A stretch of 44,300 nt of DNA, taken from the NCBI RefSeq assembly GCF_030409335.1, contig NZ_JAUFPN010000203.1:1-44300 (forward strand). The letters are read 5' to 3'. A program made the translations under genes and the position numbers. Under the pieces are notes generated by a model. The model made no database searches and had not been told where the DNA came from. It saw only the letters and a program-made list of their open reading frames with translations. This document shows positions 1 to 44,300 of the stretch, in pieces (the first letter of the stretch is position 1; each line of letters begins with the position of its first letter). The DNA comes from Paeniroseomonas aquatica. GTDB taxonomy: Bacteria; Pseudomonadota; Alphaproteobacteria; Acetobacterales; Acetobacteraceae.

Positions 1-45
1 CAGAGCAACTGCCTGGGAACTTCAGAGTCAGGACACTAGCCGACC

Positions 46-231
46 CTAGTCGACCGGCGGCGGGCGCTTCGCGCCCTCGAGCAGCGCCTGCCGCCGGGCC
101 TCGGCCCGGCGGTCGTTCGCCTTCTCGGCCGCGGTCCGGCCGTGCTTGGCGCGGTTGGCCGCGGCCTCGGTCGCGGCTGCGGCGCGGGCCCGCTGCTTCT
201 TCACGCGGTTCAGGGTGACGATCTCGGCCAT
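46..231 (-). CDS. DUF4169 family small basic protein
   Basis: A 61-residue, highly charged protein starting MAEIVTLNRVKK, which is the characteristic opening of the DUF4169 family (short alphaproteobacterial proteins rich in Arg, Ala, Glu and Lys, function unknown). I chose the ATG at 231 rather than the in-frame ATG at 276 because the family begins exactly at MAEIV and the upstream 15 codons look non-coding. The body (RAAAATEAAANRAKHGRTAAEKANDRR) should be largely helical, with no membrane segment. It is transcribed away from the TRAP genes, so the two share the intergenic region 232-395. Family recognition is from memory of the motif; no function is inferred. Confidence 0.8.
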   Translation of the reverse strand: MAEIVTLNRVKKQRARAAAATEAAANRAKHGRTAAEKANDRRAEARRQALLEGAKRPPPVD

Positions 232-306
232 CCCGCCAGCATAGCGATGGCGGGAGGGAAGGGGAGGCGTTTTCACGGCTTCTGGCCGGAGGGGGCGCCA
301 CCGCGT

Positions 307-318
307 AACCGGCCGGTT
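307..318. promoter_or_regulatory. 12-bp perfect palindrome upstream of TRAP operon
   Basis: AACCGGCCGGTT is a perfect 12-bp palindrome about 78 bp before the binding-protein ATG and 76 bp before the divergent DUF4169 start. Such a site could be an operator for a dimeric regulator. No regulator gene is adjacent, and in DNA this GC-rich a chance palindrome is possible. Confidence 0.25.
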
Positions 319-395
319 CCCTACCGACCCGATCCGCGGCTAATCTCCTTCCAGAGCCGGCGCCCAGCTGGCCGCGATGTCCAAGGGAGTTATCC

Positions 396-1388
396 ATGTT
401 CCGTAGAGCCCTGCTGGGTGGCGTGCTCGCCACGCCCGCCATCCTCTCGATCCCGGTGCGTGCCCAGGGCACGATCACCCTGAATGGCGCCTCCCAATTC
501 GGCGACGAGCATCCCTATACCAAGGCGATGGTCCGCTTCGAGGAGCTGGTGAAGCAATACTACGGCAAGCCGGTCAACTTCGTGCTGCACAAGAACTCGT
601 CACTCGGCCTGGAAAAGCAGTACTTCGAATACATGGCGCAGGGCCGGGCGGTGGACTACGCCGTGGTCTCGCCGGCACATATGTCGACCTTCTCCAAGGC
701 GGCGCCCTTCGTCGACGCGCCCTTCATCTTCCGCGACCTGGCGCATTGGAACGCGGTGCTGGACCAGGACATGTTCAAGCCGGTGGCCGACGAGGTCGAG
801 CGCCGCGCCAAGGTGGCGATGATCGGCTATGGCGGCGGCGGGGTGCGCAACATCTTCTTCAACAAGCGTGTCACCAACCTGTCCGAGCTGAAAGGCCTGA
901 AGGTCCGCGTCCAGGGCGCGCCGATCTGGTCGCGCACCTTCGCCGCCATCGGCATGTCGCCCACCGTCATCGCCTATAATGAAATCTACAACGCTATCCA
1001 GAACAACGTCATCGACGGCGGCGAGAACGAGGCGGCCGGCGTCGAGCAGATGCGCTTCTTCGAGGTGGCGCCGCAGCTCTCGATGACCCAGCACGCCATC
1101 ACCATCCGCCCGCTGTGCTTCGCAACCCAGACCCTGGCGAAGCTGCCGAACGATTTGCAGGCGGCGATCCGCCGGGCCGGCAAGGAGGCCTCCCTCTTCC
1201 ATCGCACGGCGGAATCCGGCGCCGATAGCCAGATCCTCGAGGCGCTGGAGAAGTCCGGCAAGCTGCACAAGGTGGAGTTCACCCAGCGCGCCGAGATGAA
1301 ACGGCTGGTGGACCCTGTCATGGCCGCCTATGCGCGGGAGATCGATGCCGAGGGCATCCTCAACCGCATCAACGCGCTGACCGCCTAG
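396..1388 (+). CDS. TRAP transporter substrate-binding protein (DctP family)
   Basis: Periplasmic solute receptor of a tripartite ATP-independent periplasmic transporter, 330 aa. A signal peptide is visible (MFRRALLGG..., likely cleavage after residue 23 at VRAQ), followed by the DctP fold. The segment ELKGLKVRVQGAP at about 165-176 carries the family Arg (R171) that normally pairs with a ligand carboxylate. NEIYNAIQNNVIDGGENE corresponds to the conserved xEVYxALQxGVVDGQEN helix-strand segment. The ATG at 396 has a purine-rich Shine-Dalgarno (AAGGGAG) just upstream. It is the first gene of a three-gene unit with the two membrane subunits that follow. The ligand is probably an organic acid, but the sequence does not identify it. 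Confidence 0.93.
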   Translation: MFRRALLGGVLATPAILSIPVRAQGTITLNGASQFGDEHPYTKAMVRFEELVKQYYGKPVNFVLHKNSSLGLEKQYFEYMAQGRAVDYAVVSPAHMSTFSKAAPFVDAPFIFRDLAHWNAVLDQDMFKPVADEVERRAKVAMIGYGGGGVRNIFFNKRVTNLSELKGLKVRVQGAPIWSRTFAAIGMSPTVIAYNEIYNAIQNNVIDGGENEAAGVEQMRFFEVAPQLSMTQHAITIRPLCFATQTLAKLPNDLQAAIRRAGKEASLFHRTAESGADSQILEALEKSGKLHKVEFTQRAEMKRLVDPVMAAYAREIDAEGILNRINALTA

Positions 1389-1448
1389 TCGCGGAACGGG
1401 CGCCGCGTGCTGCGCGCGGCGCCCGGCCTCCCCCAGTCAGGATCCCTC

Positions 1449-1958
1449 ATGACGACATACTCCCCCGGGGCGCCGGCCGTGCTGCGCCGCGTCAATTTCG
1501 TGCTCGGCCGTGTCATCGCCTTCCTGCTCATCGTCAGCGTCGCCGTCATCATCATCCCGGTCACGCTGCAGATCTTCTCGCGGTACACCAGCTTCATCCC
1601 GGCCTATATCTGGACCGAGGAGCTGGCCCGCTTCTGCCTGGTTTATGCGGTCATGCTGGGCGCCATGCTGGCGGTGCGGGAGGGGACGCATTTCGTCGTC
1701 GATGTCTTCCCCCGCCTCTCGCCGCGGGCCTCGGCCACCATGGAGCTGGTCTCCGGCAGCTTCGTGCTGATCTTCGCCTGCGTCTTCGTCTGGTGGGGCT
1801 GGGAATTCACCGAATTCGCCATCTACCGGATCAGCGAGCTGGCCGAGCTGCCGCTCTGGACGATCCACATGGCCTGGCCGATCGCCGGCGTGGTCTGGCT
1901 GCTGTTCCAGTCCGAACGCATGCTCGATGCGATCGCCGTTCTCCGGGGTGACGCGTAA
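1449..1958 (+). CDS. TRAP transporter small permease (DctQ family)
   Basis: 169-residue inner-membrane protein with four hydrophobic helices (about residues 20-45, 58-75, 95-120 and 135-155), the standard size and topology for the small TRAP subunit. The Trp-Thr-Glu-Glu-Leu-Ala-Arg stretch after the second helix region (IWTEELARFCLVY) is the DctQ signature. ATG 1449 was chosen over an upstream in-frame start at 1407, because family members start shortly before the first helix and the extra residues are not hydrophobic. Its stop overlaps the start of the large permease (TAATG), implying translational coupling. It works with the binding protein at 396 and the large subunit at 1958. Confidence 0.93.
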   Translation: MTTYSPGAPAVLRRVNFVLGRVIAFLLIVSVAVIIIPVTLQIFSRYTSFIPAYIWTEELARFCLVYAVMLGAMLAVREGTHFVVDVFPRLSPRASATMELVSGSFVLIFACVFVWWGWEFTEFAIYRISELAELPLWTIHMAWPIAGVVWLLFQSERMLDAIAVLRGDA

Positions 1959-3277
1959 TGGGTGGCAATGTCCTCGGCGCGGGCACCGCGGCGCAGATCC
2001 TGTTCGGGATCTTCTTCCTGCTGCTGGTGCTGCGTGTGCCGGTCGCCGTCTCGCTCGGCCTCGCCTGCCTGCCCATCCTGCTGATCGAGCCGCGGCTGAG
2101 CCCGATGATGCTCGCGCAGGAGACCTTCAACGCCTACAATTCCTTCATCCTGCTCGCGGTGCCCTTCTTCCTGCTGACCGCCAACCTGATGAACATCGGC
2201 GGCATCACCGACCGGCTGATGAATTTCTCCCGCTCCCTCGTCGGGCATTTTCCCGGCGGCCTCGCCCAGATCAACGTGGTGCTGTCCTTCTTCTTCGCCG
2301 GCATCTCCGGCAGCAGCACGGCGGATGCGGCGTCGCAGTCCAAGATCTTCATCGAGGCGCAGCGGAAGGAGGGCTACGACGACAGCTTCTCCGTCGCCAT
2401 CACCGCCGTCTCGGCGGTGCTCGCGGTCATCATCCCGCCGTCCATTCTCATGATCGTCTGGGGCGGCGTGCTGACGGTCTCGATCGGCGCGCTGTTCCTG
2501 GCGGGCGTCATCCCCGGGGCGCTGATCGCCCTGGTGCAGATGGGCACCGTGCATGCCTATGCGAAGGCGCGCGGCTACCCGACCTATCCGCGGGCGACGC
2601 TGGCGCAGGTCCTCGGCAGCTTCCTCGTCTCCATCCCGGCGCTGCTGACGCCGCTGATCATCATCGGCGGCAAGATCTTCGGCTGGTTCACCGCGACGGA
2701 ATCGGCCTGCGTCGCCGTGCTCTATGCCGGCTTCCTCTCCCTCGTGGTCTATCGCGAGATGGACTGGAAGGGGCTGATCGCCGCCTTCGGCGATACCGGG
2801 CGGCTGGCCGGGGTCACCCTGTTCTGCGTCGGCACCGCCTCGGCCTTCGGCTGGCTGCTGGCCTTCTACCAGATCCCGGAATTCCTCCTCGCCGGGGTGA
2901 AGACCTGGGGGATGGGTCCGATCGGCGTCGGCTTCTTCATCGCCGGCGTCTTCCTGGTGGTCGGCTGCTTCCTGGATGCCATCCCGGCCATCATCATCGT
3001 CGGCGCCATCCTGCAGCCGCTGACCATCGGCGTCGGCATGGACCAGGTGCATTTCGCCATGATCGGCATCGTTTCCCTTGCCTTCGGGCTGGTGACGCCG
3101 CCCTACGGGCTGTGCCTGATGATCGCCTGCTCGGTCGCCGGGATGCGGATCGGCGATGCGCTGAAGGACACCATGATCATGCTGCTGCCGATGTTCGGCG
3201 TGCTGGTGCTGATCATCATCTTCCCCAGCATCGTGCTGGTCCTGCCGAACCTCGTCTCGCCGGAGTTCCTGCGGTGA
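1958..3277 (+). CDS. TRAP transporter large permease (DctM family)
   Basis: 439-residue polytopic membrane protein forming the transport channel of the TRAP system; it uses an ion gradient rather than ATP. Long hydrophobic segments run throughout. Recognisable DctM features are the VPFFLLTANLMNIGGITDRL segment near the N-terminus, the GISGSSTADAASQSKI loop, and ATESACVAVLYAGFLS near mid-protein. The length is normal for the family (about 425-440). Its ATG overlaps the stop of the small permease. The cassette binding protein, small permease, large permease is complete. No terminator with a T-tract follows, but a strong hairpin occurs at 3307-3347. Confidence 0.95.
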   Translation: MGGNVLGAGTAAQILFGIFFLLLVLRVPVAVSLGLACLPILLIEPRLSPMMLAQETFNAYNSFILLAVPFFLLTANLMNIGGITDRLMNFSRSLVGHFPGGLAQINVVLSFFFAGISGSSTADAASQSKIFIEAQRKEGYDDSFSVAITAVSAVLAVIIPPSILMIVWGGVLTVSIGALFLAGVIPGALIALVQMGTVHAYAKARGYPTYPRATLAQVLGSFLVSIPALLTPLIIIGGKIFGWFTATESACVAVLYAGFLSLVVYREMDWKGLIAAFGDTGRLAGVTLFCVGTASAFGWLLAFYQIPEFLLAGVKTWGMGPIGVGFFIAGVFLVVGCFLDAIPAIIIVGAILQPLTIGVGMDQVHFAMIGIVSLAFGLVTPPYGLCLMIACSVAGMRIGDALKDTMIMLLPMFGVLVLIIIFPSIVLVLPNLVSPEFLR

Positions 3278-3306
3278 CTTGAGCGCAACCAGGACGGCGC
3301 CGGGAC

Positions 3307-3347
3307 GTTCGCCCCTCGCACCGGCATGGGCCGGGCGGAGGGCGAAC
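3307..3347 (+). promoter_or_regulatory. Hairpin that buries the RBS of the DUF3309 gene
   Basis: GTTCGCCC (3307-3314) pairs perfectly with GGGCGAAC (3340-3347). Inside it CCGGC (3321-3325) pairs with GCCGG (3330-3334) around an ATGG loop. The right arm contains the GGAGGG Shine-Dalgarno (3337-3342) of the small gene starting at 3349, so a folded transcript would hide the ribosome binding site. There is no T-run, so it is not a classical intrinsic terminator. It may instead separate expression of the TRAP genes from the small gene. Confidence 0.5.
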
Positions 3348-3348
3348 C

Positions 3349-3504
3349 ATGACATCGACCGTGCTGCTGATTGTCCTGATTGTCGTGCTGCTCGGCGTGC
3401 TGCCGACCTGGCCGCATAGCCGTGGCTGGGGCTACTACCCCTCCGGCCTGATTGGCATCGTCGTGGTGGTGCTGCTGGTGATGGCGCTGACCGGAAGGCT
3501 CTAG
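3349..3504 (+). CDS. DUF3309 family small membrane protein
   Basis: A 51-residue protein, MTSTVLLIVLIVVLLG... followed by a Pro-Thr-Trp-Pro-His turn, a GWGYYPSG motif and a second hydrophobic helix. This is the typical DUF3309 architecture: two short membrane helices linked by the W-P-x-S-x-x-W-G-Y-x-P-S-G segment. Function is unknown; relatives are small proteobacterial membrane proteins. A good GGAGGG Shine-Dalgarno lies six bases before the ATG but sits inside a hairpin. The stop codon overlaps the stop of the convergent dehydrogenase gene by four bases (CTAG, 3501-3504). Confidence 0.85.
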   Translation: MTSTVLLIVLIVVLLGVLPTWPHSRGWGYYPSGLIGIVVVVLLVMALTGRL

Positions 3505-4460
3505 CCCTCCGGTCCTTTCGGTGGCCTCGGGCCGGTACAGCCCTTGGCCGCCAGAAGCCGCACCAGCGCCGCGTCGCGCTCCGCGGCCAGTTCGGCGATG
3601 GCGCGGCCGCCGGTCGCCTCCGTCACCCCGGCGATCAGCCTCGCCTGCAGCTCCGGCGTCAGCACCGGGTTGCCCAGGCTCTCCCACCAGCTCGTCACCG
3701 CCGGCATCAGGTGGTGCATGAAGGCGGGGTAGCCGCCCTCCCCGCCTGCGAGGTGGAAGGTCGTGTGCGGCCCCATCAGCGCCCAGCGCAGGCCGGGACC
3801 CTGGCTGATGGCGGCATCGACATCGGCGACACTGGCCACACCCTCCGCCACCATGTGCACCGCCTCCCGCCAGAGCGCCGCCTGCAGGCGGTTGGCCAGA
3901 TGCCCAGGCACTTCCTTGTCGAGGGTGATCGGGTGCTTTCCGATCGCCCGGTAGAAGGCCACCGCCGCGGCGACCGCCTCCGGGCTTGCGGTGGTGCCGC
4001 CCACCACCTCGACCAGCGGGATCAGGTGCGGCGGATTGAAGGGATGCCCGATCACCACCCGCCCGGGATGGGTGCAGCCGTCCGAGAGACGGCTGACCAG
4101 CAGGCCGGAGGAGGAGCAGAGGATCAGCACATCCTCCGGCAGCGCCGCGCTGATGCTGCGCAGCAGGGGCTGTTTCACCTCGTAGCGTTCCGGCGCGCTC
4201 TCCTGGACTAGGTCGCAGCCGGCGACCGCCCTCACCGGGTCCGGCTCGAAGGACCAGCGGCCGGGATCGGCGCCGGGCGCCGCGCCGAGCTGCTGCAGCA
4301 TCGGCCAGGCGCCCTCGATCATGCGGCGGATCAGGGCGGGTGCGCCGGGGGAGGGGTCGCTGGCGACCACCTCCAGCCCGCGGCTGAGGAACCAGGCCAC
4401 CCAGCTCGCGCCGATGGTCCCGGCGCCGACGACGGCGACCTTGCGGACGGGACGCGGCAT
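3501..4460 (-). CDS. 3-hydroxyacyl-CoA dehydrogenase family protein
   Basis: NAD-dependent 3-hydroxyacyl-CoA dehydrogenase superfamily member, 319 aa. The N-terminal Rossmann fold carries GAGTIG at 12-17, and SDP at about 34-36 follows the second beta strand as an NAD-type acidic site. GHPFNPPHLIPLVEVV at 139-154 contains the catalytic His (H140) and the Glu partner (E152). The C-terminal helical domain follows (KEVPGHLANRLQAALWREA). The single-domain length of about 320 aa and the PPHLIPLVEVVGG motif fit the L-carnitine dehydrogenase / lambda-crystallin-like subgroup better than fatty-acid-oxidation FadB. The physiological substrate is unresolved. It lies three bases after the rhodanese gene, in the same operon. 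It converges on the DUF3309 gene. Confidence 0.88.
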   Translation of the reverse strand: MPRPVRKVAVVGAGTIGASWVAWFLSRGLEVVASDPSPGAPALIRRMIEGAWPMLQQLGAAPGADPGRWSFEPDPVRAVAGCDLVQESAPERYEVKQPLLRSISAALPEDVLILCSSSGLLVSRLSDGCTHPGRVVIGHPFNPPHLIPLVEVVGGTTASPEAVAAAVAFYRAIGKHPITLDKEVPGHLANRLQAALWREAVHMVAEGVASVADVDAAISQGPGLRWALMGPHTTFHLAGGEGGYPAFMHHLMPAVTSWWESLGNPVLTPELQARLIAGVTEATGGRAIAELAAERDAALVRLLAAKGCTGPRPPKGPEG

Positions 4461-4463
4461 GGC

Positions 4464-4841
4464 TCAGCCCTGCTCGACCGTGCCGCCGCCCTCGACCCAA
4501 TCCTTGAAGCCGCCGAGGTTGCGGACATCGGCATAGCCCAGGTCCTGCATCATCTTGCCGGCCAGCGCGGCGCGGCCGCCCGAGGCGCAGTAGGTGATGA
4601 CGACCGGCTTGCCGAGCGCCGGGTCGCGCGCCGGGCTTTCCGGATCGACGCGGAATTCCAGCAGCCCGCGCGGGATCGGCAGGGCGCCCGGCACCTTGCC
4701 GGAGGCAGTGATCTCGGCCGGCTCGCGCAGGTCGACGAATACTGCCTTGCCTGCGGCATGCAGGGCCTGGGCTTCCGCGGCGCTGATCCGCGGCACCGCG
4801 GCATTGGCGGCGGCGACCATCTCTCTCACGGTCGTGGGCAT
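4464..4841 (-). CDS. Rhodanese-like sulfurtransferase
   Basis: Single-domain rhodanese of 125 aa, probably cytoplasmic (no signal peptide). VFVDLREPAEI at about 34-44 is the CH2A-type motif. YCASGGRAALAGKMMQDLGYADVRNLGGFKDW carries the active-site loop with catalytic C85, and the NLGGFKDW ending is typical. Such proteins shuttle sulfane sulfur as a cysteine persulfide. A strong AGGAGGAG Shine-Dalgarno precedes the ATG at 4841. It is the first gene of a two-gene unit with the dehydrogenase; the functional link between the two is not obvious from sequence. Confidence 0.9.
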   Translation of the reverse strand: MPTTVREMVAAANAAVPRISAAEAQALHAAGKAVFVDLREPAEITASGKVPGALPIPRGLLEFRVDPESPARDPALGKPVVITYCASGGRAALAGKMMQDLGYADVRNLGGFKDWVEGGGTVEQG

Positions 4842-4942
4842 GGGGTCTCTCCTCCTGGAATGGCTGCCTCGCGGCTCGGGCCAGGATGCTCGGTTTTGCC
4901 CGATTGGGCGATGCCGTGCGGCGGTGGCGCGCCCATTTATCC

Positions 4943-7897
4943 TCAGGCCACCGCGGTATCCTGGGGCGGCTGGATGAGTCCCAGGGCCTTCTGGGTCTCC
5001 TCCGCCACCGTCAGCACGACGCCCCGGAGCATCAACGCCTGGGCGGCGGGCAGGGTGCGCGCCTCCGTCTGGAACTGGCGGGCCGCCGCGGCCAGCCGGT
5101 TGGCCCCCAGGGTGGCGGCCGAGCCGGCCAGCCGATGCGCCGCGGAGAGCGCTTCCTCCATCGCCTCGGGACCGGCCGCCTGCAGCCGGATCACCTGGTC
5201 GGCAATCTCCTGCAGGAAGACCGGCGCCAGGCGGCGCGCCGTCTCGGCGTCCAGCCCGGGGATGGCCAGTGCATTGCCGCTACGCCGCTCGAGCAGCGGC
5301 AGGCTGGCCAGCCCGGGCAGCTGCGCCGGCGCCTCGGCGGCCCTGGCCGGGCTCGGACGGCCCCGGGCCAAGCGGCCGAGCGCTGCGATGAGCGCATCCC
5401 GCTCGATCGGCTTGGCCAGATGCGCGTCCATGCCGGCGGCGCTGCAAGCGGCGATGTCCTCGGCGAAGGCGCTGGCGGTCACCGCCAGGACCGGCACCTG
5501 CCCGGCCGGGCCCGGCAGGGCACGGATACGGCGGGTGGCCTCCAGCCCATCCATCCCGGGCATCATCACATCCATCAGCACCACGTCGAAGCGGCAGGCC
5601 GGTGCCGTCTCCTCCAGGGCCGCCAGGGCCAGGGCGCCGTCGGCGACGCAGGTCACGGCATGGCCCGCCGATTCGAGCAGCGCCCGGGCGACCGCCAGGT
5701 TGGCCGGCACGTCATCCGCCACCAGGACCTGGAGCGGCCGGGCCGGCAGCGCCTGGGCCGCAGCGCCCCCCGCCAGCGGCAGGTGGGCCGGCTGCAGCGG
5801 CAGCTCGACCCAAAAGATGGCGCCCGGGCCGGTGCTGGACGCCGGGTTGTCGGTGCAGCCGATCGTGCCTTCCATCTGGGCGGCGATCCCGGCCGCAATC
5901 GCCAGGCCGAGCCCGGTGCCGCCGGCCCGCTCGTCCCGGGCGAGCTGCACGAAATCGCCGAAGACGGCACAGCGCTTGGCCTCCGGCACGCCGGGACCGG
6001 TATCCCGCACCTCGATCCGGATCATCGCCCGGCCATCCGGCAGCAGGCCGGATGGCACCGTGCCCTGGACCGCCCGGGCCACGACTTCCACCACGCCGCC
6101 GGACGGGGTGAATTTCACCGCGTTGGACAGCAGGTTCAGCACCAGCTGCCGCAGGCGGGTCTGGTCCACCAGCACCACCTCCGGCAGGGCCGGCCCGAGT
6201 ACCACGGCCAGGCGCACCTGCTTCTCCTCGGCCGCCGGGCGGACCAGGGTGGCGCTGCTGTCGAGCAGGGCATCGAGCCGGGTCGGCGCCCGCCGCAGCT
6301 CCAGCCGGCCCGATTCCACCTTGGCCAGGTCCAGCACGTCGTTGGCGACGGCGACCAGATGGCGACCGGCCTCCTCCAGCGTGCGGGCACGCGCCTGCTG
6401 CTCGCCGGAGAGCTTCGGGTCGCGTGCCAGCGCCTGGGCCAGGCCCAGCACCCCGTTCAGCGGGGTCCGCAGCTCGTGGCTCATCTGGGCGAGGAAGCGG
6501 GACTTGGCGGCGGTGGCGGCGGCGGCCGAATCGCGGGCCAGGGCGATCTCGGTCATCGCCCGCTTCAGCGCGGTGATATCGGTGCGGATGCCCACCGTGC
6601 CGCCGCCCGGCGTCTCCCGGTCGGTCACCATCAGCCAGCGCCCATCCGGCAGCAGCCGCTCGATGCTGGGCTGGTTGCTGCGATGCCAGGCGGTGATCTC
6701 GGCGACGAAGCGCTCGATGTCTTCGCCCGCCTGCGGATACTGGCCGCGCTTGGCGCCTTCCCGGATAATGTCCTCGAATTTGGCGCCGGGTTCGATGAAG
6801 GGCGCGCTGATCGCATAGAGGTCGCGGTAACGCTGGTTGCAGACCACCAGCCGATCTTCGGCATCGAACATGACGAAGCCGTCCGGCATGGTCTCGATGG
6901 CCCGCTCTAGTACGGCGCGGGCCCGGGTTCGCTCCGCCTCGATACGCTCGCGCTGCCGCAGGGCGATGTGAAGGGCGAGGGCGAGGGCGATCAGCAGCAC
7001 GCCCAGGCTGCCGGCGACCAGCAGCAGCCGGCGGCGATCAAGGGTCCAGGCGGCGAAGGCGGCCTCCTCGTCGTAGCTCGCCACCACGAAGATGTCCCGG
7101 TAAAGGATGGGGCGGGCCGCGGCCAGCGCCGGGATGTCGTCGTAGCGCCCGGCGATCGCCACCGCACTGCCGTCAGCGGGCAGCTGGCTGGCCGGCTGCG
7201 CCAGGGGGCGGCCCATGCGGCCCTCGTCATGGGGCAGCGCCACCAGGACGCGCCCATCCGCCCGTTCGACCGAGATCCTGAGCCCCGGCAGCTCGCCGAT
7301 CGGCGCCAGCAGGGTGGCGATCAGCGGCACCGGCACCTCGGCCACCGCCACCAGCGGGCCAAGCCCGGGCAGGTCCATGGCGCGCAGGAACATCAGCGAC
7401 CACTCGCCGGTCAGCGCATTGCGGGCCGGACCGCTGAGCACCGCGGCACCGAAGCCGGCGGCCGCGGCCACGGCGCCTTCCTCGATCGGCAGCGAACGGC
7501 TGCGGGAGGCGGCCAGCGCGGCGGCCCAGGGCTGTCCATCCGGCCGCAGCACCACCAGGTCGCGGAAGCTGAAGTTCTGGAAATTCAGCTCCCGCAGCAT
7601 GCGATTCGCCGCCGAGGCTTCGACCTGCTCGTTCTGCACCAATTGACCGAGGATGGCTGGCAGCCCCGCCAGCATGCCGTCCACCGCGAGGAAATGCCGG
7701 TTCACCGTGCTTTCGGCGACGCGGGTGATGCGCTGCACGGTCTGCCGCGCGGCGGCCTCGGCGGTGGCGTGCATCCGGTCCAGCAGCAGCGCGGTGCCGC
7801 TGCCCAGCGCCAGCAGCAGCAGTGCGGCGACGACCAGGACGGCAATACGGATGCGACGTGGCTGCATGGCTGTTCTTGAACGCCTATCCGACTTCAT
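4943..7897 (-). CDS. Hybrid sensor histidine kinase (PAS-HisKA-HATPase-REC-HPt)
   Basis: About 984 aa with five recognisable signalling modules. A membrane helix at about 17-35 and a periplasmic sensor domain of roughly 250 residues come first. A second membrane helix (LLLVAGSLGVLLIALALAL, about 285-305) follows. Next is a PAS domain opening AIETMPDGFVMFDAEDR, then HisKA with MSHELRTPLNGVLG (phospho-His near 474). HATPase_c contains NLLSNAVKFTPSGG and GTGLGLAIAAGIA. A receiver carries VLMDVMMPGMDG with its phospho-Asp near 773, and a C-terminal HPt has SAAHRLAGSAATLG near 920. All phosphorelay residues are present, so the relay can run inside one protein; no partner response regulator is adjacent. 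Starts at 7897 and 7867 are both plausible; neither has a strong RBS. Confidence 0.9.
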   Translation of the reverse strand: MKSDRRSRTAMQPRRIRIAVLVVAALLLLALGSGTALLLDRMHATAEAAARQTVQRITRVAESTVNRHFLAVDGMLAGLPAILGQLVQNEQVEASAANRMLRELNFQNFSFRDLVVLRPDGQPWAAALAASRSRSLPIEEGAVAAAAGFGAAVLSGPARNALTGEWSLMFLRAMDLPGLGPLVAVAEVPVPLIATLLAPIGELPGLRISVERADGRVLVALPHDEGRMGRPLAQPASQLPADGSAVAIAGRYDDIPALAAARPILYRDIFVVASYDEEAAFAAWTLDRRRLLLVAGSLGVLLIALALALHIALRQRERIEAERTRARAVLERAIETMPDGFVMFDAEDRLVVCNQRYRDLYAISAPFIEPGAKFEDIIREGAKRGQYPQAGEDIERFVAEITAWHRSNQPSIERLLPDGRWLMVTDRETPGGGTVGIRTDITALKRAMTEIALARDSAAAATAAKSRFLAQMSHELRTPLNGVLGLAQALARDPKLSGEQQARARTLEEAGRHLVAVANDVLDLAKVESGRLELRRAPTRLDALLDSSATLVRPAAEEKQVRLAVVLGPALPEVVLVDQTRLRQLVLNLLSNAVKFTPSGGVVEVVARAVQGTVPSGLLPDGRAMIRIEVRDTGPGVPEAKRCAVFGDFVQLARDERAGGTGLGLAIAAGIAAQMEGTIGCTDNPASSTGPGAIFWVELPLQPAHLPLAGGAAAQALPARPLQVLVADDVPANLAVARALLESAGHAVTCVADGALALAALEETAPACRFDVVLMDVMMPGMDGLEATRRIRALPGPAGQVPVLAVTASAFAEDIAACSAAGMDAHLAKPIERDALIAALGRLARGRPSPARAAEAPAQLPGLASLPLLERRSGNALAIPGLDAETARRLAPVFLQEIADQVIRLQAAGPEAMEEALSAAHRLAGSAATLGANRLAAAARQFQTEARTLPAAQALMLRGVVLTVAEETQKALGLIQPPQDTAVA

Positions 7898-8364
7898 GCC
7901 GCCCGGGCGATGCTGCCCCGGACCGGCGCGGTGAGGCGCCTCCAGGCGACGATCCGGGTGAAGGCGCAGCGAGCAGGGCGCAGCCAACCGGGGCCGCCGA
8001 TGGGCAAGGGGATCGGCCACGCGAACGCGCATTGGTCCCGACCCGCCCTGCGGCGGCTCGGCGGCATCGGTCCAGGCGAAACCACGGCGATTCCAGGGCG
8101 ACTTCACCTAAGCTGGGGTCAGGCCGATGGCATGGCCCAAGGAAAACCTGCCGAGGACGCCGGGGATGAGGCCCGCCTGCCGTCCGGCCGCCGCGACTGC
8201 TGCGGGAACCGGTCAGCGGATGGCCCATCCATGGTTGTCCCTGACGCGAAGCCTATAGCCTTTCAGGTTGTGAAGGTCTGCAATTTATCAATGCGAGCAC
8301 GTCCATGTGCACCGCCGGAGGGCCAAAGCCTCCCGGTCCGGCCGTGCCGCGTCCCCGGGAGCGA
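7898..8364. other. 467-bp gene-free region upstream of the hybrid kinase
   Basis: I found no convincing gene here. The open frames in both directions translate to Arg/Pro/Gly-rich sequence typical of random high-GC frames and lack ribosome binding sites. The interval should hold the kinase promoter. It also holds the 3' flank of the binding-protein gene, where GGAGG and CCTCC around 8316-8333 could form only a weak hairpin without a T-tract. A locally less GC-rich stretch lies at about 8250-8300. A small RNA cannot be excluded. Confidence 0.4.
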
Positions 8365-9345
8365 TCAGGGGGAGAGCCGGATGCCGGTACGGGCCACCAC
8401 GTCGCGGTACTTCACCACCTCCGCCCGGATGAAGGCCTGAGCCTCGGTGAGCCCATTGGCGGCCCGGAAGGCGTCGTGGCCGGCCGCCATCAGCCGGTCG
8501 CGCAGCGGATCCTCCGCCAGGGCGGCGATCAGGGCGCGGTTGATGGCACCTGCCACCGCCGGCGGCAGGCCGGGCGGCCCGATCAGGATGAACCAGGTGT
8601 CGAAGTCGAAATCCGGCACGCCGCTCTCGGCCATGGTCGGCAGCTCCGGATAGGTCGGGAAGCGGCGCGGCCCGGTGACGGCAATGCCGCGCACCAGCCC
8701 CTCCTTCACCATCGCATTGGCCGAGGCCAGGGCGGCGATGCCGAATTGCGCCTCCCCGGTATGGATCGCCTGCAGCATCTGCGCCCCGCTGCGATAGGGC
8801 ACGTGCACGAAGCGGGTGCCGAGCTGCACCGCCAGCATCTCGGCGGCCAGATGCAGCACGCCGCCGACGCCGGAGGTTGCGTAGGTGATGCTGTCGGGCG
8901 GCGCGCGGCGCAGCGCCCCCACCACCTCCGCCCCGCTGCGGGCGGGGAATTGGTTGTTCACGATGAGGATCAGCGGCGGGATGCCGATGATGCCGAGATG
9001 GGTGAAATCCGTCACCGGGTCGTAGCGGTTCCAGCCGATCAGCGCATTCGGCGCGATCGCATGCGACCCGGTCTCGGCGACCATCAGGGTAAAGCCATCC
9101 GCCGGCTGGCGGCGCAGCCACTCGCTAGCGACGGCGCCCGCGGCACCCGGCCGGTTCTCCACCACGATCCGCGTGCCGGTGCCGAGATTGGCCGCCAGCC
9201 GGTCCGCCAGCAGACGCGCCGCGATATCGGTGGAGCCGCCAGGCGAATAGCCGGTCACCAGCGTGATGGGGCGTTCCGCGAAGCCCTGCGCCGCCGCCAG
9301 GCTCGGCAACAGGGCAGGTGCCAGCAACAAGCTGCGGCGGCGCAT
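8365..9345 (-). CDS. Tripartite tricarboxylate transporter (Bug family) substrate-binding protein
   Basis: 326-residue periplasmic receptor of the Bug (TctC-like) family. Signal peptide MRRRSLLLAPALLPSLAAAQ is followed by RPITLVTGYSPGGSTDIAARLLADRL, the family hallmark (strand plus GGxxDxxAR ligand loop). YATSGVGGVLHLAAEML, HVPYRSGAQMLQAI and a C-terminal KYRDVVARTGIRLSP complete the two-lobed fold. The ATG at 9345 has a GGGAGGA Shine-Dalgarno; an ATG at 9369 is less well placed. No TctA/TctB membrane genes are nearby, so this is one of the many orphan Bug proteins. It lies 68 bp after the dioxygenase on the same strand and may share its transcript. Ligand unknown, probably a carboxylate. Confidence 0.92.
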   Translation of the reverse strand: MRRRSLLLAPALLPSLAAAQGFAERPITLVTGYSPGGSTDIAARLLADRLAANLGTGTRIVVENRPGAAGAVASEWLRRQPADGFTLMVAETGSHAIAPNALIGWNRYDPVTDFTHLGIIGIPPLILIVNNQFPARSGAEVVGALRRAPPDSITYATSGVGGVLHLAAEMLAVQLGTRFVHVPYRSGAQMLQAIHTGEAQFGIAALASANAMVKEGLVRGIAVTGPRRFPTYPELPTMAESGVPDFDFDTWFILIGPPGLPPAVAGAINRALIAALAEDPLRDRLMAAGHDAFRAANGLTEAQAFIRAEVVKYRDVVARTGIRLSP

Positions 9346-9413
9346 GGTCGATCCTCCCGGCATGGTCATTGCCGGGCAAGAAAGCATGCCAAGGGCTTCG
9401 ATGCGAAGCGGAA

Positions 9414-10406
9414 TCAGGCGCCCTGCAACGCCACCCCGGCCGCGGCCCGCTCGCCGTAATTGGCGCCGGTGTATTCCTCCATGAACTGGGGGTAGGTGAA
9501 GGGCTGGTAATGCGCCGGGTTCTCCGTGGTGACGCAGCTCGGCACCGGCGCCATCACCGCGTCGTAGTCGCAGTCCATGAAGAAGGGGATGGCGTAGCGT
9601 TCGCCGCCGCTGCGGTTGGTCACCCGGTGCGGCGTGGCGAGGAAGGTGTGGTTGCTCCAGCGCCGCAGCATCATCCCGCCATTGACCAGGAAGGCGCCGT
9701 CCAGCGCCGGCGCGTCGATCCAGCGCCCGCCGGGCAGCCGCAGCGACAGGCCGGGCACCTTGTTTTGCGCCAGGATGGTCATGAAGCTGGTATCCGCATG
9801 CGGCGCCAGGCCCCATTCATCCTCGGGCGAGGTCGCCTCCTGCTGCGGGTAATGCGTCATCCGCAGGGTGAACATCGGCTCGCGGAACTTGTCGGCGAAC
9901 CAGTCGGCCGGCAGCCCCAGCGCCACGGCATAGATGGGCACCAGCCGGCGGCCAAGCTCCTCCATCGCCCCGGCATAGGCCAGCGCCGCCTCGCGGAAGC
10001 CGGGCAGGTCCGCCGGCCACTGGTTCGGCCCGCGGAAGCGCCGGCCGGACGCTCGGTCCGGATGATCCGCCGGCAGTTCGCGCTTGAAGAAGACCGCCTC
10101 GTTCGCATTGGGCTTCTTGATGCCCTCTACCGCATTCATGCGGGAGGTATTCCCGCGCATCGGCAAATATCCGATGTTGTCGCGGTTGAAGGGCATGGCC
10201 AGCTTGGCCTCGAGCGGCTGCGCATGGAACCGCGCCGCGGCCTCGAAGCCGGTGTCCACCATCGCCTGCGGCACGCCATGGCCGCGGATGAAGTAGAAGC
10301 CCACCTCGGTGAAGGCGCGGCGCAACTGCGCCCCGAGCGCCGGCAGCGCACCCGTCTCGCCGGCGAAATAGGGGGCGAGATCGAGGATCGGGATTTCATC
10401 GGCCAT
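9414..10406 (-). CDS. Isopenicillin-N-synthase-like 2-oxoglutarate/Fe(II) dioxygenase
   Basis: 330-residue soluble oxygenase of the IPNS/2OG-Fe(II) superfamily. The N-terminal DIOX_N region reads IPILDLAPYF and GFYFIRGHGVP. The double-stranded beta-helix core supplies HADTSFMT (H203, D205) and the distal H260 (ATPHRVTN), forming the His-Asp-His iron triad. R270 in GERYAIPFF is the expected 2-oxoglutarate carboxylate anchor. The Ser usually two residues later (RxS) is Ala272 here. Length and layout are normal. It is divergent from the peptide ABC operon and followed by an orphan Bug receptor. Its RBS (AGGGAG) lies in the hairpin at 10411-10437. Substrate unknown. Confidence 0.9.
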   Translation of the reverse strand: MADEIPILDLAPYFAGETGALPALGAQLRRAFTEVGFYFIRGHGVPQAMVDTGFEAAARFHAQPLEAKLAMPFNRDNIGYLPMRGNTSRMNAVEGIKKPNANEAVFFKRELPADHPDRASGRRFRGPNQWPADLPGFREAALAYAGAMEELGRRLVPIYAVALGLPADWFADKFREPMFTLRMTHYPQQEATSPEDEWGLAPHADTSFMTILAQNKVPGLSLRLPGGRWIDAPALDGAFLVNGGMMLRRWSNHTFLATPHRVTNRSGGERYAIPFFMDCDYDAVMAPVPSCVTTENPAHYQPFTYPQFMEEYTGANYGERAAAGVALQGA

Positions 10407-10410
10407 CGGT

Positions 10411-10437
10411 GGCTCCCTTGCCTGAAGGCAGGGAGCC
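10411..10437 (-). promoter_or_regulatory. Hairpin/inverted repeat covering the dioxygenase RBS
   Basis: GGCTCCC (10411-10417) and GGGAGCC (10431-10437) are perfect inverted arms, continued inward by TGCC/GGCA after one bulged base. The dioxygenase Shine-Dalgarno AGGGAG lies inside the stem, seven bases before the ATG. It could act in RNA by hiding the RBS, or in DNA as an operator. Confidence 0.5.
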
Positions 10438-10482
10438 TAGGACGGGTGCCGCTGCGCGGGAAGCGGGCAAGTGCCACGGCCA

Positions 10483-10549
10483 TGCCCCGCACCGGGGCAA
10501 CGCCGGCCCGCCTGGCGCTGAAAGCGGCGCCTTGCCCCCTTGCGGGGCA
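10483..10549. promoter_or_regulatory. Two identical TGCCCC-N5-GGGGCA inverted repeats, 50 bp apart
   Basis: TGCCCC-gcacc-GGGGCA at 10483-10499 and TGCCCC-cttgc-GGGGCA at 10533-10549 have identical arms and spacer length but different spacer bases. Their starts are exactly 50 bp apart, close to five helical turns. They lie between the divergent dioxygenase and peptide-ABC genes, as expected of a tandem operator for a dimeric regulator. No regulator gene is adjacent. Confidence 0.5.
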
Positions 10550-10596
10550 GTGGCGCGGCGGCTTCACTCCCGGCACGACATTCGGGAGACCCGGTC

Positions 10597-12174
10597 ATGC
10601 GCCTTGGTGCCGCCCTGCTTGCCGCCGCGCTGCTCGCGGCCCCCAGCCTCGCCCCGGTGCCCGCCGCGGCGCAGCCGCAGCGTCCCATGGTCTGGGGCGA
10701 TACGCTGGTCGGCACCCTCGACCCGCATGCGGTCTTCGACGTTCCCAGCCAGTTCATCCTGCTGAATGCCTATGACGGGCTGTACCGCTACCAGGGCACC
10801 GAGCTGGTCCCCTGGCTGGCCGAGAAGCACAGCACCACGCCGGATGGCCTCACCTGGGAATTCACCCTGAAGGAGGGCGTGAAATTCCACGACGGCAGCG
10901 CCATGACCGCGGCCGATGTCGTCTACAGCTTCCACCGCCTGCTGGCGCTGGGACGCGCCCCCGCCGCCGCCTTCGCCCCGGTGCTGAAGCCCGAGGGCGT
11001 CACCGCGCCGGATGCCCGCACCGTGCGCTTCGTGCTGACCACCGCCTATGCGCCCTTCCTCTCGGCCCTGCCGCTGGTCGCCATCGTCAACCAGAAGCTG
11101 GTCGAGGCGAATGCCGCGAGCAACGACTGGGGCGCCGCCTGGCTGGCCGCCAACGATGCCGGCTCCGGTGCCTATCAGGTCGATGCCACCACCTACCGCG
11201 CCCGCACCGCGCTCGATCTCAACCGCTTCCCCGACCACTTCCTCGGCTGGTCGCACAACCGCCGGCCGCTGGAGCAGTCCCGCTCCCGCCCGATCATGGA
11301 GACCAGCACCCGCGTCCTCGCCCTGCTGCGCGGCGAGATCGACGCCGGCGACAGCTACCTGCCGACCGACCAGGTCGAGCGCGTCGAGCGCAACGCCCGC
11401 ACCCGAGTGCAGCGGGACGAGACCATGCGGGTCTTCACCATCCGCATGAACAACCGCAAGCCGCCCTTCGACAACCTCGACGCCCGGCTCTGCTTCGCCC
11501 ATGCCTTCAACTACGAGGGCTTCAACAATGTCATCCTGAAGGGCCTCGTCGCCCGCAACGCCGGGCCCAACCCGAACAACCTCTGGGGCAACCCGCCCGA
11601 TCTCGCGCCCTATGCCTTCGACCTGGCTAAGGCCAAGGAGCATTGCGACCGGGCCCGGGCCGCCGGCGCGCCGCTGGGCCGCGAGATCGAGATCCATATC
11701 CAGTCCGAGCTCGAGCAGACCGTCCAGGCGGCGCAGATGTTCCAGGCCGACCTGCGCAAGGTCGGCGTCACCTTGAAGATCGTGCCGAATACCTGGGTCA
11801 ACATCACCGGTTCCACCGGCCGGCCGGAGACGACGCCGGATACCTGGATCCACTGGGTCAGCAGCTACTTCATCGACCCCGAGAACTGGATCGGCCAGAT
11901 GTACGACAGCCGCTTCCACGGTACCTGGAAGGCCAGCAGCTGGTACAGCAACCCGGAGGTCGATGCGCTGCTGACCAAGGCCCGCGGCAGCCTCGACCAG
12001 GCGGAGCGCACGAGGCTGTACCAGGAAGCGACCCGCATCGTGGTGCGCGAAAGCCCCGATATCTGGGTCTACAACACGGTCAACCTGCGCGGCATGTCGC
12101 GCCGGGTGCAGGGCTACAACTTCTCGCCCGTTGGTTCGGGCGGAGAGCTGCGGACCATCTGGCTGGAAAATTAG
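10597..12174 (+). CDS. Dipeptide/oligopeptide-type ABC transporter substrate-binding protein
   Basis: 525-residue periplasmic receptor of the SBP_bac_5 family (DppA/OppA type). A signal peptide MRLGAALLAAALLAAPSLAPVPAAAQ is followed by LDPHAVFDVPSQFILLNAYDGLYRY. The core family motif GLTWEFTLKEGVKFHDGSAMTAADVVYSF comes next, with the typical lobe II sequence VQAAQMFQADLRKVGV. ATG 10597 was chosen over an upstream start at 10540, because it begins the signal peptide and has a CGGGAG Shine-Dalgarno. It leads a seven-gene operon with two permeases, two ATPases and hydantoinase/oxoprolinase B and A. The ligand is therefore more likely a cyclic amide, N-carbamoyl compound or small peptide than a general peptide pool (inference). 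Confidence 0.93.
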   Translation: MRLGAALLAAALLAAPSLAPVPAAAQPQRPMVWGDTLVGTLDPHAVFDVPSQFILLNAYDGLYRYQGTELVPWLAEKHSTTPDGLTWEFTLKEGVKFHDGSAMTAADVVYSFHRLLALGRAPAAAFAPVLKPEGVTAPDARTVRFVLTTAYAPFLSALPLVAIVNQKLVEANAASNDWGAAWLAANDAGSGAYQVDATTYRARTALDLNRFPDHFLGWSHNRRPLEQSRSRPIMETSTRVLALLRGEIDAGDSYLPTDQVERVERNARTRVQRDETMRVFTIRMNNRKPPFDNLDARLCFAHAFNYEGFNNVILKGLVARNAGPNPNNLWGNPPDLAPYAFDLAKAKEHCDRARAAGAPLGREIEIHIQSELEQTVQAAQMFQADLRKVGVTLKIVPNTWVNITGSTGRPETTPDTWIHWVSSYFIDPENWIGQMYDSRFHGTWKASSWYSNPEVDALLTKARGSLDQAERTRLYQEATRIVVRESPDIWVYNTVNLRGMSRRVQGYNFSPVGSGGELRTIWLEN

Positions 12175-13188
12175 GTGGCCCGCTACATCCTGCGCCGGGT
12201 GCTGCTCGCACTCCCGGCGCTCTTCGGCCTCATCCTCCTCACCTTCGTCCTGACGCGCGTCATCCCCGGCGACCCGGCCGCGACCTTGGCGGGCGATGCC
12301 GCCACGCCGGCGCAGCTCGCCGAGATCCGCGCCCGCTACGGCCTCGACCGCCCCATCCTCGAGCAGGCCTTCGTCCATGTCCGGCAGGTGCTGACCGGCG
12401 ACCTCGGCAGCTCCATCTTCTCCGGCCGCCCGGTGATGGAGGAGATCGTCTTCCGCCTGCCCGCGACCCTGGAGCTGACCTTCGCCGCCATGCTGCTCTC
12501 GATCGGCCTCGGCATCCCGCTCGGCCTGCTGGCGGCGCTGAACCACAACGGGCCGGTCGACCACCTCATCCGCATCGTCAGCGTCGGCGGCCTCGCGGTC
12601 GCCTCCTTCTGGCTCGCCATCATGTTCCAACTGCTCTTCGCCATGGAATGGGACGTGCTGCCGCTGCGCGGGCGCTCGGACCTCGCCTATGGCGCGCCGC
12701 CCTTCCATACCGGCTTCTATTTGATCGACAGCCTGATCGCGGGGCAGGGGGCCCTGTTCCTCGACAGCCTCTGGCACCTGATCCTGCCGGCGGTCACCCT
12801 CTGCCTGCCCGGCCTTGCCAGCATCGCCCGCTTCACCCGCTCCGGCGTGCTCGAGGCGCTGCAGAAGGACTACGTCCTCTATGCCCGCGCCGCCGGCTAT
12901 GGCCGCTTCCACCTCGCCGCCATCTACGTGCTGCGCAACGCCATCACCGTGACGGTGACGCAGATCGGCCTGCTCTTCGGCGCCTTGATCTCGGGCGCCG
13001 TGGCGGTCGAGGCGATCTTCGACTGGCCCGGCCTCGGCACCTATGCGGTCCAGGCCATCCTCTCCGCCGACTACAAGGCGCTGCTCGCCGTCACCCTCGT
13101 CGTCGGCGTGGTCTATGCCGTCATCAACGTGCTGGTCGACGTGCTGCAGGCGCTGATCGACCCGCGCGTGGCGGAGGACATCCGGTGA
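12175..13188 (+). CDS. ABC transporter permease (DppB type)
   Basis: 337-residue inner-membrane permease. It begins with the DppB family pattern ARYILRRVLLALPALFGLILLTFVLTRVIPGDPA and contains the ARYGLDRPILEQ segment. The cytoplasmic EAA loop is visible near LEALQKDYVLYARAAGYGRFHLAAIYVLRNA. Around six membrane segments are present. It starts with GTG directly after the stop of the binding protein, so translation is coupled. It pairs with the DppC-type permease that overlaps its end by four bases. Confidence 0.94.
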   Translation: MARYILRRVLLALPALFGLILLTFVLTRVIPGDPAATLAGDAATPAQLAEIRARYGLDRPILEQAFVHVRQVLTGDLGSSIFSGRPVMEEIVFRLPATLELTFAAMLLSIGLGIPLGLLAALNHNGPVDHLIRIVSVGGLAVASFWLAIMFQLLFAMEWDVLPLRGRSDLAYGAPPFHTGFYLIDSLIAGQGALFLDSLWHLILPAVTLCLPGLASIARFTRSGVLEALQKDYVLYARAAGYGRFHLAAIYVLRNAITVTVTQIGLLFGALISGAVAVEAIFDWPGLGTYAVQAILSADYKALLAVTLVVGVVYAVINVLVDVLQALIDPRVAEDIR

Positions 13189-14027
13189 GTGCGCTGCGCC
13201 GCATCCTGCGCGACCCCGTCGCCACCCTCGGCCTGCTCCTGGTGCTCTTCGCCGCCCTGGTCGCGATCTTCGCACCCTGGCTGGCGCCCTATCCGGACGA
13301 CGCCTTCGACAGCCACCTGCTGCAGCGGCTGAAGCCTCCCTCCGCCGAATTCCCCTTCGGCACCGACAATCTCGGCCGCGACATCCTCTCCCGCGTCATC
13401 CTCGGCACCCGCAGCGCCATCACCGTCGCCGTCTCGGTGGTCGGCGTCTCCATGCTGATCGGCGTCCCGGTCGGGCTCTGGGCCGGCTGGCGCGACGGCT
13501 GGGCCTCCGAGAGCCTAATGCGCGTCACCGATGTCTTCCTCGCAGTACCGCAGCTCATCCTGGCGCTGGCCCTCGGCCAGCTCATGGCGCCCGGGCTGTT
13601 TACCGCCATGGTCGCGCTCTCGCTGACCTACTGGCCCTTCTTCGCCCGCACCGTGCATGCCGAGACGCGGCGGCTGCGCACCGCCCTGTTCGTCGATGCC
13701 CTGGCCGGCATCGGCGCCAGCACGCCGCGCATCCTGCTGGCGCATGTGCTGCCTAACGCGGCGCCGGCCATCCTGGTGCGCGCCACCATCGGCATGGGCT
13801 TCACCATCCTCACCGCCGCGCTGCTCGGCTTCCTCGGCGTCGGCGCCGCGCCGCCCTCGCCCGATTGGGGCCTGGCGGTCAGCGAGGCCCGCCAGCATCT
13901 GCCCGAGGCCTGGTGGTTCCCGACCTTCCCCGGCCTCGCCATCCTGTTCCTGGTGCTCGGCTTCAACCTCCTCGGCGACGGCCTGCGTGACGCCGCCGAC
14001 CCGCGCCTGCGGCGGAGCCGTCATTGA
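13185..14027 (+). CDS. ABC transporter permease (DppC type)
   Basis: 280-residue permease with the DppC/OppC N-terminus (ILRDPVATLGLLLVLFAALVAIFAPWLAPYPDDAF), the FPFGTDNLGRDILSRVILGTRSAITVAV motif, and the EAA loop FVDALAGIGASTPRILLAHVLPNAAPAILV. The GTG start at 13185 overlaps the DppB stop (GTGA), and the reading frame fits family length exactly. Larger open frames through this region belong to a shadow. It forms the channel with the preceding permease. Confidence 0.93.
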   Translation: MSALRRILRDPVATLGLLLVLFAALVAIFAPWLAPYPDDAFDSHLLQRLKPPSAEFPFGTDNLGRDILSRVILGTRSAITVAVSVVGVSMLIGVPVGLWAGWRDGWASESLMRVTDVFLAVPQLILALALGQLMAPGLFTAMVALSLTYWPFFARTVHAETRRLRTALFVDALAGIGASTPRILLAHVLPNAAPAILVRATIGMGFTILTAALLGFLGVGAAPPSPDWGLAVSEARQHLPEAWWFPTFPGLAILFLVLGFNLLGDGLRDAADPRLRRSRH

Positions 14028-15034
14028 TGGCTATCTCAAGCGGCTGGCCGATTCAGCCCTCCGCGCCATCCGGCGCTGCGACCATCGGACAGCCCGTCCT
14101 CTCCATCGAGAACCTCTCGGTCCACATCGGCCCCGCCCGCATCCTGCAGGAGGTCACCCTGCAGGTGCCCCGCGCCGGCACGCTCGGCATCGTCGGCGAA
14201 AGCGGCTGCGGCAAGTCGACCTTGCTGCGCGCCGTGCTCGGCATCCTCCCCGGCGGCGCCACCGTGCCAAAAGGCGCCATCCTCTTCGACGGCGAGGATA
14301 TCCTGACCGACTGCGCTGCCACCGTGCGCGGCCGCATCGGCTATGTCCCGCAGGACCCCTACCTCTCGCTCAACCCGGTCTTCCGCGCCGGCGACCAGAT
14401 CTTCGAGGTCATGCGCCGCCATGCCAAGGGCAGCCGCGCCGACCACAAGGCCAAGCTGATCGAGCTGCTGCGCGCCGTCCAGCTCCCCGACCCGGAAGCC
14501 GCGCTGCGCAAATACCCGCACCAGTTCAGCGGCGGCCAGCGCCAGCGCCTGCTGATCGCCGCGGCGCTGGCCTGCGACCCCGCCCTGGTGGTCGCGGACG
14601 AGCCGACCACCGCCCTCGACGTCACGACGCAGCGGGAGATCCTCGGCCTGCTCCGCCAGCTCACCGTCGAGCGCGGCCTGTCGCTGCTCTTCGTCACCCA
14701 TGACTTCGGGGTGCTGGCCGCCGTCTGCGACCGGGTCGCCGTGCTCTACGCCGGCCAAGTGGTGGAACATGGCCCGACCCGCGCCGTGCTGGACGACCCG
14801 CAGCACCCTTATGCCCGCATGCTGCTCGCCTGCCACCCGGACCGCGCAACGGATCTCGGCGGCATCCCCGGCACCGTGCCCGCCGCCACCGCCCAGCCGC
14901 CCGGCTGCCGCTTCCACCCCCGCTGCCCCCTGGCACGCGCCGCCTGCGCCGAGGCACCGCCGCCGATGCTGCCGCTCGGCGCCGGCCGCAGCGTCGCCTG
15001 CCCCTTCCATGCCGAGGCCTTCGCCCGTGCCTGA
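14027..15034 (+). CDS. ABC transporter ATP-binding protein (DppD type)
   Basis: 335-residue nucleotide-binding subunit. Walker A is GESGCGKST, followed by the Q-loop at YVPQDPYLSLNPVF. The ABC signature is FSGGQRQRLLIAAALA, Walker B is LVVADEPTTALD, and the H-loop His lies in LLFVTHDFG. The C-terminal oligopeptide-transporter extension contains GCRFHPRCPLARAAC with its conserved Cys cluster. The ATG at 14027 overlaps the permease stop (TGATG). An adjacent in-frame TTG at 14024 is less likely. Confidence 0.95.
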   Translation: MAISSGWPIQPSAPSGAATIGQPVLSIENLSVHIGPARILQEVTLQVPRAGTLGIVGESGCGKSTLLRAVLGILPGGATVPKGAILFDGEDILTDCAATVRGRIGYVPQDPYLSLNPVFRAGDQIFEVMRRHAKGSRADHKAKLIELLRAVQLPDPEAALRKYPHQFSGGQRQRLLIAAALACDPALVVADEPTTALDVTTQREILGLLRQLTVERGLSLLFVTHDFGVLAAVCDRVAVLYAGQVVEHGPTRAVLDDPQHPYARMLLACHPDRATDLGGIPGTVPAATAQPPGCRFHPRCPLARAACAEAPPPMLPLGAGRSVACPFHAEAFARA

Positions 15035-15992
15035 GCTCATCGGCGCCTCCCGCCTCACCGTCGAGCTCGGCGCCCGCCAGGGCCTGTTCCGCCGCCGCGC
15101 CGGGGTGCGCGCGGTGGATGGCGTGGACCTCTCGGTCCAGGCCGGCGAGATCTTCGGCATCGTCGGCGAAAGCGGCTGCGGCAAGACGACGCTGGCCCGC
15201 ACCCTGCTCGGCCTGCAGCGCGAATCCGGCGGCGAGATCCGGCTCGAGGACCGTGCCGTGTCCGGCCAGGCTCCGGCGCAGGCGCGCCAGGCCCGCGCGG
15301 CGGTGCAATACGTCCACCAGGACCCCGGCGCCGCGCTCGACCCCTGGTGGCGCGTCGGCGCGACCCTCGCGGAAGGCCTCTCCATCCACGGCATGACCGA
15401 TCGCGCCGAGCAGCGCGCCCGCATCGCCGAGACCCTGACCGCCGTCGGCCTCGATGCCGCCTTCGGCGACCGCTACCCGCATGAGCTCTCGGGCGGCCAG
15501 CAGCGCCGCATCGGCCTCGCCCGCATCCTGCTGCTGCGGCCGAAGCTGGTGATCCTGGACGAGCCCACAGCCGGCCTCGACCTCTCGGTCCAGGCGGCGG
15601 TGCTGCGGCTGCTGCGGGACCTGCGCGGGCGCTTCGGCCTGACCTACCTTTTCATCAGCCACGACCTCTCCGTGGTGCGCCGGGTCTGCGACCGGGTGGC
15701 GGTGATGTACCTCGGCCGCATCGTCGAGCAGGGCAGCGCGGCGGAACTCTTCGAGGCGCCGCGCCACCCCTATACCCGCGCCCTGCTCGCCGCCGCGCCG
15801 CGGCTGGACGGCGCCGCCGCCGGCCCCTCCCTGCCGGGCGATCCGCCCAGCCTCCGCGCCATCCCCAGCGGCTGCCGCTTCCACCCGCGCTGCGCCCTGG
15901 CCGATGCCCGCTGCGCGGCGCAGGATCCGCCGGTGACGGAAATCTCGCCCGGCCACACCGTCGCCTGCCACCATTGGGACGCCGCCGCATGA
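15027..15992 (+). CDS. ABC transporter ATP-binding protein (DppF type)
   Basis: 321-residue second ATPase of the importer: Walker A GESGCGKTT, signature LSGGQQRRIGLARIL, Walker B LVILDEPTAGLD, H-loop FISHDLSVV and a C-terminal GCRFHPRCALADARC segment. GTG 15027 is preferred because GAGG lies nine bases upstream; an ATG at 15009 would add six residues and is possible. It overlaps the DppD-type gene by eight bases. With that gene it forms the usual heterodimeric motor. Confidence 0.92.
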   Translation: MPELIGASRLTVELGARQGLFRRRAGVRAVDGVDLSVQAGEIFGIVGESGCGKTTLARTLLGLQRESGGEIRLEDRAVSGQAPAQARQARAAVQYVHQDPGAALDPWWRVGATLAEGLSIHGMTDRAEQRARIAETLTAVGLDAAFGDRYPHELSGGQQRRIGLARILLLRPKLVILDEPTAGLDLSVQAAVLRLLRDLRGRFGLTYLFISHDLSVVRRVCDRVAVMYLGRIVEQGSAAELFEAPRHPYTRALLAAAPRLDGAAAGPSLPGDPPSLRAIPSGCRFHPRCALADARCAAQDPPVTEISPGHTVACHHWDAAA

Positions 15993-17737
15993 CCCTTTGC
16001 GATCCCGTCTCGCTCGAGATCATCCGCGGCGCCGCCCGCGCCGCCCAGGCGGAGATGGAGGCGCTGTTGGAACGCACCGCCATGTCCGCCTTCATCCGCG
16101 AGAAGAAGGATTTCTACACCGCCCTCTTCGATGCCTCCGGCGCCATGGCGGTCGGCTCCGACCTGCCGATCTTCGGCGACATCGTCGGGCCGGTGACGGC
16201 GCGCTACCCGCTCGAGGGCATGCAGGCCGGCGATCTCTACTGGTACAACGACTGCTACGGCAGCCGCGGCGCCGTCTCCCATTCCAACGACCAGGTCTTC
16301 CTGGCGCCCATCTTCCTGGGGACCGTGCGGGTCGGCTTCGTCATGGGCTGGGCGCATTTCTCCGATATCGGCGGCCTTCGCCCCGGCTCGCTCAGCCCCG
16401 ATGCCACCGACCATTTCCAGGAAGGCATCATCATCCCGCCGGTCCGCCTGGTCCGCGGCGGCGAGACCAATGAGGACCTCCTCCGCGCCTTCTGGCGCAA
16501 CAGCCGCTTCCCCGTGCAGTCCCAGGGCGATACCAGCGCGCTGATGGCCGCCGTCCGCCTCGGCGAGAAGCGGGTCGAGGAGATCGCCGCGCGCTTCGGC
16601 GCCGATGTCCTGGCCGATGCCTTCGCCCAGCTCCTCTCCCGCACCGAGACCTTGATCCGCGCCAAGCTGCGCGCCGCCTTCCCCATTGGCACCACCCGCT
16701 TCGCCGATACCATCGACGCCGACGGCCATGGCAACGGCCCCTTCACCCTGCGCCTGGCGCTCACCCGCACGCCGGAGGACCGCTTCATCCTCGATGCCAC
16801 CGAGACCGACGACCAGGCCATCGGCCCGGTGAACCTGCTGATGCACCCGGATGTGCCCGGCATGGCGCTCGGCCTCTACTTCCTCCAGGGCGAGGCCGGG
16901 CAGGTGCTGAACGCCGGCGGCCCCCGCGCCATCGACGAGGTGCGGCTGCGGGAGGGCTCCCTCCTCTGGCCCCGCTCGCCGGCGCCGCTCGGCCTGCGCG
17001 GCATCACCATGATGCGGCTGCTGGCGGTCCTGCACGGCCTCGTCGCCGTGGCGCGGCATGGCGAGGCGCCCGCCGCGCATTCCGCCTATGTCATCATGGC
17101 GCTGCGCGGGGAGCACGAAGGCAAGCGCTTCCTGATGACCGATGGCGTCGCCGTCGGCTACGGCGCCCGCCCCTTCGCCGATGGCGTCGATGCGGTCTAC
17201 TTCGTCGCCCAGGAGAATTACCCGGTGGAGTTCATGGAGCTCGCCTATCCCGTGCGGCTGCTGGCCTATGGCATCCACCGCGACAGCGGCGGCGCCGGCC
17301 AGCACCGCGGCGGCTGCGGCGTGGTGCGGGAATACGAGGTGATGGCCGATACCGCCCAGGTCGCCATCCGCATTGACAGCGTGGTGAACCCGCCCTGGGG
17401 CGTCGCCGGCGGGATGTGCGGCGGCAGCGGCCGCGCCGTGGTGAACCCCGGCCGGGCCGACGAACGGGTGCTGCCGCCGCTCTCCGACGGCACGGTACTG
17501 AAGCGCGGCGACGTACTGCGGCTGGAGACCGGTGGCGGCGGCGGCTGGGGCCCCCCCTTCGACCGGCCGGAAGAACTCGTCCGCGCCGATATCCTCGGCG
17601 GCTTCATCACCGCGGAGGCCGCCGCCCGCGACTATGGCGTGGTCCTGGACGACCCCGCCGCCACCGCCCGCCTCCGCGCCGACCGCGCCCCCACGAAACT
17701 CTTCCACCGCCGGGGCTACGTCGATGAAGTCGCGTGA
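15989..17737 (+). CDS. Hydantoinase B/oxoprolinase family protein
   Basis: 582-residue HyuB-type subunit. It begins CDPVSLEIIRGAARAAQAEMEALLERTAMS, the family hallmark, with GDIVGPVTARYP and YWYNDCYGSRGAVSHSND (the family NDPY-like region). The C-terminal glycine-rich section GGGGGWGPPFDRPEELVRADILGGFITAEAAARDYGV is diagnostic. Together with the A subunit it forms an ATP-dependent cyclic-amide hydrolase (5-oxoproline, hydantoin) or an acetone/acetophenone-carboxylase-like enzyme. The sequence does not separate these. The ATG at 15989 overlaps the ATPase stop (ATGA), tying it to the importer. Confidence 0.92.
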   Translation: MTLCDPVSLEIIRGAARAAQAEMEALLERTAMSAFIREKKDFYTALFDASGAMAVGSDLPIFGDIVGPVTARYPLEGMQAGDLYWYNDCYGSRGAVSHSNDQVFLAPIFLGTVRVGFVMGWAHFSDIGGLRPGSLSPDATDHFQEGIIIPPVRLVRGGETNEDLLRAFWRNSRFPVQSQGDTSALMAAVRLGEKRVEEIAARFGADVLADAFAQLLSRTETLIRAKLRAAFPIGTTRFADTIDADGHGNGPFTLRLALTRTPEDRFILDATETDDQAIGPVNLLMHPDVPGMALGLYFLQGEAGQVLNAGGPRAIDEVRLREGSLLWPRSPAPLGLRGITMMRLLAVLHGLVAVARHGEAPAAHSAYVIMALRGEHEGKRFLMTDGVAVGYGARPFADGVDAVYFVAQENYPVEFMELAYPVRLLAYGIHRDSGGAGQHRGGCGVVREYEVMADTAQVAIRIDSVVNPPWGVAGGMCGGSGRAVVNPGRADERVLPPLSDGTVLKRGDVLRLETGGGGGWGPPFDRPEELVRADILGGFITAEAAARDYGVVLDDPAATARLRADRAPTKLFHRRGYVDEVA

Positions 17738-19751
17738 CCTCCTCGTCGCCGTCGACATCGGCGGCACCTTCACCGACATCACCCTGCAGGATGCCGCGAC
17801 CGGCGAGGCCTGGACCGCCAAGACCCCCTCCACCCCACGCGACCCCTCGGAGGCCTTCCTCACCGGCGTCGGCCTGGCCCTCGCCGCCGCCGGCCGCGAG
17901 GCCGCGGAGATCGGCCGCGTCCTGCACGGCACCACCGTCGCCACCAACCTGATCCTCGAGGGCAAGACCGCCCCCACCGCCCTGCTGACGACGCAAGGCT
18001 TCCGCCACGTGCTGGAGATCGGCCGCGCCGACCTGCCCCGGCGCGACAACCTCTGGTCCTGGCAGAAGCCCCGACGCCCCGTCCCCCCCGCCCAGGTCTA
18101 CGAGGTTCCCGGCCGCATCGCCGCCGACGGCCGCGAACTCACCCCGCTCGATGAGGCCGCGGTCACCGCCGCCGCCCGGGCCGCCGTCGCCGCCGGTGCC
18201 CGCGCCATCGCCATCTGCTTCCTCCACAGCTTCGCCAACCCGGCCCACGAACGCCGCGCCCTGGCCCTGGTCCAGGCCGCCGCCCCCGGCATCGCCGTCA
18301 CCGCCTCGGCCGACGTGCTGCCCGTGGTCCGCGAATACGAACGCAGCATGGCGACGGTGCTGAACGCCGCCGTCATGCCCGCCGTCTCCACCTATGTGGA
18401 GAAGCTAGAGGCCCGGCTCGCCGCCGGCGGGATCGCGGCGCCGCTGCTGCTGATGAAATCCAACGGCGGGGTCGCAGGCGCCCCGGCCATCCGCCGCGCC
18501 CCGGTGCAGACCGCGCTCTCCGGCCCCGCCGCCGGGGTGGTCGGCGCCGCCGCCCTCGCCACAGCAGCCGGCGTGCCCGACATCATCACCGTCGACATCG
18601 GCGGCACCAGCGCCGACATCGCCCTCATCGCCGGCGGCAAGCCGGGCCTGACCCAATCCGGCAAGGTCGGCCCCTGGCCGCTGCCGCTGCCGATGGTCGA
18701 CATGGTCACCATCGGCGCCGGCGGCGGCTCCATCGCCCGCGTCGCCGGCGGCGCGCTCACCGTCGGGCCGCAGAGCGCCGGCGCCGACCCCGGCCCCGCC
18801 TGCTACGGCCGCGGCGGCGAGGAACCCACCGTCACCGATGCCCATCTCGTCCTCGGCCACCTGCCGCCGGCGCTCCTCGGCGGCCGCATGGCGCTCGATG
18901 CCGGGCTGGCCGAGGCCGCCATCCGCGCCAAGGTCGCCACCCCCCTCGGCCTCTCGCTCGAGGACGCCGCCCGCGGCATCCTGGCCATCGCCGACAACAC
19001 CATGGTCGGCGCCATCCGCATCGTCTCGGTCGAGCGCGGCCACGACCCGCGCGCCTTCGCCCTGGTCCCCTTCGGCGGCGCCGGGCCGCTGCATGGCATT
19101 GCGCTGGCCGGGCTGCTCGGCATGACCCAGGTGCTGGTGCCGCCGACCCCCGGCGTGCTTTGCGCCCAGGGGCTGCTCGCCGCCGACCTCAAGGCCGAGT
19201 TCAGCCGGACAATCGCCCGCAAGCTGGCCGGCGCCGACCCCGACGCGCTGGAGGCCGCCTTCGCCGCCCTGGCCGCCGAGGCCGAGGCCTGGTTCGCCCA
19301 GGAAGCCGTCGCCCCCGCCGACCGCGCCAGCCATCGTGTCGCCCTGCTGCGCTATGAGGAACAGGGCTTCGAGCTGCCCATCCCCTGGCCCGCCACGGCC
19401 GAGGCCTTCGCCGCCGCCCATCGCGCCCTCTATGGCTTCGACCTGCCCGGCGTGCCGATCGAGATCGTCACCCTGCGCCTCGAGGCCTCCGGCCGCCTGC
19501 CGGCCCCCGTCCTGCCGCAGCCGACCGGCGGCGCCGCGGCGGAGGCCATCACCGGCCACCAGACCATCCGCCTGCCGGGCGGTGCGGTGCGGGCGCCGAT
19601 CCTCGACCGCGCCCGCCTCGGCCCCGGCGCAGACTTCGAGGGCCCCGCCATCCTGGTGCAACTGGACGCGACCACCCTGGTCCCGCCCGGCTGGCGCGGC
19701 AGGGTCCACCCGACCGGCGCCATCCTGCTGGAGGCCGCTACGCCGGCCTGA
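17724..19751 (+). CDS. Hydantoinase/oxoprolinase A family protein
   Basis: 675-residue HyuA-type subunit with an actin-like ATPase fold. LLVAVDIGGTFTDITLQ at 6-22 is the phosphate-1 motif, and LHGTTVATNLILEGK follows. VDIGGTSADIALI and GAGGGSIARV mark the second half, and FGGAGPLHGIALA is the adenosine-type motif. The C-terminal domain has the LRLEASGRLPAP segment. The start at 17724 overlaps the B subunit by 14 bases. It is the last gene of the importer-hydrolase operon, and its 3' end overlaps the convergent mini-CobW-like gene by 14 bases. The substrate would be whatever the ABC importer delivers (inference). Confidence 0.92.
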   Translation: MKSRDLLVAVDIGGTFTDITLQDAATGEAWTAKTPSTPRDPSEAFLTGVGLALAAAGREAAEIGRVLHGTTVATNLILEGKTAPTALLTTQGFRHVLEIGRADLPRRDNLWSWQKPRRPVPPAQVYEVPGRIAADGRELTPLDEAAVTAAARAAVAAGARAIAICFLHSFANPAHERRALALVQAAAPGIAVTASADVLPVVREYERSMATVLNAAVMPAVSTYVEKLEARLAAGGIAAPLLLMKSNGGVAGAPAIRRAPVQTALSGPAAGVVGAAALATAAGVPDIITVDIGGTSADIALIAGGKPGLTQSGKVGPWPLPLPMVDMVTIGAGGGSIARVAGGALTVGPQSAGADPGPACYGRGGEEPTVTDAHLVLGHLPPALLGGRMALDAGLAEAAIRAKVATPLGLSLEDAARGILAIADNTMVGAIRIVSVERGHDPRAFALVPFGGAGPLHGIALAGLLGMTQVLVPPTPGVLCAQGLLAADLKAEFSRTIARKLAGADPDALEAAFAALAAEAEAWFAQEAVAPADRASHRVALLRYEEQGFELPIPWPATAEAFAAAHRALYGFDLPGVPIEIVTLRLEASGRLPAPVLPQPTGGAAAEAITGHQTIRLPGGAVRAPILDRARLGPGADFEGPAILVQLDATTLVPPGWRGRVHPTGAILLEAATPA

Positions 19752-20097
19752 ACCGCGCCGAGGTCAGCGCATCGCCCGCCAGCGCCTCGGCCACCTGCAC
19801 CCGCGCCGGCTCGCTGCCGGCCAGCGCCACCACCCGGGTGAACCAGCCGCAGCGCCCGCGCACCCGGGCCTGGAACAGCCGGTCCAGCGCCGCCGCGGCC
19901 GGGCTCCGGCCGTTGCAGCAGGTGCAGGCGATGGCATGGGGCATGTCGGCCTCGAAGGCCTCGACCGCCATGGCGGCGATTGCCGGGGCAGGGGCCTCGG
20001 CCAGCACCGCCGCCTCCCCCCCGGCCAGCGCCGCCGCCAGCCCGGCCGCATCCGTGACCACCAGCAGGGGTATCCGCGCATCCACCGTCCAGGCCAT
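19738..20097 (-). CDS. Small CxCC protein resembling a P-loop-less CobW/COG0523 domain
   Basis: 119 residues, with no family I can name outright. RIPLLVVT at 8-15 resembles the first beta strand of G3E GTPases (RIPVTVLTGFLGAGKTT), but the Walker A is absent; the next residues are DAAGLAAAL. C58-T-C60-C61 reproduces the COG0523 CxCC metal motif. It is followed, at the spacing of that family, by a helix and FTRVVALAGSEPARV (compare FDRVVIETTGLADPAPV). The end, GDALTSARFRPA, resembles DPVLAARFRLD. The gene has an AGGAG Shine-Dalgarno seven bases before its ATG. It diverges from the sahR-metH operon across a 20-bp palindrome. I infer a degenerate metallochaperone-like or metal-binding protein linked to the methionine cycle; this is unproven. 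Confidence 0.7.
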   Translation of the reverse strand: MAWTVDARIPLLVVTDAAGLAAALAGGEAAVLAEAPAPAIAAMAVEAFEADMPHAIACTCCNGRSPAAAALDRLFQARVRGRCGWFTRVVALAGSEPARVQVAEALAGDALTSARFRPA

Positions 20098-20121
20098 CGG
20101 TCACTCCTCGCTTCCGACTAG

Positions 20122-20141
20122 ACATAAGGATATCTTTATGT
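20122..20141. promoter_or_regulatory. Palindromic operator, probably SahR type
   Basis: ACATAAGGATATCTTTATGT is a 20-bp palindrome with only one mismatched pair, centred on GATATC and standing out as AT-rich in this genome. It lies 12 bp before the ArsR-methyltransferase start and 24 bp before the divergent CxCC gene start. One bound dimer could thus control both. An ArsR-family regulator gene adjoins it, which makes autoregulation the natural reading. Confidence 0.75.
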
Positions 20142-20153
20142 GATAGCCAGCCC

Positions 20154-21104
20154 ATGGAAGACCTGTTGGCCCAGTTGCGTGCCGCCGCCGAGCCGACCCG
20201 GCTCCGCCTGCTCGCCCTCTGCGCGCGCGGCGCCTTCTGCGTGTCCGATCTCTGCGCGGTCCTCGGCCAGTCGCAGCCCCGCCTCTCCCGCCACCTGAAG
20301 CTGCTGGTCGAGGCCGGGTTGCTGGAGCGCCTGCCGGAAGGCGCCAATGCCTATTTCCAGGTGCCCGGCGAGGCCAGCCTGGTTCACCAATTATTGGCCC
20401 GCCTGCCCGAGGATGATGTCCAGCTGGCGGCCGACCGCCGGCAGGCGGCGCGGCTCGCGGCCGAACGCGCCCGCATCGCCTCCGACGCCTTCCGCCGCCA
20501 CGGCGCCGACTGGGACGAGATGCGCGCCCTGGAGCTCCCGGCCGAGGCTATCGAAGCCGCCCTGCTGGAGGCCCTGCCGTCGCGGGCCGGCCGCATCCTC
20601 GATATCGGCACCGGCACCGGCCGGCTGCTGGAGGTCCTGGCCCCGCGGGCGGAAAGCCTGCTCGGCGTCGATGCCAGCCGGGACATGCTGGCGCTCGCCC
20701 GCGCCCGCCTGGCCGAGCGCGGCCTCGGTGCCCATTGCGCCGTCCGTCAGGCCGACATGTACCGCCTGCCGCTGCCCGATGCCGGCTTCGACGTGGTCAC
20801 CCTGCAGATGGTCCTGCACTACGCCGAGGACCCCGCCGCCGCCCTGGCCGAGGCTGCCCGCGTGCTGCGGCCCGATGGGCTGCTGCTGATCCTCGACCTC
20901 GCCCCGCACGACCGCGGCGAGCTGCTGGACCGCCATGCCCATCGCTGGCCCGGCTTCGACGATGCCGGGATCGCCGGCTGGCTCGGCCCCGCCGGCTGCG
21001 CCCCGCTCGCCCCCACCCTGATCCCCGGCCCGCTCGCCGTCCGCCTCTGGCCCGCCCGCCGGCTGGCCGTGCCGGTCGCCGCGGTGCCCGCCCTGACCTT
21101 CTAG
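20154..21104 (+). CDS. sahR: ArsR-family regulator fused to SAM-dependent methyltransferase (SahR-like)
   Basis: 316 aa. Residues 1-85 form a winged helix of the ArsR type (EPTRLRLLALCARGAFCVSDLCAVLGQSQPRLSRHLKLLVEAGLLERL). No metal-binding ELCVCDL Cys pair of true ArsR is complete, although C29 and C34 are near. Residues about 115-300 form a class I methyltransferase with ILDIGTGTGR (148-157) as the SAM motif and GVDAS as motif II. This fusion next to metH matches the alphaproteobacterial SahR regulators, which sense S-adenosylhomocysteine and control methionine-cycle genes (known for the family; effector inferred here). The SAM/SAH pocket would be the sensor. metH starts 11 bases downstream. 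The symbol rests on context and architecture, not on a direct comparison. Confidence 0.85.
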   Translation: MEDLLAQLRAAAEPTRLRLLALCARGAFCVSDLCAVLGQSQPRLSRHLKLLVEAGLLERLPEGANAYFQVPGEASLVHQLLARLPEDDVQLAADRRQAARLAAERARIASDAFRRHGADWDEMRALELPAEAIEAALLEALPSRAGRILDIGTGTGRLLEVLAPRAESLLGVDASRDMLALARARLAERGLGAHCAVRQADMYRLPLPDAGFDVVTLQMVLHYAEDPAAALAEAARVLRPDGLLLILDLAPHDRGELLDRHAHRWPGFDDAGIAGWLGPAGCAPLAPTLIPGPLAVRLWPARRLAVPVAAVPALTF

Positions 21105-21115
21105 GAAGCCCCCTT

Positions 21116-24100
21116 ATGGCGCGTCCCCATATCCTCGATGCCCTGGCCGACCGCGTGCTGCTCTGCGACGGCGGCATGGGCAGCCGGGTGCAGGCCCTCA
21201 CCCTCGATGTCGACAAGGACTACTGGGGCAAGGAGAATTGCACCGACGTCCTGAACCTCTCCCGCCCCGACATGGTCCGCGAAATCCACCGCGGCTATTT
21301 CGAGGCCGGCGCCGACATGGTGCTGACCAATACCTTCGGCGGCAGCCCGGTGACCCTCGGCGAATTCGAGCTGGAGGACCGCGCCTTCGAGATCAACAAG
21401 CTCGGCGGCGAGCTGGCGCGGGAAGCCGCCGAGAGCTTCGCCGATAACCGCCACCGCTGGGTCATCGGCGACATCGGCCCTGGCACCAAGCTGCCCAGCC
21501 TCGGCCACATCAAGTACGACGACCTGCAGGCGGCGCTCGAGGAGCAATGCCGCGGCCTGATCGCCGGCGGCGTCGATGCCATCCTGACCGAGACCAACCA
21601 GGACACGCTCTTCATCAAGGCCGCGGTGAATGCCGCCAAGGCCGCGATCAAGCAGACCGGCGTAAAGATTCCGATCTTCGTCCAGGTCACGGTCGAGACC
21701 ACCGGCACCCTGCTGGTCGGCCCCGACATCGCCGCCGCCGCCACCGTGGTGCATTCCCTCGACGTGCCGCTGATCGGGCTGAATTGCGCGACCGGCCCGC
21801 AGGAGATGGCCGAGCACGTCCGCTGGCTCAGCCAGAACTGGCCCGGCAAGATCAGCGTCCAGCCCAATGCCGGCCTGCCCGAGCTGGTCGACGGCCAGAC
21901 CCACTACCCGCTGGAAGCCGCCGAGATGGCGAGCTGGATGGAGCGCTTCGTCCTCGAGGACGGGGTGAACCTGATCGGCGGCTGCTGCGGCACCTCGACC
22001 CCGCATATCCAGGCGCTCGACGCCATGCTGCGGAAGCACGACGCCTGGCGCCCGGCCCCGGTGCGCCGCAAGTACCACTGGATCCCCTCCGTCGCCTCGC
22101 TGTATGGCGCCACCGCGCTGCGCCAGGAGAACGCCTATTTCTCCATCGGCGAGCGCTGCAACGCCAATGGCTCCAAGGTCTGGCGCGCCCGGCAGGAGGC
22201 GCATGACTGGGACGGCTGCGTCGCCATCGGCCGTGAGCAGGTGGGCGAGGGCTCGAACAGCCTCGACGTCTGCACCGCCTTCGTCGGCCGCAACGAGATG
22301 GAGGAGATGAACGAGGTCATCACCCGCTTCACCTCCTCGGTGAACGCACCGCTGGTGATCGACAGCACCGAGACCCCGGTGATCGAGGCCGCGCTGAAGC
22401 TGCACGGCGGCAAGCCCATCATCAACTCGATCAACTTCGAGGATGGCGAGCAGGCGGCGATCGACCGGCTGGTGCTGGCCAAGAAATTCGGCGCCGGCGT
22501 CATCGCCCTCACCATTGACGAAGTGGGCATGGCCAAGACCGCGGAGGACAAGCTCCGCATCGCCCGCCGCCTGATCGAGTTCGCCTGCGACAAATACGGC
22601 CTGCCGCAGTCCGACCTGCTCATCGACCCGCTGACCTTCACCATCGCGACGGGCAACGAGGACGACCGCAAGCTCGGCCAGTGGACCTTGGAAGGGATCA
22701 AGATGATCCGGGACGAATTCCCGGACGTGCAGATCGTCCTCGGCCTGTCCAACATCAGCTTCGGCCTGAACCCCGCGGCGCGCCACGTGCTGAACAGCGT
22801 CTTCCTCGACCACGCCGTGAAGGCCGGCATGACCGGCGCCATCGTGCATGTCAGCAAGATCAAGCCGCTGCATCTGATCCCCGCCGAGGAAGTCCAGGTC
22901 GTGGAGGATTTGATCTTCGACCGCCGGCGGGAGGGTTACGACCCGCTGCAGAAGCTGCTGGAGATCTTCTCCGGCCGCAAGGCCGCCGACAGCGTCAAGA
23001 AGGTCCGTGCCGAGACGGTCGAGGGACGGCTCAAGGACCGCATCGTCGACGGCGACCGCAAGGGCCTCGGCGACGAGCTCCAGGCCGCGCTCGACCAGGG
23101 CAACACGCCGCTCAGCATCATCAACGACGTGCTGCTCGACGGCATGAAGGTGGTCGGCGAGCTCTTCGGCGCCGGCAAGATGCAGTTGCCCTTCGTGCTC
23201 CAGTCCGCGGAGACGATGAAGGCCGCCGTCGCCTACCTCGAGCCCTTCATGGAGAAGATCGAGGGCCAGGAGAAGGGCACCATCGTCCTCGCCACGGTGA
23301 AGGGCGACGTGCACGACATCGGCAAGAACCTGGTCGACATCATCCTGACCAACAACGGCTACCGCGTCGTCAACCTCGGCATCAAGGTGCCGCTGGCCGA
23401 CATGGTTGCCGCGGTGAAAGAGCACCGGGCGCATGCCATCGGCATGTCCGGCCTGCTGGTGAAATCCACCGTGGTGATGCGCGAGAACCTCGAGGAGATG
23501 AAGCGCCAGGGCCTGGAAGTGCCGGTGCTGCTCGGCGGCGCCGCGCTGACCCGCAACTACGTCGAGGACGACTGCGTCCGCGCCTATGCCAGCGGCGAGC
23601 CGACCGGCCGCGTCGCCTATGCCCGGGATGCCTTCGACGGCCTGCACCTGATGGACAAGGTCACCGGCAACGGCTTCGACGACTACCTCGCCGCGGTGCA
23701 ATCGAAGCGCAAGGGCAAGTCGAAGAACGAAAGCCGGACCCTGGGCACCGCCGACCCGCGCGGCTTCGCCCCGGTGGATGTCGCCTATGCCGAGGAACGC
23801 CGCCGCCGGCTGACCGACGAACTGCCGACGCCGGTGCCGCCCTTCTGGGGCGCCCGCGTCATCGAATCCGCGCCCAAGGCCATCATTCCCTTCATCAACG
23901 AGCGCAGCCTCTACCAATTCCAGTGGGGCTTCCGGAAGCAGGGCCGCACGCTGGAAGACTTCCTCGGCTGGGCCAAGCAGGAGCTGCGCCCGGTGCTGAA
24001 GCGCATGCTGGCGCTGGCCGAGGCCGACAATATCCTCAAGCCGCAGGCGATCTACGGCTACTGGAAATGCGCCGGCGTCGGCAACGACGTGGTGCTCTTC

Positions 24101-24622
24101 GAGGAGGATGGCGCGACCGAGGCGGGCCGCTTCACCCTGCCGCGCCAGCCGAAGCAGGATGGCGAATGCATCGCCGACTTCCTTCGCGACATCGGCGACG
24201 GCCCCGCGAAGCGCGACGTCATCGGCCTGCAGGTCGTCACCGTCGGCCAGAAGGCGAGCGACATCGCCCGCGTCTGGTTCGAGGACAACCGCTACCAGGA
24301 CTACCTCTACCTGCACGGCCTCTCGGTCGAGATGGCCGAGGCCATGGCCGAGTACGTCCACAAGCGCATCCGCGCCGAACTCGGCTTCGCCGGCGAGGAC
24401 GACCGCGACATGGACAAGATGCTGAGCCAGTCCTACCGCGGCGGCCGCTACTCCTTCGGCTACCCCGCCTGCCCACGGCTGGAGGACCAGGTGCCGCTCC
24501 TCAAGCTGCTGGGCGCTGACCGGATCGGCGTCTCAATTTCGGATGAATGGCAACTGCATCCGGAGCAGTCCACCAGCGCGATCGTGCTCCACCACCCGAA
24601 GGCAAAATACTTCTCGGTCTGA
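21116..24622 (+). CDS. metH: Cobalamin-dependent methionine synthase
   Basis: 1168 aa, full-length four-module enzyme (E. coli is about 1227). It transfers a methyl group from methyltetrahydrofolate to homocysteine through B12. The homocysteine domain at 1-325 has the zinc ligands in LNCATG (about 224) and GGCCGTSTPH (about 287-288). The pterin domain starts near 340 with YFSIGERCNANGSK and includes NSLDVCTAF. The B12 cap and binding domains carry GDVHDIGKN near 730 with the cobalt-ligand His. The C-terminal reactivation domain has RYSFGYPACPRLEDQ near 1110, the SAM-binding RxxxGYxxCP motif. ATG 21116 follows the regulator stop by 11 bases with GGAAG nearby. Probably repressed together with sahR when SAH is low (family knowledge). 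No cobalamin or SAM riboswitch is seen. Confidence 0.97.
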   Translation: MARPHILDALADRVLLCDGGMGSRVQALTLDVDKDYWGKENCTDVLNLSRPDMVREIHRGYFEAGADMVLTNTFGGSPVTLGEFELEDRAFEINKLGGELAREAAESFADNRHRWVIGDIGPGTKLPSLGHIKYDDLQAALEEQCRGLIAGGVDAILTETNQDTLFIKAAVNAAKAAIKQTGVKIPIFVQVTVETTGTLLVGPDIAAAATVVHSLDVPLIGLNCATGPQEMAEHVRWLSQNWPGKISVQPNAGLPELVDGQTHYPLEAAEMASWMERFVLEDGVNLIGGCCGTSTPHIQALDAMLRKHDAWRPAPVRRKYHWIPSVASLYGATALRQENAYFSIGERCNANGSKVWRARQEAHDWDGCVAIGREQVGEGSNSLDVCTAFVGRNEMEEMNEVITRFTSSVNAPLVIDSTETPVIEAALKLHGGKPIINSINFEDGEQAAIDRLVLAKKFGAGVIALTIDEVGMAKTAEDKLRIARRLIEFACDKYGLPQSDLLIDPLTFTIATGNEDDRKLGQWTLEGIKMIRDEFPDVQIVLGLSNISFGLNPAARHVLNSVFLDHAVKAGMTGAIVHVSKIKPLHLIPAEEVQVVEDLIFDRRREGYDPLQKLLEIFSGRKAADSVKKVRAETVEGRLKDRIVDGDRKGLGDELQAALDQGNTPLSIINDVLLDGMKVVGELFGAGKMQLPFVLQSAETMKAAVAYLEPFMEKIEGQEKGTIVLATVKGDVHDIGKNLVDIILTNNGYRVVNLGIKVPLADMVAAVKEHRAHAIGMSGLLVKSTVVMRENLEEMKRQGLEVPVLLGGAALTRNYVEDDCVRAYASGEPTGRVAYARDAFDGLHLMDKVTGNGFDDYLAAVQSKRKGKSKNESRTLGTADPRGFAPVDVAYAEERRRRLTDELPTPVPPFWGARVIESAPKAIIPFINERSLYQFQWGFRKQGRTLEDFLGWAKQELRPVLKRMLALAEADNILKPQAIYGYWKCAGVGNDVVLFEEDGATEAGRFTLPRQPKQDGECIADFLRDIGDGPAKRDVIGLQVVTVGQKASDIARVWFEDNRYQDYLYLHGLSVEMAEAMAEYVHKRIRAELGFAGEDDRDMDKMLSQSYRGGRYSFGYPACPRLEDQVPLLKLLGADRIGVSISDEWQLHPEQSTSAIVLHHPKAKYFSV

Positions 24623-24654
24623 GGGTTGCGGAGTTCCCTGGCAATCCCATCGCT

Positions 24655-24678
24655 CCCGGTCGTTTGATCGCGATCGGG
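24655..24678 (+). other. Hairpin downstream of metH
   Basis: CCCGGTCG (24655-24662) can pair with CGATCGGG (24671-24678), eight pairs with one G-U, around an eight-base loop, 32 bases after the metH stop. No T-run follows, so it is only a weak candidate for a transcript end. Confidence 0.3.
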
Positions 24679-24693
24679 GGCCTGTGCATTCGC

Positions 24694-24736
24694 CCGGCCT
24701 GCCGAGTTCCGGTAATGTTGCGAGGCAGCAGGCCGG
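24694..24736. promoter_or_regulatory. 9-bp inverted repeat upstream of the PAS kinase
   Basis: CCGGCCTGC (24694-24702) and GCAGGCCGG (24728-24736) are perfect inverted arms separated by 25 bases, ending six bases before the GGGGAG Shine-Dalgarno of the kinase gene. It could be an operator bound by two dimers or a long-loop leader stem. Confidence 0.35.
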
Positions 24737-24754
24737 AAGGCTGGGGAGCGGTTG

Positions 24755-26935
24755 GTGCCTGACGACGCCGGTGGTTCGGTGCCTGAGATCGAAGCGATCC
24801 GAGCCTTCGCGGAGACCTCTCCCGCGGCTGTCGCGGTATTGGCCGGTCCCTCGCATCGGGTGCTGTATCTCAACCCTGCCTTCGGCGCGATCTGCGTCGA
24901 AGACCCGGAGTCCCTGCTGTGCAGGCCGGCGGCCGAGGCCATTCCGGAGCTGGCCGTCGGCGGTTTCCTGGCCACGCTGGACCGGGTCCGCACCAGCGGC
25001 CAACCCTATCGGGCCACCGCCCGTTCCCTGCCGGTCGGGCGTCCGGGGCGGGTGTTCGATGCCGAGGTCTCGGCCATTCGCGGCCGCGACGGAACGCTCT
25101 GCGGCGTGCTGGTGCAGTTGCGCGACGTGACCGAGGCCGAGGCCCGGCTGCATCGCGCGGAAGCCGCCGCGGCCGTGCTCGATGCGGTCTTCGAGCATGC
25201 CCCGGTCGGCCTCGCCGTGGCCGCGGAGCCCGAGAGCCGCAGCATCCGGGTCAGCCGGCATGGCTTGGGCATGGCCGGGCGCGAGCCGGCCGAGCTCCTG
25301 GCCGGACTCGTCTCGCACCGCCCGGCCGGTTGGGGCATCTTCCACCGGGATGGCGAAACGCCCGCCCGGCCGGAGGAACTGCCGCTGGTCCGGGCGCTGC
25401 ACCAGGGCGAGGCAGTGTCCCGCCAGCATTGGGTGCTGCGGGGCGAGGACGGCACCGCGCGCCGGGTGCAATGCACCGCCGCGCCGGTGCGGGACGGCGC
25501 CGGTCGCATCGCCGGCGGGTTGCTCGCCTGGGGCGAGCCCTGGGATCCGGGCGAGCGGCCGCTGCCCCCCATCGACGCCCGCTATCGGGCCCTGGTCGAA
25601 ACCGGCGCGCTGGCGGTCTGGACCACGACGGCGGATGGCAGCCTGATCAGCATCGGCGGCTGGGCGTCGCTGACCGGCCAGTCCCCGGCCGAGGTGATCG
25701 GCTGGGGCTGGCTGGACGCCATCCACCCCGAGGACCGCCCGCTCGTCCATGACCGCTGGTCCCGGGCCGTCGCCAGCGGCCGGGTCTACGAGGCGGAGTA
25801 CCGGCTGCGCGGTCCCCGCGGCGAATGCCGCTGGACCGCGGCCCGGGCGGCGCCCTTGCGGGACGGCGACGGCGCCATTCGCGAATGGCTCGGCGTCAAC
25901 ATGGACATCGACGACCGCAAGCAGGCCGAGCGTGCCCTGCGCGAGAGCGAGGCGCGATTCCGCATCCTGGCCGAGGCCATGCCGCATCTGGTCTGGCAGA
26001 CCGACGCGGCCGGGGAGCCGGATTACGTCAACGGCCGCTGGTCGGAAGTGACGGGGCATGACCTGGCGGGGCTGCGCGGCGGGGGCTGGCTCGCCGTGCT
26101 GCATCCGGAGGATCGTTCGGCGCTCGCCGCGGCCTGGGCCAAGGTATTGGCCGTGGGCGGCGACCTCGATGCCGATGCGCGCATCCTGACGCGGGACGGC
26201 CGCTACCGCTGGCACCGGGTGAAGGCGGCACCGGTGCGGAGCCCGGCCGGGGCGATCCGCCATTGGGTCGGCACCTGCACCGACGTCGACCAGAGCCACA
26301 GCGCGGAGGCGCAGCTTCGGGAAGCCCTGGCCGCCCGCGAGCTGCTGGCGCGGGAGGCGGACCACCGCATCAAGAACAGCCTGCAACTGGTCGCCGCGCT
26401 GCTCCGCCTGCAGGCCGGGCGGGTGACCGAGCCGGCGGCGCGGGAAGCGCTGGAGGCGGCGACCGCCCGGGTGCAGGCCGTCGCCGAAGCCCATCGTGCG
26501 CTGCAGCTCAGTCCGGATTTCCGCAGCATCCGCCTGTCCGACATGCTGCGGGAGCTGGCCACCGGCGCGGCGGCGCAGCATCCGGCGGCGGATATCCGCA
26601 TCGATGCGGAGGATGGGCTGACCCTGGATGCCGAGCGCGCCATTCCGCTGGCTCTCATTCTGTCGGAACTGGTCACCAATGCGCTGCGCCACGCCTATCC
26701 CGGCGGCGCCGCCGGCCCTGTCTACGTGGCCGCGCGGCTGGAGGCAGGGGCGATCCTGGCCGAGGTGCGGGACGCCGGCAGCGGCGTGCCGGCCGGGGCA
26801 ACGGTCAGCCTCGGGGAGACCGTGGTCCGCAGCCTGGCGAAGCAGATCGGCGCGGTGATCGTCTCCGAGCAGAGCCCCGGCGGCGGCACCCGGGTGACGT
26901 TGCGGCTGGCCCTCGAGTCCGACACCCCAGGCTGA
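24755..26935 (+). CDS. Soluble multi-PAS sensor histidine kinase, HWE/HisKA_2 type
   Basis: 726 aa with no membrane helices. Three or four PAS domains occupy about 1-520. The clearest are DARYRALVETGALAVWTTTADGSL... with IHPEDR and REWLGVNMDIDDRK (about 273-390), and SEARFRILAEAMPHLVWQTDAAGEP... with LHPEDR and HWVGTCTDVD (about 397-515). The phospho-His box is ADHRIKNSLQLVAALLRLQ (about 534-552), the HisKA_2 form. The ATPase has an N-box LSELVTNALRHAYPGG and a terminal GGGTRVTLRL. This architecture is typical of alphaproteobacterial light- or stress-sensing kinases that feed PhyR/LovR-type regulators; none is adjacent. GTG 24755 is preferred because GGGGAG lies six bases upstream. It converges on aroK-aroB. 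Confidence 0.9.
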   Translation: MPDDAGGSVPEIEAIRAFAETSPAAVAVLAGPSHRVLYLNPAFGAICVEDPESLLCRPAAEAIPELAVGGFLATLDRVRTSGQPYRATARSLPVGRPGRVFDAEVSAIRGRDGTLCGVLVQLRDVTEAEARLHRAEAAAAVLDAVFEHAPVGLAVAAEPESRSIRVSRHGLGMAGREPAELLAGLVSHRPAGWGIFHRDGETPARPEELPLVRALHQGEAVSRQHWVLRGEDGTARRVQCTAAPVRDGAGRIAGGLLAWGEPWDPGERPLPPIDARYRALVETGALAVWTTTADGSLISIGGWASLTGQSPAEVIGWGWLDAIHPEDRPLVHDRWSRAVASGRVYEAEYRLRGPRGECRWTAARAAPLRDGDGAIREWLGVNMDIDDRKQAERALRESEARFRILAEAMPHLVWQTDAAGEPDYVNGRWSEVTGHDLAGLRGGGWLAVLHPEDRSALAAAWAKVLAVGGDLDADARILTRDGRYRWHRVKAAPVRSPAGAIRHWVGTCTDVDQSHSAEAQLREALAARELLAREADHRIKNSLQLVAALLRLQAGRVTEPAAREALEAATARVQAVAEAHRALQLSPDFRSIRLSDMLRELATGAAAQHPAADIRIDAEDGLTLDAERAIPLALILSELVTNALRHAYPGGAAGPVYVAARLEAGAILAEVRDAGSGVPAGATVSLGETVVRSLAKQIGAVIVSEQSPGGGTRVTLRLALESDTPG

Positions 26936-26960
26936 CCAGCCGCGGTGGCCGGCGTGGTCC

Positions 26961-28742
26961 TCAGCCCGTGCAGCCCTCGTCGCGCAGCAGCCGCTCCACC
27001 TGCGCCACCGGCACGTCGCCGGCGGTGAAGGCCTCGCCCGGTCCGCGCAGCAGCACGAAGCGCAGCGCCCCGTCGCGGGCCTTCTTGTCCTTCCGCATCC
27101 GCCCCAGCAGCGCCTCGGCCGAGAATTCGCGCGGCAGGTCGGCGATGCGGGCCGGCATGCCGCAGGCTTGGAGATGGGCGATCACCCGCCCCGGCAGCTC
27201 CTGGCTGCAATGGCCGAGCCGGGCCGATAGGCTGGCCGCCAGCCCGAGGCCGATGCCCACCGCCTCGCCATGCAGCAGGCTGCCGCCATAGCCGCATTCC
27301 GCCTCCAGCGCATGGCCGAAGGTATGGCCCAGGTTGAGCAGGGCGCGGCCGCCCTCGGCGCTTTCCTCCCGCTCGTCCCCGGCGACCACCGCGGCCTTCA
27401 GCTTGCAGCTCTCCAGCACCGCATGGACCAGGGCCGGGGCGTCACCGGCGACCAGCGCCGGGCCATGCGCTTCGCACCAGTGCCAGAAGGCCTCGCCCGA
27501 GAGCAGCCCGTGCTTGGCCACTTCGGCATAGCCGGCCCGCAGCTCGCGCGGCGGCAGCGTGGTGAGCGTCCCGGTATCGGCCAGCACGATGCGGGGCTGG
27601 TGGAAGGCGCCGACCAGGTTCTTGCCCAGCGCCAGGTTCACCCCGGTCTTGCCGCCCACCGAGCTGTCGACCTGGGCCAGCAGGGTGGTCGGCAGCTGCA
27701 CGAAGGGCAGGCCGCGCAGCGCGACCGCCGCGGCGAAGCCGGCGAGGTCGCCGACCACGCCGCCGCCCAGCGCCAGCACCGCGGTCCGCCGGTCGGCACC
27801 CGCCGCCAGCATCCGTTCCAGCACCGCCTGCAGGGTCGGGAAGCCCTTGCTGGCCTCGCCCGGCGCGACGGTGATCTCGGCGGTGATGGCAAAGCCGGCC
27901 TCGGCCAGCCCCTCCCGCAGCGCGGGCAGGTGCAGGGGGGCGACGGTCTCGTCGGTCACGATCACCACCCGCCGCGCCGGCAGCACCGGGGCCAGCAGCG
28001 CCCCGGCCCGGGCCAGCAGGCCCTCGCCGACCAGGATGTCGTAGCTGCGTTCCCCGAGCGTCACCGGCAGCTTCGCCGGCGGGCGGAAGGCGTCCAGCGC
28101 ATCCAGCACGCGGCGGGTGGTGACTTCGGGACTCTCGTCGGAACAGGCGATCACGATGTCGGCCTCGGCATAAAGGGGGTGGCGCGCCACCATCAGCCGT
28201 TCCAGCACCTCGGCCGGGTCGGCGTTGAGAAACATCGGCCGGTGCTCCCGCCCGGCGACGCGCTTCAGCAGGGTCCCCATGCGGCACTGCAGCCAGACCG
28301 AGACGGCGCCGGAGGCATGGATGGCGGCGCGGGTGCGGGCATCGGCGAAGGCACCGCCGCCGGTCGCCAGCACGATCGGCGGCCCGGCCAGCAGCCGGGC
28401 GATCACCCGGCGCTCGCCGTCGCGGAAATGCGCTTCCCCGTAGCGGGCGAAGATGTCGGTGATCGGCAGGCCGGCCGCCGCCTCGATCTCGGTATCGGCA
28501 TCAAGGAAGGGCAGGCCGAGCCGCATGGCCAGCCGCCGGCCGATCGAGGTCTTGCCCGCGCCGGGCATGCCGACGAGCACGATGCCCCGCCTGGCATGGT
28601 GCGGCAGCGGCCGGGCGCGTTCGAGCGGCCCGGGCCAGGGGGCCAGGTCGGGGGCCGGGGGTGGCTCGGGAAGCCCCGATGACACACCCGATGGAACGAA
28701 GGCATTGGCGGTGTTGCGCGACACGATGCCCAAGGCTAGCAC
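26961..28742 (-). CDS. aroKB: Bifunctional shikimate kinase / 3-dehydroquinate synthase
   Basis: About 593 aa in one continuous frame, joining two shikimate-pathway enzymes usually encoded by adjacent genes. The shikimate kinase part (about 45-215) has Walker A GMPGAGKT, the shikimate-site motif DADTEIE, RDGERRVI, the ATGGGAF loop and the lid motif GREHRPMF. The dehydroquinate synthase part (about 225-593) has LALGGGVVGDLAGFAAA, QLPTTLLAQVDSSVGGKTGVN, AEVAKHGLL and the zinc ligands in HTFGHALEAE and LHGEAVGIG. No internal stop or restart is visible at the junction. I chose GTG 28742 because AAGGG lies seven bases upstream; ATG 28775 would add 11 residues. It diverges from the small membrane peptide and xerD. 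Confidence 0.92.
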   Translation of the reverse strand: MLALGIVSRNTANAFVPSGVSSGLPEPPPAPDLAPWPGPLERARPLPHHARRGIVLVGMPGAGKTSIGRRLAMRLGLPFLDADTEIEAAAGLPITDIFARYGEAHFRDGERRVIARLLAGPPIVLATGGGAFADARTRAAIHASGAVSVWLQCRMGTLLKRVAGREHRPMFLNADPAEVLERLMVARHPLYAEADIVIACSDESPEVTTRRVLDALDAFRPPAKLPVTLGERSYDILVGEGLLARAGALLAPVLPARRVVIVTDETVAPLHLPALREGLAEAGFAITAEITVAPGEASKGFPTLQAVLERMLAAGADRRTAVLALGGGVVGDLAGFAAAVALRGLPFVQLPTTLLAQVDSSVGGKTGVNLALGKNLVGAFHQPRIVLADTGTLTTLPPRELRAGYAEVAKHGLLSGEAFWHWCEAHGPALVAGDAPALVHAVLESCKLKAAVVAGDEREESAEGGRALLNLGHTFGHALEAECGYGGSLLHGEAVGIGLGLAASLSARLGHCSQELPGRVIAHLQACGMPARIADLPREFSAEALLGRMRKDKKARDGALRFVLLRGPGEAFTAGDVPVAQVERLLRDEGCTG

Positions 28743-28833
28743 ACCGCGGCCCTTCTGCGATGGGGGCGGAGTCATTCCAGAAGCCGTTCTTTTGCGTCTC
28801 CCGTATCGCGCCGATTCCAGGAGCCCATGTGCC

Positions 28834-28980
28834 ATGTTCCGCCGCCCCATCCTGCTGCTGGCCGTGATCCTGCTCGCCCTGGTCGCGGCCGGGCTGCTGG
28901 CCGTCGGGGCCTTCCCGCCCACGGTGACCCCGACGCCGGTGGAGCGGGTGGTGCCGAACGACCGCTTCCAGACCCGCTGA
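28834..28980 (+). CDS. Small single-helix membrane protein
   Basis: A 48-residue protein: MFRRPILLLAVILLALVAAG is a positively charged start plus one membrane helix. It is followed by a short Pro/Thr-rich periplasmic tail (FPPTVTPTPVERVVPNDRFQ). AGGAG lies about ten bases upstream of the ATG. It ends seven bases before the xerD GTG, so the two are probably co-transcribed. I do not recognise a named family. The codon pattern, RBS and tight spacing make it a real gene. Confidence 0.7.
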   Translation: MFRRPILLLAVILLALVAAGLLAVGAFPPTVTPTPVERVVPNDRFQTR

Positions 28981-28987
28981 CCGCCGC

Positions 28988-29905
28988 GTGTCCGGCGCGC
29001 TGCGGGAGGCCTTCCTCGAGATGCTGGCGGCCGAGCGTGGCGCCGCCCGCAACACCCTGTCGGCCTATGGCAACGACCTCGAGGATTTCGCCGCCTTCTG
29101 CGCCCGGCGTGGCCTGTCCGAGGCCGCGGCCGGGCCGGAGCTGCTGCGGGACTACCTTCGCTCGCTGGCCGATCTCGGGCTGAAGCCACGCACCGCGGCA
29201 CGGCGGCTCTCGACGCTGCGCCAGTTCTTCCGCTTCCTGGCGCGGGAGGGCATCCGCCCGGATGACCCGAGCGAATTGCTGGAGGGCCCGCGGCCGACGG
29301 CGCCGCTGCCCAAGCCGATCACCGAGGCGGAGATCGCCGCCCTGCTCGCCGGGGCGGCGACGCTGCCCCGCCGGCGCGGCCCGCTGGCCGTCGCGGCGAT
29401 CGAGCTGCTCTATGGCGCCGGGCTGCGCGCCAGCGAGCTGGTCACCCTGCCGGCCGCGGCGCTGCGGGCTGACCAGCCGATGATCAGCGTGCGCGGCAAG
29501 GGCGGCAAGGAACGGCTGGTGCCGATCTCGGCCGGGGCGCGGGCGGCGGCCCAGGCGGCCCGGCAGGCGGACGACCGGGCGGTCGCCGCCACGCCACGGG
29601 CGCTGCGCTGGCTGTTTCCCTCGCGCGGGGCGGCCGGGCACATGACCCGGCAGGGGCTGGGGCTGCTGCTGAAGGAGGCCGCCGACGCCGCCGGCATCCC
29701 GGCGGAGCGGGTCAGCCCGCACGTGCTGCGGCATTCCTTTGCCAGCCATCTGCTGGCCCGCGGCGCCGACCTGCGCAGCCTGCAGATCCTGCTCGGCCAT
29801 GCCGATATTGCCACCACCCAGATCTATACCCAGGTGATGGAGGAACGGCTGCGCGCCCTGGTCGAGGCGCATCACCCGCTCGCCGAGCCGCCCGAGGCGG
29901 ATTAG
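28988..29905 (+). CDS. xerD: Tyrosine recombinase XerD/XerC
   Basis: 305-residue site-specific recombinase that resolves chromosome dimers at dif together with its partner. The N-terminal SAM-like core-binding domain (about 1-100) includes RNTLSAYGNDLEDFAAFC. The catalytic domain contains R147 (YGAGLRASEL), K171 (GKGGKERLVP), H245 and R248 (PHVLRHSFASHLL), H271 (LGHADIATTQIYT) and the nucleophile Y280, a complete set. The neighbourhood with aroK-aroB is the usual place for xerD in alphaproteobacteria (from memory), so I favour XerD over XerC. The GTG start lacks a strong RBS, suggesting coupling to the small upstream gene. No phage or integron features adjoin it, so it is a housekeeping copy. 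Confidence 0.9.
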   Translation: MSGALREAFLEMLAAERGAARNTLSAYGNDLEDFAAFCARRGLSEAAAGPELLRDYLRSLADLGLKPRTAARRLSTLRQFFRFLAREGIRPDDPSELLEGPRPTAPLPKPITEAEIAALLAGAATLPRRRGPLAVAAIELLYGAGLRASELVTLPAAALRADQPMISVRGKGGKERLVPISAGARAAAQAARQADDRAVAATPRALRWLFPSRGAAGHMTRQGLGLLLKEAADAAGIPAERVSPHVLRHSFASHLLARGADLRSLQILLGHADIATTQIYTQVMEERLRALVEAHHPLAEPPEAD

Positions 29906-29921
29906 GCGGCGGGAGGGCGGT

Positions 29922-32000
29922 TCAGAAGGCCCGGCTCAACCCGCCGAAGATCCCGCGCCGGGTACCGTACTGCGGCGCGCCGACGCCGATGCCGCTGCCG
30001 TCGCGCAGTTGGTAGGCGGTGTCGAAGACATTCAGCACGTCCAGCCGGGCGGTCCAGATCGCCTTGTCCGGCCCGGTGAAATCCTGCTGCACCCCGAGGT
30101 TGACCGTCGCATAGGGAGAGAGCTTCTCGGTATTGGCGAAGCCCCGGCGCAGGCCGCTGCCATAGAGCGAGCTGGCCGAGACGCGGCCACCCTCCCAGGC
30201 GTTCAGCACCGCCCCGGCCGAGCCGGTGAACAGCTGGTCGTGGTCGGTGCGGATCCATTTGCGGCTGATATAGGCCAGCTCCTCCGCCTCGAAGGTGTAT
30301 TGCGCCGAGCGGATGTCGCGGGCGGCGGAGCGGCTGATGGCCAGGTTGGCGTAGAACAGCCAGCGGTCGTCCCGCCAATTGCCCGAGAACTCGACGCCGT
30401 AGACCTTGCCCTCGCGGTAATTGAAGGGGGTGAAGATCAGCGCATTGCCGAACTGGCCGAAATCCAGTAGGTCGCGCACGTCCTTGTAGTAGGCGTCGAC
30501 GCCGAGCGTCAGGTGCGGGCCGATCTTCTGCGAGACGCCGATGTCGAAGCGATGCGCGCGTTCCGGCCGCACCGCGTCGTTGCGCAGGCTCTCCGGCGCG
30601 TTGGTGGTGTCCTGGAAGCGCTCCAGGGTCGGGGTCTGCACCAGTTCCTGCTGCGGCGGGGTGAAGGTGCGGGCATAGCCGGCATGCAGGGTGGTGCCCT
30701 CGGCCGGCCGCCACACCAGGTTGGCGCGCGGCGAGATCTGCCCGTTGGCGGTGTACTGCACCATCTGGTCGGCGCGGACGCCGAGGTTCAGGGTCAGCGC
30801 CTCGGTGACGCGCCACTCGTCCTGCACATAGGCGCCGTAGAGCCAGCCGACCCGGTTGCTGCGGTCGTTCAGGCCGAAGGGGTCGTCCAGCGCCTCGCCA
30901 TCCGCGTCCAGCGGCAGCACCGTGGTCTGGCTGCGGAAGCGGCTGGCTTCCCGGCTGGCCTGGAGGCCGCCGCGCAGGGTGTGGTTGGCCGAGACCCGCC
31001 AGGCGGCATCCGCCTGGCCGCCGACCGTGACGCTGCCGCGATAGACGTCGGAGGCGACGCCGTTGAAGCGCGTCTCCCCCACCGTATCCGGGACGTAGTG
31101 GATCGAGCTGCTGCGGGTGAAGCCGGCCACCTGCACGTCGACGTCGCCGAGCGACTTCTGCACCGCCGCCACGCCGTACCAGTTGCGCTCCCACTGCCGG
31201 GCGCGCAGGTCGGCGCTGTCGAAGGCATCGCTGCCGAAGGCGGTGAAGCCGGTCTCCTGGCCCCGTGTCACCGGGATGCGGAAGCGGTTCAGCGAGGTGC
31301 CGGCGATCACCGAAAGCCGCGTCGTCTCGTCCAGCTGCCGCGCGGCATAGACCAGGCCGCGGGTTTGCTGCGACTGGCCGTTCAGCGCGGTGCGGGTGCG
31401 GGCCGGGTTCTCGATGCCCTGGTCGGTCCGCAGCAGGCTGCCGGTGGCGAAGACGTCCCAGTTGCCGGCAAAGCCCGCCCAGCTGGCGGAAGGCTGCAGG
31501 GTGCCGCGCGAACCGCCGTACATCGAGAGGCTGCCGCCGGGGTCGCGCGCGCCGCTGCGGGTTTCGAGGTCGATCACCGCATTGGTGCGGAAGCCGAATT
31601 GCGCCGGCAGGGCGCCGGTCAGGACCGAGACACTGCGCAGCGCCCGGGCGTCGAAGACCTGGCCGAAGCCCGAGAGGCCTTCCGGCAGCACCACGCCGTT
31701 CAGCCGGTACTGCAGGTTGCGGTGCTCGCCGCGGATATGGATGTCGCCGAAGCTGTCCTGCACCACGCCCGGGGTCTGGGCCAGCAGGGCATTCAGTGGC
31801 TGGTTGCCGCCGCCGGGCAGGCCCTCGATGGTGCGGCGGTCTACCGTGACCTCCCGCGCGCCGAAGCGCGCGAGGATGCCCTGGCGGGCCGCGGCGGCGC
31901 GTTCGGCCTGCACGACGAGATCGGGGAGAGTGGCTTCCGGGGCCGGCTGGGCGGCGGCCGGGATGGCCAGGAGCAACAGGGGCAGGGTGAGGCGTGTCAT
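29922..32000 (-). CDS. TonB-dependent outer-membrane receptor, possibly for zinc
   Basis: 692 aa. Signal peptide MTRLTLPLLLLAIPAAAQ is followed by a TonB-box-like PDLVVQAE. The plug domain contains LNALLAQTPGVVQDSFGDIHIRGEHRNLQYRLNGV. The C-terminal beta barrel ends in Phe (RRGIFGGLSRAF), as outer-membrane proteins do. LNVFDTAYQLRDGSGIGVGAPQYG is the typical last-strand region. The barrel lacks the features I would expect of a siderophore locus, and no biosynthesis genes adjoin. The start codon is six bases from a palindrome with the GTTAT-N3-ATAAC core of Zur boxes. I infer a zinc-regulated, ZnuD-like role; other ligands remain possible. Confidence 0.9.
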   Translation of the reverse strand: MTRLTLPLLLLAIPAAAQPAPEATLPDLVVQAERAAAARQGILARFGAREVTVDRRTIEGLPGGGNQPLNALLAQTPGVVQDSFGDIHIRGEHRNLQYRLNGVVLPEGLSGFGQVFDARALRSVSVLTGALPAQFGFRTNAVIDLETRSGARDPGGSLSMYGGSRGTLQPSASWAGFAGNWDVFATGSLLRTDQGIENPARTRTALNGQSQQTRGLVYAARQLDETTRLSVIAGTSLNRFRIPVTRGQETGFTAFGSDAFDSADLRARQWERNWYGVAAVQKSLGDVDVQVAGFTRSSSIHYVPDTVGETRFNGVASDVYRGSVTVGGQADAAWRVSANHTLRGGLQASREASRFRSQTTVLPLDADGEALDDPFGLNDRSNRVGWLYGAYVQDEWRVTEALTLNLGVRADQMVQYTANGQISPRANLVWRPAEGTTLHAGYARTFTPPQQELVQTPTLERFQDTTNAPESLRNDAVRPERAHRFDIGVSQKIGPHLTLGVDAYYKDVRDLLDFGQFGNALIFTPFNYREGKVYGVEFSGNWRDDRWLFYANLAISRSAARDIRSAQYTFEAEELAYISRKWIRTDHDQLFTGSAGAVLNAWEGGRVSASSLYGSGLRRGFANTEKLSPYATVNLGVQQDFTGPDKAIWTARLDVLNVFDTAYQLRDGSGIGVGAPQYGTRRGIFGGLSRAF

Positions 32001-32005
32001 GGGAA

Positions 32006-32024
32006 GACGTTATGTTATAACGTC
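32006..32024. promoter_or_regulatory. Zur-box-like palindrome before the TonB receptor
   Basis: GACGTTAT-gtt-ATAACGTC has perfect 8-bp arms and a 3-base spacer, centred about 15 bp before the receptor ATG. The core GTTATnnnATAAC matches the centre of the zinc-uptake-regulator motif as I remember it (TGTTATAnTATAACA). It is one of very few AT-rich spots in the window. Binding here would cover the translation start or promoter. Confidence 0.65.
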
Positions 32025-32067
32025 CTATTCTGGCAACACGCTGAGCGGCGATGAATCACCCTGCTTG

Positions 32068-32790
32068 CTAAGGCAGGCCGAACACGCGGCCCCAGCGGGC
32101 CAGCCCGGCAGTCGGGGCGCCGGCCGCCCGCAGCGCGCCCCAGAGCGACACGGCGACGCTGTCCAGCACCGGGACGCCGGTCGCCGCTTCCAGCGCCGGC
32201 GCCACCGCCGCACCGCGGAAGTTGGTGCAGTGGATGGCGATCGCCTCCGGCCCGGCCGCCGCGACCGCGCGCACCAGGTCTGCCACCACGGATTCCGGGT
32301 GGTCGGCGAAGCTGTAATTGCCGGGGTCCTTCAGGTGACGCTCCGCCACGCATTCCAGCCCAGCGGCGGCCCAGCGCGCGAGGATCGCCTGCTGCACGCT
32401 GCCGAGATAGGGCGTCACCAGGCCGATCCGCCTGGCGCCGAAGAGGGCGAGCGCATCCAGCAGCGCCATGGTGGCGGTCAGCGCGGGGATGCCGGTATGG
32501 GCGGTGATCGCCGCGCAGACCGCGCGGTCCTGCTCCAGCCCGAGCCAGGCGCCGGAGGTACCGTTCCAGCAGATGGCATGCACCTTGGCGTCGGCCAGCA
32601 GCTCGGCCGCCGCCAGCATCGGCGCGAGGTCGAATTGCGCGCGGGAGCCGTCGCCGAGGTCGATGGCGACCACGCGGATGCGGGCGAAATGCGCGGTGAT
32701 CGTCGGCGAGGCCGCCAGCATCGCCGCCGTCGCCGGCTCCAGCACGGTATTCGAGGACGGGGTCAGCATGCCGAGGCGGATCGCGTTCAT
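32068..32790 (-). CDS. Maleate isomerase / Asp-Glu racemase superfamily protein
   Basis: 240 aa, soluble. LTPSSNTVLEP at 9-19 is the signature of the maleate cis-trans isomerase / arylmalonate decarboxylase branch. The two catalytic cysteines are both present: C74 (AICWNGTSGAW) and C188 (AIHCTNFRGA), at spacings similar to maleate isomerase. Starting at ATG 32790 gives the family length; a longer start at 32811 adds non-conserved residues. The gene is oriented like the TonB receptor but separated by its operator, so it is probably a separate unit. The substrate could be maleate or a related diacid; this is not resolved. Confidence 0.87.
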   Translation of the reverse strand: MNAIRLGMLTPSSNTVLEPATAAMLAASPTITAHFARIRVVAIDLGDGSRAQFDLAPMLAAAELLADAKVHAICWNGTSGAWLGLEQDRAVCAAITAHTGIPALTATMALLDALALFGARRIGLVTPYLGSVQQAILARWAAAGLECVAERHLKDPGNYSFADHPESVVADLVRAVAAAGPEAIAIHCTNFRGAAVAPALEAATGVPVLDSVAVSLWGALRAAGAPTAGLARWGRVFGLP

Positions 32791-32879
32791 GCCGCATGGT
32801 CGGGGCGGCACCGGAAGGGGTCAAGCATTGCCGCGCTGGGCATTGCCGCGGCGCGCGGCCGGGCCGTAAGAGGCAGGCC

Positions 32880-33329
32880 ATGCGCCTCACCCTGCATACC
32901 GACTACGCGCTCCGCCTGCTGATGCTGCTGGCGATGGAGCCGGGGCGGCTGCACACCATCGAGGAGGTCGCGCGCCGCCACGGCATCTCCCGCAATCACC
33001 TGATGAAGGTGACGCAGACCCTGGCCCAGTCCGGCTTCGTCGAAAGCCTGCGCGGCCGCGGCGGCGGGCTGCGGCTGGCGCGGCCGGCCGCGGCCATCGC
33101 CCTGGGGGAGGTGGTGCGCGCCACGGAGGACAGCTTCGCCCTGGTCGAATGCTTCGATCCCGCGCGCAATGCCTGCGTGCTCGCCACCGGCTGCGGCCTG
33201 CGCGGCCCGATCGAGGAGGCACTGGCGGCCTTCCTCGCGGTGCTCGATCGCCACTCGCTCGCCGATCTCCTCGGCAACCCCGGCACCTTGCGGCAGATGC
33301 GGCGCCTGCTGCCGGAGGATGCGCCTTGA
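32880..33329 (+). CDS. nsrR: Rrf2-family regulator, NsrR-like
   Basis: 149 aa. The N-terminal winged helix MRLTLHTDYALRLLMLLAMEPG...TIEEVARRHGISRNHLMKV is the Rrf2/NsrR opening, and the wing GRGGGLRLARPA is conserved. Three cysteines, C91, C99 and C105 (ECFDPARNACVLATGC), sit where NsrR and IscR bind an iron-sulfur cluster. LRLT...TDYALR and a following haemoglobin gene favour NsrR, the nitric-oxide-sensing repressor. ATG 32880 with AGGCAGG nearby is preferred over 32796. The truncated haemoglobin is 58 bp downstream behind its own promoter-operator, a likely target. Confidence 0.85.
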   Translation: MRLTLHTDYALRLLMLLAMEPGRLHTIEEVARRHGISRNHLMKVTQTLAQSGFVESLRGRGGGLRLARPAAAIALGEVVRATEDSFALVECFDPARNACVLATGCGLRGPIEEALAAFLAVLDRHSLADLLGNPGTLRQMRRLLPEDAP

Positions 33330-33374
33330 CGCCGGCGCCGATGACGCGCGATATAATAGGTATATAAATTACCT
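33326..33374 (+). promoter_or_regulatory. Promoter and candidate NsrR operator for the truncated haemoglobin
   Basis: A perfect TATAAT (33352-33357) lies 31 bp before the haemoglobin ATG. TTGACG (33326-33331) overlaps the regulator stop and could be the -35, but the 20-bp spacer is long. Directly after the -10, AGGTA (33358-33362) and TACCT (33370-33374) form an inverted repeat around an AT-rich centre, where a repressor would block initiation. The site is AT-rich compared with all surrounding DNA. Confidence 0.6.
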
Positions 33375-33387
33375 CTTTGGGGCCGCC

Positions 33388-33780
33388 ATGATCCCGCAAC
33401 CGCCCGCCGGGCTCGACGAAGCGATGATCGAGACCCTGGTCCATGGCTTTTACGCCCGCATCCGCGCCGATGCCGTGCTTGGCCCGATCTTCGCCGCGCA
33501 TATCCGGGACTGGGCGCCGCACCTGCGGCAGATGACCGCCTTCTGGTCCTCGGTGGCGCTGACCAGCGGCCGCTACCAAGGCAACCCGATGCAGAAGCAC
33601 CAGCCGTTGCCGATCGGCCCCGCGCATTTCGCCCATTGGCTCATGATCTTCGAGGCGACGGCGCGCGACCTCTGCCCGCCCGCCGCCGCCGAGCACCTCA
33701 TTCTCCGCGCCCGCCGCATCGCCGCCAGCCTGGAACATGGTGTCGCCGCCGCGCGGGGCGAATTGCCGCGGGTCGCCTGA
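33388..33780 (+). CDS. Group III truncated haemoglobin
   Basis: 130 aa. The key positions of the group III (Ctb-like) family are visible: Y22 (B10), H45 (E7), the proximal H71 (F8, in PMQKHQPLPI) and W84 (G8, in HFAHWLMIF). The segment FYARIRADAVLGPIF is the B/C helix region. These proteins bind O2 and NO and are tied to nitrosative-stress defence or micro-oxic respiration. ATG 33388 gives the normal length; longer frames read into the regulator. It is followed after 16 bases by a DUF1971 gene, a pairing I associate with bacterial haemoglobins. Confidence 0.92.
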   Translation: MIPQPPAGLDEAMIETLVHGFYARIRADAVLGPIFAAHIRDWAPHLRQMTAFWSSVALTSGRYQGNPMQKHQPLPIGPAHFAHWLMIFEATARDLCPPAAAEHLILRARRIAASLEHGVAAARGELPRVA

Positions 33781-33796
33781 GGTGGGGTGCCTGCGG

Positions 33797-34075
33797 GTGC
33801 CGGGCCTTCCGGCCGGGCTCGTCGTCACCCGGCGGACCCCGGAATTCGATGCTGCCAGCCTGCCCGCGGCGCTGCGCCGGGACCACCGGACCAGGCCCGG
33901 GACCTGGGCGCTGATCCACGTCCTGGAAGGCGCCTTGGCCTATCGGACCCAGGACCCGCCCGGCGAGTCCATCCTCACGCCCGGCAACCCCGGGCTGGTG
34001 CGGCCGGAGCAGCCGCATGCGGTGGAACCGCTCGGCCCGGTGCGCTGCTTCGTCGAGTTCCACGCCGCGCCCTGA
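33797..34075 (+). CDS. DUF1971 (TehB-like cupin) protein
   Basis: 92 aa. LPAGLVVTRRTPEFDAASLPAALRRDHRT...GTWALIHVLEGALAYR is the DUF1971 pattern, a small single-domain cupin once linked to tellurite-resistance TehB. His residues that could bind metal are visible (RDHRT, IHVLEG, EQPHAVEPL). The GTG at 33797 is preferred because the family starts right before LPAGL and a GGTGGGG stretch lies nine bases upstream; GTG 33782 is an alternative. It is probably co-transcribed with the haemoglobin gene. Confidence 0.8.
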   Translation: MPGLPAGLVVTRRTPEFDAASLPAALRRDHRTRPGTWALIHVLEGALAYRTQDPPGESILTPGNPGLVRPEQPHAVEPLGPVRCFVEFHAAP

Positions 34076-34150
34076 GCGCCGGGGAGGCCTCGGCATTGCC
34101 CTCCATGCCCCCGGCGGCCATGCTCCGGCCGATATGCAGGAGACCCCGCC

Positions 34151-34567
34151 ATGCCCGGCGTAGCCGATGTCACCCCCGCCGCCACCTGGGAGGCCCTGTC
34201 CCAGGACCCCGCCGCCGCCCTGATCGATGTCCGCACCGATGCCGAGTGGAGCTTCGTCGGCATCCCCGACCTCGCCGAGGTCGGCAAGCAGGTCGTGCTC
34301 ATCCCCTGGCAGGTCTATCCCTCGATGCAGGTGAACGGCGCCTTCGCCGAGCATCTCCGCAAGGCCGGGCTGCATCCCGAGAGCAAGCTCTACTTCATCT
34401 GCCGCTCCGGCGTGCGCAGCCTGGCGGCCGGGCAGGCGGCCCAGGCGGCGGGCTTCCCGCTGGCCTACAACGTCGCCGGCGGCTTCGAGGGCCCGGTCGA
34501 TGCCGAGGGCCATCGCGGCCAGGTCGCCGGCTGGAAGGCCGAGGGCCTGCCCTGGCTGCAACGCTGA
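34151..34567 (+). CDS. Rhodanese-like sulfurtransferase
   Basis: 138-residue single-domain rhodanese. LIDVRTDAEWSFVGIPDL at 24-41 is the CDC25-type opening. The active loop is YFICRSGVRS with catalytic C84 and the canonical six-residue CRSGVR loop. YNVAGGFEGPVD and GWKAEGLPW form the usual C-terminal end. AGGAGA lies about ten bases before the ATG. It is only distantly similar to the rhodanese at 4464 and is not a recent duplicate. It follows the haemoglobin/DUF1971 genes by 75 bp and precedes DUF3237 by 11 bp. Confidence 0.9.
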   Translation: MPGVADVTPAATWEALSQDPAAALIDVRTDAEWSFVGIPDLAEVGKQVVLIPWQVYPSMQVNGAFAEHLRKAGLHPESKLYFICRSGVRSLAAGQAAQAAGFPLAYNVAGGFEGPVDAEGHRGQVAGWKAEGLPWLQR

Positions 34568-34578
34568 AGGAGATGCCC

Positions 34579-35046
34579 ATGACCCCCTTGCCCTTCGCCG
34601 GCGAATTCCTCTTCCGCGCCGTGCTCTCGGTCGGTGCGCCGCAGGCCGTCGGCACCACCCGCACCGGCGAGCTCCGGATCGTCCCGGTCACCGGCGGCAG
34701 CATCGAGGGTCCGGCCCTGACCGGGGAGGTGCTGCCCGGCACCGCCGCCGACTGGCTGCGGGTGGACCCGGACGGCAGCGCCCACATGGACGTGCGGCTG
34801 ACCATCAGGACCACCGAAGGCCATGTCGTCTTCATGCACTACAGCGGCATCCGCACCGCCAAGCCTCCGGTCCTGGCCCGGCTGAACGCCGGCGAGGCGG
34901 TCGACCCCGCCGAATACTACTTCCGCACCGCGGTGCGCTTCGAGACCGGCGCGGCGCCACTCGCCTGGCTGAACCGCATCCTCGCGGTCGGCATCGGCCA
35001 GCGCCCGCCGGGCGGCCCGACCTACGACGTCTATGCGGTGAAGTAG
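34579..35046 (+). CDS. DUF3237 family protein
   Basis: 155 aa, predicted all-beta and cytoplasmic. It shows the DUF3237 landmarks GTTRTGELRIVPVTGGSIEGPALTGEVLPGTAADWLRVDPDGSAHMDVRLTIRTTEGHVVFMHYSGI and PAEYYFRTAVRFETGAAPLAWLNRILAVGIGQR. The biochemical role is unknown. ATG 34579 is chosen because AAGGAG lies six bases upstream, whereas the ATG at 34573 abuts the RBS. It is probably in one operon with the rhodanese. Confidence 0.88.
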   Translation: MTPLPFAGEFLFRAVLSVGAPQAVGTTRTGELRIVPVTGGSIEGPALTGEVLPGTAADWLRVDPDGSAHMDVRLTIRTTEGHVVFMHYSGIRTAKPPVLARLNAGEAVDPAEYYFRTAVRFETGAAPLAWLNRILAVGIGQRPPGGPTYDVYAVK

Positions 35047-35097
35047 CCCGGCGCAGCGCGCCCGCCCCCAGTCCGGCGAAAGCTGTCTGAGGACCGC

Positions 35098-35682
35098 ATG
35101 GCAGACCCCGTCCTGTTCACCCTGGCCGTGCTGGCCATCCTCGGCACGCCCGGGCCGACGAATTCCCTGCTGGCCACCGCCGGCGCTACCGCCGGGATGC
35201 GCCGCTCGCTGCCGTTGATCGCGGCCGAGGCAGCGGGCTATGCCCTGGCGATCCTGACGATCGGGCTGGTGCTGGGGCCGGTGATGGCGGGCGCGCCGCT
35301 GCTGGCCACGGCGCTGCGGGTGGCGGTGGGGGGCTACCTGCTGCTGCTGGCCGTCCGCCTCTGGCGCCTTGGCGGGGCGACTTTGGCGACGGGCGCGGTG
35401 GTGACGCCGCGGCAGGTCTTCGTCACCACGCTGCTCAACCCGAAGGCCATCGTCTTCGCCCTCGGCGTCCTGCCCTTCGGCGCAGGGCCGGGCGTCTGGC
35501 CACCCTACATGCTCGGCTTCCTGCTGCTGCTGGTCGCGGTAGCAACCGCCTGGATCGCCGCTGGTGCCATGCTCGGCGGTGTCGCCGGCCGGCGGGGCTG
35601 GAGCGGGGCGGTACCGCGGGTCGGGGCCGCCGCCGTCGGGGGATTTGCCGTCCTGATGCTGGTGCTGCCCCTGATCCGCTAA
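35098..35682 (+). CDS. LysE family translocator
   Basis: 194-residue membrane protein with about six hydrophobic helices. The N-terminal LAILGTPGPTNSLLATAGATAGMRRSLP is the LysE/RhtB motif (the GPxN region followed by Gly and a basic loop), and LLNPKAIVFALGVLPF is the second family motif. Such proteins export amino acids or related solutes. Its stop overlaps the stop of the convergent AGE epimerase by four bases (35679-35682). Confidence 0.9.
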   Translation: MADPVLFTLAVLAILGTPGPTNSLLATAGATAGMRRSLPLIAAEAAGYALAILTIGLVLGPVMAGAPLLATALRVAVGGYLLLLAVRLWRLGGATLATGAVVTPRQVFVTTLLNPKAIVFALGVLPFGAGPGVWPPYMLGFLLLLVAVATAWIAAGAMLGGVAGRRGWSGAVPRVGAAAVGGFAVLMLVLPLIR

Positions 35683-36818
35683 GGCCGGCCCAGCGCCCGG
35701 CGCAGCTCCGCATAGGCGACGAAGAGGTGGTACAGCGAGGTGGCGGGGATCGGCCCCGCCACCGGCCGCCGCGCCTCGTCATAGGTCTCGGTCCAGAGCC
35801 CCCTTGGCCGGGGCGACAGGTGCAGCGCCATCAGCCCGCGCAGCAGGCGCGGCGCCCAGTCCGGCCCCGCCGCGTCGGGCCGTACCAGCGCCGCCTTCAG
35901 CGCCTCGGTCTGCGGCCAGAGGCGCAGCATCGGGTCCAGCACCGCACCGGTTTCGGCGACGGCATAGCGCAGCAGCCCGGTCCGTGGCTCCAGCGCATGG
36001 CGCCGGGCGAAGCCGAGCAGCGCGGAGGCCTCCCCCCGCGTCTCGAGGCCGAGCTGGGCCGCAGCGCGGTGGAGCAGCCAGACCCATTCGCAGTGATGCC
36101 CGGGCCAGGTGACCCGGCCCGGATAGGGCTCCGGCAGCCGCTGCCAGGCGGGGCCGTAGTATTCGGCCAGCGTTCCGGTCGCGGGGTCGAACAGCCGCGC
36201 CTGGAACAGCCGCACGAGGTCGCGCGCCGCGGCGGCGAAGCGGGCCTCGCCGGTCACGGCCTGCAGCGCCAGCATCGCTTCCAGCAGGTGCATGTGGGGG
36301 TTCTGCAGCCTGGGCCCCGGCGTATCCGGCCAGGCATTGGCGAAGCCCGGGGTATCGCCCAGCCGCATCCGCCGCTCGATCGCATCCAGCGTCCGGTGTG
36401 CCCAGCCGATTGCCTCCGCCGCGCCGGCGCGGGCCAGCCAGGCCAGCGCCAGCAGCATGAAGGCCTGATCGTAGAGATCGACGACCGGGTCGAGCACCGT
36501 GCCGTCCGCGGCGGTCTCGCCCACCCAGCCATCGGCCCAGGCCCGGTCGCGCAGCCGCCGCCAGGCCGCCATCGCCACCGGTAGCCCATGCGGCCAGCCG
36601 AGCTGCGCGGCATGGGCATAGACATAGATTTGTCGCGCCTGGGCGAGGGTCGTCACGCCCTGGCGCGGCACCGGCCGGGCCGCCTCGTCGTACTGCTCGG
36701 CGAAGCGGCCGCCGCGGCACCAGAGCGGCAGCGCCGCCGTCTCCATCCAGTCGAGAAAGGGCAGGGCGGCGCGCCGCAACGCGTCGCGGGGCCGGGGAGC
36801 GGCCTGGGTCGAGGTCAT
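35679..36818 (-). CDS. AGE family epimerase/isomerase
   Basis: 379 aa, (alpha/alpha)6-barrel sugar epimerase family (N-acylglucosamine 2-epimerase, mannose isomerase and similar). Recognisable elements are QARQIYVYAHAAQLGWP, LYDQAFMLLALAWLARAG, NPHMHLLEAMLALQ, PGHHCEWVWLLHRA with the catalytic-type His, and RLWPQTEALKAAL. The length fits the family. The substrate is not determinable; mannose/fructose or cellobiose epimerisation are known in the family. ATG 36818 begins shortly before the first helix. It diverges from the cytochrome c gene. Confidence 0.9.
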   Translation of the reverse strand: MTSTQAAPRPRDALRRAALPFLDWMETAALPLWCRGGRFAEQYDEAARPVPRQGVTTLAQARQIYVYAHAAQLGWPHGLPVAMAAWRRLRDRAWADGWVGETAADGTVLDPVVDLYDQAFMLLALAWLARAGAAEAIGWAHRTLDAIERRMRLGDTPGFANAWPDTPGPRLQNPHMHLLEAMLALQAVTGEARFAAAARDLVRLFQARLFDPATGTLAEYYGPAWQRLPEPYPGRVTWPGHHCEWVWLLHRAAAQLGLETRGEASALLGFARRHALEPRTGLLRYAVAETGAVLDPMLRLWPQTEALKAALVRPDAAGPDWAPRLLRGLMALHLSPRPRGLWTETYDEARRPVAGPIPATSLYHLFVAYAELRRALGRP

Positions 36819-36942
36819 GCGGGATGGTAGGTCGCCGGGATCGCCAGGACCGCTCCCGCCAACAGGAACGTGACCGACCGGGCCGGTTGCGCCGCATGCC
36901 GGATCAGGGCTGTCATGGGCGCAACAAAATGGGGGCGTTCCG

Positions 36943-37797
36943 ATGCGGGCCGGTGTCTGGGCAATCATGGCGGCGTGGTTCTGCTGCGCCGGGGCGGCCG
37001 TGGCGCAGGAGGAGGCGGCACTGCTCGCACGCGGCCGCAGCCTGGTGGAAGGCGTCGCCGCCTGCGGCAATTGCCACACGCCGAAGGGCCCCGACGGGGA
37101 GCTGCCCGGCATGGCGCTGGCCGGCGGCCTGGTCATCGAGGAGCCCGGCCTGTTCCGCGCCGTGGTCCCAAACATAACCCCGGACGAGGAAACCGGCCTC
37201 GGCCGCTGGACCGATGCGCAGGTCGCCCTGGCCATCCGCGAGGGGCGCCGGCCCGACGGCAGCCTCATCGGCCCGCCCATGCCGATCGAGCTCTACCGCG
37301 GCATCGCCGACCGCGACCTGGCGGCGATGGTCGTCTATCTCCGCAGCGTGCCGGCGGTGCGGAACGCGGTGGCCGGCAGCTCGGCCTACCAGATGCCGCT
37401 GCCGCCGACCTACGGTCCCGCGGTCGGTCGGGTGCCGCTGCCGGCCGACACCGCCGTGGCGCGCGGCGCCTACCTCGCCGGGCCGGTCGGCCACTGCATC
37501 GAATGCCATACCCCGACGGGCCCCGGCGGGGGCCGGGACTGGTCACGGACCGGGGCCGGCGGCCCGCCCCTGGCGACGCCTTTCGGTCCCGTGGTCCCCC
37601 GCAACATCACCCCGAGCCGCCGCGACGGCATCGGCGGCTGGAGCGACGACGACATCCGCCGGGCGGTGAGCGAGGGCATCGCCCCCGATGGCCGCCGGCT
37701 GGCCCCGCCGATGGCCTATCCGTATTACGCGCGGATGCGGCGGGCGGAGCTCGATGACCTCGTCGCCTACCTGCGGTCGCTGCCGGCCACGCCCTGA
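36943..37797 (+). CDS. Dihaem cytochrome c
   Basis: 284-residue periplasmic protein. Signal peptide MRAGVWAIMAAWFCCAGAAVAQ is followed by two cytochrome c domains with haem motifs C41-G-N-C44-H45 and C185-I-E-C188-H189. M113 (GPPMPIEL) and M257 (APPMAYPYY) are likely axial ligands. PNITPD...GLGRWTD and RNITPS...GIGGWSD show the two halves are repeats of one domain. The pattern resembles the cytochrome subunit of alcohol and aldehyde dehydrogenases. No dehydrogenase is adjacent, so the electron donor is unknown. Confidence 0.92.
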   Translation: MRAGVWAIMAAWFCCAGAAVAQEEAALLARGRSLVEGVAACGNCHTPKGPDGELPGMALAGGLVIEEPGLFRAVVPNITPDEETGLGRWTDAQVALAIREGRRPDGSLIGPPMPIELYRGIADRDLAAMVVYLRSVPAVRNAVAGSSAYQMPLPPTYGPAVGRVPLPADTAVARGAYLAGPVGHCIECHTPTGPGGGRDWSRTGAGGPPLATPFGPVVPRNITPSRRDGIGGWSDDDIRRAVSEGIAPDGRRLAPPMAYPYYARMRRAELDDLVAYLRSLPATP

Positions 37798-37806
37798 GGC
37801 GGGCAG

Positions 37807-38487
37807 CTACCGCCGGCCGGCGATCTGGCGGTTCTCGAGCCGGCTCAGCAACCGCACCACCGGCCAGAGCAGCAGGAAGTAGATCACCGCCGCGGCCATG
37901 ATCGGCGTCGCGTTGTAGGTCACGCTCTGCGCCTGCCGCGCCTGGAACAGCAGCTCCGGCAGCGCCACCACGCTGGCGATGGAGGTGAGCTTCACCACCT
38001 CCAGCGTGTTGCTGATCAGATCCGGCAGCACGTTCCGCACCGCCTGCGGCAGCACGACATGGGCCATGGTCTGCCAGCGGGTCAGGCCGGTGGAGCGGGC
38101 CGCCTCGAGCTGCCCGCGCGGCACGCTCTCGATCCCGGCCCGCAGCACCTCCCCGTAGTAGGCGCCGGTGTTGAGGAAGAAGCCGATGGCGACGGCGCCG
38201 ATGGCCGAGACCTCGATGCCGGCGAAGGGCAGCCCGGCATAGACGAAGACCAGCAGCACCAGCGGCGGCAGCGCCCGGAACAGGTCGACCCAGGCGATCA
38301 GCGGCCAGCGCACCCATCGGCTCCGCACCGTGGACAGCAGTGCCAGCACCGTGCCGCCGATGACGCCGAGCGGCACCACGATGGCCGAGAGCAGCAGCGT
38401 GATCTTGAACCCAGACCACAGGATCGGCCAGGCCTGCCGCAGGATGTCGAGCGAGAAGAAGGCCAGCAGGAAATCGTCGAAGGTCAT
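37807..38487 (-). CDS. Amino-acid ABC transporter permease
   Basis: 226-residue HisM/GlnP-type permease. GFKITLLLSAIVVPLGVIGGTVLALL opens the membrane domain, and VDLFRALPPLVLLVFVYAGLPFAGIEV is the family signature region. GAYYGEVLRAGIESVPRGQLEAARSTGLTRWQTMAHVVLPQAVRNVLPDL is the EAA loop. It is the last gene of the binding protein, ATPase, permease, permease operon and begins four bases after the previous permease. Confidence 0.94.
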   Translation of the reverse strand: MTFDDFLLAFFSLDILRQAWPILWSGFKITLLLSAIVVPLGVIGGTVLALLSTVRSRWVRWPLIAWVDLFRALPPLVLLVFVYAGLPFAGIEVSAIGAVAIGFFLNTGAYYGEVLRAGIESVPRGQLEAARSTGLTRWQTMAHVVLPQAVRNVLPDLISNTLEVVKLTSIASVVALPELLFQARQAQSVTYNATPIMAAAVIYFLLLWPVVRLLSRLENRQIAGRR

Positions 38488-38491
38488 GGCG

Positions 38492-39172
38492 TCACCGCTT
38501 CCAGGCGAAGCGTGTCTCGACCCAGCGGCCGAGGATCACGACGGGGAAGAACAGCACCACGTAGGCGATGGCCCCGAGCGTCAGCGGCGTCGGGTTGAAG
38601 CTGAAGGAGACGCCCGCCTGGGCGGCGCCGAGGATATCCGGCACCGCCACCACGCTGGCCAGGGCGGTACCCTTGGTGATGGCGATGGTGCGGTTGGTCA
38701 GCGGCGGGATGGTCATCCGCAGCGCCTGCGGCAGCACCACCAGGGTCAGCGTCTGGAAGAAGCGCAGCCCGGTCGAGCGCGCCGCCTCCCATTGCCCCTT
38801 CGGCACCGCGGTGATGCCGGCCCAGAAGATCTCCTCGGTGAAGGCCATCAGCACCAGCGACAGCGACAGCCAGGCGGCGGCGAAGCCGCTGAGCGACAGC
38901 CCCGCGGCCGGCAGGCCGAAGTAGAGCAGCGCGATGATGACCAGTGGCGGCAGCGCGCGGAACAGGTCGACCAGGAAGATGATCAGCCAGTTCAGGGGCC
39001 GGATGGCGAAGCTGCGCACCACCGCCAGCGCCAGCCCCGCCGCGATCCCGGCCAGGATGATGCAGCCGGCGAGCAGGATGGTGAGCCAGAAGCCTTCGAT
39101 GATCTTGGGCAGGTATTCGGCGGCGACGCGCAGGTTGAAGAAGCTGTCGAGGAAGCGGTCCCAGTTTGTCAC
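38492..39172 (-). CDS. Amino-acid ABC transporter permease
   Basis: 226-residue paralogue of the neighbouring permease; the two presumably form the heterodimeric channel. EGFWLTILLAGCIILAGIAAGLALA, FLVDLFRALPPLVIIALLYFGLPAAGL and EEIFWAGITAVPKGQWEAARSTGLRFFQTLTLVVLPQALRMTIPPLTN (EAA loop) are visible. It starts three bases after the ATPase stop, so translation is coupled. Confidence 0.94.
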   Translation of the reverse strand: MTNWDRFLDSFFNLRVAAEYLPKIIEGFWLTILLAGCIILAGIAAGLALAVVRSFAIRPLNWLIIFLVDLFRALPPLVIIALLYFGLPAAGLSLSGFAAAWLSLSLVLMAFTEEIFWAGITAVPKGQWEAARSTGLRFFQTLTLVVLPQALRMTIPPLTNRTIAITKGTALASVVAVPDILGAAQAGVSFSFNPTPLTLGAIAYVVLFFPVVILGRWVETRFAWKR

Positions 39173-39175
39173 GCG

Positions 39176-39937
39176 TCAGTGCCGTTCGATCTGGCCGATG
39201 AAGGCGCGGGTGCGCTCATGCTGCGGGTTGCCGAAGATGGCCGCCGGCGGCCCCTGCTCGAGGATGCGGCCGTCGTCCATGAAAATGACCCGGTCGGCCG
39301 CCGCCTTGGCGAAGCCCATCTCGTGGCTCACCACGACCATGGTCATGCCGCTCTCGCGCAGCTCGCGCATCGCGGCCAGGACGCCACCGACCAGCTCGGG
39401 GTCGAGCGCGCTCGTCGGCTCGTCAAACAGCATCACCCGCGGCTCCAGCGCGATGGCGCGGGCGATGGCGACGCGCTGCTGCTGCCCGCCGGAAAGCTGC
39501 CCGGGGTAGTGCCCGGCCCGGTCCGCCAGGTGCACCCGCTCGAGCGCCGCCCGCGCCCGGGCCTCGGCCGCCGGCCGGTCCAGCCCCAGGACCTTGCGCA
39601 GCGCCAGCGCCACGTTCCCCAGCGCCGTCATGTGCGGGTAGAGGTTGAAGGACTGGAACACCATCCCGATCCGCTGCCGGGCCTTGTTGATATCCGTGCC
39701 GCGGTCGAGCATGTCGATGCCGTCGACCGTGATGGAGCCGCCGGAGGGGTCCTCCAGCCGGTTCAGGCAGCGCAGCAGCGTCGACTTGCCGGAGCCGCTG
39801 GGGCCGATCACGAAGACCAGCTCCCGCTCCGCCACCACCAGATCGACCCCCTTCAGGACATGCAGGGCGCCGAAATGCTTGTGGATGCCCCTGGCCTGAA
39901 CGATAGGGGCCTGAACGATGGGCGTCGCGGCGGTCAC
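39176..39937 (-). CDS. Amino-acid ABC transporter ATP-binding protein
   Basis: 253-residue GlnQ/AapP-type ATPase. Walker A is GPSGSGKST (45-53), the Q-loop [16 protein letters not shown], the signature [15 protein letters not shown] (148-162), Walker [13 protein letters not shown] and the H-loop VVSHEMGFA. The C-terminus [14 protein letters not shown] is typical of polar amino-acid importers. Its start overlaps the binding-protein stop by four bases. The N-terminus contains a repeated [10 protein letters not shown] caused by a 15-bp tandem duplication. Confidence 0.95.
39893..39922. repeat. 15-bp tandem duplication in the ATPase N-terminus
   Basis: GGCCTGAACGATAGG at 39893-39907 is followed directly by GGCCTGAACGATGGG at 39908-39922 (14 of 15 identical). 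It stays in frame and gives the repeated PIVQA residues before the first beta strand of the ABC ATPase. Confidence 0.85.
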
Positions 39938-40815
39938 CCGCAGGCGGCCCGGCTCGGCGTCGGGTCATAGCCGGGCAGGCCGGGCGGGCCATAGCCGGGG
40001 AAGACCACCACCTCGGCCTGATCGTCGGCCGGCTTGGCACCGAACCACTTCTCCGACAGCCGGGCGACGGTGCCGTCCTTCTTCAGGCACTCGATCGCTT
40101 CCTCGAGCTGATTGCGCATGGCCTGGTTGTCCTGGCGCAGCGGCGTCGCCCAATGGAAGCGGGTGCCCGGCAGCACGAAATCGGCCACGTATTGCGGGGT
40201 GCGGCTGGCGCTGTAGCGGATGACGGTATTGCCGGAGAGATTGGCATAGGCCCGCCCCTGCAGCACCGCCTGCACCGCATCCGGCTGGGTGTCGAAGGCG
40301 AGCAGCGTGAGGTTCAGCCGCTCCCGGTTGGCATTCACCCAGGCCTCGTAAGGTGTGCCCTTGTTCACGCTGATGGTCTTGCCGCGCAGCTCCTCCTCGG
40401 AGCGGATCGGCGGGTTGCCGCGCTTGATGCCGAACTGCAACTCGGTCCAGAGGTAGCCCTCGGTGAACAGCAGGTTGGCGGCGCGCTCCGGCGTCACCGT
40501 GGTCGGCGCGCAGAGGAAGTCGTAGCGGCCGGCGTTCATCGCCGGGATCAGTCCGGAGAAGCTGGCCGAATCGATCACCAGCTGACGGTTCAGCTTCTTC
40601 GCCACCTCGGCGAAGAGGTCGACCTGGAAGCCCTGGACCCCGCCGGACAGGCTGGGGAAGGCATGCGGCGCGAAGGTGCCGTCGACCGCGCAGCGCAGCG
40701 GCGGCTGGCCGGAGTTGGCCGGGCCGACCGTGGTCTGGGCCAGGGCGGCGGGGGCGAGGGCAGGCAGGGCCAGGCCGGCGCCCAGCAGCAGGGCGGCGAA
40801 CATTCTACGGGACAT
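39934..40815 (-). CDS. Amino-acid ABC transporter substrate-binding protein
   Basis: 293-residue SBP_bac_3 protein. Signal peptide [27 protein letters not shown] is followed by [71 protein letters not shown] and a final [13 protein letters not shown]. The ligand-binding Arg is probably in [15 protein letters not shown]. An unusual proline/glycine-rich tail ([14 protein letters not shown]) follows the domain. ATG 40815 has GGAGA eight bases upstream. First gene of the importer operon. Ligand not predictable beyond a polar amino acid or similar. Confidence 0.93.
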
Positions 40816-40993
40816 GGGCGTTTTCTCCGGCGCTGGCGAGGTCGGCCGGACGATCCTGCATTCCTCGGCGCGGCGCAACCGCCGGCCCTGCCATGAAATC
40901 GCCCCATCATCGGCAAGATGCCGCCAAGCGCCCGGTGTTTAACCATGCAGCGGGCCGGGTGGCCCAAGCCTGAGCAGAATGGAGCAGCCTACC

Positions 40994-41227
40994 ATGCAAC
41001 GGATCGCCTGCAGCCTGATCGGAGCCTCCCTCGCGGTGATCACCGTCCTGGTGGCCCTGCTGCTCAGCGACGCCCTCTCGCCTGGGCGCCTGCCGCCGAT
41101 GCTGGCCTTCTGGGCCGCCTGCGCCGCCGGCGGCATGCTGATCGCGGGGCTGCTGCTGCTGGAGCGCGGCAGCCGCCACATCCCGGCCCTGGCCGGCATG
41201 GATGGCGGCGTCCGCTTCCCGCACTAG
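40994..41227 (+). CDS. Small two-helix membrane protein
   Basis: 77 aa: MQRIACSLIGASLAVITVLVALLLSDAL forms helix one, MLAFWAACAAGGMLIAGLLLLERG helix two, with a short hydrophilic tail. ATG 40994 is preferred because GGAG lies nine bases before it; ATG 40979 adds MEQPT. No named family recognised. It diverges from the amino-acid ABC operon and converges on the porin gene. Confidence 0.6.
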   Translation: MQRIACSLIGASLAVITVLVALLLSDALSPGRLPPMLAFWAACAAGGMLIAGLLLLERGSRHIPALAGMDGGVRFPH

Positions 41228-41241
41228 GGCCGACAGGCGCC

Positions 41242-42780
41242 CTAGAAAGCCAGCTGCGACCTGAGGGCGATGGTGTGGAACCGCTGCCCGATCTGGGTCG
41301 TCCCGGCCGGGTTCAGCCGGTCCACGTTGACCATGTCCCAGTTCAGCATGAAGCGCAGCAGGTTGTTCGGATACCAGCTCAGCCCCACTCCGACGACCTC
41401 CTGCCGGCCGCCGTAGACGCCGCCGGTGGTGCTGGCTGCGCTGCCGCGCCGGACCTTGTCGTTGAGATCGGCGACGCTGTAGCGACCCATCACCTCCCAG
41501 GCGCCCCAGCCACCCTCGGCGAGGCTGAAGGGCTGTCGCGGCGAAGGCCGGCCGAAGGCGCCGCTGGTGCTGCTATAGCGCCGCGTCTCGCCGGTCAGCA
41601 CCCAGCTGCCCTCGACGTAGCCGCCCTCGAAGCCGAGGTCGGGCCGCGGCGCCGCGCCGGCCTGCGACTGCTCCATGCCGATCTTGATGTATTCGCCCTG
41701 CAGCATGAAGTTGCGCCACCGGACGCCGAACTCGGGTCCATAGGTATAGGCCCGGTCGGCCGCGATGGCGCCGGTATCGATCAGCCGCGACTGATCGATG
41801 CGCAGTTCCGGCCGGTCCCGCAGCTGCAGCGTCTGCCCGGCGGAACTGCGCCGGATGTCCGAGGCATAGGAGCCGCTGAAGCCGAGGTGGACGTCCATGT
41901 CGGCATTGGCGACCGGCCGCCCGGCGATGCGCGCCACGCCGCCGGTCTGGTCCGGGGTGCTCTGCGTCGCATTGCCGCCGTAGCTGCCGCCGGTGAAGTA
42001 GGCGCTCAGGAAATAGCGGTCCGCCGCCCAGCGCGCCCCGGCCGAGGCCCGGCCGTCGCCGCCCGCCACATTGCGGGCGATCTCGACGATGCTGGGCCGC
42101 TCGAGGAACAGGAAGTCGTTCGAGCTCATCGAATCGCCGAGCGTCACCCAGGGCTTGAAGTAGCCCAGCGTCAGGGTGAGCGGCTTGACCGGGTTCCAGT
42201 TAAAATTCGCCTCGTAGAGCCCGACCGTCCCATCCGGCGAGCCGCCGAAGTCCGGCGTCACGTTCAGGGTGAAGTCGTCGTAGCGGAAGCCGAAGAGCAG
42301 CCGGCCGCGCCGCAGGTTCTGCCCGAATGTATCGAGGTCGCGGACCCCGCGGTTGTTCGGGGTGCCCGGGCTGTCCCTGAGGTACCCGCCCAGGTCGTAC
42401 TGGAACTGGCCGCCGAGCGAGGCCGAGAAGCGGCCATCGGCCGAGGTCAGGGTCGGGCGGTTGGCCGGGAAGGTCAGCCGCCCGGCATCCGGCGCCGGGG
42501 CCGCCGCCACGACCGGTGCGGCCGGCGCGGTGTCCAGCCGGCGGCGGGTCTCCTGCACCTCCGCGCGGGTGCGCTCGGCCTCCTGCCGGGCGGCGCGGGT
42601 TTCCGCCTCGCGCGTGGCCGCGTCCCGCCGGAGCCGGGTCAATTCGGACTGCAGGGCGCGCAGCTGGCGTTCGATCGATTCCATCCGGGCGCCGTCCTGC
42701 GCCATGGCCGGCATGGGCGCGGCGGCGGCCAGCACCAGGCCGCCCAGCAGCCCACTGGCCTGAAACACCTTCTTCGCCAT
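41242..42780 (-). CDS. OprP/OprO-type outer-membrane porin
   Basis: 512 aa. Signal peptide (about 1-28, ending PAMAQDG) is followed by a coiled coil at about 32-84 (IERQLRALQSELTRLRRDAATREAETRAARQEAERTRAEVQ). A Pro/Ala linker and the phosphate-selective porin barrel come next, with FQYDLGGYL, LRRGRLLFGFRYDDFTLNVTPDFGG and WYPNNLLRFMLNWDMVNVDR. It ends LRSQLAF with the outer-membrane C-terminal Phe. The N-terminal coiled coil probably trimerises or anchors to peptidoglycan. It may transport phosphate or other anions, but specificity is unproven. Confidence 0.9.
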   Translation of the reverse strand: MAKKVFQASGLLGGLVLAAAAPMPAMAQDGARMESIERQLRALQSELTRLRRDAATREAETRAARQEAERTRAEVQETRRRLDTAPAAPVVAAAPAPDAGRLTFPANRPTLTSADGRFSASLGGQFQYDLGGYLRDSPGTPNNRGVRDLDTFGQNLRRGRLLFGFRYDDFTLNVTPDFGGSPDGTVGLYEANFNWNPVKPLTLTLGYFKPWVTLGDSMSSNDFLFLERPSIVEIARNVAGGDGRASAGARWAADRYFLSAYFTGGSYGGNATQSTPDQTGGVARIAGRPVANADMDVHLGFSGSYASDIRRSSAGQTLQLRDRPELRIDQSRLIDTGAIAADRAYTYGPEFGVRWRNFMLQGEYIKIGMEQSQAGAAPRPDLGFEGGYVEGSWVLTGETRRYSSTSGAFGRPSPRQPFSLAEGGWGAWEVMGRYSVADLNDKVRRGSAASTTGGVYGGRQEVVGVGLSWYPNNLLRFMLNWDMVNVDRLNPAGTTQIGQRFHTIALRSQLAF

Positions 42781-42958
42781 TCCTGCGCCATCCATTTGCT
42801 GCACCGCGGCGCACCCTGCCGCCCGCATATAGACGCCAAGTGACAGCTTGGTTTCCGGCCGAAGACGATGCGACGGCGCATTCGCGCACCCGCCAGGAAC
42901 GATCCCGGGCGGTACGCGCTCCGGTTGTGGACCCTGGGGCGAGGCCGGCTTGCGTGCA

Positions 42959-44266
42959 ATGAGGACCTGGGTGCGGCGGGCTGGCCCGGCGCTGGCGCTA
43001 TGGCTCGGCGGCTGCGCCGTGGTGGATTTCGCGCGGCCCGGCGCCACCGATGCCGAGACCACCTATGCCGGCACCTTCGCCTACTACGCCGAATTCTGCG
43101 CCCTGTCGCAGATCCGCAAGAAGCCGGGCTTCGGCGCCGAGGTCGTCGGCGAGATCGGCGGCCATGCGGTCTTCTACCTCAACGGCGCCTGCCGCGGCAC
43201 CGGGCCCGACCGGCAGGTGCTGCGGCTCTGCGACGGGACCGGCGAAGCGGGCGTCGGCATCAGCATGAACGAGCATTTCCGCAACGCGAAATGGGTCGCC
43301 ATTCCCGGACGCGACATCTTCTTCGACGGCGGGCTGCCGCCCGCTGCGCCGCTGACCCGCGCGGCCTATCGCCGCACCCAGGACGAGGCCCGTCGCCTCG
43401 GCCTCTATGACGGCATCGACTTCCACCCGCGCTTCTTCGCCGCGATGCCGGCCGGCGCCGACGCGGAGGCCTACAAGTACGAGATCTCGGTCGCCACCGA
43501 TTACGCCATCAGCCATGGCCGCGGTCGCTACTGCGCCCGGGTGCCGGTGACCGAGCCGCAGATGCGGGCGATGATCGGGTTCCTCAACGCGGAGAACGCG
43601 CCCTACCGCAGCGGCGCCCGCGAGTTCCGCTGGAGCCTGTTCCGGGACAACTGCATCCACCTCGCCCACAACGCGCTGGCCGCCGCCGGCTTCTGGCAGG
43701 AATGGCCGACCAACCGGTCGCTGCTGGTCTCGATCCTCGACTTCCCGGTGCCGAAGAACGAGTTCGTCAACCTCATGCGCCGCGCCAACGACCCGGCCCT
43801 GGCGGACCCGATCGCCGTCTGGCGCGACCTCGCGGCGCGGCGGTCGGTGCTGGAGTTCGGCCAGCTGCCGGCGAGGCCCGGGGCCATCGCCCTGTCCTGG
43901 CCCGCCCGCGAGCCCAATGCCGTCTATGAAACGGCGCTCAAGCTGGTCTTCTACGACGAGCCGCATTTCGGACCCTATCGCGGCTGGCTGGAGGCGATCC
44001 TCGCCGACCCCGCCCAGGTCGAGCTGGAGGCGAACCTCCGTCACCACGCGAGGCTCGCCCGCGCCCAGCAGGCCGGCTGGCAGCCGCTGTCCTGGTGGCT
44101 GGCGCAACCCGGGATGCGGGAGGCCTCGGCCGCCGAGGTCGCCCGCTTCCGCGACCGCTACGCCGAGGCCCTCGGCCGGGATGTCGCCGCCATGGACCGG
44201 CAGCTGACGCTGGTGCAGCGGGCCCGGGCCGTGCCGGCTCGGCTCGCCACGGCCAGGCCCTTCTAG
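42959..44266 (+). CDS. Lipoprotein with probable permuted papain-like (DUF4105/NlpC-like) fold
   Basis: 435 aa. A lipobox LALWLGGC places C19 as the lipidated residue. I do not recognise a named family. H69 in GEIGGHAVFYLNGACRG and C232 in FRDNCIHLAHNALAAAG stand in the His-before-Cys order and local sequence of circularly permuted papain-like domains (LRAT, YiiX, DUF4105: GH-x-FL... then NC-x-H). The C-terminal 170 residues are alpha-helical (RRANDPALADPIAVW..., LEANLRHHARLARAQQ). I infer a membrane-anchored amidase, acyltransferase or hydrolase. ATG 42959 begins the signal peptide. It diverges from the porin gene. Confidence 0.7.
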   Translation: MRTWVRRAGPALALWLGGCAVVDFARPGATDAETTYAGTFAYYAEFCALSQIRKKPGFGAEVVGEIGGHAVFYLNGACRGTGPDRQVLRLCDGTGEAGVGISMNEHFRNAKWVAIPGRDIFFDGGLPPAAPLTRAAYRRTQDEARRLGLYDGIDFHPRFFAAMPAGADAEAYKYEISVATDYAISHGRGRYCARVPVTEPQMRAMIGFLNAENAPYRSGAREFRWSLFRDNCIHLAHNALAAAGFWQEWPTNRSLLVSILDFPVPKNEFVNLMRRANDPALADPIAVWRDLAARRSVLEFGQLPARPGAIALSWPAREPNAVYETALKLVFYDEPHFGPYRGWLEAILADPAQVELEANLRHHARLARAQQAGWQPLSWWLAQPGMREASAAEVARFRDRYAEALGRDVAAMDRQLTLVQRARAVPARLATARPF

Positions 44267-44300
44267 CCTGGATTATGCGCGAAGGCTGACGGGCATGGTG

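Follow-up and report, generated by a model that had tools for sequence, protein, structure and literature searches.

The locus analyzed here raises the question of what a small protein encoded next to the methionine synthase gene metH of Paeniroseomonas aquatica is, and what it may do there. The window, that is the whole stretch of 44,300 nucleotides that was analyzed, is one entire contig of a 6.5 Mb genome. An earlier note, made from the sequence alone, had described a 119-aa gene with a good ribosome binding site, and both the ORF at 19738-20097 on the minus strand and a GAGGAG at 20104-20109 were found. We refer to the product as the mini. The features of the locus are as follows.

19738..20097, minus strand: P-loop-less mini-COG0523 gene, 119 aa, ATG start; the stop codon is included in the coordinates
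19915..19926, minus strand: codons C58-C61 of the CxCC motif; C58, C60 and C61 are invariant in 54/54 aligned members
19936..19938, minus strand: codon of H54, four residues ahead of CxCC in the alignment, the proposed fourth metal ligand
20032..20055, minus strand: residues 15-22, TDAAGLAA, approximately at the place of the COG0523 Walker A (G1) motif, which is absent (sequence, L147 alignment)
20104..20109, minus strand: GAGGAG, Shine-Dalgarno-like, ahead of the mini start (read from the sequence)
20122..20141, no strand: SahR-type 20-bp palindrome, in the 56-bp intergenic region common to the mini gene and sahR
20154..21104, plus strand: sahR, regulator with ArsR-type HTH and SAM-methyltransferase domain (Pfam PF01022, PF08241)
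21116..24622, plus strand: metH, cobalamin-dependent methionine synthase, 1168 aa, with activation domain (Pfam)

On its 5' side the mini gene is divergent from the ArsR-HTH/methyltransferase regulator gene, which is followed by metH, and on its 3' side it is convergent with a hydantoinase A gene, overlapping the 3' end of the latter by 14 bp. The name SahR rests on the architecture of the regulator, the operator and the position of the gene. The Pfam domains of the metH product are PF02574, PF00809, PF02607, PF02310 and PF02965.

A protein search found mini matches at E 0.001 or better in 144/200 genomes of the family, a few of the weak ones being long frames that may be COG0523 proteins, so the mini is not a chance ORF. 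A related-locus search of genome contigs returned one locus, from a Belnapia MAG (L037). Its mini is 79% identical to that of the window; for sahR and the N-terminal 249 residues encoded by metH the identity is 95-96%. The 54 members that were aligned are those of the window and of L037 plus 52 from further fetched loci, leaving out L077 (for which tblastn gave no match) and second, shorter copies at loci already used. Seven residues are invariant in this alignment (R8, H54, C58, C60, C61, F75 and R115) and twelve others are conserved in at least 90% of the members (D6, P10, A68, A70, L71, L74, R78, F86, V89, L106, D109 and R117). The CxCC motif (C58, C60, C61), reported earlier as kept in the window protein, is therefore retained by all 54 orthologues. 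The dN/dS values of the five mini pairs computed were 0.10, 0.21, 0.28, 0.36 and 0.47, and on these values and the invariant residues a chance ORF or a pseudogene was rejected.

The window protein matched no Pfam family in a single-sequence search, and nothing in NCBIfam above the cut-off. When the 54 minis were scanned against Pfam, PF02492 was touched by just two of them (best E 0.13) and PF07683 was absent from the families matched. Ten other Pfam families were matched by one mini each, the best being PsbJ (0.0012), and were treated as chance; the weak single-sequence matches to Csx15 (E 0.13) and CsmA (E 2.5) in the Pfam, NCBIfam and PDB searches were dropped for the same reason. The mini family is widespread, yet it is without a name in Pfam and NCBIfam.

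The resemblance of the minis to COG0523 proteins is real, invisible from a single sequence but clear with a family profile. In the profile search that the earlier note had proposed, the 54-homologue profile matched full-length COG0523 proteins of class genomes with E values down to 3e-17. Matches were found in 55/190 genomes of the class, including that of the window, in which the profile picked up two COG0523 genes (E 8e-9 and 2.2e-8). Apart from the mini of the window, nearly all the matched class frames are over 340 aa long; the shorter ones are in G368 (269 aa), G369 (112 aa), G215 (214 aa, with a stop) and one match in G416 (130 aa, at a contig end). The best of 40 P-loop-intact COG0523 domains scored 64.7 bits against the mini profile, versus 5.2 bits for the best of 800 shuffled sequences. 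Aligned by hhalign, the mini and COG0523 profiles matched at 97.2% (E 2.9e-11) in 69 columns that start at CxCC and reach the ARFR end, while 200 column-shuffled controls reached at most 4.5%, with E at least 0.009. The earlier note had seen G3E/COG0523 resemblance on both sides of CxCC: the stretch from CxCC to ARFR bears this out, and the N-terminal RIP strand was aligned in some profile matches only. On this evidence the mini is the N-terminal half of a G domain of the COG0523 (CobW-type G3E) kind. When the PDB was searched with the profile, three weak matches came up; the best, to CbiQ (E 0.15), was discarded, CbiQ being a membrane protein and the similarity apparently compositional.

The motifs by which a COG0523 GTPase is recognized are largely missing. 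In the L147 alignment the mini runs through the position of GFLGSGKTT without the motif, and neither the Walker A pattern GxxxxGK[ST] nor GK[ST] occurs in any of the 54 minis, in agreement with the previous statement that the Walker A loop is gone. Beyond what had been noticed before, the NKxD motif (G4, scored as [NT]KxD) is absent from all 54, and the C-terminal CobW_C domain, which is usual in COG0523 proteins though not universal, has no Pfam match in the window protein. The minis have an extra histidine: HxxxCxCC is found in 54/54, so that H stands at -4 of CxCC in every mini versus 0/40 P-loop-intact COG0523 domains, all 40 of which have L, M, V or I at this position. Since the defining motifs were tested and are absent, the mini should not be filed as a COG0523 GTPase; it may nevertheless work in the way of a COG0523 chaperone. 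Overall, the minis share with the COG0523 family (PF02492; CobW, YjiA, YeiR, ZigA, ZNG1) the CxCC motif and homology up to the strand after the next helices, and differ from it in having no Walker A, NKxD or CobW C-terminal domain, in their length of 103-144 aa, in the -4 His and in their place by metH. The COG0523 set of PMC2770081 is defined, in the part of that work cited here, by CxCC plus a P-loop domain, and the minis are without the latter. A tree puts the minis with P-loop-less proteins, but it includes the P-loop columns and carries a long-branch warning, and we therefore make no claim about their origin.

An AlphaFold2 model built on the 54-row alignment has a pLDDT of 92 and a pTM of 0.85. 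The predicted order of elements (strand, helix, strand, strand, CxCC loop, helix, strand, helix, short helix, strand) fits what half a G domain should show. Confidence in the model is lowest at the CxCC loop, with a mean pLDDT of 66 for residues 51-60. A structural comparison with YjiA had also been suggested earlier. Foldseek gave no match of the model to the PDB at E 0.001; the first rank by E value is an SRP-type GTPase and several dual-specificity phosphatases rank high. The highest TM-scores among the 50 matches listed belong to YjiA (4ixn, TM 0.56, E 1.8; 1nij, TM 0.52, E 1.2) and are not significant. This result agrees with COG0523 homology of the model and is no proof of it.

The linkage of the mini to metH was assessed in an order sample of 150 genomes, all of one family as far as they are listed. 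The mini (A1) profile matched in 116/150 genomes, of which 112 were counted as having minis; the other four matches (G062, G099, G151, G199), whose frames are long and distant from metH, were taken for COG0523 proteins. MetH was scored by its activation domain (PF02965), so that a MetH lacking this domain would be missed, and was found in 129/150 genomes. All 112 mini genomes have MetH, and no mini was found in the 21 genomes without a MetH activation domain. The conserved neighbourhood with metH that the earlier note had looked for is present: the mini is adjacent to and divergent from metH in 105/112 genomes. Of the remaining seven, five (genus g42) have it divergent from metH with 11-24 kb in between, G022 has it at a distance of 1.87 Mb and G097 carries it on another contig. 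Two genomes, G117 and G276, have neither MetH nor mini, though many of their genus mates carry both. These counts are not independent events, since the genomes are related and represent one conserved neighbourhood in one family.

The mini was missing at E 0.001 from 17/129 MetH genomes, and MetH can thus work without it. Fourteen of these 17 were re-read upstream of metH over stretches of 3.5-5.7 kb, the other three being of genus g40; 13 of the 14 fetched stretches contained no ORF resembling a mini (best E 0.066). G126 has a decayed mini remnant, with a damaged CxCC and a frame of 99 aa, beside a metH in pieces, which is one case of joint decay of the two genes. A survey of co-occurrence with both metH and sahR had been proposed in the earlier note, and the two genes fared differently. 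Among the nine sahR-less loci with a mini, eight still have it beside metH (the exception is L071). Thus metH is the more constant partner, and sahR as the real partner of the mini was rejected.

The intergenic operator that the mini was said to share with sahR and metH was located at 20122-20141; its 16-base core has 1 mismatch to ATAAAGATATCTTTAT. Counting as a match a 16-base palindrome core with at most 3 mismatches, a SahR-type palindrome was present 7-55 nt ahead of the mini start codon in 44/45 sahR loci, the exception being L054, which has a 0.8-kb gap to sahR. It was found in 0/9 sahR-less loci and in 0/2700 shuffled upstream regions. With mini start codons assigned by our own rule, the operator ends 7-11 nt ahead of the mini ATG in 26/44 loci. 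This leaves little room for a leader, and judging from the spacing the mini mRNA may be leaderless in these loci. A promoter and terminator scan of 19950-20250 returned nothing, and no riboswitch family of Rfam reached the gathering threshold in the 12 loci searched, where one tRNA was the sole match. The SahR section text of PMC4239095 lists sahR, ahcY, metH, metH2, metF, metK and metE, and further bhmT, metE2, metX2, metB and metT, as regulon members. The present loci resemble that regulon in having a palindrome of the same kind and sahR with metH; they differ in that the mini has the operator, while no COG0523-like member is named in the published section text. SahR would be expected to repress the mini together with metH, and a rise in S-adenosylhomocysteine (SAH) would release both from repression.

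MetH is both a zinc and a cobalamin enzyme. The genomic context of the COG0523 relatives bears on which metal the mini might handle. Sixteen loci centred on a P-loop-intact COG0523 gene matched by the profile were fetched (L141-L151, L153-L157). A gene labelled Zur-like by similarity to the Fur/Zur-like protein of L140 is close by in seven of them (L143, L144, L148, L149, L151, L155, which is from the genome of the window, and L157) and was not seen in the other nine. Three P-loop-less relatives lie outside the mini family. L152 (367 aa) keeps the CobW C-terminal domain and follows genes for ZnuA, ABC-3 and an ABC ATPase (znuABC-type), in a locus that also has a Zur-like match. The neighbours of the L140 mini (108 aa, genome G369) are a FUR-family gene, whose end it overlaps, and a cation-efflux gene, which it faces. 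No zinc gene adjoins L139 (265 aa), whose locus shows just a cation-efflux-like match at a distance of about 2.6 kb. Because 7/16 full-length and 2/3 P-loop-less relatives sit by Zur/Fur-like or znu genes, genomic context favours zinc over cobalt as the metal that the mini may carry.

These P-loop-less relatives offer the closest comparison. The L152 protein has strong matches in 5/7 genomes of genus g176 searched, and the P-loop loss in this genus was read in L152, L162 and L164, the L165 stretch beginning past that place. No P-loop-less relative of the L140 mini was found in 40 other genomes searched. The g176 proteins, which are full-length COG0523 proteins, and the L140 mini have likewise lost the P-loop and kept CxCC. 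A His at -4 is present in L152, L162 and L164 (PHAIGCLCC), as it is in the minis of the window's family, and was not found in L139 or L140. In contrast to L152, the window's minis do not keep the C-terminal CobW domain, and they accompany metH rather than the znuABC-type genes found at L152 or the Fur-family gene found at L140. Two published cases are related. In Caulobacter, Zur is linked both to a COG0523 gene, zrpX, and to a methionine synthase of the cobalamin-independent kind in the part of PMC4176598 cited, a parallel for zinc supply to methionine synthesis. COG0523 subfamily 13 of archaea, as treated in a section of PMC2770081, is also found beside corrinoid-dependent methyltransferase genes, among which MtaA and MtaB are described there as zinc-dependent; its neighbours serve methanol methyltransfer and are not metH.

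With a confidence that falls somewhat short of even, we favour the reading that the mini is a GTP-independent zinc carrier for MetH, a pseudo-GTPase derived from a zinc-type COG0523 metallochaperone. It is half a G domain that has lost the P-loop, NKxD and the C-terminal domain and has kept the CxCC metal loop. The tight tetrahedral thiol site of CobW requires bound Mg-GTP to form, and affinity for Co is more than 1000-fold weaker with GDP than with GTP, according to the portion of PMC7895991 cited here. Having no P-loop, the mini cannot use this switch. A permanent site would replace it, in which H54, C58, C60 and C61 may form a putative tetrahedral Zn site that needs no nucleotide; the loop concerned is of low confidence in the model. 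The mini would then hold Zn(II) and supply it to the homocysteine domain of MetH, at its zinc site, or would replace zinc there.

Other readings of the same data were weighed against zinc delivery. The mini could carry no metal alone and serve as a client adaptor, pairing with or recruiting a full-length COG0523 GTPase and directing it to MetH. G3E proteins act as dimers, and 29/30 mini genomes searched have a PF02492 match of 199-210 bits covering the P-loop end, the exception being G034, an 82% complete genome with one match of 133 bits. However, the mini is the sole match of its own profile in several genomes (e.g. G008, G025, G060, G079, G100), where the partner would have to be a more distant paralogue, and the invariance of CxCC suggests that the mini itself holds metal; we regard an adaptor as unlikely. 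A role with cobalamin instead of zinc, in which the mini loads or protects the MetH corrinoid and a cysteine or H54 touches the cobalt, has its comparators in MeaB and the human CblC/CblD proteins. The mini does keep company with a B12 enzyme, and G3E includes the B12-serving MeaB and CobW in the parts of PMC7895991 and PMC2770081 cited. The Fur/Zur-like or znu neighbours of 2/3 P-loop-less and 7/16 full-length relatives argue against this role, as does the lack of any riboswitch family at the gathering threshold in the 12 loci searched, and it seems to us quite improbable.

The motif HxxxCxCC would also be plausible for sensing, and the mini gene shares the SahR operator region, so that the mini might sense zinc or redox state and modulate MetH or SahR in this way, delivering no metal. 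Against such a sensor, the mini persists beside metH in eight sahR-less loci and is away from metH in G022, and no DNA-binding family was found by Pfam in the window protein or the 54 members; its probability is low, a little below that of a cobalamin role. Finally, missing GTPase motifs and the absence of the mini from some MetH-bearing lineages are what a functionless remnant or chance ORF, retained by its position, could show. Such a remnant, already disfavoured, is very hard to reconcile with His and Cys residues invariant in 54/54, dN/dS of 0.10-0.47 in five pairs, a model pLDDT of 92 and a mini in 112/129 MetH genomes.

To our knowledge no protein that delivers zinc to MetH has been described, and a narrow literature search found no paper on one. 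Neither a P-loop-less COG0523 protein nor a COG0523-MetH link appeared in the titles or abstract starts among the literature matches listed. It is conceivable, if on balance doubtful, that the mini represents a new class of nucleotide-free metallochaperone, with half a G domain and an extra His that would stand in for the GTP switch by making the CxCC site permanent, and that such a chaperone would be dedicated to delivering zinc into MetH under SAH regulation. The comparable proteins that lost the P-loop but not CxCC, two of the three by zinc-type genes, suggest that the COG0523 family may have abandoned GTP recurrently. The mini is a small, switch-free protein tied to one client gene in 112/150 sampled species; if the zinc carrier reading is true, client choice by COG0523 proteins and their need for GTP would become directly testable.

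The mini, the P-loop-less COG0523-derived protein that retains CxCC, lies in the window between its sahR neighbour and hydantoinase genes:

window 20098-20153, mini-sahR intergenic region
window 15974-19751 (+), genes for hydantoinases B and A, preceded by peptide-type ABC transporter genes

The mini shares a 14-bp tail-to-tail overlap with the hydantoinase A frame. On the other side, the SahR-type operator ends 26 nt ahead of the mini start codon; this distance is 7-11 nt in 26 of the 44 sahR loci that carry the operator, a short spacing that would suit a leaderless mini mRNA.

Loss of the P-loop with retention of CxCC was also found in other COG0523 genes:

L152:5726-6829 (-), full-length COG0523 gene, P-loop lost, CxCC kept
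L140:5940-6266 (+), 108-aa P-loop-less mini with CxCC, a different family of the same class

The full-length protein occurs at three loci of genus g176 (L152, L162 and L164), where GVDARTRTEA occupies the position of the missing Walker A loop and both CxCC and the histidine four residues before it are present; the L164 match contains one in-frame TGA. At L152 the gene lies immediately downstream of znuABC-type genes, and the same locus carries a second, intact COG0523 gene. The L140 mini overlaps a Fur-family gene at that gene's 3' end, and no P-loop-less relatives of it were found among 40 other genomes searched.

Three further loci concern the mini and metH:

L190:2216-2512 (+), decayed mini with metH pieces alongside, genome G126
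L068:7381-10879 (+), metH in pieces next to the mini, genome G045
L071:5923-6357 (-), mini unlinked to metH, genome G022

In G126 the mini has a damaged CxCC and a short frame, and the neighbouring metH consists of several separate matching pieces; the two genes seem to decay jointly. In G046, another genome of that genus, one match to the mini and one to metH are separated by 3 kb. The metH of G045 comprises three matching pieces in differing frames, reflecting frameshifts or assembly errors. G022 retains a mini 1.87 Mb from metH, flanked, as judged by eye, by apparent ABC exporter genes on one side and a sugar kinase/nucleotidyltransferase gene on the other; thus, the mini does not need to be adjacent to metH.
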